Origin: Bacteroidales bacterium
GTDB lineage: Bacteria; Bacteroidota; Bacteroidia; Bacteroidales; Marinilabiliaceae
DNA: 43,280 nucleotides
Assembly (NCBI GenBank): GCA_012838865.1
Contig: DUOK01000029.1
Span: forward strand, 1 to 43,280
Direction: 5' to 3'
Part shown: positions 1 through 43,280 of the stretch, in pieces
Layout of the letters: each line of letters begins with the position of its first letter
Position numbering within the stretch: position 1 is the first letter of the stretch
Notes under the pieces: generated by a model
Seen by the model: only the letters and a program-made list of their open reading frames with translations
Told to the model about the DNA's origin: nothing
The model's database searches: none
Made by a program: the position numbers and the translations under genes

Positions 1-459
1 AAAATGAAGGATGCCGTTACCCTGGAAGGCCCCCAGGTGGTCATTACCGAACCCGAATACGAATGGGAAAAAATTGGTCACCAAGTCAACGAAGGCCCCG
101 CTGTGCTCAAGCGCAACGGAAAGATATTTGTCTCCTATTCTGCCAGTGCCACCGACCACAATTATTGTCTCGGGCTGTTGTGGATAGATGAAGATGCCGA
201 CTTGCTGGATGCGGCTTCCTGGAACAAAGCGTCCGAGCCGGTATTTGCCACCCACGAAGGATTTAAGCGTTTTGGTCCCGGTCACAACAGCTTTACGGTT
301 GCTGAGGACGGCAAGACCGACGTAATGATTTATCATGCACGGGAATACAAAGAGATACAGGGTGAGCCCCTGCGTGATCCCAACCGGCACACCCGTGCCC
401 GCGTGCTGCACTGGACCGAAGACGGCTTTCCGGATTTTCGTCACGATGTGAACGACTAA
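1..459 (+). CDS. GH43-family glycosidase, 3' part only (probable alpha-L-arabinofuranosidase or xylosidase)
   Basis: The reading frame is open from the first base, so this is the C-terminal ~152 residues of a longer gene that starts outside the window. The segment VNEGPAVL (Glu at bases 91-93) followed by SYSASATDHNYCLGLL is typical of the late blades of GH43 five-bladed beta-propellers, where the NEGP-type Glu is the general acid. FGPGHNSF, further on, matches the metal-site His region of the last blade. Known members remove arabinose or xylose side chains from plant hemicelluloses, usually in the periplasm or at the cell surface. A strong terminator follows, so the GH31 gene downstream is probably transcribed separately. 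Family assignment is fairly sure; substrate is not readable from this fragment, and the signal peptide lies outside the window. Confidence 0.8.
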   Translation, partial: KMKDAVTLEGPQVVITEPEYEWEKIGHQVNEGPAVLKRNGKIFVSYSASATDHNYCLGLLWIDEDADLLDAASWNKASEPVFATHEGFKRFGPGHNSFTVAEDGKTDVMIYHAREYKEIQGEPLRDPNRHTRARVLHWTEDGFPDFRHDVND

Positions 460-493
460 GCATGCATTAGGCTTGACCTAAACGATATTTGTT

Positions 494-529
494 AAAAGGA
501 TGGCTCAAAAGGATGAGTCATCCTTTTTT
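494..529 (+). terminator. Rho-independent terminator after the GH43 gene
   Basis: A stem of about 13 pairs (left arm 494-506, right arm 515-527, one G-T pair, 8-base loop) ends in an uninterrupted T run. It lies 35 bases past the GH43 stop codon. Confidence 0.85.
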
Positions 530-608
530 CATTGTATCCAAAAGACAAACTATAAGCACCGAAGATTAGGTGATTTAAGGCTTTTGGGCCAGATGATAGA
601 CGGGTTTT

Positions 609-622
609 CAACAAATTTGTTG
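609..622. promoter_or_regulatory. 14-bp perfect palindrome in the GH31 upstream region
   Basis: CAACAAATTTGTTG is a perfect palindrome about 90 bases before the GH31 start codon and could be an operator for a dimeric regulator. A weak promoter candidate follows: TTG at 651-653, then TACTTTTA at 675-682, a poor match to TAnnTTTG. Apart from these and the terminator, nothing is recognisable between 460 and 704. Confidence 0.35.
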
Positions 623-704
623 TAGGTTTCAACCACACTGTTGTTCACCAAAAACAACTCTTTTTACTTTTATCCTAAGTGTTTAACCTTATTAATGGAC
701 GACT

Positions 705-3071
705 ATGAAAATGAATTTAAGGGCAAGCGTGTTGTTGCTGCTGCTCGCGGTAGTTTTTGCCGTAAAGGGGCAAAACTTTGAACAAACAACACATGGGATT
801 AAAGCTGTTGTTGATGATGTAAAGGTCGAAATTGAGTATTATTCGCCCAAAGTGGTACGAATAATTAAATCGCCGGCCAATCGGCCTTTCACCAAAGAAA
901 GCTTGTCGGTTATTGCAAGTCCCCAAAACTTAAACCTGGTGGTGGACCAAGTAAAGCAAGTGCTTCGCGTTAAAAGCAAGCAGATGCAGGTGCAGCTCGA
1001 TTTAGAAACCGGCCAGCTGTCCTTTGCCGATGCAAAGGGACAGCCGCTTTTGCAAGAGCAGGCTGGTGGGGCCGGATTTGTGCCCTTTAAAGATGTGGAA
1101 GAAGAAACTTTCCGGGTAAAGCAAAGTTTTGTGCTGGATAAAGAGGAGGCCATTTATGGGCTGGGCCTGATGCAGGATGGAAAAATGTCGCAGCGTCATC
1201 AGACCAAATACCTGATTCAGGGTAATGTGGAGGATGTGGTTCCTTTTATTCAATCGCATAAGGGCTATGGCTTGTTTTGGGACAATTATTCGCCCACTAC
1301 TTTTGCCGATAGTGAAGCAGCTACTTCTTTTGAGTCGGAGGTCGGCGACGGCATCGACTATTATTTTATGTATGGAGGAAATGCCGATGGAGTGGTGGCT
1401 TGCATGCGTGAACTAACCGGACAGGTGCCAATGTTTCCTTTGTGGACCTACGGTTTCTGGCAAAGTCGGGAGCGCTATAAGAGTCAGCATGAGTTGTTGG
1501 GGGTGGTGAAAAAGTACAGGGATTTGCAAGTGCCCCTCGACGGCATTATTCAGGATTGGCAGTATTGGGGCAGTAATTACCTGTGGAATGCCATGGAGTT
1601 TCTGAATCCGGAGTTTCCCAACCCTCAGAAAATGGTGGACGAGGCACACAATCTCAATGCCCACATGATTATTTCCATCTGGTCTTCTTTTGGTCCCCAT
1701 ACCAAGCAGTATCGCGAGTTAGAGAAAATCGATGCTTTGATGGATTTCACCACCTGGCCCCAGTCGGGCATACAAAAATGGCCGCCCAATATGGATTATC
1801 CCTCCGGTGTAAGGGTGTACGATGCTTATAATCCGGAGGCACGCGACATTTATTGGAAACATTTAAAGGAAGGCCTGTGGTCGTTGGGGATTGATGGCTG
1901 GTGGATGGACTCTACAGAGCCTGATCACCTCGAAATTCAACCCGAAGACTACGACAATCCTACGTATATGGGGTCGTTCAGAAAAGTACGCAATGCCTAC
2001 CCCTTGATGACGGTGGGCGGAGTGTATAAAAATCAGCGGGAGCTGGATTCGGATAAGCGGGTGTTTATATTAACGCGTTCGGCTTTTGCCGGTCAGCAGC
2101 GCTATGGGGCCAATACGTGGACCGGCGATGTGGTGGCTTCGTGGGAGAACTATAAGAAGCAAATCTCTGCGGGATTGAACTTTTCGTTGACGGGCATTCC
2201 GCACTGGAATACCGATATTGGTGGTTTCTTTCTGTGGGAGTTCAGGGATCCCTTAAACAATCCCGATTATCGCGAACTTCAGGTTCGTTGGATGCAGTTT
2301 GGGGCTTTTACTCCTATGATGCGTTCGCACGGAGAAGGTTTTCCGCGTGAAATCTATCAGTTCGGCGAAAAGGGCGAGCCGATTTACGATGCCCTCGAAA
2401 AAGCCATTCGTCTCCGCTACAGTTTGCTGCCCTACATCTATTCTACTTCGTGGGAGGTGTCGGCCAGACAATCGACCATGACTCGCGCTCTGGTTATGGA
2501 TTTTGCTCACGACACCAAGGCTTTGGACATCAACGATCAATTTATGTTTGGAAAATCAATTCTGGTGTGTCCTGTTACCGAAGGAATGTATACCGTTGAT
2601 GGCAAAGCCGACTTCAGCATGGTGAAGTCACGCCAGTTGTATCTGCCGGAGGCCGCCGGATGGTATGATTTTTGGACCGGTGAGCGTATGGAGGGTGGCC
2701 AAACCATAAGCCGGGAGGTGCCGATCGACCTTATTCCTTTGTATGTAAAAGCCGGAGCCATTTTGCCACTGGGACCCGATGTGCAGTATGCGGCTGAAAA
2801 GCCTTGGGACCATTTGGAGCTGAAAGTTTTTGCCGGCGACGACGGCAGCTTTGTGCTGTATGAAGACGAAGGAGACAACTACAATTATGAGGAGGGGGCC
2901 TTTTCAGAGATTCCGATCAGCTGGAACGATGAGGCAAAAAAGCTAACCATTGGCGCCAGAAGAGGGACTTTCGAAGGCATGCTTAGCGAGCGAAAATTTA
3001 CGATTACCCTTTCTGACGGATCAAGCAAAACTGTGGATTACAAGGGCAAGAAAGTGGTTGTGAAGTTATAA
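705..3071 (+). CDS. GH31 alpha-glycosidase (alpha-xylosidase or alpha-glucosidase), exported
   Basis: 788 residues. An N-terminal hydrophobic segment (about 7-20, ending VKGQ) is a Sec signal peptide. A galactose-mutarotase-like beta domain follows to ~240, then the (beta/alpha)8 barrel (about 245-590) and C-terminal beta domains including a DUF5110-like part. The nucleophile is Asp402 in WWMDSTEPD and the acid/base is Asp475 in WTGDVVASW, both in standard GH31 context; FTPMMRSHGE is another family landmark. The WWMDSTEPD form resembles bacterial xyloglucan alpha-xylosidases, but this protein lacks the PA14 insert of some of those, so alpha-glucosidase remains possible. With the neighbouring GH43 fragment it suggests hemicellulose side-chain removal. 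The ATG at 705 begins a clean signal peptide. It converges with the propeller/AraC regulator gene, a likely controller. Confidence 0.9.
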   Translation: MKMNLRASVLLLLLAVVFAVKGQNFEQTTHGIKAVVDDVKVEIEYYSPKVVRIIKSPANRPFTKESLSVIASPQNLNLVVDQVKQVLRVKSKQMQVQLDLETGQLSFADAKGQPLLQEQAGGAGFVPFKDVEEETFRVKQSFVLDKEEAIYGLGLMQDGKMSQRHQTKYLIQGNVEDVVPFIQSHKGYGLFWDNYSPTTFADSEAATSFESEVGDGIDYYFMYGGNADGVVACMRELTGQVPMFPLWTYGFWQSRERYKSQHELLGVVKKYRDLQVPLDGIIQDWQYWGSNYLWNAMEFLNPEFPNPQKMVDEAHNLNAHMIISIWSSFGPHTKQYRELEKIDALMDFTTWPQSGIQKWPPNMDYPSGVRVYDAYNPEARDIYWKHLKEGLWSLGIDGWWMDSTEPDHLEIQPEDYDNPTYMGSFRKVRNAYPLMTVGGVYKNQRELDSDKRVFILTRSAFAGQQRYGANTWTGDVVASWENYKKQISAGLNFSLTGIPHWNTDIGGFFLWEFRDPLNNPDYRELQVRWMQFGAFTPMMRSHGEGFPREIYQFGEKGEPIYDALEKAIRLRYSLLPYIYSTSWEVSARQSTMTRALVMDFAHDTKALDINDQFMFGKSILVCPVTEGMYTVDGKADFSMVKSRQLYLPEAAGWYDFWTGERMEGGQTISREVPIDLIPLYVKAGAILPLGPDVQYAAEKPWDHLELKVFAGDDGSFVLYEDEGDNYNYEEGAFSEIPISWNDEAKKLTIGARRGTFEGMLSERKFTITLSDGSSKTVDYKGKKVVVKL

Positions 3072-3099
3072 ACAAGCCCTGTTTGAGCTCATAATGTTT

Positions 3100-3140
3100 A
3101 TGCCCGATGGGGAAACTGCGGTTTCTCTTATCGGGCATTT
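3100..3140 (+). terminator. Terminator of GH31, overlapping the end of the convergent regulator gene
   Basis: Nine-base arms ATGCCCGAT (3100-3108) and ATCGGGCAT (3130-3138) enclose a second short stem (3112-3116 with 3121-3125), followed by TTTCTTTTG. The right arm lies inside the last codons and stop of the minus-strand regulator gene. Confidence 0.6.
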
Positions 3141-5362
3141 TCTTTTGTTTTGGCGTATTCGGAGGGGCGACAGCCATACCTCTCCTGAAAGCACTTGCTC
3201 AGATAACTGGAGCTGCTGAAGCCCGTTTGTTCTGCCACTTCTGCAATACTCAGCTGGCCTTGGAGCAGAAGTTGGGCCGCTCGTTGCAGACGAATGTTGC
3301 GAATGAAAAGGCTGGGCGACTGGTCCAGAAGGGTGACCAGTTTTCGGTACAGGCCGGTGCGGTCCATGCACAAATCGCGACTCAATTGTTCTACCGAATA
3401 GCCGGGTAGGTGCAGGTTTTGTTCCACGAGCTGTACCGCCTGTGCAATAAAGGGCGATTCGGGTTGGTTTTGGTCGGGTTTGGTGTTGTCTTCTGTGGCG
3501 GTGGCCTCAATAAGACTGCGGATGCGCTCCAGCAAAAGGTCCTCTTTGTTTTTTCGTTCCAGCCGTTTTTTGGTCTGATAAACATACAGGCGCAGCGCGG
3601 CATAAGTGATTAAAAGGATAAGGAGCGTGTAAATCAGGTAGGCCCATGGAGTTTTCCACCAAGGGGCATGGATCACGAGCTGAATACTTGTGGTATTTTT
3701 TTCGTCCCAACGATCAGGGGCTACCGATGCGGCTACTTTAAAACGGTATTCATTGGGGGGCAGGTTGGTGTAGTGGGCCTGCAGTATGCCGTTGCTTTGT
3801 TGGTTGTGGGTAGCATAAACCCAGTTTTCGTCGATTCCTTCGAGTTGGTAGCGGTAGTGGGTTCGTTTGGGGTCAAAATAATTTAAAGCCGAAAATTCAA
3901 GAATGATGAAGTTCTGTTTGTGGTTCAGTTCGATGTGATTGACATAAGGGGGGTGGCTGGGCAATACCACTCGGCTGTGGTAGCTCTTGTTGGGTAGTAT
4001 TTTTTCGCCCTGCAGGTAAAAGGCGGTAAAAACGGGAGGGTGTGAGAGGGCAGGAGTCGGCAGGTCGGGATGGGACAAATAAACACTATAGCCGTCCTTG
4101 TCGGCAAAGTATAAGCTGCCGTCGGAGGCGCTGAAAGCGGCGTCCGAACCGTATTCCCTCTGCAATTCTTTGGGTACCTGGGTCGGACTTATCGGCAAGA
4201 GTTGGCTCTTGCCGCTTGTATCTACGTTCAGTTGGTAGTTTTTGCCCCGGTCGTTCAGGTAGATGTTGCCGCTACGGTCTTCCCCAAAGTAGGTGGTGGG
4301 TCCCGGGTGCTTCCATGATAAGGAGGTGTCGGTTTTATCCAAGCTCAGTAAATGGTAGCGGTGGGGATGATGGTACAACAAGCCCCGGCTGAAGGTTCCC
4401 AGCCACAGCGCTTCCTGATGGTCTTGGTAAATGGTGCTGATTTCTGTAGCCAGCACCTTGCCTCTTTGCGTCCTTAAAGCAGGCAGGTGTTGTTGTTCAT
4501 GGCTGTCTAAATCAATAATCCAAAATCCCTGAACGCAAGTGATGTAGGCCTTATTGTCCCCGGTAATCATCAAGGTGTTTAAAGTGTAGTCTTTCTCCAT
4601 AATCCGTGTCCATTTTCGTGTGGGGACATCAAAATGGAAAAAGCCGCCTTTGCTGCCATTGCGCAGTTGGTAAAAGCCCTCACCTTTAGGGATGATGAGG
4701 GAAGTGTTGTCGAAATTACTGCTTTCGGCAGCCGGGTAGGCAGCACGTGTGTAGAGACGCTGACCACCGTTTAGTTGGTAACAGCTTGCTTCACCTGTAT
4801 TAAAGAATAAATACAGGTGTTCATGGTCGCTGGCCAAATCCTGCAAATGCTGAGGAGAGGGGGGCAGATCCAGCTTAAACTGCAGGTCTTCTTGCAGTAA
4901 CTGACCTCCGCTGACCAGCCACAGGCGGTCCTGCTGATCGGTAAACAAATCGTCTACCGGCTCAGTCAGTCCCTGTTGCACAAAGTACTGTTCGAGGTCG
5001 TTGACAAATTGTTCCTTTTTGAGATCAAAGGCGCTCAATTGATGGTGGTCTTTCAGCCAAAGCAGGGAGTCGCCTTGTAAATACAGATGGGTGAACCCGC
5101 TGTACGCCTCGAGTGGGTAGCGATGTTCCGGTTTGCGTGCATAGTGGCTAAAGTGCACTCCATCAAACAAATTGATGTGCGTTTGGGTGGTGAAAACCAG
5201 TCGCCCGTCCGGCATCTCCATAATGTAGCGAATGTGGTTGTCGCTCAGTCCATTGGAGGTGTTTACAGGAGTAAAAAGGAAGTCGTTGGCCAGCATCTTC
5301 CCCAAGACCCCAAGAACCAGGCTTAGGAAAAGCAGCGTTTTCTTAAAGTTGCAGCAATACAC
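3128..5362 (-). CDS. Membrane-anchored propeller sensor with AraC-type DNA-binding domain, no kinase
   Basis: 744 residues. Order: hydrophobic signal/anchor (8-25); a beta-propeller of two-component-regulator type (about 28-430, starting FTPVNTSNGLSDNHI and with repeats such as DHQEALWLGTF); a Y_Y_Y domain (about 495-565, with YRYQLEGIDENW); one transmembrane helix (about 572-594); a short charged linker; and an AraC helix-turn-helix pair (about 638-740, with LSIAEVAEQTGFSSSSYLSKCF). In hybrid two-component systems a histidine kinase and receiver would sit between helix and AraC domain. Here only about 45 residues separate them, so the sensor is probably a one-component transmembrane transcription factor responding to a periplasmic ligand, likely a sugar. 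The start is GTG at 5362; no better in-frame start keeps the hydrophobic leader. It lies 25 bases after the PepSY gene on the same strand and converges with GH31. Confidence 0.85.
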   Translation of the reverse strand: MYCCNFKKTLLFLSLVLGVLGKMLANDFLFTPVNTSNGLSDNHIRYIMEMPDGRLVFTTQTHINLFDGVHFSHYARKPEHRYPLEAYSGFTHLYLQGDSLLWLKDHHQLSAFDLKKEQFVNDLEQYFVQQGLTEPVDDLFTDQQDRLWLVSGGQLLQEDLQFKLDLPPSPQHLQDLASDHEHLYLFFNTGEASCYQLNGGQRLYTRAAYPAAESSNFDNTSLIIPKGEGFYQLRNGSKGGFFHFDVPTRKWTRIMEKDYTLNTLMITGDNKAYITCVQGFWIIDLDSHEQQHLPALRTQRGKVLATEISTIYQDHQEALWLGTFSRGLLYHHPHRYHLLSLDKTDTSLSWKHPGPTTYFGEDRSGNIYLNDRGKNYQLNVDTSGKSQLLPISPTQVPKELQREYGSDAAFSASDGSLYFADKDGYSVYLSHPDLPTPALSHPPVFTAFYLQGEKILPNKSYHSRVVLPSHPPYVNHIELNHKQNFIILEFSALNYFDPKRTHYRYQLEGIDENWVYATHNQQSNGILQAHYTNLPPNEYRFKVAASVAPDRWDEKNTTSIQLVIHAPWWKTPWAYLIYTLLILLITYAALRLYVYQTKKRLERKNKEDLLLERIRSLIEATATEDNTKPDQNQPESPFIAQAVQLVEQNLHLPGYSVEQLSRDLCMDRTGLYRKLVTLLDQSPSLFIRNIRLQRAAQLLLQGQLSIAEVAEQTGFSSSSYLSKCFQERYGCRPSEYAKTKENAR

Positions 5363-5387
5363 TTCGGCAATTTTTTGCCTAAAATAG

Positions 5388-6923
5388 TTATTTTTTAGCA
5401 GAACGTCGCCGGTACTTGCGCCGGTAGAGGATGTAGCCGCTGATGACCACCATCACTCCTGCCAGTCCCGCCAGCGGGACAATCAGAATGTAAAAATCGC
5501 TCAACAGAAAGGAGAAAAAGCGCCCGGTGTGGATTTCGAGCGAAACATTCCACAGCGATATCCCCGAGCTTTCGAGAATGTTTTCCGGCATAGCCGGAAA
5601 ACCCTCTTCATGCCACAGTGGAAGCACCCCCTGGTCGTAATCCACCATATAGCGCCTGCCTGCTGCATCACGCAAAGCCCCCGTTACCTTATAATCCCCC
5701 ACCGGGCGTCCCCCGCTGTGGTCCACATGCACCTTGCCCTGGGCAAAGTTCCATATTTCAGGGTGGGCGGGATGCCATAGAAACAGACCACTGAAGGAGC
5801 CGATGAGGTAGGCCCCGCCATCGTAGGTTTCGAAGACATTGATGCCCATTACACTTATCGGAGGCTGATTCTCGTACTTGTGCAGTGCCTTGCTTTGGCG
5901 GTCGAGCCAAAACATGCCGTCGAGGGTGGAGACCAGCATGCGGTCGCGTTCCGCATCGTAGAGCAGATCGCGCAACTTGTCGTACCACGGATTGGGCTGA
6001 TCGAGATGGGTGTAGGGCAGGGGCGGTACTTCCGAGCGGGCGATGGCTATGAGAAAGGGCGGACGCAAAAATATTCCGGTAAAATACAGCACTGCCAGCA
6101 GCACAAAGGTCCATGCTCCCACCTTATTGTGCCAGCGCAGCGACCAGGTATTGATCAACATGAGCTTTCGTCGCGGTTTCCCGGCCCGTCTGCGGCGTTT
6201 GATCCAATCGGGAAAGAAAAACCAAACGATGCCGGTCAGCGACAGAAAGATGGTGACCAGTCCCAGGGCGTCCACAAACAGCTGGCCGGGCAGACCAAAT
6301 ATCTCGCCCGAGTGGATTTGCCAAATGGTTTTCATTAGACTGACTCTTTGTTGGTAGTCGGGCGTTGCCTGCAGCTCCATTTTCCTGAACTGCGTTGCCG
6401 GTCCCGCCGACAGTCCCCTAAACAGATGGGAACGGTTAATGGCGTAAAGCGTATCGCCCACCGTTTCAATGCCCACAAAGCGCTTGATGTCCACCTCCAG
6501 GTCAAACGGCAGCCACTGCTGCTGCTCACGGTCGTAGGCATATAAACCAAAGAGGGTCGCGGCATAGAGGTGCCCCCGGTCACAGCGATGCATATCAAAA
6601 ACCCTTCGCGGATCCGAGCCCTGGGGCAGTCCCCGGTTAAAATCCTCGTAACGCGAAAAAGCAGTATCGCTCAGCCAGATGCCTATGCTGCCATAAAGCA
6701 GGAGACTGTCGCCACCCAGGTTCAACTGCCCCTTTATTGCGGCATTGTTCCAATTGTTGTAGTGGTAGGCTTTGGGAAGCGCCTGCCTGCGCACATCCAC
6801 CCCGCTGAAAGTCTCCCGGTGATTCAGGAAAATGCCGGTAATGCCAAAGTATAAAAGGAAAAAGGACAGGATGAGTCCCGGCCAGCGGTGTAGTTTATAG
6901 TAAAGGAGCCAGTTCTTTTTCAT
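5388..6923 (-). CDS. PepSY-associated transmembrane protein
   Basis: 511 residues from the ATG at 6923. Transmembrane helices are seen near residues 14-33 (after YYKLHRWPGL), ~225-250 (GQLFVDALGLVTIFLSLTGI), ~280-300 (WTFVLLAVLYFTGIFL) and ~475-500 (FYILIVPLAGLAGVMVV). LHRWPG, IWQIHSG and IHTGRF are the His-bearing motifs of the PepSY-associated helix family, whose members often act with iron reduction or siderophore uptake. Two large non-membrane segments lie between the helices, with short repeats (RDRMLVSTLDGMFWLD) that look like beta strands. The frame is open 55 codons further upstream, but that extension has no export signal and crosses the promoter at 7024-7031, so I reject it. No iron-uptake gene is adjacent; the role is unknown. 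Confidence 0.75.
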   Translation of the reverse strand: MKKNWLLYYKLHRWPGLILSFFLLYFGITGIFLNHRETFSGVDVRRQALPKAYHYNNWNNAAIKGQLNLGGDSLLLYGSIGIWLSDTAFSRYEDFNRGLPQGSDPRRVFDMHRCDRGHLYAATLFGLYAYDREQQQWLPFDLEVDIKRFVGIETVGDTLYAINRSHLFRGLSAGPATQFRKMELQATPDYQQRVSLMKTIWQIHSGEIFGLPGQLFVDALGLVTIFLSLTGIVWFFFPDWIKRRRRAGKPRRKLMLINTWSLRWHNKVGAWTFVLLAVLYFTGIFLRPPFLIAIARSEVPPLPYTHLDQPNPWYDKLRDLLYDAERDRMLVSTLDGMFWLDRQSKALHKYENQPPISVMGINVFETYDGGAYLIGSFSGLFLWHPAHPEIWNFAQGKVHVDHSGGRPVGDYKVTGALRDAAGRRYMVDYDQGVLPLWHEEGFPAMPENILESSGISLWNVSLEIHTGRFFSFLLSDFYILIVPLAGLAGVMVVISGYILYRRKYRRRSAKK

Positions 6924-7023
6924 GGTGATTTGATTTGCTTGCAGCTGTTCTGTGGATCCGAAAACGAACCCATTCCAGGATTCGCACCCGTTTGCCCGTT
7001 TGCCGAAGTCCCACAAGCGAGTG

Positions 7024-7031
7024 CAAAGATA
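7024..7031 (-). promoter_or_regulatory. Promoter -7 element (TATCTTTG) for the PepSY gene
   Basis: Read on the minus strand, the box is a perfect TAnnTTTG, directly after the T tract of the qNor terminator. Transcription would start about 90 bases before the ATG at 6923, which supports that start codon. No clear -33 TTTG is seen. Confidence 0.55.
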
Positions 7032-7034
7032 ATA

Positions 7035-7074
7035 AAATCCCGATAAAAGACTTTGTGGTCTTTTATCGGGATTT
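7035..7074 (-). terminator. Strong terminator between qNor and the PepSY gene
   Basis: A perfect 17-pair stem (7035-7051 with 7058-7074) has a 6-base loop. On the minus strand it is followed by TTTATTAT. It lies 124 bases after the qNor stop codon. Confidence 0.8.
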
Positions 7075-7090
7075 GTGTTGTACAGCATAA

Positions 7091-7106
7091 AATTGAAGCT
7101 TCAATT
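7091..7106. repeat. 16-bp perfect palindrome downstream of qNor
   Basis: AATTGAAGCTTCAATT reads the same on both strands. It sits between the qNor stop and its terminator, about 60 bases upstream of the PepSY promoter. It has no loop and no T tract, so it is more like a protein-binding site than a terminator. The rest of 7107-7197 shows nothing recognisable. Confidence 0.35.
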
Positions 7107-7197
7107 CTAGCGCTGTCAGTGGTCGCTTACAGCACGTTTAAAAGGCTTTCGCTACAAAGTTGCGTGTTGACCAGTCGGCATGCACAAAGCGTTTCGC

Positions 7198-9441
7198 CTA
7201 GTGTTTCTTTTCAATGCTCCAGCCACCCTTTAGGCCAAAAATGAACCAGGCCAGCGCCAGAACCCCAAGGGCAAACATCGTATCGCCGATGGAGCGCAGC
7301 CACTTGAGGGTCATCATGTAGTCCTGATTCAGAAACTCTGCAGAACGGGCGTACCACAAGCCTTCCTGAACGCTGGCAACGGTTTGGGCCAGACCAATGG
7401 GAAGAACGCTGATGAGGACCATGGCCATCAGACCAATGTTGATGAGCCAGAAGGCCCACTTCACAAACTTGTCCTTCCAGACCACCGTCGGATTCATGTC
7501 GCGCAGAACAAAGAGCATGAGTCCGATTCCCAACATGCCGTACACGCCAAAGAGGGCGGTGTGCCCGTGAACCGGGGTGGTGTTGAGGCCCTGCATATAG
7601 TAAAGGGCAATGGGTGGATTAATGAGGAAGCCAAAGATGCCGGCACCCACCAGATTCCAGAAGGCCACGGCTATAAAACTGTAGATGGGCCATTTGTAAG
7701 CCTTCACCCATTCGGCACTGCGGTACATTTTCAGGTTGTCGTAGGCCTCATAACCCACCAATACCAGGGGCACTACTTCCAGCGCGCTGAAGGAAGCGCC
7801 TATCGCCATAACCGCCGTAGGCGTTCCCGTGAAGTAGAGGTGATGGAAGGTGCCCAAAATACCCCCGGTTAAAAAGATGATGGTGGTAAAGAGTACCGCA
7901 ACGGTGGCCGTATTCACCTGAATCAGGTTCATACGTACAAAAAGGAAGGCCATAATGGTAACGGCAAAAACCTCAAAGAAGCCTTCTACCCACAGGTGCA
8001 CCACCCACCAGCGCCAGTACTCGGCAATGGCCAGGTTGGTTTGCTGGTCCCACATCAGTCCCGCCGCATAAAAAGAGGCAATGGCCACACAGGCAATTAA
8101 AAACAGGATGAGCAGGTTGCGGCTTTGCGGATGCTTTTTAAGGGCAGGAATAACCGCACGGGCCATCAAGAAGAGCCAGATAAAGAGACCGGCCAGTAGG
8201 AAACTTTGCCAGAAGCGACCCAAATCGACGTACTCGTAGCCCTGGTGTCCGAACCAAAAATTGGCGGTCAGGCCCAGTTTTTGCATTACGCCAAACCACT
8301 GTCCCGCCAGCGAGCCCACTACAATAACCAGCAGAGCGCCAAAGAGCACATCTACGCCCAGCTTTTGAAACCTGGGTTCGTAACCCGAAATGAAGGGGGC
8401 GTAGTACAAGCCGGTGGCCAGCCAGGAGGTTGCGATCCAGAAAATAGCCAGTTGCACGTGCCAGGTCCGCGAAATGGAATAAGGCAACCAGTCGGCCAGC
8501 GGTATGCCGTAAAAGGCGTGCCCTTCTACGCCGTAGTGCGCAGTTACTATGCCCATCACAATTTGCACCAACATCAGCAGCGTCACCACCCAAAAGTATT
8601 TGAGTGTAGCCTTTTGAGAGGGCGTTTGTTTGGCATCGGCCGCCGGAGACTTTTCCGGAGCCTTAAGTTCTTCCTCTTCGCGTTTGGAGGCATAGTACCA
8701 AACCATCAGGCCTATACCGGCCAGCAGAATAATCACGCTGAAGCCGGTCCACAAAATCATGGCTCCGGTTGGCTTGTTGCCAATCAGTTCATCGGCCGGC
8801 CAGTTGTTGGTATAGCTGATGTCCTGTCCCGGTCGCTCGGTAATACAAGCCCATGAAGCCCAAAAGAAAAAGGCATTCATCAGGCGTACCCGCTCCGGAT
8901 CCTTGAGGGCATCCTGAGGCAGGGCGTAGGCCTCACGCAGGTGGGCCAGTTCCGGATCGTTGGTAAACAGTCCCCCGTAATGGGCACTGTTGTGGGCAAA
9001 AGCTTCGGCACGTAAGTCGGAGATGGTAAGCAGACCGGTTTCCGGATCGTAGGTGTTGGTCCGCATATCCTGTTGCAAACGTACCTGAACCGCAGCCTTT
9101 TCGTCCTCCGCCAAGTCCCCATAGTCCTTGCCGTAAGCCTCTCTGGCCAGGCGGCTAATCATAAATTCCGCCTCGCGGTGCAACCAGTCGGCCGTCCAGT
9201 CCGGCGCCTGATAGGCTCCGTGTCCCCAAATGGACCCCAACTGCTGGCCCCCGGTCGATTGCCAGACATTCTGTCCGTCTTTTATGTCCTGCGCGGAAAA
9301 CAGCACAGCTCCGTCGCTGGCGACTACTTTATCCGGAATGGGGGGTGCCTCCCGGTAGATTTCCCTGCCGTAGTAGAGGAGTACAGCAAAGGAGATGGTC
9401 ATTACGGCTATGAAGCCCAACCACAGCTTTCTTGTCTTCAT
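7198..9441 (-). CDS. norZ: Quinol-dependent nitric oxide reductase (qNor)
   Basis: 747 residues. It reduces two NO to N2O with electrons from quinol in the inner membrane. One N-terminal helix (6-24) is followed by a periplasmic cytochrome-c-like domain without haem-binding CxxCH (about 30-220), as in single-subunit qNor, then the haem-copper-oxidase-like helices. Likely ligands: His328 (RTWHVQ) and His627 for low-spin haem b, His625 (VHGHTALFG) for haem b3, and His482 (HLWVEGFFE), His533 and His534 (TFHHLYFTG) for the non-haem iron; Glu485 in WVEG is the conserved active-site Glu. Length fits the family. It stands alone with its own promoter and terminator; no nitrite reductase, nitrous oxide reductase or NO-sensing regulator is in the window. 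It may serve NO detoxification or partial denitrification. Confidence 0.95.
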   Translation of the reverse strand: MKTRKLWLGFIAVMTISFAVLLYYGREIYREAPPIPDKVVASDGAVLFSAQDIKDGQNVWQSTGGQQLGSIWGHGAYQAPDWTADWLHREAEFMISRLAREAYGKDYGDLAEDEKAAVQVRLQQDMRTNTYDPETGLLTISDLRAEAFAHNSAHYGGLFTNDPELAHLREAYALPQDALKDPERVRLMNAFFFWASWACITERPGQDISYTNNWPADELIGNKPTGAMILWTGFSVIILLAGIGLMVWYYASKREEEELKAPEKSPAADAKQTPSQKATLKYFWVVTLLMLVQIVMGIVTAHYGVEGHAFYGIPLADWLPYSISRTWHVQLAIFWIATSWLATGLYYAPFISGYEPRFQKLGVDVLFGALLVIVVGSLAGQWFGVMQKLGLTANFWFGHQGYEYVDLGRFWQSFLLAGLFIWLFLMARAVIPALKKHPQSRNLLILFLIACVAIASFYAAGLMWDQQTNLAIAEYWRWWVVHLWVEGFFEVFAVTIMAFLFVRMNLIQVNTATVAVLFTTIIFLTGGILGTFHHLYFTGTPTAVMAIGASFSALEVVPLVLVGYEAYDNLKMYRSAEWVKAYKWPIYSFIAVAFWNLVGAGIFGFLINPPIALYYMQGLNTTPVHGHTALFGVYGMLGIGLMLFVLRDMNPTVVWKDKFVKWAFWLINIGLMAMVLISVLPIGLAQTVASVQEGLWYARSAEFLNQDYMMTLKWLRSIGDTMFALGVLALAWFIFGLKGGWSIEKKH

Positions 9442-9465
9442 GCGTATTCAGTTTTGGTTTGTGAT

Positions 9466-9479
9466 GGTTATGTATAACC
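9466..9479. promoter_or_regulatory. Inverted repeat in the qNor leader (GGTTAT-GT-ATAACC)
   Basis: Six-base perfect arms with a 2-base spacer lie between the predicted transcription start and the qNor ATG, 25 bases before the start codon. The position would suit a repressor of an NO-inducible gene. It does not match the NsrR or FNR-type consensus I know. Confidence 0.3.
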
Positions 9480-9494
9480 TTAATTTGTGTGATG

Positions 9495-9502
9495 CAAAGT
9501 TA
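9495..9502 (-). promoter_or_regulatory. Promoter -7 element (TAACTTTG) for qNor
   Basis: A perfect TAnnTTTG on the minus strand, 53 bases upstream of the qNor ATG. The -33 region is a T-rich stretch without a clean TTTG. Confidence 0.6.
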
Positions 9503-9810
9503 ATATTAAAACAATATAAAAAGACCTTGTTGTCCACATTGAAAGGGTAGGATTTTCATTTGAAAACCTGATGGTTGTGGGTAAAATGATTGATTATCTG
9601 AATGATATTGGTTTTCAGCGGGACTTTTGTTTGGGTTTATTTAGAATAAGTCTATCTGAAGGGGCCTGATGTTGGGACGGAAAGCAAAAGTTTAGGGCTT
9701 GTTAGCAAGGACTAAAGAAGAATATGTTTTACTTTGTTTGGTGTGTGGTTGGGGGACTGGTGCAACTTTTTGTTGATTTTTGGGTAGAAATAAAAAATAT
9801 TTAGGATTTG

Positions 9811-12027
9811 ATGTTGTTTCGTTTTTGGTTTCCTTTTTTGGCGCATAAGCTTAGGCCGCTTGTGCAGATAATAAGCCTAATGGCAATTTTTGGGGGCAGT
9901 CCCCTTGCTTTGCAGGCCCAGGTTGGGCATGGCGGGCAGCCTTCTTCGCTTCCTGCCACCAAGGCCTATGAGGCCGGCGTGCCGGTCGAGCGTATGCCGG
10001 CTTTGCCGCAATCGGTGGCGGCCGACCGCGCGGCGGTACAGGCCGGTAAGGGACAACCCTTACGTTTCGCCCATCCATTTTTTGTGAATTACAGTCCCGA
10101 GAACTCCGGCGTTTGGCAGCAACGTAAGGACGGGACACGGGTATGGCGACTGGCTTTGCAGTCGCCCGGTGCCTATTCGCTTAATCTTATTTTCGATCGT
10201 TTTTCCCTCGCTGAAAATGACAGCCTTTTCTTGTACAATCCTTCCCAGGAGGTGGTCTTGGGTGCCTTTACCCAAAAGAACAACCAGGCGTCCGGCATCC
10301 TGGCAACGGCCCCTATTCCCGGTGAGGAGGTGATTGTAGAGCTGGTGGTATCTCCCTTATCGCAACGCCATTCTGACTTGCTTATTGGCGCAGTTAATCA
10401 CGATTATCTGAATGTAAGCAGGCTTTTGGCCTTAAAAAGCAGTCGCTTTGGTCGCCGTGGCAGCTGCCACGCCGATTTCACCTGTGAGGAAGACCTGCTG
10501 ATTCAGGAGGCGGGTCAGGCCGTTGCACGTTTGATTATTGACGGTACCGAGTTGTGTTCAGGAACCCTGATGAACAACAGTCGTAACGACGGCACGCCGT
10601 ATGTGTTGACCGCAGCCCATTGTTTGCCGGGGGAGGATTCGCACAACACGGTAGTTTTTACTTTTAATTACCAGGTACCCAACTGCAATGCCGCGATTGA
10701 GGGCAGTTCTGTACAAACGGTGTCGGGCTCGTTGCGACGGGCCTTCAAAAGCGAATTGGATATGGCGCTTCTGGAGATGTCTGAGCCGCCCCCTGCAGCC
10801 TATCGTCCTTATTGGGCGGGGTGGACCCGCACGCAGTCGCCCCAGGCGCCTGTGCGCTCCATTCATCATCCCGAAGGAGATATGAAATCTGTGGCCCGTT
10901 CAGCAAGCGCCCCTGTTGCCACAACTTTCCAGTATTTTGCCGCTCAGGGCCACTGGCAGGTGGCCCGTTGGGAGGAGGGAACTACACAGGGCGGCTCTTC
11001 GGGCGGGGGATTGTTCGATGCAAGTGGCAAGCTTATCGGCTTCTTGTCGGGTGGCTGGGCCACCTGCAGCAATCCGGTGAATGATTATTTTGGCCGTTTG
11101 GGTGTCGCCTGGGATTATGCTGCTGAGGCAGAGGCCCAACTGGCTGCCTGGCTCGACCCGGATGGTAGCCATCCTCAATCCCTCGAGGGCACCTGGTTTT
11201 ATTCTGAACCGGTGGAACGCTGGTCCAACCAGCATCTTGATGAAACCGCCGGCTGGTGGGCACCGCCAACTGGTGGCGGGCCTTATTCGGGACATAACGC
11301 TGCGCGCGATGTGGCCTTTGCAGAGATGTACGGCACCTTTGCCAAAGCCAAACTGCATGGTTTTTATGTGGTTCCGGCCCGATCGCCCCTGCCGGTACCC
11401 TCCCCCAGTACGCAGCAACTGAGTTTGAAGGTCTGGCAAGGGATTGATGCCCCCGAAGAGCTGATTTGGTCGGCCAACAACGTAGGCCTTTCCCAATTGC
11501 CCGATCGGCGTGAATACCTGGTTTCTCTGACTGCTCCTTTGGAAGTGAGTGGCCAGATCTGGGTGGGGATGGAGCTGAACTACCCTGCCGGCATCGACAG
11601 TTTTGCCTTGTATCAGTCGCCCTTCTCGCCGGAGCGTGTGAATACCGCCTGGTTGCGGTCGGCCGACGGCCAGTGGCTTGCTTTTGATGAGCGACATCCA
11701 GATGTTGGTCCCGCCTCCTTTTGGCTGGATGTCCTGTTGTCGGAGGTGGAGTTGCTCGACACGCTGGTTGCACCGCCGGCAGCAGGCGCTGCTCGCGTGG
11801 TTCCCAATCCTTTACGTGGAAATACTTTAACGCTTTTATTGCCCGAAATTAACGGGCATGCCCGGGTTTCCATTTATACCCTGTCGGGCCAGCGGGTACA
11901 ACAGCAGCAGGTACTGATCTACAATGGCAGAGGCACCTTGACCACCGGCACTTTGGCTCCCGGTGTTTATCTTCTCCACCTGAATGTGGGTAGTAAGCGC
12001 TTTGTGGAAAAACTGGTGGTTCAGTAG
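9811..12027 (+). CDS. Secreted trypsin-fold serine protease, lysyl-endopeptidase-like, with type IX secretion signal
   Basis: 738 residues from the ATG at 9811; a TTG one codon earlier is ignored. Signal peptide about 1-36 (ending LALQA), a propeptide-like beta domain to ~200, then an S1 protease domain with His270 (TAAHC), Asp317 (LDMALLEM) and Ser397 (GGSSGGGLFD). FTFNYQVPNC and the GSSGG form resemble Achromobacter/Lysobacter lysyl endopeptidases more than trypsin. A middle beta region (about 460-640) follows. The last ~75 residues (from VVPNPLRG, with VSIYTLSGQ and LAPGVYLLHL) are a type A C-terminal domain for the type IX secretion system. The protein is therefore probably exported across the outer membrane. 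Lys specificity is inferred from resemblance only. Confidence 0.88.
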   Translation: MLFRFWFPFLAHKLRPLVQIISLMAIFGGSPLALQAQVGHGGQPSSLPATKAYEAGVPVERMPALPQSVAADRAAVQAGKGQPLRFAHPFFVNYSPENSGVWQQRKDGTRVWRLALQSPGAYSLNLIFDRFSLAENDSLFLYNPSQEVVLGAFTQKNNQASGILATAPIPGEEVIVELVVSPLSQRHSDLLIGAVNHDYLNVSRLLALKSSRFGRRGSCHADFTCEEDLLIQEAGQAVARLIIDGTELCSGTLMNNSRNDGTPYVLTAAHCLPGEDSHNTVVFTFNYQVPNCNAAIEGSSVQTVSGSLRRAFKSELDMALLEMSEPPPAAYRPYWAGWTRTQSPQAPVRSIHHPEGDMKSVARSASAPVATTFQYFAAQGHWQVARWEEGTTQGGSSGGGLFDASGKLIGFLSGGWATCSNPVNDYFGRLGVAWDYAAEAEAQLAAWLDPDGSHPQSLEGTWFYSEPVERWSNQHLDETAGWWAPPTGGGPYSGHNAARDVAFAEMYGTFAKAKLHGFYVVPARSPLPVPSPSTQQLSLKVWQGIDAPEELIWSANNVGLSQLPDRREYLVSLTAPLEVSGQIWVGMELNYPAGIDSFALYQSPFSPERVNTAWLRSADGQWLAFDERHPDVGPASFWLDVLLSEVELLDTLVAPPAAGAARVVPNPLRGNTLTLLLPEINGHARVSIYTLSGQRVQQQQVLIYNGRGTLTTGTLAPGVYLLHLNVGSKRFVEKLVVQ

Positions 12028-12049
12028 CGTGTTGGGGAGTTTGTGGAAC

Positions 12050-13081
12050 TTAGCCTGTGATTTTCAGGTTGTCGATGCAAAGGAGGAGCGGAAGCCGGCT
12101 GCCTGAGGCGGCCTCGTCTCTGGAAGAGCTCAGTCGCAGCCTTATTTCATTGACCGCTCCTAAGGGACGGAGGTCGATGGCCGTCCATTCTTCAATCAGG
12201 TAGTTGCGGCGTCGGTTTTCGAAGCGGAAATCGGCCAGATAAAAGGGAATCTCTCCTGTTTTGTTGCCCAGGTTATCGTAGCCTTCGATGGTCACTAAAA
12301 ACCAGTCGAGGGGATTGGCCTGACTCTCATCACCGAAGCGTGGGAAATTTTCCAAACCGGTACGCATGTAATGGTAGCTCAGGGCAGAGTTGGTCAGACT
12401 GATGCTGTGAAATTGTTGTTCCCTGCCGTCCGGAAAATAGAAGTTTCGAACTGTTGCGCTGTTGGGGGTATGCATGACCATAAATACTTCATCCGGTTTT
12501 TTGGGGGCATGGGCCGAAAAGGGAGAGGGGAGCGTGCTGAAACTTTGTCCCGCCAGATTGCTCAGGGCAAAACCGCTCCAGTCTTCTTGCTGGTTGCCGT
12601 GGCTTGGAAAGAAGAGGTTCTTGGTGCTGAAACCATTGGACGGGTGTTCCGGCATTTGCAACCAAAGGCTGTCGCTGTTGAGCGCAAATTCCTGAAAATT
12701 TACCCATACAATGGTGCTGACAGGAATCAGCAGGGTGTCGCTCCCGTAGGGGGTGCTTACTACAAAGTGGTAGTCGAGCCGTCCCAATTCCCGGGACTGG
12801 TGCAGCAACTCTTTTTCGGTGGACAACAATTCGTTGTTGAGCAACCACTGGTAACTGGCATCCACTTCGTAACTGACGCGTGGGGATAAGCGCAGGGTGT
12901 CGCCCACCTCCAGTTCAAAACCGGTGGCAGGCATTTTTATGTGCGCTCCCGGTGCCGGAATGTCTTTCTCGTTGTTGGCGCAGGAGGCGGCTACAACAAG
13001 AAGCCCGAGAAGGATAATACGAAGGGAAAGTCCCGACAAACCATACCGCGCAGCGGCCTTATTTGCTGTTGTAGTTCTCAT
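12050..13081 (-). CDS. DUF4465 lipoprotein
   Basis: 343 residues. A hydrophobic segment ending LLVVAASC gives lipobox Cys34. An Ig/PKD-like stretch (about 45-125, with YQWLLNN) is followed by a DUF4465 domain (about 145-343), recognisable from DWSGFALSN, DWFLVTIEGYD, GEIPFYLADFRF and LLLCIDNLKI. DUF4465 proteins are surface lipoproteins found in Bacteroidota, often near TonB receptors. It is the last gene of a minus-strand operon, 36 bases after the thioredoxin-fold gene. The BtuB-type receptor 4.5 kb away is transcribed in the opposite direction, so a link is only possible. The molecular function is unknown. Confidence 0.75.
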   Translation of the reverse strand: MRTTTANKAAARYGLSGLSLRIILLGLLVVAASCANNEKDIPAPGAHIKMPATGFELEVGDTLRLSPRVSYEVDASYQWLLNNELLSTEKELLHQSRELGRLDYHFVVSTPYGSDTLLIPVSTIVWVNFQEFALNSDSLWLQMPEHPSNGFSTKNLFFPSHGNQQEDWSGFALSNLAGQSFSTLPSPFSAHAPKKPDEVFMVMHTPNSATVRNFYFPDGREQQFHSISLTNSALSYHYMRTGLENFPRFGDESQANPLDWFLVTIEGYDNLGNKTGEIPFYLADFRFENRRRNYLIEEWTAIDLRPLGAVNEIRLRLSSSRDEAASGSRLPLLLCIDNLKITG

Positions 13082-13117
13082 TTTCAGCTGTTGCTTGGGT
13101 GAGCTGTGAAGCCTGTA

Positions 13118-14536
13118 TTATTGCTTCAGCAGGTGATCGATGAAGCCGGGCAATTGTTCCACATCGAGGCGCTTGGCCGCAATTTTCTTGTCGCGATCGA
13201 GCACATAAATCATGGGGGTGGAACGTATGTCGTAATAGGCCCTGAAGCGTGTCTGGTGGTAGGGATCGTAAACATTAAGCCAGTCGTGCAAGCCATGCTG
13301 ATCTACAAAGCCCTGCCACTCCTCCTTGTCGGCCATGCTGTAAACGGCAAAAACCTGTACGCCTTTATTGCGGTAGGGTAAAAACACCTCCTTATAGAGT
13401 TTGGGTATAGCCGTTTTGCAGTGTCCGCAGGAGGGTTCGTAAAAAACAAGGACCGTTACGGGTGCTTGTACTTCGTGCAAACGGTAGATGGGGCCGTCGA
13501 GACTTTCCATTTGCAGGTCGCGTGCGGTATTGCCCAGGAGGGTTGGTTTAATTTCACGAACCCGGGTGCGCAGTTGTTCCAGAAATTCGTCGGTCGACCA
13601 GTCGGCTTCGCCCGAAAGATAGTAGCGCTCGGCCAGGGCGACCATGGCGGCATCCATACCCATAATCTTGCTTTCATTGGCACGATTGAAGAGGAATTGA
13701 ACCAAAAAGCGGAACATTTCTTCGTTGCCCCGACTTTGTTCAATGAGGCGAATGGAAGCCTCACTCACGGTGTCGGGAATCTGAGGCAGCACGCGCTCGA
13801 AATATTGCTCCAGTTTATTTACAAAGAAGGGGGTGCGTAAAAGTCGCTCGTCTTGAAAATCAATGTTGTCGAAATAATGGGCTTTGTAATAATGGTAACG
13901 TTTGGCTTGCAGGAGCGAATCGGGATTGGAGGTGTTGGCGGGTAGCTCAAAATCTGGAATTTCCGGGTCTCTCATTGCTTTGATGAAACTGGCAAAGAAG
14001 GTTTCGGGGTGTTCCTGCACGGCACGGTCCCAGTAGTCGGCCACTTCCTGGTTGACCTTTTGCAGTTGTTGGCTCAGGTCGGCCACCCTGGCTTGTTGTC
14101 CCTCGTTGGCTTTTATTTCGTTGCGCAGCGCTTCGGACTCTTTTTGCTTTTGCATTAAAAAGCGCTGATAAGCGAGAAACAGGCCCGGCTCTTTGGCTCC
14201 GGTGATTTGCATTTTGCCTACCAAATCGGCCGTGTCTGTCTGGATGCTGAAGTTTTGTTCGTCGTTAATCAGCACATCAAAATACTTGCCGTTGGGCAGG
14301 TAAAATAGATACAATCCGCCCGGCAGGGCTTCTTCTTGTTGAAACACGGCCAGTCCCGTTCCGCTGATGGGTACGGTGTCGGTTACGTACATGCGCTTGT
14401 TGAAGTAATAGCCCAGGATCAATTCCTGGTTTTGAAAGCCGTTGAGTTGTACCTGAATGTTGTGCCCCCGGGAGGCGGTCGCCGGTAGGGCGATGGCCGT
14501 TGCCAGCAGCAACAAAAGCGTGATGTGTTTTCTCAT
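13118..14536 (-). CDS. Exported thioredoxin-fold protein (TlpA/DUF5106-like)
   Basis: 472 residues from the ATG at 14536, which begins a signal peptide (MRKHITLLLLLATAIALPA). The longer frame from 14593 would overlap pepP and hide that signal. A DUF4369-like beta domain (about 25-120) is followed by a charged helical segment with coiled-coil character (about 125-185), a DUF5106-like helical region (to ~330), and a thioredoxin-like domain (about 335-472). The redox motif is CGHC, Cys370 and Cys373, in YEPSCGHCKTAIPKL; the cis-Pro is in RSTPMIYVL. It probably acts in the periplasm in disulfide reduction or exchange. It lies 26 bases after pepP and 36 before the DUF4465 gene. Confidence 0.82.
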   Translation of the reverse strand: MRKHITLLLLLATAIALPATASRGHNIQVQLNGFQNQELILGYYFNKRMYVTDTVPISGTGLAVFQQEEALPGGLYLFYLPNGKYFDVLINDEQNFSIQTDTADLVGKMQITGAKEPGLFLAYQRFLMQKQKESEALRNEIKANEGQQARVADLSQQLQKVNQEVADYWDRAVQEHPETFFASFIKAMRDPEIPDFELPANTSNPDSLLQAKRYHYYKAHYFDNIDFQDERLLRTPFFVNKLEQYFERVLPQIPDTVSEASIRLIEQSRGNEEMFRFLVQFLFNRANESKIMGMDAAMVALAERYYLSGEADWSTDEFLEQLRTRVREIKPTLLGNTARDLQMESLDGPIYRLHEVQAPVTVLVFYEPSCGHCKTAIPKLYKEVFLPYRNKGVQVFAVYSMADKEEWQGFVDQHGLHDWLNVYDPYHQTRFRAYYDIRSTPMIYVLDRDKKIAAKRLDVEQLPGFIDHLLKQ

Positions 14537-14562
14537 GGTATAAGACAAATCGTTTGTATCGT

Positions 14563-16341
14563 TTAAATTGCTTTGGTTTTTTCTTTCAACCACTGTTGAT
14601 GGTCCTGGTCGAGACGCGGTGCCAATTGTTCGTAAACGCGTTGGTGGTAATTGTTGAACCAGGCTTTTTCATCGGGTGTGAGTAAGCCGGCATCTACCAG
14701 TCGGCTGTCGATGGGACAAAGCGTTAATGTTTCAAAGTCCATAAAGGTGCCAAATTCACTTTCTTGCTTTACGCGACTGAGGATCAGGTTTTCGATGCGA
14801 ATGCCGTACTGGTCGCGTCGGTATACCCCGGGCTCGTTGGAGCTGATCATGCCGGGTTCCATTTCAATGCCGTTGTCTTGCGGCCGGATGCTCTGTGGTC
14901 CCTCGTGCACGTTTAGGAAGTAGCCGATGCCGTGTCCGGTACCGTGCCCGTAGTTGAGACCATGCTCCCACAAAGCTTTGCGCGCCAGTATGTCGAGGTG
15001 GACGCCTCGCGTTCCTTTGGGAAATACGGCACAGGCCAGGGCAATGTGCCCCTTCAGTACAAGGGTGTAGTCGGTGCGTGCCTGCTCCGGAAACTTGCCC
15101 AAGGGCACGGTACGTGTGATGTCGGTGGTGCCGCCGTGGTATTGGCCCCCGGAATCTATGAGGTAGAGTCCTTCGGGCTTCAATTCAACATCGCTTTCTT
15201 CATTTACACTGTAATGTACAATGGCGCCGTGCCCGGCATAACCGGAGATGGTGCCGAAGGATTCGCCTACGAATCCGGGCTGGGCAGCCCGGAAGGACTT
15301 GAGTTTTTGGGCAGCGGAGAGCTCGGTGATTTTTTCTTTACCCACATGGTCTTCGAGCCATTTTAGGAAATGCACCATGGCTACGCCATCGTTAAGCAGG
15401 GTCTCACGCAGGTGCTGTACCTCGGTGTCCGATTTTTGGGCTTTGAGGCGGGTAAGGGGACTAAGTTGTTCTTTTTTGGTGACCTTGGGGGAGAGTGCCG
15501 CGAAGATGGCGGAGTTGGTCCGGTCCGGGTCCAAGAGCACGGTGGCGTCTTCAGGAATGTGGCGGATGTGCTTGTAGATTTCTTCGTAAAGGGACACTTT
15601 AATGTTGTCGGCCTCCAGCTTACGTGCAATCTGGGCCGTCAGCTTGTGGGGGTTGATGAAGAGTTTGACCTGACTGGTTTCTACGATCATGAAGGCGTGA
15701 AATACCGGATTGTAGGGGACGTCGTTGCCCCGCAGGTTAAGTACCCAGGCTATTTCGTCGAGGGCCGCACTGATGTAGTGACTGGCGCCATTTTTACGCA
15801 TAATTTGGTGCACCTGTTCCAGTTTTTCGGAGCGACTGGCGCCACACCACTTTTCCTCATGAAGAAATACATCGTTCTCGGGAATGGGGGGGCGACCGTC
15901 GTAAACTTCTTCAGCTACCGCATGGGACGCATCTACGCTGACCTGGGCGGTGCGCAATTCACGACTGATGCGACGCAGGAGGCTTACCGAGACGGTTTCT
16001 CCGTTGACAGCTACTTTACTGCCGGGCATGAGCACTTCACCCAGCCATTGGGTGTAATCGGGTACGCCCGGGTCGCCTTCTCTGAACAGCTGAATGCACT
16101 GGGCATCGAGCTCGTCCTCTGCCTGTAAAAAATACCTGGAGTCGGTCCATAAGCCCGCTTCTTCGGTGGTTACCACCAGGGTACCGGCTGAACCGGTAAA
16201 ACCGCTGAACCATTCCCGTATTTTCCAATGTTCTGAAGGGTACTCGCTTAAGTGCGGATCGCCGGAAGGGATGATGCATGCTTCCACGCCTAAGGCGTCC
16301 ATTTTGTTTCGAAGGGCCAGGAGTCGCTCAGATATTTGCAT
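14563..16341 (-). CDS. pepP: Xaa-Pro aminopeptidase, long three-domain form
   Basis: 592 residues. It removes N-terminal residues that precede proline; no signal peptide, so cytoplasmic. Two creatinase-like N domains (about 5-155 and 160-315), then the M24B pita-bread domain (about 318-535) and a C-terminal M24_C segment. The five metal ligands are present: Asp396 (LIDSGGQY), Asp407 (TTDITRT), His470 (GHGTGHGIG), Glu503 (SNEPGVY) and Glu537-equivalent Glu517 (IRIENL). Spacing and length match the eukaryotic-like XPNPEP1 form found in Bacteroidota. It is the second gene of the four-gene operon, 19 bases after the DUF4097-like gene. Confidence 0.93.
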   Translation of the reverse strand: MQISERLLALRNKMDALGVEACIIPSGDPHLSEYPSEHWKIREWFSGFTGSAGTLVVTTEEAGLWTDSRYFLQAEDELDAQCIQLFREGDPGVPDYTQWLGEVLMPGSKVAVNGETVSVSLLRRISRELRTAQVSVDASHAVAEEVYDGRPPIPENDVFLHEEKWCGASRSEKLEQVHQIMRKNGASHYISAALDEIAWVLNLRGNDVPYNPVFHAFMIVETSQVKLFINPHKLTAQIARKLEADNIKVSLYEEIYKHIRHIPEDATVLLDPDRTNSAIFAALSPKVTKKEQLSPLTRLKAQKSDTEVQHLRETLLNDGVAMVHFLKWLEDHVGKEKITELSAAQKLKSFRAAQPGFVGESFGTISGYAGHGAIVHYSVNEESDVELKPEGLYLIDSGGQYHGGTTDITRTVPLGKFPEQARTDYTLVLKGHIALACAVFPKGTRGVHLDILARKALWEHGLNYGHGTGHGIGYFLNVHEGPQSIRPQDNGIEMEPGMISSNEPGVYRRDQYGIRIENLILSRVKQESEFGTFMDFETLTLCPIDSRLVDAGLLTPDEKAWFNNYHQRVYEQLAPRLDQDHQQWLKEKTKAI

Positions 16342-16360
16342 AGCTGTGATTTTTGTTTGA

Positions 16361-17440
16361 CTATTTGTTTAAAACGTGAATGTCGCTGTTGTTGTTCAGT
16401 AGAATCAGGGCAGGGGCATTCCGGTTGGCCGGTCTTTGCTTTGCTTCGGCCGAAAAGGTCAGCAGATTGTTCTCCCTTAATATGGTAATTTGTTTGTTGT
16501 CGGGAAAATGTAATTTGCCATCAATAATTTGTCCGTGCAGATTATAATCCATGTTTTTGTCGGTGTGCAGGTGCATGGTGGTGTGACTTCCGGCCAGGGT
16601 AAGTTCGTGTAAGGCATTGCTGAGGCGCTTGATTTGTATTTCACCACGTTCCATTTCTAAAAATCCACCCCTTACAAGGTAGGCGATTTCCAGCTCGCTG
16701 TTGCTGGTGTGGCCTTGGATATGGGCCGCTTCTTCTATTTGAAGATGGCTGGTGGTGGCCTCCAGTTGCAAGTCCTGCACCTGCTTGAGGTGGATGGTGC
16801 TGAAATCGGCCTGCAATTGCAGCTGTTCGGCTTTGGCAAGGGTGGCCTTGCCGTTGCGATGGTGGATGTTGGCCGTACGCACTTGTTGCAGGTTCAGGTT
16901 GCCATTGGTCAGCTGTAGTTGAAGCGAATCGGGCAGACTTTTTTCATCACTGATTTCAAAATTGCCGAAGTTCAGCTCTACCCGGGCACGGCCCTTGTAG
17001 TTTTCGAGCTGGATCTTGCCCAGGCGATTGACGAGTTTCAGTCCGAGCGTGTCGGGTCCATAAATGTGGTAGTCGATGCCGAAGGGGTAATTGGAGAAAA
17101 ATTCATCGGCGAACACCGTCCGGTAATCGACCTGCTTACCGCCAGGGACTTGCAATACGCTGATTAAACCCAAAACCTCTTCCGCCAGGGTTTGGTTGGG
17201 CGCTTCTACCCAAATTCGGACGCGCACGGTGACCTCCTCTTTGTCCCACCCCGTATAAAAAATGCTGCCGTGACGGTTTGTGATGCTGAGACTTTGCACG
17301 TCGGCTGCAGCAAACTGATCGTCGCGCGTCTGGTGCTGCCGGCGGGCCTGGTCCTGCACCTGGTCCTGCGCCTGCAGATCCTTTGCCGGAAAAACGAGCG
17401 CCAGCAAGAGGGATAGGAAAAGTGCTTTTATTGTATTCAT
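16361..17440 (-). CDS. Exported DUF4097-like beta-helix protein
   Basis: 359 residues from the ATG at 17440, giving the signal peptide MNTIKALFLSLLLALVF and a likely cut near LQAQ. The frame opens 10 codons earlier, but that part lacks the signal pattern. A Gln/Arg-rich linker (about 28-45) is followed by many short beta-strand repeats (VQSLSITNRHGSIFYTG, LQLQLTNGNLNLQQV, LQLQADFSTIHLKQV), the pattern of the DUF4097/adhesin-like beta-helix. Such proteins are often cell-envelope components near ECF sigma or zinc-finger anti-sigma genes, but none is here. It is the first gene of the operon and has a good promoter box 42 bases upstream. Function unknown. Confidence 0.65.
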   Translation of the reverse strand: MNTIKALFLSLLLALVFPAKDLQAQDQVQDQARRQHQTRDDQFAAADVQSLSITNRHGSIFYTGWDKEEVTVRVRIWVEAPNQTLAEEVLGLISVLQVPGGKQVDYRTVFADEFFSNYPFGIDYHIYGPDTLGLKLVNRLGKIQLENYKGRARVELNFGNFEISDEKSLPDSLQLQLTNGNLNLQQVRTANIHHRNGKATLAKAEQLQLQADFSTIHLKQVQDLQLEATTSHLQIEEAAHIQGHTSNSELEIAYLVRGGFLEMERGEIQIKRLSNALHELTLAGSHTTMHLHTDKNMDYNLHGQIIDGKLHFPDNKQITILRENNLLTFSAEAKQRPANRNAPALILLNNNSDIHVLNK

Positions 17441-17481
17441 GTTTAAGCTGTTTAGCAATACTTGTGCCAATAAAGGTAGTT

Positions 17482-17489
17482 CAAATGTA
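17482..17489 (-). promoter_or_regulatory. Promoter -7 element (TACATTTG) for the DUF4097-pepP-thioredoxin-DUF4465 operon
   Basis: A perfect TAnnTTTG on the minus strand, 41 bases upstream of the first ATG. It diverges from the receptor promoter 34 bases away. Confidence 0.6.
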
Positions 17490-17523
17490 GGAATTTTAAG
17501 GGAGAGCGCCTTTGCTTTATGTG

Positions 17524-17531
17524 TATATTTG
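17524..17531 (+). promoter_or_regulatory. Promoter -7 element (TATATTTG) for the TonB receptor
   Basis: A perfect TAnnTTTG, 68 bases before the ATG at 17600. The leader is too short for a cobalamin riboswitch, and no B12-box sequence is seen. Confidence 0.6.
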
Positions 17532-17599
17532 CGCTCTGCAACTGCCTTGGACTACCGTTTGGCCCTTGCATTTGTTTTAATTTTTAATGTCGTATTTGT

Positions 17600-19648
17600 A
17601 TGAAGAAGAAATTATTTTCTGCCCTTAAGGGCTTGGTTTATTTTAAGCAATGGAAGCATACCGGCTATGCCGTTTTTGCTTCGCTGCGACGCGAAGTGCG
17701 CATCGGCGCCCTGGTGCTGAGTTATTTTACCTGTCTGGGCTATTTGTCGACCTTTGCCGCCACCGAAACCGATTCGATCAATACTAAAATTCGTCTCGAC
17801 GAGGTGGAAGTGGCGGGGCGTCGCGCCCCAACCATATACGCAGAGGCGGGGCGGGTGGTTACCGTGCTGTCGAGGGCCCAAATCGAAAGTATGCCGGTGC
17901 AGAGTGTGCCTGAGTTGCTGCGCATGGCCGCCAGTGTGGATGTGCGGGAGCGGGGACCGCTGGGTATGCAGGCCGATGTGAGTATGCGCGGCGGGTCTTT
18001 TGATCAGGTGATGATTCTGCTTAACGGGGTTAATCTTACCGATCCGCAAACCGGGCACCACGCCCTTAATTTGCCGGTAGACTTAGCGTCGATCGACCGG
18101 GTAGAGGTCCTTCAGGGACCGGCTGCCCGGGTGTATGGTCCCAATGCCTTTAATGGGGCCATTAATTTTATAACGACTGAGGCCAAAGGACAGGGCGTGG
18201 AGGTGTCGCTGCAAGGCGGCAGTCACGCCCTTTACAGTACCTCAGCGGCCGTGCGTGCCCAAAGCGGCGCTTTGGGGCATTACCTGGCGGTGCAGAAAGG
18301 AGGCAGCGACGGATACCGGGCCAATACCGATTTTGATTTGCTGAATCTTTTTTATTCGGGTAAGTTGAAACTGGGAACGGATAAGTTGTTGTTGCAGTTG
18401 GGCTACAACGAAAAGGATTTTGGGGCCAATTCCTTCTACTCGGCCGCCTACCCCAACCAGTTTGAGGCTACCCGCACGCTGTTTGGGGCTTTGTCGATGG
18501 AAAGCGGGGGGCGCATTAAGCTGCGCCCTACTGTGTATTGGCGACGACACCACGATCGCTTTGAACTGTTCAGGAAGGGTTACGAGCGACCCGATTGGTA
18601 CCAGGGGCACAACTACCACATGACCGATGTGGCAGGGGCTTCGGTAAATGCCTCTACCAGCTGGGCGGCAGGTACCACTTCGCTGGGCGGCGAGGTGAGG
18701 GGCGAGGCCGTTTGGAGCAATGTCCTGGGCTTGCCTATGGATGTTCCTATGGAAGTGCCCGGCGAGCCGGAGGGCCAGTTTACGCGCCACTTTCACCGGG
18801 GCAATATTTCCATTTTTGCCGAGCACAATGTACTGCTGGGGCGCTTTAACCTTTCGGGCGGGGTCTTGCTGAACCGGGCTTCGCAGAGTGGCTATGGCCT
18901 CGATTGGTTTCCGGGCGTGGATGTCAGTTACTGGCTGTTGCCTGAGCTCAAGTGGATGGCTTCGTACAACCATTCCTTGCGCTTGCCCACTTTTACCGAT
19001 TTGTTTTATTCCGGTCCCACCAACCAGGGCAACCCCAACCTGCAGCCTGAGGAGGCGCGTACCGTGGAGACTTCCTTTCGCTGGCGGCCAAGAACGGCCG
19101 ATGTGCAGCTGGGGGGCTTTTACCGGGTGGGTAAAAATATGATTGACTGGGGACGCCAGCCGGGGGAGGACAAATATACCACCTCGAACATAAACCGTGT
19201 GGAGGCTTTTGGACTGGAATTGGCTGCGCAGGTGGACTTGCGTGGATGGTGGTCGGAGGGTCCGCTGCAGGATTTGCGGGCGACTTATGCCTATGTCTGG
19301 CAGGATTTAGAGGCGAGCGATGGCTATGAGTCGTACTACGTGCTCGACCATCTGCGCAATAAGCTGAATGTGAGTCTGGCCCACTCCCTGGGACTACCGG
19401 GTCTTTCGGCACAGTGGAATGTGCAGTGGCGCGATCGGGAGGGTTTTTACCGTTCGTCGCTCACCGGCTCGGATGTGGCTTACGTGCCTTTTTGGCTCAC
19501 CGATGTGCGGGTGCGCTACGCCCGCTCGTGGTGGCAGGTGTACGGCGAGGTGACCAATCTGGCCGATGTGCGTTATGCCGATTTGGGTGAGCTGGAGCAG
19601 CCCGGCCGTTGGTTTAAAGTGGGCCTGCGTTGCAGGCTCCCCCGCTAG
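17600..19648 (+). CDS. TonB-dependent outer-membrane receptor, BtuB-type
   Basis: 682 residues. A long N-terminal leader with a hydrophobic stretch (about 36-54) precedes the plug (about 65-190), recognised from LDEVEVAGRRAPTIY, RGGSFDQVMILLNGV, DPQTGHH and VEVLQGPAARVYGPNA. The 22-strand barrel follows, with NHSLRLPTFTDLFY and a terminal strand near GRWFKVGLRCRL. No carboxypeptidase-like N domain, so it is not a SusC. The unusual leader with LRREVRIGALVLSYF and the plug resemble receptors annotated as BtuB in Bacteroides; cobalamin is therefore one possible substrate, but no B12 riboswitch or BtuG/BtuF/BtuCD genes are nearby. It diverges from the four-gene operon and ends 12 bases before a U32 remnant on the other strand. 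Confidence 0.85.
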   Translation: MKKKLFSALKGLVYFKQWKHTGYAVFASLRREVRIGALVLSYFTCLGYLSTFAATETDSINTKIRLDEVEVAGRRAPTIYAEAGRVVTVLSRAQIESMPVQSVPELLRMAASVDVRERGPLGMQADVSMRGGSFDQVMILLNGVNLTDPQTGHHALNLPVDLASIDRVEVLQGPAARVYGPNAFNGAINFITTEAKGQGVEVSLQGGSHALYSTSAAVRAQSGALGHYLAVQKGGSDGYRANTDFDLLNLFYSGKLKLGTDKLLLQLGYNEKDFGANSFYSAAYPNQFEATRTLFGALSMESGGRIKLRPTVYWRRHHDRFELFRKGYERPDWYQGHNYHMTDVAGASVNASTSWAAGTTSLGGEVRGEAVWSNVLGLPMDVPMEVPGEPEGQFTRHFHRGNISIFAEHNVLLGRFNLSGGVLLNRASQSGYGLDWFPGVDVSYWLLPELKWMASYNHSLRLPTFTDLFYSGPTNQGNPNLQPEEARTVETSFRWRPRTADVQLGGFYRVGKNMIDWGRQPGEDKYTTSNINRVEAFGLELAAQVDLRGWWSEGPLQDLRATYAYVWQDLEASDGYESYYVLDHLRNKLNVSLAHSLGLPGLSAQWNVQWRDREGFYRSSLTGSDVAYVPFWLTDVRVRYARSWWQVYGEVTNLADVRYADLGELEQPGRWFKVGLRCRLPR

Positions 19649-19660
19649 GTCGCCCCGCCC

Positions 19661-19960
19661 TTAATCCTGTGTAAAGACCTGCATTTCACAGTTTTTACAA
19701 TCGAATATCAAACGGTAGTTGTTTTTCCCGGACTTCAGCAGCAAGGGTGCTGCTGAAGCGCCGGGATTTTCTTTGGGGCACTGGTCGGTGGCGTGACGGA
19801 TGCAGTGCTTGGTGGTCATGACTTTTTTAGGACCCTTGGGTGCTTCCAGTTCAAAACCCGGTGCAGGTGCTTTTCGAGCGGTACACGGGTGTTTTGGCTG
19901 ATGTGGGCAATTTGTTGCAGACTGAGTTCGCGGGCCAGGAGCTCGAGGGAGCGGCTTAGT
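19661..19960 (-). pseudogene. Remnant of a U32-family peptidase (internal deletion and frameshift)
   Basis: The last ~55 codons, from KVMTTKHCIRHATDQCPK to FDCKNCEMQV, strongly resemble the C-terminal Cys-bearing segment of U32 proteins (MTTxxCxR...C then FDCxxCxM). Upstream in another frame, immediately after the GH16-like stop, the translation LELLARELSLQQIAHI followed by TRVPLE resembles the N-terminal U32 segment ARELSLxEI...PLEVFVHG. The two pieces are joined by about 35 codons of unrelated sequence, so some hundreds of residues are missing and the frame is broken. A 109-codon frame spans the region but starts with a low-complexity Arg/Pro-rich peptide inside the neighbouring gene, so I do not treat it as an intact gene. 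The C-terminal match is firm; the N-terminal match is weaker. Confidence 0.6.
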
Positions 19961-20981
19961 CCTTCTTCCGGTAGCATCTGACCCAGTCAATTTCCATCAA
20001 ACCGGGCACCTGCTTATCCTTTGGTTCGGCAGGCAGGGTGGTGCTGAAGGTCAGGTACATGCTTTCCTGCGGAATGTTGTTAGTCTGCCGATGCACCTCC
20101 TTGCCGTTGATGCACCAAATAAGGCTTTCGGGCGACCAGTCGAGACTGTAAATAAAGAAGTTGCCGGCAAACTTGGCGCCGTTAATTTTGCGCATTTTGC
20201 TGCTCTTCTGCTCTTTTTCTCCGGTATGCAGACCGCATTCCACCAGGGAATTCTTGCGGAAGGAGGTCTTGAAGATGTCGATTTGAGGGGTCATGCTTTC
20301 GCCCACCATCCAAAAGGCATGCAAGAGGGGCCAGGCGCTGCTGAAGCGTATCTTGGCCTCGAAACGGCCGTGTTTTTGGCGAAAACTCTGGCTGGTGCTG
20401 ATCAAACCTGAGCTGTAGGCAAAGGGGTGAATCAAAAAGCCGTGGGTGGTGTCCCAAACTTTGCCCTTGCTTTCCTCTTTTCTTAGGTGGATGCGTGCCA
20501 TACTGTCGCGCAGCTCAATGTTGTTGTCGCTGAAGTTTTGCTTGTCGCCCGCCAGTACGTAGGAGTCGTTCATCAGGGCTTTGCCCCAGTAGTAGGAGGT
20601 CATCCATTTTGAGCTGTCGAGTCGCGCACTGTCGAAGTCGTCTTCAAAGGTGAGTTCCCATTTCTCAAGCTCCTTAAAGGGGTAGTTCCTTTTGGTAGCC
20701 TGGTACCATTTCAGGTCCTTGTCCTTACTCAGCGCCTTGTGTTCCTTTATTTGATGGTATTCCTCGCTCTGCTTGTACTCCTTACGCTTGTATTCGCGTA
20801 CTTTCTTTTGAAATTCTCCGGAGTGTACCAGAGGATCCAGTTCCTGAAAGCGTTGCAGCTTGTCCGAGGCGGCAAGGGTATTGAATCTTTCGTAGTCGCT
20901 TTGCAGACTGCTGCGTTCTGCTTCAATCTTTTTGGTGGACTTGAATTTGCTTCCCAGTTGAATTCCAAAGATATTGGCCAT
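19956..20981 (-). CDS. GH16-fold protein with substituted catalytic residues, coiled-coil N-terminus
   Basis: 341 residues. No signal peptide. Residues ~15-110 are highly charged and helical (coiled-coil-like, rich in Lys/Glu/Gln). Residues ~110-338 read as a GH16 laminarinase-like jelly roll: WELTFEDDFD, LDSSKWMTSYYW, FRQKHGRFEAKIRF, HAFWMVGES, FFIYSLDWSPESLIWCINGKE and a final EIDWVRCY. The active-site signature should be ExDxxE, with Glu nucleophile and Glu acid/base. Here it is Gln233-Ile-Asp235-Ile-Phe-Lys238, so both glutamates are lost while the Asp stays. It is therefore probably a non-catalytic carbohydrate-binding or structural protein, possibly cytoplasmic. Its 3' end overlaps the U32 remnant, which suggests a past rearrangement. 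The ATG at 20981 is the first start and no export signal appears further in. Confidence 0.75.
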   Translation of the reverse strand: MANIFGIQLGSKFKSTKKIEAERSSLQSDYERFNTLAASDKLQRFQELDPLVHSGEFQKKVREYKRKEYKQSEEYHQIKEHKALSKDKDLKWYQATKRNYPFKELEKWELTFEDDFDSARLDSSKWMTSYYWGKALMNDSYVLAGDKQNFSDNNIELRDSMARIHLRKEESKGKVWDTTHGFLIHPFAYSSGLISTSQSFRQKHGRFEAKIRFSSAWPLLHAFWMVGESMTPQIDIFKTSFRKNSLVECGLHTGEKEQKSSKMRKINGAKFAGNFFIYSLDWSPESLIWCINGKEVHRQTNNIPQESMYLTFSTTLPAEPKDKQVPGLMEIDWVRCYRKKD

Positions 20982-21111
20982 AGTTGGTTCGGTTTAATGA
21001 GCTTTTGCGCTAGTTGCATACGTAATAAGAACGCATGTGGTTTTAGTTTGGTGCGGCAAATTAGTAAAAAATCACGAAATGGAGTAAATTGAAATAATTT
21101 TGCGGTCGGGG

Positions 21112-21142
21112 TTTTGGAGATTGGTTATTTTTTATACCTTTG
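21112..21142 (+). promoter_or_regulatory. Promoter of the tRNA-Gly/tRNA-Leu unit
   Basis: TTTTG at 21112-21116 and TACCTTTG at 21135-21142, 18 bases apart, match the Bacteroidota -33/-7 pattern. The tRNA begins 17 bases downstream. Confidence 0.75.
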
Positions 21143-21159
21143 CCACGCAATTTTGAAAC

Positions 21160-21232
<73 letters not shown>

Positions 21233-21240
21233 CTTCTTTT

Positions 21241-21325
21241 GCCCAGATGGTGAAATTGGTAGACACGCCAGCTTGAGGGGCTGGTGCCGGTTTACGGCGT
21301 GCAAGTTCGAGTCTTGTTCTGGGCA
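21241..21325 (+). tRNA. tRNA-Leu(GAG)
   Basis: 85 bases with a long variable arm (TGCCGGTTTACGGCG). Acceptor GCCCAGA pairs with TCTGGGC; anticodon loop TTGAGGG; discriminator A. It lies 8 bases after tRNA-Gly, so the two are cotranscribed. CCA is not encoded. Confidence 0.95.
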
Positions 21326-21326
21326 C

Positions 21327-21367
21327 AAAAAAACCTTCTAAACATCAAATGTTTAGAAGGTTTTTTT
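21327..21367. terminator. Bidirectional terminator between the tRNA unit and proX
   Basis: Perfect 19-base arms (21327-21345 and 21349-21367) with a 3-base loop. The A7/T7 ends give a T tract in both directions, so it can end both the tRNA transcript and the minus-strand proX operon. Confidence 0.9.
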
Positions 21368-21393
21368 ATAATCCTCAGCTGCTTCATTTCAGG

Positions 21394-22257
21394 CTATTTC
21401 CAGCCGTCAACCAGGGCTTTGTTTGCCTTGTACCAGGCTTTTGCTCCTGCTTCTTCGCCGTTCTTATCCACGGCATCCATCAAAGCATACAATTGCTCCT
21501 CGCTCAGTTTAAAATTCTTGAAAAACCGGGCTGCTTCGGGCTTGTCTTCTTCAAACCCCTTGCGCGAAACAACACCAATGTAATCGGTGGGATAAACGCC
21601 CTTGGGATCTTCGAGGTACTTAAGGTCGAAGTTGGCCCACTTGTAGTGGGGTTTCCATCCGGTGGCAACAATCCACGACTCGTCTCTAACGGCTCTTTGA
21701 ATGCTGGCCACCATGGCGGGTCCGCTGGAGGTGATTTGCTCAAAGTCCAGCTCGTATTCGTCGATGGCCCTAAGGGTGGCGGCATGAATGCCTGCCCCGC
21801 TGCCAATGCCGATGATTTCACCATCAAATTGCTCTTTATGGGCATTCAATTCCTCAATGGAGTTGATGGCTACATAGCTGGGCACAACCAGACCGGTAGT
21901 ACCGCCTTCGAATATTTTTCCCATCATAACCAAATCGTCGCCATAATCTTCCCAATAGGGCGCATGGGTGTGAGGTAACCACGCATCCAGGAAAACATCT
22001 CCTTTGGAGTTCTCCTTGGAGAGCTCGCCAAAAATCAGACCTGGTTCCAAATTGATCAGTTCCACTTCAAAACTATCTGCCTCCAGGGCAACTTTAGCCA
22101 GATGCGACATGGCGATGCCTTCTGACCAGTTGGGGTAAAGAATGGTTACTTTTAATGCGTCGTTGCCCTTTTGGCTGTTGCATGAACCAAGGCCAAAGAC
22201 CATCGCTGCGGCTAAAAGCAGTCCGCTGATTTTCTTTAAATTAATCATTTTCTTCAT
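21394..22257 (-). CDS. proX: Glycine-betaine/proline-betaine ABC transporter, substrate-binding lipoprotein
   Basis: 287 residues. Lipobox FGLGSC puts the lipid on Cys26. The body is an OpuAC/ProX domain with the aromatic cage regions NWSEG, DAWLPHTHAPYW and GWKPHYKW, which in the family hold the quaternary ammonium group through Trp side chains. In a Gram-negative it would sit in the periplasm on the inner-membrane lipid anchor. It is the last gene of the porin-proV-proW-proX operon, 2 bases after proW, and ends just before the shared terminator. Substrate within the betaine/choline/DMSP range cannot be decided. Confidence 0.92.
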   Translation of the reverse strand: MKKMINLKKISGLLLAAAMVFGLGSCNSQKGNDALKVTILYPNWSEGIAMSHLAKVALEADSFEVELINLEPGLIFGELSKENSKGDVFLDAWLPHTHAPYWEDYGDDLVMMGKIFEGGTTGLVVPSYVAINSIEELNAHKEQFDGEIIGIGSGAGIHAATLRAIDEYELDFEQITSSGPAMVASIQRAVRDESWIVATGWKPHYKWANFDLKYLEDPKGVYPTDYIGVVSRKGFEEDKPEAARFFKNFKLSEEQLYALMDAVDKNGEEAGAKAWYKANKALVDGWK

Positions 22258-22259
22258 TT

Positions 22260-23126
22260 TTATTTGTTTTTACGTCCGATAGATTGTGTTATTCTGTCCA
22301 GGATAATCGCCAGGATGACAATGCCCAGACCCGATTCAAATCCTAAGGCCACATTGTTTTGTTGAATGCCTCTGTAAACAATGCTGCCCAATCCTCTGGC
22401 TCCCACCATGGAGGCAATGACCACCATCGACAGCGACAAAAGAATAACCTGGTTGACACCCGCCAATATGGAGGGCATGGCCAGGGGCAATTGGATTTTA
22501 TACAGAATTTGTTTTTCCGTGGCACCAAAGGCATAGCCGGCTTCAATGACCTCACCGGGCACGTTTTGTATGCCGAGTTTGGTCAGGCGCACCGCCGGTG
22601 GCAAGGAAAAAATGATGGTGGCTATTACACCCGGGGTGTTGCCTACGCTGAAAAAGAAGATGGCCGGAATCAGATAGACAAAGGCCGGCATGGTCTGCAT
22701 AAAATCCAGCAGGGGCCTGATCAGGGTGTCTGCCCATTTGCTGCGGGCGGTCCATATTCCAATGGGTATGCCCAGCAGCAAGGCAATCAGGGTAGCCACC
22801 AAAACCAGGGTGGTGGTTTGTATGGTTTCCTTCCAATAGCCCATCAAATAGATGAGGAGGAAGCCAAAAATGATGAAGCCGGCAATGCCGACTCCCTTTT
22901 TGAATCCTGCCCGGGTGAAACTTTTGGTTCCCGCATTAAGATAGTAGGCAAAGGCCGCAACAAGCAAGATGATGATCCAAAAGGGGGTGGCCAGTAAGCC
23001 GTCGTTCATGGTGTCAACGGTCCACGAAATGCCCTCATCAATGGCCGACCACAAAAAGGAAAAATTGCTTTCGAGTGCATTGATCCCTTGCTCGATGTAT
23101 TTTCCTAAATCGATTACTTTGTCCAT
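22260..23126 (-). CDS. proW: Glycine-betaine ABC transporter permease
   Basis: 288 residues. A hydrophilic N-terminal part with one helix (about 45-63) is followed by the BPD_transp_1 permease core (about 100-280) with the coupling-helix segment EAGYAFGATEKQILYKIQLPL (written here only as EAGYAFGATEKQ...) and QTMPAFVYLIP, which is characteristic of ProW/OpuAB. Its start overlaps the end of proV by 13 bases, so translation is coupled. It forms the inner-membrane channel for the osmoprotectant. Confidence 0.93.
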   Translation of the reverse strand: MDKVIDLGKYIEQGINALESNFSFLWSAIDEGISWTVDTMNDGLLATPFWIIILLVAAFAYYLNAGTKSFTRAGFKKGVGIAGFIIFGFLLIYLMGYWKETIQTTTLVLVATLIALLLGIPIGIWTARSKWADTLIRPLLDFMQTMPAFVYLIPAIFFFSVGNTPGVIATIIFSLPPAVRLTKLGIQNVPGEVIEAGYAFGATEKQILYKIQLPLAMPSILAGVNQVILLSLSMVVIASMVGARGLGSIVYRGIQQNNVALGFESGLGIVILAIILDRITQSIGRKNK

Positions 23127-24376
23127 TTGAATAGTTCTTTAGCTTGTTCCTGTAAATCCTTAATCTCCGTTTTATCGTATTTGGTGGCTTCGATAATGAT
23201 GGAGGTCTGAGAGACGATGCCCTCGAGTCTGCCATCCTTCTCATCCACCACCGCCAGGGGAGAGCGCATCCCGGAAATCAGGGGCAACATGTCTTCAACG
23301 GTGAATTCTTTTTGCACACTGTGGACCTCCGTCTTGATGGCCTCATCAATTTTTTGCGTCTTGTTTTTGGTGAGCTCAATGAGATCGTTGAGCCACACAA
23401 AACCCAAAAACTTTTTGTGCTTATCCACCACGGGGAGTACATCCAGTGAGGCCGAGCGCATCTTGCGCAGGGCGACTTCCGGGCCGTCTTTTTCGTACTG
23501 CACAACGATTGGTTTTTTGAACATGAGCGACTCTGCCGTGATGATGGTCTTGCGGTCCACTTTTTCCACAAAAGCCTCTACATATTCGCTGGCCGGATGC
23601 GTCATTATCTCCTCGGCGTTACCAATTTGCTCAATTACCCCATCCTTCATAATCACGATGCGGTCGCCCAGCTTAATGGCTTCGTCCAAATCGTGGGTAA
23701 TAAAGACGATGGTTTTTTGAACCTTTTCCTGAATGGCCAGCAGCTCATCCTGCATGTCGGACTTAATGAGCGGGTCCAGGGCCGAAAAAGCTTCATCCAT
23801 CAGCAACACCTCCGGATCGTTGGCCAAAGCTCTGGCCAGTCCCACCCGCTGCTGCATACCTCCCGACAACTCAGAAGGATATTGGTTTTCGTATCCTTGC
23901 AGTCCCACCGTCTCCAAAGCTTTTTGCGCTTTGGCCAGACGGCTTTCCTTATCTTCGCCCCGTATTTCGAGGCCGAAGGCTGCATTCTCAATAATGCTGC
24001 GGTGCGGCAACAAGCCGAAGTTTTGAAAAACCATACTCATTTCAGTGCGGCGGGTTTCCAAAAGCTCGTTGTTGGTCTCCTTGGTAATGTCCTGACCGTT
24101 GAGCCATACCTGACCATCGGTGGGTTTACGCAGGCGGTTTAGGCAACGGATTAAGGTTGACTTTCCACTGCCCGAAAGACCCATTACCACAAATATTTCG
24201 CCCTCGTAAACCTCAAAATTGGCCTTGTTGACCCCAATGGTACACTTCGTTTTTTCCAGGATCTCGGTCTTTGAGTGCCCCTTGTTGAGCATGTCCAGGG
24301 CCTGCGCTTTATTCTTTCCGAAAATCAGCGTCAGATCCTTGACCGCAATTTTTACTTTTCTGTTCGTTTCAGCCAT
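23114..24376 (-). CDS. proV: Glycine-betaine ABC transporter ATPase with CBS pair
   Basis: 420 residues. Walker A GLSGSGKS (66-73), Q-loop near FQNFGLLPH, signature LSGGMQQ (170-176), Walker B LLMDE (191-195) and H-loop His228. The C-terminal ~140 residues form two CBS domains (from about 285), which in OpuA-type transporters sense ionic strength or nucleotides and so gate transport. The N-terminal extension with ILEKTKCTIGVN is typical of ProV. It begins 2 bases after the porin stop codon. Confidence 0.95.
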   Translation of the reverse strand: MAETNRKVKIAVKDLTLIFGKNKAQALDMLNKGHSKTEILEKTKCTIGVNKANFEVYEGEIFVVMGLSGSGKSTLIRCLNRLRKPTDGQVWLNGQDITKETNNELLETRRTEMSMVFQNFGLLPHRSIIENAAFGLEIRGEDKESRLAKAQKALETVGLQGYENQYPSELSGGMQQRVGLARALANDPEVLLMDEAFSALDPLIKSDMQDELLAIQEKVQKTIVFITHDLDEAIKLGDRIVIMKDGVIEQIGNAEEIMTHPASEYVEAFVEKVDRKTIITAESLMFKKPIVVQYEKDGPEVALRKMRSASLDVLPVVDKHKKFLGFVWLNDLIELTKNKTQKIDEAIKTEVHSVQKEFTVEDMLPLISGMRSPLAVVDEKDGRLEGIVSQTSIIIEATKYDKTEIKDLQEQAKELFKWTK

Positions 24377-24378
24377 AA

Positions 24379-25509
24379 TTAAAAGTAATAACCAAGATTG
24401 ATGTTGAAACGCTTTTCCCAGTTGGCATCGGGATTGCCCTCAGCCAATCCGTCGGTCCAGGTATCGGCACCAAACCATGCATTGTTCTTACCCATGGCGT
24501 AGTCCACATAGGTGTAAATACTGCCTGCGGTGATCATCATTCCGGGAATGAGGTGGTGGGTGGTTTCAAAACCGGCTGCTGCTTTGTTTATCAAAGAATA
24601 GTCGATATAGGGTTGAATGCTCGAAATGGGGCCCCATGCTACCGGAATGGTGTAGGCGGCACCAGCTACCAGCATGCTGGCCTCGGCAGCAACATTGTAA
24701 TTGGCGGCATAAGCACCCATCTGAACTTTGTCGAGGGTGTTGCCGGCATTATCTTTGGCGGCATAGTTGTAGTAAATGTACTCTCCCTTAAAGTTGAAGT
24801 TGCCGTAGTTGGCCTCCAGGTGAGCAGCAAAAGCCGTTGACCATTCGCCTTCTTCTAAATCATCGTTATAAATTTCGCCGAGTTGGCCGGACAGGCCGAC
24901 TTCCATTTCGTCGCTGAGCATGTAGGCTGCCCTGAGGTTAAATTGGTTCAACTCTCGAATGGAGGCCTCCTCAGAAGGGGTAATGTCGTAGGAATAGCGC
25001 GAGGCATTTTTGTCCAGGTCGGAATTGGCTCCGCCATTGAATTCGGGCTGGCGGAAATAAGCGAAATTAAGTTCCAGGTTTTCGATGCCCGTATAGTCAA
25101 AGTTGATTCCCATGTCGTAATCGTCCTCCAGACCAACATAGTAGGGGATCTGGAAAAAGTAGTTGTGCGAAGCAAAACTTGTGATCCCGAAGGGCACCTG
25201 AGAAACTCCCAGTTTCATATACAGGTCTTCATTAAACCCATAGCCCAGGTAGCCGTGATGCAGGAAGTGATAATCTCCTGTAGGATAAAAACGGTATTCA
25301 AAACTGAGGTCGACTCCGGCGGTGCGGGCATCGACATTAAGGCGCCAGGTATCCAGGGTGGCCTCCGGCTGGGTGGCATCATCTACCCAGCTTTTGTCGA
25401 AGACGTTAAAACGGAGTGCGCCGCCAAATTTAACGTAGTCTTCTTTTTGTGCATTTGCACCAATGCCTGCCAGAATATAAAGCAGAAGTAAACTTCTCTT
25501 GAAATTCAT
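24379..25509 (-). CDS. Outer-membrane porin, phosphate-selective-porin-like, first gene of the betaine operon
   Basis: 376 residues. Signal peptide MNFKRSLLLLYILAGIGANA, then alternating beta-strand pattern throughout (VKFGGALRFNVFD, VDLSFEYRFYP, LYMKLGVSQVPFG, FNFKGEYIYYNY) ending FNINLGYYF, a terminal aromatic residue as in outer-membrane barrels. NYFFQIPYYVGLEDDYDMGI resembles a constriction-region segment of OprO/OprP-type barrels (quoted only to 20 residues). It is 2 bases from proV and shares its transcript, so it probably provides the outer-membrane route for the ABC substrate. Specificity is unknown. Confidence 0.8.
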   Translation of the reverse strand: MNFKRSLLLLYILAGIGANAQKEDYVKFGGALRFNVFDKSWVDDATQPEATLDTWRLNVDARTAGVDLSFEYRFYPTGDYHFLHHGYLGYGFNEDLYMKLGVSQVPFGITSFASHNYFFQIPYYVGLEDDYDMGINFDYTGIENLELNFAYFRQPEFNGGANSDLDKNASRYSYDITPSEEASIRELNQFNLRAAYMLSDEMEVGLSGQLGEIYNDDLEEGEWSTAFAAHLEANYGNFNFKGEYIYYNYAAKDNAGNTLDKVQMGAYAANYNVAAEASMLVAGAAYTIPVAWGPISSIQPYIDYSLINKAAAGFETTHHLIPGMMITAGSIYTYVDYAMGKNNAWFGADTWTDGLAEGNPDANWEKRFNINLGYYF

Positions 25510-25827
25510 ATAAATATATTTTGGTTAATACTAAATACGACAATTCCTGTTCGAAAGTCAAACAGGGGAGCTGTGATGAGCAGTGAATCAGGCAGATCGT
25601 TCAATAAAGTGTAGGAGGTACGTACCTTCCCGATTGAACCTTCAAAATGAGAGAGAGACTGGTGATGAAGTGTGTGCTGTTTTATGGTTTCATGCATAAC
25701 AGCCTGCAAATTTAAGGTTTTAAAAGGATAAACGGAAATTTGACCTTTGGGATCCTTCGTTGGAAAATAAAACAGACGGTCCCGGAGGACCGCCTGTTGG
25801 TGTTTAAGAAAAGAGAGAGATACAAAA
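25510..25827. other. Intergenic region between the porin operon and SusD, with inverted repeats
   Basis: 318 bases. Close to the porin start, CCTGTT (25546-25551) and AACAGG (25561-25566) form an inverted repeat with 9-base spacer. On the minus strand the TTTG just inside it and TATTTAG about 20 bases on make a weak promoter. AGGTACGTACCT (25616-25627) is a 12-base perfect palindrome. The SusD terminator lies at the far end. A 149-codon minus-strand frame crosses the region but has no protein-like character. Confidence 0.4.
25763..25798 (-). terminator. Terminator of the SusC/SusD operon
   Basis: Twelve-base arms 25771-25782 and 25787-25798 with a single G-T pair and a 4-base loop. On the minus strand the stem is followed by TTATTTTCC. 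It lies 29 bases after the SusD stop. Confidence 0.8.
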
Positions 25828-27837
25828 TTAATAACCACTGTTTTGCCAAAAACCTGTGCCAGGGGTATTGCTTTCGTTGGTAATGGCATCGAATTGGGCC
25901 TGTGGAATGGGGCGCAGGAGATGGTTGGCAGTGACCTGTCCACCAGCCTGGGCATTGTAAGCTTTCACCCGGTCAACCAAGGTACGTGTACGCTTGAGGT
26001 CGAACCAGCGCTGCTGCTCGCCGCAAAGCTCCAAAGCACGCTCGTGTAACACGGTTTCGAGAGTTACCGTTCCACTCAGTTTGTTGGCTTCTTCCTGACC
26101 CTCAATGGCTCTAACCTCACGCAGTTCGTTCAAGGTTTCCAGAGCACTTCCGTTGCCGGTGTACAGCTGACATTCGGCCTTAATCAGATACATTTCAGCC
26201 AGGCGCAGTACAATGGCATCGCGGTGCGAGATGTCGGGCGTCGGGTAGTTGGGATCCCAAACGTCGTTCTGGAATTTTTTGATGCCCGGGAAAGAACACC
26301 ATCCACCAATTTTATAGGTGTTGTAGCGATCGTCTCCATAAACATCAGAAGTCTCCTTGGCGGCTTCAGTGGGTAGGGCGATGGCCGGATCCATAGAGGT
26401 GTACAAGGGAATATCACCGCCAGCCATAAATTGTACCCGGTAACGATCCTTTGCCCAGGCCTGTAGCGCTTGCCCTTCCGGAGAATTGCCGTCGAGCGGA
26501 GCATAGTAGATTGCGGTATCCTGAATGCTGGGATACTTTTGGGCGCTTCCTTCCAAACCCGGTGCAATGGTATAGGCATTTTGCAACGTGGCTTCGGGCC
26601 GCTGGTCGGTTGCACGTATTTCTTCCAGAGATTGGAACAAATACAGAGAAGGTAAATAGCGGGTAAAACCCCGGCTGTAGGGAGAGTAGTATTCTGCCAC
26701 CCAAACTTTTTCGCCGGTAACGGAGTGGGTAATGTAGAAGGTGCTTTCGCCCAGGGCTCTGACAAAGATTTCTTTGCCGTTGCCACCAAGATCTGAGGCG
26801 CCGTTGTTCCACATTCCGGCAAACATCAGAAGCATTGCACTGCCACCGCGACCGTAACCGGTACGGGTAATCAGACCGTTGTAATCAAGCGGGTCGCCAC
26901 TGTTGTTCTTACGATATCTCTTGGGTATGGTGTTGGCCGGACCAGATACATCGGGGGAGTAGGAGATGCCCCAAATGGCTTCCTGGTTTTGGCGAATGTC
27001 TTCGTTGGCCATGGTCCAGGTGTCTGAATAGTTGTCGTAGAAACTGGCAATGCCACTTCCAATAACAGCTTCTGCTTCTGCTTGCGCTTTTTCGTACAAG
27101 TTTCCACTGTAATCGCCACTGAGACTGCTTTCACCAAGCCAGGAGGCAGCGTAGAGCAGTACTCTGGCTTTTAATGCCCGGGCGGCCCAGTAATTGGCAC
27201 GTCCTTCGGTCTTAATGTTGTACCCAGCGGCATCAAATAAGCGGATGGCTTCGTCCAAATCGGCCAACATGTTGCTGTAGATCACTTCTTCAGAGACGCG
27301 CTCGGGGGCATAGATGATTTCGGACTGGGGCTGGTCGTTGTAAGGAATGGGGCCCCAGATATTCACCATGTGCCAGTAATAGAAGGCGCGCATAAAGTAG
27401 GCTTCGGCCATAAACTGGTCCTTTTTGGTGTCGTTGATGAATTCATTCACCGGCACATACTTCAAAGCCCGGTTACAAACATCTACCGCACTGTAAAAAA
27501 GTTCCCAGTATTGGTCCAGACAGGCATTGTCGGAGGTATTGCCATCCAAACTTTCTGCAGTAAGGTTGTAGGAGTTCAGCGACTTTTGCTTGTTGTCGTA
27601 CCCATAGTAAAACAAATCGGTTCCCATTTCGGAAAGCCCCAGGCCTGCTTCTTTGCCATACCAACCGCGGGCAAAAGAATAGGTGTTGGCTACCAGCCCT
27701 TCAATTCCGGAGGCTGTTGAAAACGCCAACTCCGGAGCAGCGCCGACCTTCACTTCTTCTTCCAGGTAATCGGAACAGGAAGAGGCCGCCAGAATGAGCG
27801 CTGAAGCTGCAAAGGATATCAATATTTTCTTCATCAT
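25828..27837 (-). CDS. SusD/RagB-family surface glycan- or nutrient-binding lipoprotein
   Basis: 669 residues from the ATG at 27837; the frame starts two codons earlier with TTG, which I do not use. The lipobox LAASSC follows a 20-residue hydrophobic segment. SusD landmarks: YLEEE near the N-terminus, DQYWELFYSAVDVCNRAL, AEAYFMRAFYYWHMVNIWG, ARALKARVLLYAASW (TPR helices), LRLAEMYLIKAECQL and LHERALELCGEQQRWFDLKR towards the end. It acts as the lid of the SusC transporter at the cell surface. Longer than many SusD (about 550), with an extra segment around 330-450. It is 24 bases after SusC and followed by a terminator. Confidence 0.95.
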   Translation of the reverse strand: MMKKILISFAASALILAASSCSDYLEEEVKVGAAPELAFSTASGIEGLVANTYSFARGWYGKEAGLGLSEMGTDLFYYGYDNKQKSLNSYNLTAESLDGNTSDNACLDQYWELFYSAVDVCNRALKYVPVNEFINDTKKDQFMAEAYFMRAFYYWHMVNIWGPIPYNDQPQSEIIYAPERVSEEVIYSNMLADLDEAIRLFDAAGYNIKTEGRANYWAARALKARVLLYAASWLGESSLSGDYSGNLYEKAQAEAEAVIGSGIASFYDNYSDTWTMANEDIRQNQEAIWGISYSPDVSGPANTIPKRYRKNNSGDPLDYNGLITRTGYGRGGSAMLLMFAGMWNNGASDLGGNGKEIFVRALGESTFYITHSVTGEKVWVAEYYSPYSRGFTRYLPSLYLFQSLEEIRATDQRPEATLQNAYTIAPGLEGSAQKYPSIQDTAIYYAPLDGNSPEGQALQAWAKDRYRVQFMAGGDIPLYTSMDPAIALPTEAAKETSDVYGDDRYNTYKIGGWCSFPGIKKFQNDVWDPNYPTPDISHRDAIVLRLAEMYLIKAECQLYTGNGSALETLNELREVRAIEGQEEANKLSGTVTLETVLHERALELCGEQQRWFDLKRTRTLVDRVKAYNAQAGGQVTANHLLRPIPQAQFDAITNESNTPGTGFWQNSGY

Positions 27838-27861
27838 TTTCAATTATTTAAGTGATTGTGA

Positions 27862-30800
27862 TTAAAACTGTACGCTTAGACCAAACACCAATTGCTTGGC
27901 CAGCGGGAAGTTAACAGAGCCGCCACGTTCGGGGTCGTAATTGTCGATGCTGCTGAAGGTAAAGTAGTTCTTCAGTGATCCGTAAACCCGAACCTTGCTT
28001 AAACCCACGGTCGAAAGCGCATTAAGGGGTAAATTGTAGCCCAGAGTAATGTCCTTTATTTTTACGTAATTGGCTTCCTCGTAAAGCAGGGCTGAACCAT
28101 AGGTGGCATGCATTGAGCTGGCAGAGCCGGGGTTGGGGAATTTGGCTCCCTTGTTGTCCAGCGTCCAGTAATCCAAATCGCCCCAGTTGGCTGATTCAAA
28201 GTTCAGTTGCGAATTCATCCCGTATTCGAGGTAGCCACCAAGTCGGGCATAAACCAAAACCGATAAGTCGAATTGGCCTACTGTAAGACTGTTGTTCATA
28301 CCTAAAATGTGCTTGGGCGAACGGTTGTAGGTGATTTTATCGTCGTCGTCTAATTGGCCATCGTTGTTTTGGTCAACAATCTTGATGGTACCGGGGGCGC
28401 CGTAGCCTGAGGCGTAGTTAGCAGTCAAATCCGGATTTTTAGTATTCCAATCGGCAAGGTAGTCGTCGAATTCACCTACATCCCAGTTGCCGTCTGCCTC
28501 ATAGTCGTAAAAAACCGATACGGGCTCTCCCACGATGTGGGCCTGGCGACCAAACTGGTTTTTAGTAAGGCCATCACCAATGGCTACCACCTCGTCGGAG
28601 AAGGTACTGTACGACCAGTTGATGTTGTAGGTAATAAAGCTGTTACGTATCACATCGGTGTTGAGTCCTATTTCTATACCATTGGCCTTGGTCTCACCAA
28701 TGTTGTCGATGATGCTGGGATAGGTAGAAGAAGGAGGAGCGCTTTTGAAGTACAGCAAATCGTAGGTGCTGCTGCTCCAAATGTCGATGTTACCAGAAAC
28801 CCGGTTGTTGAACAATCCGAAGTCGATACCAATGTTTGTAGCCTTGGTTGTCTCCCATTTGAGCTGATCGTTGCCAAAGTTATCGGGAATGTTGAAAGCG
28901 ACGTCGCTTCCATTCATATAGTAATACGATTGTCTTTGACTTAAAGTCCCCAGGGTTTGATAGGGCTCAATGGCTGAGTTTCCGGTAATACCCCAGGACG
29001 CGCGCAGTTTCAGGTTGGTGAGATAGGTTCTGGTTCCCTCCATAAAGTGCTCTTCGTTGATGCGCCATGCAGCTGAAACCGACGGGAAAGAACTCCACTT
29101 GTTGCCTTCGGCCAAGGGAGAAGCGCCATCGGCGCGCATGGAAACGGTAAGCAAATACTTGTTATCGAGCTGGTAATTGATCCGTCCGAAGTACGAAAGG
29201 TGATTGATCTTTTCCCAATCGCTGGTGGGCGGGGTCAGCTGTGCAATTTTGCTCAAATCGTAAAAGGTGCTGTTGTAATAATGCTCAGGACCGGCATCTC
29301 CTTGAACCATACTTTGCTCATAAACCGACTGATCCATACTTTGTCCCAGCATAGCGGTTAAGTCGTGGCGGTCGCTGCCTAAAGAGGTGTTGTACGACAG
29401 AACATTCTCCCAGGTGTATTTGGTACGAACTTGATTTTCGTTGGAGATGTAGCTTGTTCTTTGGGTTTGGGCACGACCTACGCTCATATAATCCTGGTAG
29501 GTACCGCGACGCATATTGTTGCGGTCCAATCCAAAGTTTGATCTGAAAAGGAGGCCTTCAATGGGGCTGATTTCAACATAGTAATTACCAAAGAGGCGAG
29601 TGCTTTCCGTATTTCTTGAATAGGCGCCATCTACCTCGTCGAGCAGTGGGTTCACGTGGGCTGCATACCTGGGGTTGGGTGTTTCAATAATCTCGCCATC
29701 CTGGGTATAAGCATGTGCAATACTGGTCATTTTAAGGGCCTGACCAAATACACTGGAGTTGCGGGCATCATGGTCGCGGTAAGTAACCAGCAAGCTACCC
29801 CCCGTTTTAATGTAGTCGTTGATTTTGTGATCAACGCTCATTCGGCCGTTGTAACGTCCCAATTTGTCGTTTTTCATGAGTCCCTCTTCAAACATTGCAC
29901 CTGCCGAAAGGCTGAAGGTGGTGTTTTTTTCACCTCCGGTAACCGAGAGCTCATAGTTTTGGGTAACGCCATTTTGCAGAATCATGTCCAACCAGTCGGT
30001 GTAGGAATTGTTGTTGTAAACATCCATTTCGGTAAAATCTTCTCCTTCTTCTGTCAGGACTTGTTCAACGCTTAGGTTACTGGTGCCCCAGTTGCCGGAT
30101 GAGGCATCTGCCATGTAGTTGCCGCGATCAATCCAGCGCTGTACCTCTTTACGCCCATACATTACCTGAGGAACGTGTGTGGGCTGATTGGAAGAGATAA
30201 AGCTGTTGAAAGTCACTCTGGATTGTCCTGCCTCTCCTTTTTTGGTGGTGATAAGAATAACCCCGTTGGCACCCCGGCTACCATAAATTGCGGTAGAGGA
30301 AGCATCCTTGAGGATGTCCATCGATTCGATGTCGGAGGGGTTGATGTCGAGGGTTGAGCCGTACTCAATACCATCTACCAAAATAAGTGGCGAGTTGGAG
30401 GCCGTTAACGAACGGTTACCGCGCAGGTTGATGCTGACGCCGGAACCTGCTTCGCCCGATGATTGCTGAATATCAACTCCGGGTACCTTGGCCTGTATGG
30501 CCTGCATGGCGTTGCTGGAGGTGATTTTGGCAATTTCTTCGGAATCCACCGAGCCTACCGAACCGGTAAGGTCTTTTCTGCGTACCACGCCATAACCAAT
30601 GGCTACGACTTCGTCCAAGCCAATAAAGTCTTCCTGGAGGGTGACATTTAGTGTGCTTTGGTTGTTGACCGGTACGGTGAGATGCTGAAAACCAATGAAG
30701 GAATAGAACAGTGAAGCGGTCTGGGGATTGGGGACCTCCAGATTGTACTGACCGTTAATATCGGTGATGGTTCCTACTGTGGTTCCTTCAATAAGTACGT

Positions 30801-30933
30801 TTACTCCTGGCAGAGGAACGCCGCCGGAATCGCTGACGGTACCGCTAACGGTGAGTGAAGATTGTGCAAACACCAAGGTGGAGAACAGAAGCGCTCCGGC
30901 CAGTGTCATGCATTTAAGCAGTGTTTTTCTCAT
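27862..30933 (-). CDS. SusC/RagA-family TonB-dependent transporter
   Basis: 1023 residues. Signal peptide to ~23 (LLFSTLVFAQ), a carboxypeptidase-regulatory-like domain (about 27-105, with VSGTVSDSGGVPLPGVNV and ITDINGQYNLEVP), the plug with GLDEVVAIGYGVVRRKDLTG (family signature) and LRGNRSLTASNSPLILVDG, DASSTAIYGSRGANGVILI, and then a large barrel ending LAKQLVFGLSVQF. There is no STN domain, so signalling to an anti-sigma factor through this protein is unlikely. With SusD it imports a glycan, peptide or other large nutrient with TonB energy. No glycosidase, sulfatase, peptidase or dedicated regulator adjoins the pair, so the substrate cannot be inferred. Confidence 0.96.
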   Translation of the reverse strand: MRKTLLKCMTLAGALLFSTLVFAQSSLTVSGTVSDSGGVPLPGVNVLIEGTTVGTITDINGQYNLEVPNPQTASLFYSFIGFQHLTVPVNNQSTLNVTLQEDFIGLDEVVAIGYGVVRRKDLTGSVGSVDSEEIAKITSSNAMQAIQAKVPGVDIQQSSGEAGSGVSINLRGNRSLTASNSPLILVDGIEYGSTLDINPSDIESMDILKDASSTAIYGSRGANGVILITTKKGEAGQSRVTFNSFISSNQPTHVPQVMYGRKEVQRWIDRGNYMADASSGNWGTSNLSVEQVLTEEGEDFTEMDVYNNNSYTDWLDMILQNGVTQNYELSVTGGEKNTTFSLSAGAMFEEGLMKNDKLGRYNGRMSVDHKINDYIKTGGSLLVTYRDHDARNSSVFGQALKMTSIAHAYTQDGEIIETPNPRYAAHVNPLLDEVDGAYSRNTESTRLFGNYYVEISPIEGLLFRSNFGLDRNNMRRGTYQDYMSVGRAQTQRTSYISNENQVRTKYTWENVLSYNTSLGSDRHDLTAMLGQSMDQSVYEQSMVQGDAGPEHYYNSTFYDLSKIAQLTPPTSDWEKINHLSYFGRINYQLDNKYLLTVSMRADGASPLAEGNKWSSFPSVSAAWRINEEHFMEGTRTYLTNLKLRASWGITGNSAIEPYQTLGTLSQRQSYYYMNGSDVAFNIPDNFGNDQLKWETTKATNIGIDFGLFNNRVSGNIDIWSSSTYDLLYFKSAPPSSTYPSIIDNIGETKANGIEIGLNTDVIRNSFITYNINWSYSTFSDEVVAIGDGLTKNQFGRQAHIVGEPVSVFYDYEADGNWDVGEFDDYLADWNTKNPDLTANYASGYGAPGTIKIVDQNNDGQLDDDDKITYNRSPKHILGMNNSLTVGQFDLSVLVYARLGGYLEYGMNSQLNFESANWGDLDYWTLDNKGAKFPNPGSASSMHATYGSALLYEEANYVKIKDITLGYNLPLNALSTVGLSKVRVYGSLKNYFTFSSIDNYDPERGGSVNFPLAKQLVFGLSVQF

Positions 30934-31307
30934 GTTGATTAGAATTTAAGATTTGTCATTTACTTTTGCTGCTTTAAGGGATTCACAACAAAAATTACGG
31001 ATTGTTCACAAATCTAGAAAGGCTTTTCTGTCCTTATGGGTGTTTTTTTGACGAATAATGGTGGTTGAATTAACACCGGTGCTGTTTTTATATGGCTCTG
31101 AATTTGTTCTTTGTGGTGCTGTTTGTGCGGTATTACGGACGTTTGGGGTAGATGAATGTGCTCTGTTTTGATATTTTGGTTGGTTAAAATAAATCAAAAT
31201 GTGTATCGTATCGATAAGAGTTTTGAGTGGGAACAGAGGTGTCCAGTAGCAAAAAAAACGTTCAGCATGCTGAACGTTTTTATAGGTTTTTTCGAAGTTT
31301 GTCTCTC
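30934..31307. other. Regulatory region upstream of SusC
   Basis: 374 bases without a gene. GGTGCTGTTT occurs twice in the same direction (31078-31087 and 31115-31124, 27 bases between them), about 145-190 bases upstream of the SusC ATG. CACCGGTG overlaps the first copy. Minus-strand TAATTTTTG lies at about 30993-31001 and is an imperfect -7 box. The nitroreductase terminator occupies the right end. Confidence 0.35.
31251..31281 (-). terminator. Terminator of the nitroreductase unit
   Basis: Self-complementary 14-base arms 31254-31267 and 31268-31281 fold into a hairpin with a minimal loop (CATG). Eight A's on the plus strand give a T8 tract on the minus strand, 27 bases past the nitroreductase stop. 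Confidence 0.85.
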
Positions 31308-31856
31308 TCAGAACTTGTTTCGATGCACACGTTCGGGCAGGAGGTATTCTTCAGAGTAAGGCGCGCGTTCCTTTTCCTTATAGCCCAAAGCAATGATGGA
31401 GGCTACTTCGAGTCCGGCGGGAGCATTTATCAGTTTTTTAATGTAATCGCCTGCCGTTTCCTTTTCGTTGTACATGCGTTGGCGAATCTGAATCCAGGTA
31501 GAGCCGAGTCCCAGGTCTTCGGCAGTTATTTGCATCAGAATGGCCGCAATGGCACAATCCTCTACCCAAACATCGCTCTTTGAAGGGTCGGCCAGTACCA
31601 CGATGGCCAGTGGCGCTTCTGCCAAAAAGGCGGAGCCATGCGGCTTGCATTCGGACAACTTACCCAATAGTTGCGGGTTGTCAACCACCACAAAGTGCCA
31701 GGGGCGGTTGTTTTTGGAGGTGGGGGCCCATAAAGCCGCTTTAAGCAGGCTTTCTACCTTATAGTCTTCCACGGCTTGGGCGGTAAACTTTCTACAGCTT
31801 CGGCGCTTTTGTATGCACTGAAGCACCTTGTTGGATAAGTTGGCTGGTTTTTCCAT
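31308..31856 (-). CDS. Nitroreductase-family flavoprotein
   Basis: 182 residues. FMN-binding nitroreductase fold: IQKRRSCRKFTAQAV (Arg residues that contact FMN phosphate), LLKAALWAPTSKNNRPWHFVVV, a middle segment WVEDCAIAAILMQITAEDLGLGSTW (quoted as DCAIAAILMQITAEDLGLGS) and a final GYKEKERAPY. It probably uses NAD(P)H to reduce nitro, quinone or similar substrates in the cytoplasm. It follows the TPR lipoprotein gene by 20 bases on the same strand and is followed by a terminator, so the two form one unit, although their functions have no obvious link. Confidence 0.92.
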   Translation of the reverse strand: MEKPANLSNKVLQCIQKRRSCRKFTAQAVEDYKVESLLKAALWAPTSKNNRPWHFVVVDNPQLLGKLSECKPHGSAFLAEAPLAIVVLADPSKSDVWVEDCAIAAILMQITAEDLGLGSTWIQIRQRMYNEKETAGDYIKKLINAPAGLEVASIIALGYKEKERAPYSEEYLLPERVHRNKF

Positions 31857-31876
31857 TAGGCTTAATTTAGGGGATG

Positions 31877-32767
31877 TTATTGGTTCTGCAGCTCTTGCAG
31901 TTTGTTTTTCATAGCATTGGCTTCGTTACGCATTTCCAGGCGGGTATAGGTGTTGACCAAATAGCCTACGTACAACCTGTTTTCGGGTTGCAGTTGATGC
32001 AACTTTTCAAGCAGGTCGCGGGCCGTTCTAAAATCTGTGGAAATTTTCTTCAATTCGCGGCGCAAATAGGCATAAGTCGTGTAATTGGCATTGCGGTTGT
32101 ACTTGGTCATTTCGTCCTGGTACCAGTTCTCGGCCTTATGGTAATAATAGTCGGCTTTAAAAAAGAGGGCCCTCTCGTGCTCGCCGTCCACAGTCAGAAT
32201 CTGGTCGTTCAGTTTCAGCGCCTCACTCTTTTTATCCAGCTTATCCAGTACCTCTACCTGCGCGTACATCAAATCCGGATCGTTTAAGGACTGCAATTGC
32301 GGCCAAACAGCAGCGGCTTCTTCATAACTGCCCAGTTGCTGGTGCAAGGCAAATTGACGCTTGTAGGCACTGAGTTTATGGCTTTCTTCAGTCAGCGAGG
32401 TCAGGTTGTCCGACCAAAAAGCAAGTTCTTCGGCCGATCGGCCCAACTCCTGCAGGTTTTTACCCGCCATCATCAGCGTGGCGCCATCAAGCGCAGTCTC
32501 AATTTGTTGAAAAAGTTGGGCGGATTGTTCGTAATTGCCACTCTGGTGTGCCGCCTGAGCGGCCACCAGCAAGGTGGCATCGGATAGGGGGAGCTTCCCC
32601 TTTATACTTAATGCTTCAACTTCACTGAAACGCTCCAAAACCTGGCTGTACTGTTCCTGCCGGAACAAAGTGTTCATTTCATCTTCGAGCGAGGTGATCT
32701 TCTTTACGGGACTACAGGCCGCCAAAACGACGAGGGACAACAACAATACATTCTTAAACATTCGCAT
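31877..32767 (-). CDS. TPR-repeat lipoprotein
   Basis: 296 residues from the ATG at 32767. Lipobox VVLAAC gives Cys18; the 16-codon extension to 32815 would bury it. The rest is almost all alpha-helical, with tetratricopeptide-like pairs (YSQVLERFSEVEAL, HQSGNYEQSAQLFQQIE, GSYEEAAAVWPQLQSLN, RTARDLLEKLHQLQPENRLY). Such proteins are usually periplasmic or outer-membrane scaffold lipoproteins. No enzymatic motif is seen. It is first in a two-gene unit with the nitroreductase. Confidence 0.75.
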   Translation of the reverse strand: MRMFKNVLLLSLVVLAACSPVKKITSLEDEMNTLFRQEQYSQVLERFSEVEALSIKGKLPLSDATLLVAAQAAHQSGNYEQSAQLFQQIETALDGATLMMAGKNLQELGRSAEELAFWSDNLTSLTEESHKLSAYKRQFALHQQLGSYEEAAAVWPQLQSLNDPDLMYAQVEVLDKLDKKSEALKLNDQILTVDGEHERALFFKADYYYHKAENWYQDEMTKYNRNANYTTYAYLRRELKKISTDFRTARDLLEKLHQLQPENRLYVGYLVNTYTRLEMRNEANAMKNKLQELQNQ

Positions 32768-32960
32768 CTTACTTTCTTTATTTGTGAGGTTAATATACTG
32801 CAAAGTTTGCACCAAACAGCGCAGACCGGTAAAAATAATCAGTATCTGCGGTGTTTACAAGCGTAGAGACGGCTTTACGCTAAGGGGACAAAATTTAGAT
32901 TGAAAAATGCTTGTGAGACTCAGTCGCTTAGCTCTGACCCACAAAATATTTGTGCAAAGC

Positions 32961-32992
32961 TTGCGGTTTGTAGCGCAAAAGTTCTATTTTTG
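32961..32992 (+). promoter_or_regulatory. Promoter of the tRNA-Trp/tRNA-Ser unit
   Basis: TATTTTTG (32985-32992) is a perfect TAnnTTTG, with TTG at 32961-32963, 21 bases upstream. The tRNA starts 13 bases downstream. Confidence 0.65.
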
Positions 32993-33005
32993 CAGCACCA
33001 TAAAC

Positions 33006-33078
33006 ACGGGTGTAGCTCAGTTGGTAGAGCACTGGTCTCCAAAACCAGGTGTCGGGAGTTCGAGCCTCTCCTCCCGTG
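33006..33078 (+). tRNA. tRNA-Trp(CCA)
   Basis: 73 bases. Anticodon loop CTCCAAA between CTGGT and ACCAG, T-arm GGGAG/CTCTC, discriminator G as expected for Trp. The acceptor arms ACGGGTG and CTCCCGT pair except for a T-T opposition at positions 6:67. CCA is not encoded. Confidence 0.93.
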
Positions 33079-33100
33079 CTTTAGTGGAAATATTATTACT

Positions 33101-33191
33101 GGAGAGTTGGCCGAGTGGTCGAAGGCGCACGCCTGGAAAGTGTGTAAACCTCACAAGGGTTTCGAGGGTTCGAATCCCTCACTCTCCGCCA
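33101..33191 (+). tRNA. tRNA-Ser(GGA), CCA encoded
   Basis: 88 bases plus an encoded CCA. Acceptor GGAGAGT pairs with ACTCTCC; anticodon loop CTGGAAA between CACGC and GTGTG; long variable arm typical of Ser (AAACCTCACAAGGGTTT); discriminator G. It is 22 bases after tRNA-Trp. It is the only one of the four tRNA genes here with a genomic CCA. Confidence 0.95.
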
Positions 33192-33192
33192 G

Positions 33193-33225
33193 AAGGCCAT
33201 CTTGCACAGCAGGATGGCTTTTTTT
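33193..33225 (+). terminator. Terminator after tRNA-Ser (first copy of a duplicated hairpin)
   Basis: Nine-base arms GCCATCTTG (33196-33204) and CAGGATGGC (33210-33218), loop CACAG, then T7. It is nearly identical to the hairpin after the beta-barrel gene. Confidence 0.9.
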
Positions 33226-33250
33226 ATACCATAATCTTAATTCATTACCC

Positions 33251-33841
33251 ATGAAAATCCTACTTACCGTCGTTTTACTTCTCGGTATTTTCTCTACAGG
33301 CACTAAGGCTCAGAATGCCAGCGTGGAAGAGAATGTTTGGGGCGTGCAGGCCTTGATGCTGCCCCTGTCTGTTTACAACGAAACAAAACTCACCAACAGC
33401 CTTGCCCTGCGCAGTGAATTGGCCTTTGGACTCAGTTTTACCAGTTACAGTTACATTGGAAGTAACACGAGAGGTACCCTGAGTTGGGCCGCTCTGCCCT
33501 TCGCGATTGTTGAGCCACGCTTTTACTATAATCTGAACCGTCGTGTCGAAAAAGGAAAGCGAATCGATGGAAACAGTGGAAATTACTGGTCGCTTTTTGC
33601 CTGTTATCAGCCCGGCTTTGGCATCTCGTCTGGCGATATTGACATTTTTCCTGCGGCCTATATCGTTCCGACTTATGGCTTACGGCGCAATATGGGCAAA
33701 CGCTTCAACTTCGAGTTTGCTGTTGGTCTTGGCTATGGTTGGGAATTTCAGAAATACGATCATCCCGATGGGCACACCTACAGCCATACCGATTCAGACG
33801 TTCTTTTCAACAGCCGAGTAGCCTTTGGATACTTGTTTTAG
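33251..33841 (+). CDS. Small outer-membrane beta-barrel protein
   Basis: 196 residues from the ATG at 33251; the frame stays open through the tRNA genes upstream but that part is not coding. Signal peptide MKILLTVVLLLGIFSTGTKA. The rest alternates aromatic/hydrophobic and polar residues in strand-length blocks (LTNSLALRSELAFGLSF, IVEPRFYYNLNRR, FEFAVGLGYGWEF) and ends RVAFGYLF with a terminal Phe, as for barrels assembled by BAM. Its size fits an eight-stranded OmpA-like or DUF3575-like barrel. It sits alone between two terminators, with no clear promoter of its own, so it may depend on readthrough from the tRNA unit. Function unknown. Confidence 0.7.
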   Translation: MKILLTVVLLLGIFSTGTKAQNASVEENVWGVQALMLPLSVYNETKLTNSLALRSELAFGLSFTSYSYIGSNTRGTLSWAALPFAIVEPRFYYNLNRRVEKGKRIDGNSGNYWSLFACYQPGFGISSGDIDIFPAAYIVPTYGLRRNMGKRFNFEFAVGLGYGWEFQKYDHPDGHTYSHTDSDVLFNSRVAFGYLF

Positions 33842-33880
33842 GGGGGGATTGATTGTTACAACGACTTTCCAATAAGTTTT

Positions 33881-33915
33881 AGAAAGCCATCCTGCGCAGC
33901 AGGGTGGCTTTTTTT
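33881..33915 (+). terminator. Terminator after the beta-barrel gene (second copy of a duplicated hairpin)
   Basis: Arms GCCATCCTG (33886-33894) and CAGGGTGGC (33900-33908), loop CGCAG, then T7. Compared with the copy at 33193-33225 the loop and stem differ by single transitions that keep every pair. Confidence 0.9.
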
Positions 33916-33956
33916 GGAGAGATGAAGGTCCGACATGTTTTGGCAGAGGCTGGACG

Positions 33957-33981
33957 TAGCTTTGTTGAAAAATCAAAGCTA
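33957..33981 (+). promoter_or_regulatory. Promoter and overlapping inverted repeat of the AAA+/FtsZ-like unit
   Basis: TAGCTTTG (33957-33964) is a perfect TAnnTTTG box. It is also the left arm of an inverted repeat whose right arm CAAAGCTA (33974-33981) ends on the A of the AAA+ start codon; spacer 9 bases. Transcription would begin near 33971, within the repeat, so the site is better read as a DNA operator than as an RNA hairpin. The leader is about 10 bases. Confidence 0.55.
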
Positions 33982-35633
33982 TGACACAGTCAATTAAATA
34001 CTTGTTGTTGGGTTGTTTGGAAGAGGTTTATAACAAGATAAGGAAGAGTCGACTGAAAGACCCGTCCTTTGGCGACATCGGTCAGGAGATGGATGTTCTA
34101 TGTGATTATTTTAAGGTGAACCGCTTTCAGGCTGCTTTTTTATCGATCTTGTTCGATAAGGGCCACGATGGAGAAACTGTCTCGTTCGATGAGGTTTTTA
34201 GGCACTTCGATTGCAGTGCTTTGCGCTTATTGAAGTTTCAGGACGATTTGGCGGATCTTGTTGAGCGAAATTTTATGGTGCAAAAGAAGAGTACCACAGG
34301 ATTTCGCAAAGCCAGAAGGACAGCGGTATATCAGTTAAACAACGATTTGTTGGAGGCGGTGCTCAGTAGTAAGCCCTTACCTGAGTTGCTTAAAACAGCT
34401 TTTGAGGATGTTCTGGATGTGTTGGGAACTATAGCCGATTTGGAGCACGACGATGATGTGGATGAAATTGATTTGTTGCTTTCTGCAGACGGCCTGGTGT
34501 CGGATAACCTTCACTTTCCACTTATGGAGTGTGTCCACAATTTTAAACTCAAGCTGGATGAGCAGTATATTCTGCTGGTTCTTTTCTGGGGGGCTGTTTC
34601 GGGCGAAACTTCACGAAATTTGAATCGTCTGGTTCGTGATGTGCATGGCAATTCATCGGCCAATATCAGGTGCAGAAGGGATTTTGTAGCCGGTAAAAAT
34701 AAATTGTCGAAGCTGGGCCTGGTAAAGACCAATGAAGCGGAGTTTTTTGATGATGTTGAAATAACCTTAGCAGCCAAAGGCTTGCAGTTGCTTAAGGAGC
34801 ATGGCGTGAAAACAATGGGCTCGGGGAAAAGGAGCGATGTGCTCACCGCCAAAGACATAAAGTTCAGGCAGTTGTTTTTTGATGGGGAAACCAGCAGTCA
34901 ATTGGACCTTTTGAAGCGTTCGCTGCAGCAGGAGCAACTGGAGGCCATCAGGGAGCGTTTACGCAGGCGTGGTTTGACCGATGGTATTGCGGCTCTTTTT
35001 TATGGAGCCCCGGGCACGGGGAAGACGGAAATGGCTAAGCAATTGGCACTGGCTACAGGGCGCGACATCATGAAGGTCGAAATAAGTAAGACCAAATCGA
35101 TGTGGTACGGTGAGAGTGAGAAAATCATCAAAAAGGTTTTTTCTGACTATGCCGACTTTGCTGCAGAATGTGAAAAAGTCCCCCTTCTCCTTTTCAATGA
35201 GGCCGACGCTGTGTTCAGTAAGCGTCAGGCCATAGGGCAATCCAATGTGGTGAAGACAGAAAATGCCATTCAGAACATAATTCTGGAAGAATTGGAAAAC
35301 TTCCGGGGCATATTGGTGGCCACAACCAATCTTCAGGACAACCTGGATCCGGCTTTTGAACGCCGTTTTCTGTTTAAGGTCCGGTTCAGCAAACCGGATG
35401 TCAACAACCGGGCCCTCATTTGGCAATCTAAACTGAAGGCGCTTTCAGAAGCCGAAGCTTTGCATTTGGCTGGGCAATTTGACTTTTCAGGAGGCGAAAT
35501 CGATAACATTGTCCGGAAATGGGAGATACACAGTGTTATAAATGGAGACGATGCGCTCTTTTCCACCGTTATTCACTTCTGTAACGAAGAACGGCTTGGC
35601 GCAAAGAAAAAAAGTATAGGATTTGAAAGGTAG
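33981..35633 (+). CDS. AAA+ ATPase with winged-helix-like N-terminal region
   Basis: 550 residues. The first ~310 are helical without a domain I can name; segments such as FDEVFRHFDCSALRLLKFQDDLADLV (quoted as FDEVFRHFDCSALRLL) look like winged-helix modules. The AAA core (about 325-530) has Walker A GAPGTGKT (342-349), Walker B LLLFNEADA with Asn406-Glu407 where Asp-Glu is usual, sensor 1 VATTNL and arginine-finger region FERRFLF; WYGESEK after Walker A is a pore-loop-like segment of the classical AAA (CDC48/spastin) clade. It is probably a hexameric remodeller or unfoldase acting on a protein client. The FtsZ-like gene starts 4 bases after its stop, so the client or partner may be that protein. 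The promoter and a possible operator overlap its start. Confidence 0.85.
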   Translation: MTQSIKYLLLGCLEEVYNKIRKSRLKDPSFGDIGQEMDVLCDYFKVNRFQAAFLSILFDKGHDGETVSFDEVFRHFDCSALRLLKFQDDLADLVERNFMVQKKSTTGFRKARRTAVYQLNNDLLEAVLSSKPLPELLKTAFEDVLDVLGTIADLEHDDDVDEIDLLLSADGLVSDNLHFPLMECVHNFKLKLDEQYILLVLFWGAVSGETSRNLNRLVRDVHGNSSANIRCRRDFVAGKNKLSKLGLVKTNEAEFFDDVEITLAAKGLQLLKEHGVKTMGSGKRSDVLTAKDIKFRQLFFDGETSSQLDLLKRSLQQEQLEAIRERLRRRGLTDGIAALFYGAPGTGKTEMAKQLALATGRDIMKVEISKTKSMWYGESEKIIKKVFSDYADFAAECEKVPLLLFNEADAVFSKRQAIGQSNVVKTENAIQNIILEELENFRGILVATTNLQDNLDPAFERRFLFKVRFSKPDVNNRALIWQSKLKALSEAEALHLAGQFDFSGGEIDNIVRKWEIHSVINGDDALFSTVIHFCNEERLGAKKKSIGFER

Positions 35634-35637
35634 TGGT

Positions 35638-36189
35638 ATGGAAAAGTGCGATGCGGGCCATATCTGTTTGATTGGAATTGGGAGGTTTGGGCTTAGGGTG
35701 CTTAAACGAGCCAGATCTGTAGGTGGGCAGACTAGGTTGGTGCATCTTGACAGGCAGCGTGGCCTTTTTAAACTGCCCGAAGAACCAAATATCAGGCAGC
35801 TGGAACTTGAAGAGGACGACCTTTTGCAATTGTCCTCCGTTTTAAGCGGTTTGTTTTCTGAAGGGGAGCAGTCTCGGTTTATTATTGTTGGTGGGTTGGG
35901 AGGCCGCACTACCTATTCTTTATTGGATCCCATTGCTTCCCTTTGTAGTTCCTATGGTGTGGAGCACTTTTGTGTTGGCGTTTTTCCTTTTTGTTTTGAG
36001 GGCAAAGCAAGAAATCATCAGGCCATATCACTGGTGCGCAGGATGGAAAAGTACACGAATTTTAAATACTTTGACTGCAATCTGGTCGTAAGGGAGCACA
36101 ATGGCAAGATCAATTTGGGAGTAGCTTTGGATAGCGTAGAGAATATTTTGTGGGCGTTTGTTCTTGGACTTTTAAAGCAGGGGTTTTAA
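35638..36189 (+). CDS. Short FtsZ/tubulin GTPase-domain-like protein
   Basis: 183 residues from the ATG at 35638 (AAAGG lies upstream; a TTG start at 35623 is possible). It reads as an FtsZ N-terminal domain: LIGIGRFG (11-18) for the T1 loop, a second strand TRLVHLD (32-38), IIVGGLGGRTTYS (82-94) for the T4 tubulin-signature loop, VGVFPFCFEGKARNHQA (113-129) matching the FtsZ segment VxVVTxPFxFEGxxRxxQA, then a strand ending FDCN (145-148) like IPND, and a final helix at 161-180. The T4 core GGGTG is GGRTT here, and the chain ends before the T7 catalytic loop and the C-terminal domain. Nucleotide binding is therefore doubtful and GTP hydrolysis by filaments unlikely. Translation is probably coupled to the AAA+ gene. 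Confidence 0.65.
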   Translation: MEKCDAGHICLIGIGRFGLRVLKRARSVGGQTRLVHLDRQRGLFKLPEEPNIRQLELEEDDLLQLSSVLSGLFSEGEQSRFIIVGGLGGRTTYSLLDPIASLCSSYGVEHFCVGVFPFCFEGKARNHQAISLVRRMEKYTNFKYFDCNLVVREHNGKINLGVALDSVENILWAFVLGLLKQGF

Positions 36190-36278
36190 TTCATTATTTT
36201 AGCCGGACTAAGTTAGCGCTCCTTTGGTATATTGTGAATAGTGACTATATTGATAGCTTAATTAAACAAAAAAAAATC

Positions 36279-37124
36279 ATGGATAAACAGGAGTTGAATA
36301 ACGCATATGCTCAGATTGAGAGGAGTCTCGAGCCAATTCGAACTTTCATTGAAAAAAAACTGGACGATGAAACCATAAAGAAAAACTATAAGGGTTTCAT
36401 CACTTTGCAGGGACCTCTAGTTCATAATCCTGAGATCTTGTTTTTGGGGATAAACCCTGGGCAAGGTGCTTATGTTGAACACCAGCTTCAAAATAAAGAA
36501 GGCTATCCAGTTCGCGTGTTTGATCCCAACAGTCCCTTGAGTCTTGATTGGTATAAGAATGGTAATGCCCGGGGACGAATGAATAATGGTCAGTGGGTTG
36601 GATATAAGTGGTATGAGCGTTCAAAGCAAATTAATAACCCCTTTGTTGCCAACATGATTGATTTGCTTTATGCCATTTCTGCGATTCGTAAACCAGATGA
36701 CCAGATTGCATTAAGGGATGGGGAGCAACCTGATTGGTATGAGGATTTTGGTAAGCGTTTGATGTTTACAAATTTGTATCCTATAGCAACAACTAAGGCT
36801 TCTGATTTGGATCCGATCTTTTCCTTAATGGTTAAGCATCCTGAAACAAAGAGTCTTTTTGGTGAAAAAGGGAGGCTAAGGAAGTGGGATGCTCAACTTT
36901 TCTTTATTTCGCGTGTAGAACAATTGATAGGCTTGGTTAAGCCGAAGGTTATTGTTTGTTTGGGGATTCAAAGCTATAATGATTTCACCTATACCAGCGA
37001 AAAGAAAAAAGAAAGGGTGTTCAAAACAGTTAAGGGAAATATTCCGGTTATTGGGCTTGATCGATCTGGGAATTGGTCCGGTTCAATTCCTTTGTTGGCA
37101 AAGGAAATAGCGACCTGTTTGTAG
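36279..37124 (+). CDS. Uracil-DNA-glycosylase-superfamily-like protein
   Basis: 281 residues from the ATG at 36279; the frame is open earlier but overlaps the previous gene. ILFLGINPGQGAYVEHQ (from residue 53) matches the first active-site motif of MUG/SMUG-type glycosylases (GINPG, catalytic Asn59). VIVCLGIQSYNDF matches the late core strand. The second motif, HPS or NPSGLS in active enzymes, would fall at GLDRSGNWSGS, so it is altered. It may bind or process modified bases, or be an inactive relative. It follows the FtsZ-like gene by 89 bases, where TATATTGT is a weak promoter candidate. Two 60-base samples inside it are about 38-40% G+C against about 50% in the receptor at 18 kb, which suggests recent acquisition. 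Confidence 0.55.
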   Translation: MDKQELNNAYAQIERSLEPIRTFIEKKLDDETIKKNYKGFITLQGPLVHNPEILFLGINPGQGAYVEHQLQNKEGYPVRVFDPNSPLSLDWYKNGNARGRMNNGQWVGYKWYERSKQINNPFVANMIDLLYAISAIRKPDDQIALRDGEQPDWYEDFGKRLMFTNLYPIATTKASDLDPIFSLMVKHPETKSLFGEKGRLRKWDAQLFFISRVEQLIGLVKPKVIVCLGIQSYNDFTYTSEKKKERVFKTVKGNIPVIGLDRSGNWSGSIPLLAKEIATCL

Positions 37125-37194
37125 CAATTTCCGGGCATTTTTTTTGGCACTTTTGTGCCCAACACAGTATTGTTTTGATGGAGGAGGACGAAGA

Positions 37195-37833
37195 TTAGGC
37201 TGTGTCTATCTTGTCGCAATGCTGCGTTACCAGTGTCATATCCAGCCATATTTCCTCAATATCCAGGATGTCCTGCCAGGCAAGGTAGGTGTGGTCGTAT
37301 AATTCATGCAGGAGCCAACCGTGTTTCTGTAGGCGTAAGGGGTGGTAGGCATTGTTGCTGAATTCATTGTGGTTTTCTTCCACAAGCCAAAGTGTAGTTT
37401 CTCTTTTAGTGGTTGACTCATGGTCTTTATCTGCGGCTTCCTGTTTGTTGGGGTCCAGGAGTAGACGACCGGAATAGACGGGGATTCCATCCATCTCAGC
37501 AAGGTGTCTGTATTTGTTGGGAGAATAAACTTCGAGAGTGAAATCTGTTTCGTAATCGTTGATAAAAGCATTCTTTTGAATCTGCACTTGCGCAAAGGCA
37601 CACAGCATATCGGTCTGTTGGATTACGGACCGGTATTTTTTGTCGAGCCAGGTGTTGATTCGCTCAATTTTTGCAACTGCTTCCGGGGAAAAAGTAAAAG
37701 TGCTGTTTAGTATTTGTTTTCGTTTCCGCAATACTTGGAGGTAACTTTTGTGCTCCTCTGTTGTGAGCTGGTTGTTGTTTGCTTTTATGAGAAAGGGGAT
37801 GAGGGGATCTGATTCGTTTTCGAAGTTGTCCAT
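37195..37833 (-). CDS. Hypothetical protein, probably controlled by the WYL regulator
   Basis: 212 residues; I do not recognise the family. No signal peptide or membrane segment. The N-terminal ~75 residues are helical and charged (LTTEEHKSYLQVLRKRKQIL), the middle reads as beta strands (DFTLEVYSP, IPVYSGRLLLD, ETTLWLVEEN), and the C-terminus holds HGWLLHELYDHTYLAWQDIL, with several His and acidic residues. It converges with the glycosylase-like gene. A perfect promoter box and the 13-base motif shared with the WYL gene lie upstream, so the two are likely coregulated. It could be an immunity-type or stress protein, but nothing in the sequence proves this. Confidence 0.6.
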   Translation of the reverse strand: MDNFENESDPLIPFLIKANNNQLTTEEHKSYLQVLRKRKQILNSTFTFSPEAVAKIERINTWLDKKYRSVIQQTDMLCAFAQVQIQKNAFINDYETDFTLEVYSPNKYRHLAEMDGIPVYSGRLLLDPNKQEAADKDHESTTKRETTLWLVEENHNEFSNNAYHPLRLQKHGWLLHELYDHTYLAWQDILDIEEIWLDMTLVTQHCDKIDTA

Positions 37834-37846
37834 ATCGCTTTTTTTT

Positions 37847-37879
37847 CAAATGTAAACCAAGGCTACGACAAAGGGTGTC
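37847..37879 (-). promoter_or_regulatory. Promoter and WYL-type motif upstream of the hypothetical gene
   Basis: Minus-strand TACATTTG (37847-37854), a perfect -7 box 13 bases from the start codon. Twelve bases upstream is GACAAAGGGTGTC (37867-37879, plus-strand reading), with inverted ends ACGACA/TGTCGT. The same motif at the same distance precedes the WYL gene. Confidence 0.6.
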
Positions 37880-37970
37880 GTGCCTTTGGGCGGATCAATT
37901 CTGGATACCTAAAAACCAGAGAGCGGGTATGTATTGCAGAAAGGATGGCCCTCATTTGAATGGGGTAGCG

Positions 37971-38765
37971 CTACTCCTCCCTCTCGTACTCTTCCAGCAG
38001 GGCCTTGATTTTTCGGGAGGCGGTGATGCCGTTGTCGCTGAGGTTGATTTTCAGGTGAATGTTGCAGTAAATGACAAATTTTTCCAATTCCTCGCCTTCA
38101 TATCCGGAAACCAGGGCGATGATTTCGGGGTTGGCTACTGCGTCGCGGTGGTCCCATAGTGTGGATTGGGCACGGACCTCAGGCAGATTGATTTTGGCTC
38201 TCTCGAGTCGGTTGGTCCGGGAAAAGATGAAGCCTGCGGGACTTCTTATGGCGCCCAGCAGGCCTACATTGCCGATGTCGGGTCGCTCGTTGGGAGGCAG
38301 TTTAGAGATTCTACTTCCGAAGTGCGCCGGCAGGTGCAGATCGAGGGCGTTGGGGTCGTCCGGTATTTTAGGAAAAATGAGGGGGTCGAGCATGCCGGTG
38401 TAGCCTTTAACGGTGACTTCCTTAATGGCATAGGAGTGTTGTTTGAGCTTAATTTGTATGGTGCCCGTACTGTCTTTTTCCATTTGACTGAGTACGATGG
38501 TGCGGGGTTCAAAACCCAGTGCAGCCACCCGAATGGAGTCCTTATAGGGCAACATAAGCGCGAAGTAGCCGTGGTCGTCGGCGCCAAAAGCGCTGACTTG
38601 CATGTAGCTGGCTACAGTGGCGTAGGGGATGAGGGCGTTGTCGCTTTGGGAGCGGATGCTGCCGACCCACACTACTAAAGAGTCGGATTGGGCAAGACTT
38701 GGAGCCGTACATAGTGCCAGGAGACTGAAAAGCAGTAGGACTGACTTGAAATTTTTTGGGGTCAT
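37971..38765 (-). CDS. Exported carboxypeptidase-regulatory-like domain protein
   Basis: 264 residues from the ATG at 38765, giving signal peptide NFKSVLLLFSLLALCTAPSLAQ (residues 4-25; only NFKSVLLLFSLLALC need be noted). A CarboxypepD_reg-like beta sandwich follows (about 28-110: VVWVGSIRSQSDNALIPYAT, HGYFALMLPYKDSIRVAALG). The C-terminal half is without a recognised domain and ends with helices (KIKALLEEYEREE). Similar Bacteroidota proteins are periplasmic or surface proteins of unknown role. It lies downstream of the WYL gene by 84 bases on the same strand and may be in its transcript. Confidence 0.7.
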   Translation of the reverse strand: MTPKNFKSVLLLFSLLALCTAPSLAQSDSLVVWVGSIRSQSDNALIPYATVASYMQVSAFGADDHGYFALMLPYKDSIRVAALGFEPRTIVLSQMEKDSTGTIQIKLKQHSYAIKEVTVKGYTGMLDPLIFPKIPDDPNALDLHLPAHFGSRISKLPPNERPDIGNVGLLGAIRSPAGFIFSRTNRLERAKINLPEVRAQSTLWDHRDAVANPEIIALVSGYEGEELEKFVIYCNIHLKINLSDNGITASRKIKALLEEYEREE

Positions 38766-38849
38766 CGTAATTTGGGGCTTGGCAAATGAGTACAATCGTG
38801 TGCCGGCTAAATAACGATGGGACGTATTGCCTTTGCAATAACTGTGCCG

Positions 38850-39761
38850 CTAGGGTGTTTTTCCTAAATATAAATCCAGGGCTTGCTGGTGGTAGGTCTT
38901 TACTTCGCGGATGAGGCTTTGGGGTTGCAATACCCTTACGCGTGGTCCGTGGGAAACTAGTTCCTGAACAAAATCTTCGGTGATGTAGAGATGGAGTCGA
39001 AAAACCACTTCGTTTTCGGTTTCTTCTATTTTTGTTTGCGAAGGGTGCAGGGGCAGGGTGAGGATGTATTGCGACTGGGGTTTGCGGAAGGCCAGGAGTA
39101 CTTCACGGGGCTTCAGCTGATCGCCCACAATAATGCCGAAGCTGTGCTTAAACATTTGTTTGACATTAAAGTCGGCCGGGCGTTTGTATTTTTCTGTGCC
39201 AATCTCGAGTTGGGAAAGGCGGTCGAGCGCAAAATTGCGGAGCTCTTTTTTTTCCTGATCGATGCCAATTACATACCAGCGGTTGATCGATTCTTTGAGG
39301 GCCAATGGCGCCACAAAGCGGGTTCGTTTTTCGTCGGCCCAAAACTTTTGGTAGGTGAAACGCACCTTTAGGGTGTTTTGAATGGCGTGGAGCAGGCCGT
39401 TCATGTTTTCGGTACCGCGCGGGCGCCGCTTTTCATAGTCGATGAACTGGGGCAGGCGATTGGTCATTTTCAGGGCGCTGAAGGTGTCGAAGGCTTCCAG
39501 TAATCGGGTATTGGCTTCGGTATTGTCTTCTTCCTGTATGTACCATTCGTTGCGCGAAAAATCGAAGGCGATGCTGATGCCGTAGAGTGATTCGATGTTT
39601 TCGATGTCGCGCTGAAAGGTGCGCTTGGATATGTTGAAGTCGTAACCCTGAATGTCTGATTCCAGATGAAGCCGGTCCTGAATTTCTGAAAAACTGGCGG
39701 GACTCTGGCGCAGACGGTTGATGATGATGTTGTAACGGTTGAGTGTTTCGCGGATGGCCAT
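38850..39761 (-). CDS. WYL-domain transcriptional regulator
   Basis: 303 residues. An N-terminal winged helix (about 1-62: LNRYNIIINRLRQSPASF, ISKRTFQRDIENIESLYG, the recognition helix with RTFQRDI), a WYL domain (about 125-200, with RFVAPLALKESINRWYVIGID; the name motif is WYV here), and a WCX C-terminal part (about 215-300). WYL regulators sense ligands such as nucleotides or single-stranded DNA and often control defence or DNA-damage genes. It probably binds the 13-base motif at its own promoter and at that of the hypothetical gene 2 kb away. It diverges from the LysR gene. Confidence 0.88.
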   Translation of the reverse strand: MAIRETLNRYNIIINRLRQSPASFSEIQDRLHLESDIQGYDFNISKRTFQRDIENIESLYGISIAFDFSRNEWYIQEEDNTEANTRLLEAFDTFSALKMTNRLPQFIDYEKRRPRGTENMNGLLHAIQNTLKVRFTYQKFWADEKRTRFVAPLALKESINRWYVIGIDQEKKELRNFALDRLSQLEIGTEKYKRPADFNVKQMFKHSFGIIVGDQLKPREVLLAFRKPQSQYILTLPLHPSQTKIEETENEVVFRLHLYITEDFVQELVSHGPRVRVLQPQSLIREVKTYHQQALDLYLGKTP

Positions 39762-39786
39762 ACGGTATGTTTTAAAGGTGCTGAAG

Positions 39787-39819
39787 TAAAGATAGGCACA
39801 AGGTGTGACAAATGGTGTC
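39787..39819 (-). promoter_or_regulatory. Promoter and 13-base motif upstream of the WYL gene
   Basis: Minus-strand TATCTTTA (39787-39794), one base off TAnnTTTG, 25 bases before the ATG. GACAAATGGTGTC (39807-39819) starts 12 bases further upstream, with GACA/TGTC ends. Position and spacing equal those at 37847-37879, which supports autoregulation. Confidence 0.6.
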
Positions 39820-39847
39820 GCAGGCTTAAGTTTTCTCCCTGAACTTG

Positions 39848-39855
39848 TATCTTTG
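39848..39855 (+). promoter_or_regulatory. Promoter -7 element (TATCTTTG) for the LysR gene
   Basis: A perfect TAnnTTTG 28 bases before the LysR ATG. It lies 53 bases from the divergent WYL promoter, so one region drives both genes. Confidence 0.6.
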
Positions 39856-39883
39856 AGGTGTTTATTTGTTTTAAGTCGGCACT

Positions 39884-40771
39884 ATGGATTTTAGAGACAG
39901 GGTGTTTTTGGCGGTGGCCGAGCACTTGAGTTTTTCGAAAGCGGGTACAGCGCTGCGCATCAGTCAGCCTGCGGTAACCCGCCACATTCGTGAGTTGGAG
40001 GCGCAACTGGAGGTCAATTTGTTCGAACGCAAGGGACCTCGTATCAAGCTGACCACTGCCGGCGAGCTGGTGTACAGTCACCTCAAACCCATTCGTGCCT
40101 TGTACCGGGAGTTGCTTTTTGATTTGGAACAAGCCAAGGGCGATTATAAGGGGAGCTTGCGCGTAGGCGCCAGCTCCACCATAGCGCAGTACGTTATTCC
40201 TCCGGTATTGGCCGCTTTTTACAAGCGTTATCCACACATCGATCTTTACTTGTTCAACGGCAATTCGGTGGAAATGGAAAGTCGCCTGCTGGCCAACGAT
40301 TTGGATGTGGCGCTGGTCGAGAATGCTGCTGTGCATCCGGATTTGCGGTATCTGGATTTTGCCAGCGATGAGATTGTGGCGGTGACGGCGGCCGACGGGG
40401 TGTATGCCCGGGAGCGGGGACTGCGTGCTGAGGATTTACAAAGCATTCCCCTGGTTTTGCGCGAGCCGGGCTCTGGTACGCTGGAGGTGATTCAGCAGGC
40501 TTTTCTACAGCAGGGGTGGGACCTGGAGCAATTGAATGTTTTTTTGCACCTGGGCAGCACGGAGTCCATCAAGAATTTTCTGCCCGGTTTTTCCGGTGTG
40601 GCGCTGGTTTCTGAAAAGGCCATTGATAAAGAGCTGCGCTTACGCAGCCTGGTGCAATTGCCCTTGCGTGGATTTTCCATCCGTCGCTCGCTCCGCGTGG
40701 CTACGCGGCAGGGGCATTTGATTTCACCGGCCCGTTTGTTTGTCGACTTTCTGACGAACTATAACTTGTAG
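39884..40771 (+). CDS. LysR-family transcriptional regulator
   Basis: 295 residues. Winged helix 1-60 (FLAVAEHLSFSKAGTALRIS, QPAVTRHIRELEAQLEVNLF), linker helix, then the two-lobed effector domain (about 90-290; LRVGASSTIAQYVIPPVL). The next gene, 74 bases on and in the same direction, encodes a YeiH-family exporter. LysR/YeiH pairs are common (YeiE/YeiH in E. coli) and concern sulfur or sulfite-related stress, so this regulator probably controls its neighbour. The effector is not deducible. Confidence 0.93.
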   Translation: MDFRDRVFLAVAEHLSFSKAGTALRISQPAVTRHIRELEAQLEVNLFERKGPRIKLTTAGELVYSHLKPIRALYRELLFDLEQAKGDYKGSLRVGASSTIAQYVIPPVLAAFYKRYPHIDLYLFNGNSVEMESRLLANDLDVALVENAAVHPDLRYLDFASDEIVAVTAADGVYARERGLRAEDLQSIPLVLREPGSGTLEVIQQAFLQQGWDLEQLNVFLHLGSTESIKNFLPGFSGVALVSEKAIDKELRLRSLVQLPLRGFSIRRSLRVATRQGHLISPARLFVDFLTNYNL

Positions 40772-40845
40772 TTATTACCAATCAGGATTTTGTATTTTGC
40801 TGTGTTATGGTGTTACGCTACTTTTGAACCTATAAAAAATGTAGG

Positions 40846-41781
40846 ATGATGCGTTTTGGGTCTCAAAAGTTGGCTGTGGGGTATGCACTCGTGTTGGTTT
40901 TGTGTTTGTTTCCATTTTTTTCTGCGTCGGGGGCTTTGGCTGTAGGCATTCTTTTTTCTTTGCTGGGTTGGCGTTTGCCGTCGTTTTCGCGTTATGCTGC
41001 TTTTATTTTGCAGGCATCCATCGTGCTGATGGGCTTTGGCATGCAGGTCGCTGAGGTGCTTGAGGCTTCTCAAACCGGTCTGATCAGTACCGCCGTTTCG
41101 GTAGTCCTGGTTATGGCTGCCGGCTATGTACTGGCGCGTTGTTTAAAAGTGGAGGGAACTACCGGATTGTTGATTGCTTCGGGCACGGCCATTTGCGGGG
41201 GCAGTGCCATTGCTGCGGTAGCGCCCCTGGTGCGGGCGCGTAACGAGCAGACCAGCTTTGCGCTGGTGGTGGTGTTTGTGCTGAATGCTTTGGCGTTGTT
41301 TCTTTTTCCGTGGTTGGGGCATTTGTTCCAGCTGTCGGAGACTTCCTTTGGTTGGTGGGCGGCACTGGCCATTCACGATACCAGCAGCGTGGTGGGTGCC
41401 GGGGCGGTTTATGGGCCCCAGGCGCTGGAGGTGGCCACTACCACCAAACTGGTGCGGGCCTTATGGATTTTGCCGCTCTCGTTGGTGCTTTCCCTGGTGT
41501 ATGGGCGCGGCAAAAAGGGACGCTTGTCGGTGCCCTGGTTCATCTTTCTTTTTGCAGGCAGCATTGGCATGGTGTGGCTCTTTCCGTCGGCAGCGCCTGT
41601 TTACAGTGTGCTGGGGGCACTCGGAAAGCGGGGCATGGTCATGGCTTTGTTTTTGATTGGGTCGGGCCTTTCTTTTAAGGAGGCTCGTAAAGCGGGCTGG
41701 CGCAGTTTTGCGATGGGGGTTTTGCTCTGGTTGCTGGTGGGGTCGGTCGCCTTGTTGGTGCTTAAATATTCTGCTGTTTAG
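40846..41781 (+). CDS. YeiH-family putative sulfate exporter (UPF0324)
   Basis: 311 residues with about ten hydrophobic helices. Family landmarks: LQASIVLMGFGMQV, ASGTAICGGSAIAAVAP, IHDTSSVVGAGAVYG and LFLIGSGLSFKEARKAGW. ATG at 40846 or 40849 are both possible; GTAGG precedes. The protein belongs to the PSE family of inner-membrane transporters, whose substrate is not settled. TATTTTGC around 40792 is a near-match -7 box in the gap after LysR. A weak terminator begins at its stop codon. Confidence 0.88.
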   Translation: MMRFGSQKLAVGYALVLVLCLFPFFSASGALAVGILFSLLGWRLPSFSRYAAFILQASIVLMGFGMQVAEVLEASQTGLISTAVSVVLVMAAGYVLARCLKVEGTTGLLIASGTAICGGSAIAAVAPLVRARNEQTSFALVVVFVLNALALFLFPWLGHLFQLSETSFGWWAALAIHDTSSVVGAGAVYGPQALEVATTTKLVRALWILPLSLVLSLVYGRGKKGRLSVPWFIFLFAGSIGMVWLFPSAAPVYSVLGALGKRGMVMALFLIGSGLSFKEARKAGWRSFAMGVLLWLLVGSVALLVLKYSAV

Positions 41782-41807
41782 GAATATTGCTGTTTATTCC
41801 GTTTTTT
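41781..41807 (+). terminator. Probable weak terminator after the YeiH gene
   Basis: GGAATA (41781-41786) and TATTCC (41795-41800) pair with an 8-base loop, and GTTTTTTG follows. The stem is short and A/T-rich. Confidence 0.45.
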
Positions 41808-41817
41808 GTGCATAATG

Positions 41818-41848
41818 TTGACTATTCCGTATTAAAAGGATATATTTG
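41818..41848 (+). promoter_or_regulatory. Promoter of the SatD/DUF3307 operon
   Basis: TTG at 41818-41820 and TATATTTG at 41841-41848, 20 bases apart, are one of the cleanest -33/-7 pairs here. Transcription would start near 41855, less than 10 bases before the ATG at 41864, so the mRNA is nearly leaderless. Confidence 0.75.
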
Positions 41849-41863
41849 GGGAAACATTGTGTT

Positions 41864-42466
41864 ATGAATGCAATTATTACCGGCGACATCGTGGGGTCGC
41901 GTAAGGCGAAACAGCCACTTTGGCTGGATGTACTAAAAGAGGCTTTGCAACGTTATGGAAGCAGTCCCCGCCAGTGGGAGATTTTCCGTGGCGATAGTTT
42001 TCAGCTGGAGCTGCCTCCGCAGGAGGCGCTCCGGGCCCTGTTTCACCTAAAGGCGGTTGTTAAGCAGTTTAAGGAGTTGGATGTGCGTTTGGCTTTGGGT
42101 CTGGGCGATGTGGCCTACCGCGGCGAAAAGATTACGGAATCCAACGGAAGCGCCTTTATTCATTCCGGGGAACGTTTCGATGCATTAAAGAAGGAGACGC
42201 TGGGCATCAAAACCCCGTGGCCTGAGCTGGATAAGGTGTTGGATTTGATGTTGCAGCTGGCGGCTTTAAAGGCGGATGAATGGACGGTTAATTCGGCACT
42301 GATTATTAAAACGGTTTTGGAGCATCCGGAGGCCCGACAGACGGAGGTGGCGCAGTGGCTCAATAAGCAGCAAAGCGACATCAGCAAGGGACTGAAGCGA
42401 GGGGGTTTTGAGGCCTTGGAGCGCTTGTTCGCTTATTATTCGAAAAGTATTGCTGAGCTATGTTAA
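41864..42466 (+). CDS. SatD-family protein
   Basis: 200 residues from the ATG at 41864; an in-frame TTG at 41846 lies inside the -7 box and is not used. The N-terminus NAIITGDIVGSRKA and WEIFRGDSFQLEL are typical of the SatD family, and ALGLGDVAYRGEKITESNGSAF (quoted to ALGLGDVAYRGEKI) follows. The C-terminal ~60 residues form a helix-turn-helix (EVAQWLNKQQSDISKGLKRG). It may couple a ligand-binding domain of cyclase-like fold to DNA binding. SatD was named from a Streptococcus acid-tolerance locus; its activity is unknown. It overlaps the DUF3307 gene by 7 bases. Confidence 0.8.
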   Translation: MNAIITGDIVGSRKAKQPLWLDVLKEALQRYGSSPRQWEIFRGDSFQLELPPQEALRALFHLKAVVKQFKELDVRLALGLGDVAYRGEKITESNGSAFIHSGERFDALKKETLGIKTPWPELDKVLDLMLQLAALKADEWTVNSALIIKTVLEHPEARQTEVAQWLNKQQSDISKGLKRGGFEALERLFAYYSKSIAELC

Positions 42467-43194
42467 GTTTTTTGTTGAAAATGGTGTTGGTGCATGTGCT
42501 GGGCGATTTTGTGCTGCAACCCGATGGGTGGATCCGACACAAAGCAAAGCACAAGCTGCGCTCGAATCGCCTCTATGCGCATGTTTTGGTGCACCTGCTG
42601 CTTTTTTTGCTGGTGTTTGGTTTTAAGCCGACTTATTATTGGGCGGCGCTGGTGATGGTGGTGACGCACTTTGTGATTGATGCGGCCAAGTTGTATTTGA
42701 ATCGATTGGATCAGCCGGTGTTGTTGTTTGTGGGCGATCAGTTCTTGCATTTTTTGGTGTTGGTGGGACTGGCTTACTGGTATTATCCCGATGAATGGTC
42801 GTTTGCCTGGTTGGGGTCGGACCGCTTTGTGCTGGCGCTCATTGCGGTGCTGCTGATGACTTACGGGATTTCCATTATGGTGAAGAATTTTTTGTCGCGT
42901 TGGAGTCAGCGTGAGTTGGAGCTGCCCAAATCAAGCAGGAAGGGCACGTCGCTGGCTTCGGCAGGCTTGTACATCGGCATGCTCGAGCGCCTGTTTATCT
43001 TCGGCTTTATTCTGCTTAATCAATGGTCGGGCATTGGTTTTCTGCTGGCCGCAAAGTCCATTTTCCGTTTTGGCGACCTCACGCGTGGGCGCGACCGCAA
43101 ATTAACGGAATACATTCTTATCGGAACCCTGTTGAGTTTTGGTCTGGCCATGTTGGGGACGCTCGTCTTCAAATGGTTGTGGGCCTTGGTGTGA
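42460..43194 (+). CDS. DUF3307 integral membrane protein
   Basis: 244 residues. LLKMVLVHVLGDFVLQPDGW near the N-terminus is the DUF3307 signature, with the conserved Gly-Asp-Phe and Gln. Five or six further helices follow (about 45-62, 60-78, 95-110, 125-140, 170-185, 220-242), with loops rich in Arg/Lys (RGRDRKLTEY). It starts within the last codons of the SatD gene, so the two are cotranslated; this pairing recurs in Bacteroidota. The role is unknown. No terminator is visible before the convergent receptor gene 17 bases on. Confidence 0.82.
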   Translation: MLSFLLKMVLVHVLGDFVLQPDGWIRHKAKHKLRSNRLYAHVLVHLLLFLLVFGFKPTYYWAALVMVVTHFVIDAAKLYLNRLDQPVLLFVGDQFLHFLVLVGLAYWYYPDEWSFAWLGSDRFVLALIAVLLMTYGISIMVKNFLSRWSQRELELPKSSRKGTSLASAGLYIGMLERLFIFGFILLNQWSGIGFLLAAKSIFRFGDLTRGRDRKLTEYILIGTLLSFGLAMLGTLVFKWLWALV

Positions 43195-43211
43195 CAAAAA
43201 GGCCCGTGCTT

Positions 43212-43280
43212 TTACCATTGGTAGCGCAGTCCCAGGTAAAAATTGCGGGGTTCGCCGGGATAGTAGTAACGGGCGGGCTG
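43212..43280 (-). CDS. C-terminal end of an outer-membrane receptor (probable TonB-dependent)
   Basis: Only the last 22 codons and the TAA stop are in the window. The peptide YYYPGEPRNFYLGLRYQW has the form of the last turn and terminal beta strand of TonB-dependent receptors (PGxxRxFYLGLRYxW/F) with a terminal aromatic residue. The rest lies beyond the window, so receptor class and substrate are unknown. Confidence 0.6.
   Translation of the reverse strand, partial: QPARYYYPGEPRNFYLGLRYQW

What the first reader, a model, noticed from the sequence alone, without database searches (positions are those of the whole stretch)
33957..36189. Two-gene module: AAA+ ATPase coupled to a short FtsZ-like protein
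Seen: an AAA+ gene (Walker A 342-349) and, 4 bases on, a 183-residue gene whose motifs follow the FtsZ GTPase domain in order (T1-like, T4-like, FEGK). Known: FtsZ-superfamily proteins outside cell division are thought to act in membrane remodelling, plasmid segregation or phage biology, and classical AAA ATPases remodel or unfold protein clients. Inference: the ATPase acts on the FtsZ-like protein, or the latter acts as a decoy, sensor or adaptor toward the division FtsZ. The segment sits after a tRNA pair and beside an A/T-rich gene, a common place for defence or mobile-element genes. I know of no named system with this pairing.
Basis: partly seen in the sequence, partly recalled or inferred. 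Interest (0 to 1): 0.75.

Follow-up and report, generated by a model that had tools for sequence, protein, structure and literature searches.

The report
Single-domain FtsZ relative beside AAA+ ATPase
A small bacterial gene next to an ATPase gene does encode a cut-down relative of the cell-division protein FtsZ; it belongs to a rare family that seems to have lost the parts needed to form filaments and that often sits near defence and stress genes, but it is not a fixed partner of that ATPase.

Summary
The 183-aa gene (35638-36189) is a true FtsZ-superfamily protein: its family profile matches a FtsZ-only profile (hhalign 99.5%), a FtsZ-only HMM picks it first of 405 window ORFs, and its predicted fold matches the FtsZ N-terminal domain (Z 20.6). 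It is that domain plus helix H7 only: no T7 loop, no C-terminal domain, T3 deleted, T1/T4 degenerate, PFxFEGxxR kept. It is no fragment of the host FtsZ: a relative in another genome has the same length and T3 gap (30% identical). The 4-base spacing to a classic AAA+ gene is real, but the pair is not conserved: of 48 AAA loci only the window has the adjacency, and two more have a relative 1.3-2 kb away. The AAA's commonest neighbour is a WYL regulator (21 of 48). Small-FtsZ genes lie near WYL, restriction, AbiE or Fic/AAA_13 genes in 8 of 10 loci examined. Best reading: a monomeric FtsZ-fold nucleotide sensor/adaptor in a dispensable WYL-linked stress/defence locus; chance adjacency is nearly as likely. 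Unexpectedly, a sister branch carries Tat-like leaders.

The parts
33981..35633 (+). AAA+ ATPase, 550 aa; N-terminal ~275 residues helical with two hairpin units (winged-helix-like by my reading), C-terminal classic AAA module
   Evidence: Pfam AAA 3.8e-22; AF2 model pLDDT 80.1, pTM 0.49; VIA Z 21.8 to a proteasomal Rpt AAA module over residues 279-550
35004..35027 (+). Walker A GAPGTGKT (residues 342-349)
   Evidence: translation; G342, G345-T349 invariant in an alignment of 18
35184..35201 (+). Walker B LLLFNE (402-407), Asn in place of the first acidic residue, Glu kept
   Evidence: N406 and E407 invariant in an alignment of 18
35638..36189 (+). single-domain FtsZ-superfamily protein, 183 aa
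35674..35691 (+). T1-like GIGRFG (residues 13-18)
   Evidence: alignment with 11 FtsZ
35890..35910 (+). T4-like GGLGGRT (85-91)
35986..36012 (+). PFCFEGKAR (117-125), the FtsZ PFxFEGxxR motif
36115..36180 (+). C-terminal helix equivalent to FtsZ H7; the protein ends before the T7 loop
   Evidence: AF2 secondary structure H160-181; structural match ends at residue 227 of M. jannaschii FtsZ
36279..37124 (+). next gene on the same strand, 281 aa, weakly uracil-DNA-glycosylase-like
   Evidence: Pfam UDG E 0.011, below cut-off
37195..37833 (-). uncharacterised gene whose relatives also sit at the Marinilabilia AAA loci
   Evidence: cluster 6
37971..38795 (-). CarboxypepD_reg-like protein
   Evidence: Pfam 6.2e-7, below the curated cut-off
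38850..39761 (-). WYL-domain transcription regulator, 74-75% identical to the one beside the Marinilabilia small FtsZ gene
   Evidence: Pfam WYL 1.3e-15 and WCX

Best explanation
The 183-aa protein belongs to a rare Bacteroidota family of stand-alone FtsZ-fold domains (shown by sequence and predicted fold). It lacks the T7 loop, the C-terminal domain and the T3 loop (shown by alignment), so it should not polymerise or hydrolyse GTP as FtsZ does (inferred). It keeps the PFxFEGxxR motif and part of T1/T4 and so probably still binds a nucleotide (inferred). I think it works as a monomeric nucleotide-gated switch or adaptor: nucleotide state sets its shape, and in this genome the AAA+ unfoldase encoded 4 bases upstream either recognises it as an adaptor or is restrained by it (inferred, weakest step). 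The setting is an accessory, replaceable WYL-linked stress/defence locus (shown as gene context only), in which the AAA+ and the small FtsZ protein are separately exchangeable parts.
For: FtsZ homology and fold. Missing T7/C-domain in the small proteins, T3 absent in P0001 and P0003. Old stable family rather than a decayed FtsZ copy: P0003 has 183 aa, 30% identity and the same T3 gap; branch 100/98. Tight spacing to AAA. WYL gene in 21 of 48 AAA loci (WYL confirmed by Pfam for 3 members of that cluster). Small-FtsZ genes near WYL (L032, L033, L117, L151, L153) or restriction, TA or candidate-defence genes (L118 type I RM and PDC-S26, L117 AbiE, L153 GmrSD, L161 PDC-S06 and Fic PDC-S04). Dispensable: a relative about 97% identical in the flanks lacks 34,804-37,976, and has no small FtsZ elsewhere.
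Against: No experiment. Adjacency to the AAA gene is seen once. The nearest relative P0003 overlaps a PD-(D/E)XK gene by one base, not an AAA gene. Neighbours for the PADLOC scan were chosen by eye from 4 loci (8 of 10 hit; control of 10 other window genes 0 of 10), so enrichment is not measured. L152 and L162 have no obvious defence neighbours; L151 has only WYL. AAA loci are partly near-duplicates (e.g. two Dysgonomonas, two M. salmonicolor). Nucleotide binding is a guess from a motif.
Confidence: 0.42

Rival explanations
1. Chance adjacency: the small FtsZ gene is cargo of a variable locus and has no functional tie to this AAA+; the AAA+ works with the WYL-linked nuclease and phosphoesterase genes.
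For: Of 48 AAA loci only the window has the pair; AAA in 10 and small FtsZ in 4 of 71 family genomes; P0003 sits by a PD-(D/E)XK gene and type I RM; the segment is missing in the sister species.
Against: Four-base spacing suggests shared transcription; both Marinilabilia loci keep a small FtsZ gene within 2 kb of a 70-73%-identical AAA.
Confidence: 0.3
2. FtsZ poison: the domain offers its nucleotide face to the T7 face of a division FtsZ and caps the filament, because it has no T7 face of its own; the AAA+ removes it.
For: Architecture is the FtsZ half that carries the nucleotide face; the two FtsZ domains fold independently and T7 meets the next subunit's pocket (PMC5624674, passages). In one Marinilabilia locus a second FtsZ relative that keeps the C-terminal domain but lost T4 lies about 2.7 kb from the small one (L032:12329-13267), so a FtsZ-like partner may exist there.
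Against: T3, which as I recall helps form that face, is deleted and T1/T4 are degenerate; 18-22% identity to FtsZ; Tat-leader relatives, if exported, could not meet cytoplasmic FtsZ; the second FtsZ relative is absent from the window and from L033.
Confidence: 0.15
3. Decoy or sensor for phage FtsZ inhibitors, signalling to the AAA+.
For: FtsZ can be a co-trigger of immunity: CapRel senses Gp0.4 bound to FtsZ (PMC13423816, abstract, sections 8 and 11); defence-like surroundings of relatives; CbtA-type inhibitors bind the H6/H7 loop (PMC5624674, passages), a region present here.
Against: Gp0.4, SulA and MciZ bind the T7/C-domain face, absent here (same papers).
Confidence: 0.06

Closest known systems
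FtsZ (PF00091 GTPase domain, cell division)
   Same: Fold over 178 of 183 residues, motif order, PFxFEGxxR, H7
   Different: No T3, T7, C-terminal domain or tail; T1/T4 degenerate; 18-22% identity to 11 FtsZ; not beside division genes in the window
FtsZl1 and FtsZl2 (Makarova and Koonin 2010, PMC2875224: part 1 of 5 and passages read)
   Same: Divergent FtsZ-superfamily proteins outside division; T6-H7 not recognisable in FtsZl1
   Different: FtsZl1 has coiled-coil and helical C-terminal parts and vWA/OmpA-type neighbours; FtsZl2 has a ~300-aa C-terminal region; the proteins here are bare GTPase domains
IetA of the IetAS anti-phage system
   Same: AAA module scores 2e-23 in PADLOC and 5.4e-21 in NCBIfam
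   Different: 75 bits against a curated cut-off of 510; match covers the AAA module only; genes on both sides are not proteases by Pfam
PhuZ and other phage tubulins
   Same: Remote fold match (best E 1e-4)
   Different: Longer proteins (315-347 aa among the four best); FtsZ is closer (E 4e-7)
CapRel-FtsZ-Gp0.4 immunity (PMC13423816)
   Same: FtsZ used in phage immunity
   Different: Uses the host division FtsZ and its T7 face; no dedicated FtsZ-like gene

Membership tests
FtsZ/tubulin superfamily (GTPase domain) | Sequence homology to the FtsZ GTPase domain beyond chance | tested here: met
   the Pfam score itself is below the curated cut-off
FtsZ/tubulin superfamily (GTPase domain) | FtsZ fold of the N-terminal domain | tested here: met
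   VIA Z 20.6, rmsd 2.7, 178 of 183 aligned; all 50 listed entries are FtsZ; caveat: 11 of 21 rows of the folding alignment were FtsZ
FtsZ/tubulin superfamily (GTPase domain) | Signature loop GGGTG(S/T)G | tested here: not met
   GGLGGRTTYS in the window protein
FtsZ proper (division, polymerising) | T7 catalytic loop and C-terminal domain | tested here: not met
   protein ends at H7
FtsZ proper (division, polymerising) | Polymerisation and GTP hydrolysis | not testable with these tools
   biochemistry needed
FtsZl1 | FtsZ-like domain followed by coiled coil and helical domain | tested here: not met
   183 aa, the FtsZ domain fills the protein
Classic AAA ATPase | Walker A/B, arginine region, AAA fold | tested here: met
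   Walker B has Asn for the first Asp
IetAS | IetA above curated cut-off | tested here: not met
   75 bits against 510
IetAS | Adjacent protease gene (IetS; recalled) | tested here: not met
   next genes are the FtsZ-like gene and a weakly DUF3575-like gene
Conserved AAA+/small-FtsZ module | The two genes stay together in relatives | tested here: not met
   adjacent in the window only, within 2 kb in 2 more of 65 AAA loci scanned; several loci are short

The most novel reading that the evidence does not exclude
A new branch of the FtsZ/tubulin superfamily: bare, non-polymerising FtsZ domains used as nucleotide sensors in bacterial defence and stress loci, with a cytoplasmic form (here, co-expressed with a AAA+ unfoldase) and a Tat-exported form that works outside the cytoplasm; in at least one strain it is joined by a second FtsZ relative that kept the opposite half.
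Probability: 0.2. Interest if true: 0.8.

Novelty: new variant of a known kind. Interest (0 to 1): 0.55.

Why it matters
FtsZ and tubulin are known as polymers. A natural, old family that kept only the nucleotide domain would show what the fold does without filaments, and would add FtsZ mimics to the parts list of bacterial defence loci just as FtsZ itself was shown to be a co-trigger of phage immunity. I saw no report of a FtsZ domain with an export leader in the listings of searches; most subscription papers are not held.

Tried and rejected
Fragment or pseudogene of the host FtsZ: rejected, 18-22% identity to FtsZ and a like-sized relative with the same T3 gap. Other Rossmann families: 2-Hacid_dh_C E 0.24 and RimK-like E 0.0088 only; the 50 best folds are FtsZ. 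Phage or plasmid gene: no match in phages, plasmids or viral contigs (the pattern scans can miss distant relatives). A shared UDG-like neighbour: BLASTP between the window's UDG-like protein and two candidates gave nothing. A named WYL/GmrSD/AAA system: the listings of searches show no such description; the WYL paper PMC4012209 (passages) has no FtsZ, GmrSD or Bacteroid mention. Alignment A2 with L151/L153 was too FtsZ-like to separate small proteins from FtsZ, so A3/A4 were used. Short ORFs L154, L155, L157, L158 were left out as FtsZ cut by contig ends; L119 (75-aa fragment) and L120 were not followed; nine weaker AAA loci (L079-L087) were left out of the 48-locus neighbour count, but were in the scan. 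The AAA N-terminal half was not folded or searched alone; the VIA list for the AAA model covers residues 279-549. No unbiased measure of defence-gene enrichment was made.

Full report
OBSERVATION. The AAA+ ORF is 33981-35633 (+), 550 aa, with Walker A GAPGTGKT at 342-349. Four bases after its stop lies the ATG of a 183-aa ORF, 35638-36189.

IS IT FtsZ-LIKE? Yes. Pfam gives PF00091 at E 2.4e-4, below the curated cut-off. phmmer finds the genome's own FtsZ at 1.3e-7. The PDB sequence search has FtsZ as its best hits (E 0.0013), mostly FtsZ below, with a few unrelated proteins among the weaker ones. A profile of four small relatives (A1) finds 53 FtsZ-length frames in 52 of 71 genomes of the bacterial family at E 6e-14 or better, over nearly the whole domain; 66 of 71 have some match at E<=0.01. 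A profile of eight small proteins against a profile of eleven FtsZ proteins gives 99.5% and E 4.4e-22. In reverse, the FtsZ-only HMM picks this ORF at 1.5e-8, the next of 405 window ORFs at 4.7, and lists none of 200 shuffles. The AF2 model (pLDDT 87.9, pTM 0.85) matches FtsZ: Foldseek 4e-7, VIA Z 20.6, rmsd 2.7, 178 of 183 residues, FtsZ residues 31-227. The folding alignment held 11 FtsZ among 21 rows, which favours a FtsZ fold; the sequence tests do not depend on it.

WHAT IS LEFT AND WHAT IS LOST. By alignment: T1 GVGGGGSNA became GIGRFGLRV; T3 is deleted; T4 AGMGGGTGTG became GGLGGRTTYS; PFxFEGxxR is intact; the T6 Asn is kept; the H7 Phe/Asp pair became Leu/Glu (Phe/Asp kept in P0003); T7 and the C-terminal domain are absent. 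The roles of these residues are recalled from FtsZ literature, except that T7 of one subunit meets the pocket of the next (PMC5624674 passages; PMC13423816 section 8).

A FAMILY, NOT A FRAGMENT. P0003 (G011:C14) is also 183 aa, 30% identical, with the same T3 gap; the pair groups at 100/98, and eight small proteins form one side of a branch at 88/83, not starred; P0001 is a long branch and the tree warns of long branches meeting. In the family sample there are 5 loci in 4 of 71 genomes, leaving out two short partial hits; in a class sample 3 of 395 genomes at E<=1e-24, the window's own included; in a phylum sample only the window's own, 1 of 395 at E<=1e-26. Samples overlap. No phage, plasmid or viral contig hit.

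A TAT-LIKE LEADER IN THE SISTER BRANCH. Five of the eight proteins in alignment A4 (L032, L033, L117, L161, L162) begin with a twin-Arg, Lys, hydrophobic stretch, then the FtsZ domain; P0001, P0003 and L152 do not. TatC is in 7 of 7 genomes tested. I read the leaders by eye; no predictor was run, and for L032/L033 I chose an internal ATG. This was not part of the finding and may be its oddest neighbour.

THE AAA+ AND ITS COMPANY. Relatives of the AAA+ came from 56 loci; for neighbours I used 47 plus the window's locus. A WYL regulator lies in 21 of 48, GmrSD-type genes in 10 and 9, a calcineurin-like phosphoesterase in 10, an RNase_T exonuclease in 7, RtcB in 3 (one member of each cluster, three of WYL, named by Pfam). 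Clusters were made by BLAST and some loci are near-duplicates. The counts miss genes beyond the locus ends: only 33 of 47 hold 2 kb or more on both sides, and the window's own WYL gene at 38850-39761 is beyond L001. A small FtsZ gene is adjacent in the window alone, and 1.3 and 2.0 kb away on the opposite strand, just downstream of the WYL gene, in the two Marinilabilia salmonicolor loci; HMMs over 65 AAA loci find no others, apart from one ordinary FtsZ at a contig edge (L079) and the protein of the next paragraph. The AAA+ is in 10 of 71 family genomes (one truncated), the small FtsZ in 4, both in 3; two of these are of one genus, so this is weak. The AAA module is classic (Z 21.8 to Rpt, residues 279-550); the N-terminal half is helical with two hairpins, winged-helix-like in my reading. 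The score to IetA is far below the curated cut-off and neither neighbour is a protease.

A SECOND FtsZ RELATIVE AT ONE LOCUS. In L032, on the same strand as the WYL gene and the small Tat-leader FtsZ gene, lie a 509-aa ORF without Pfam hit and a 312-aa protein (12329-13267) that aligns with FtsZ over both domains, has FtsZ_C at 1.3e-6, but has lost the T4 loop. It is not in L033 or the window. One gene kept the nucleotide half, the other the C-terminal half.

THE COMPANY OF THE OTHER SMALL FtsZ GENES. L117: 24 bp after a WYL gene, AbiE pair about 2 kb off. L118 (P0003): overlaps a PDDEXK_4/PDC-S26 gene by one base, type I RM upstream. L153: next to a GmrSD pair, WYL about 1.7 kb on. L161: PDC-S06 (AAA_13) upstream, Fic (PDC-S04) downstream. 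L151: divergent WYL; its place in the family is unsure. L152, L162: nothing telling. With L032, L033 and the window that makes 8 of 10 loci. PADLOC hit 8 of 10 hand-picked neighbours from four loci against 0 of 10 other window genes; the choice was not blind.

DISPENSABLE. Geofilum rhodophaeum HF401 (L034; contig of the same length as G004:C6) is about 97% identical on both sides but lacks 34,804-37,976 and a stretch inside the AAA gene before it, with about 11.5 kb of other DNA instead; its WYL gene stays, and G004 has no other small FtsZ or full AAA.

READING. A bare FtsZ domain that cannot make the T7 contact, keeps part of the pocket and lives in exchangeable stress/defence loci is best read as a monomeric nucleotide switch. 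Whether it speaks to this AAA+ is open; chance adjacency is nearly as likely. A FtsZ poison is possible; a decoy for T7-face inhibitors is unlikely.

LITERATURE. The listings of searches show no description of this family or pairing. Read: PMC2875224 (part 1 of 5 and passages), PMC13423816 (abstract, sections 8 and 11, passages), PMC5624674 and PMC4012209 (passages only).

Noticed in passing
L117:4947-5624, L032:8935-9588, L033:9633-10274, L161:7236-7895, L162:6156-6848: FtsZ-like domains preceded by a twin-arginine (Tat-like) leader, which would place a FtsZ fold outside the cytoplasm.
   Followed up: partly
L032:12329-13267 (-): A 312-aa FtsZ relative that keeps the C-terminal domain but has lost the T4 loop, about 2.7 kb from the small Tat-leader FtsZ gene on the same strand; absent from L033 and the window.
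   Followed up: partly
L025 (G089:C11): 3-1184, 1198-2571, 2706-3305: Three FtsZ-like ORFs in tandem in one genome of the same order; the outer two run to the ends of the locus held.
   Followed up: no
L101 (G049:C15): A second FtsZ paralogue (416-aa frame, INISFSDL where FtsZ has INVDFADV, 55% identical to the window genome's FtsZ over the part aligned) besides the standard one.
   Followed up: no
window 34804-37976 against L172: About 3.2 kb of the window is replaced by about 11.5 kb of unrelated genes (AraC-like regulator, reductase, esterases by eye) in the sister species.
   Followed up: partly
window 35184-35201: Walker B of this AAA family has an invariant Asn (NE) where Asp is usual.
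   Followed up: no
L036-L072, L167-L171: A recurrent neighbourhood of WYL, AAA+, GmrSD pair, phosphoesterase, exonuclease and PLD-like genes in Bacteroidales that I could not match to a named system.
   Followed up: partly
window 36279-37124: Weakly UDG-like 281-aa protein on the same strand just after the small FtsZ gene.
   Followed up: partly
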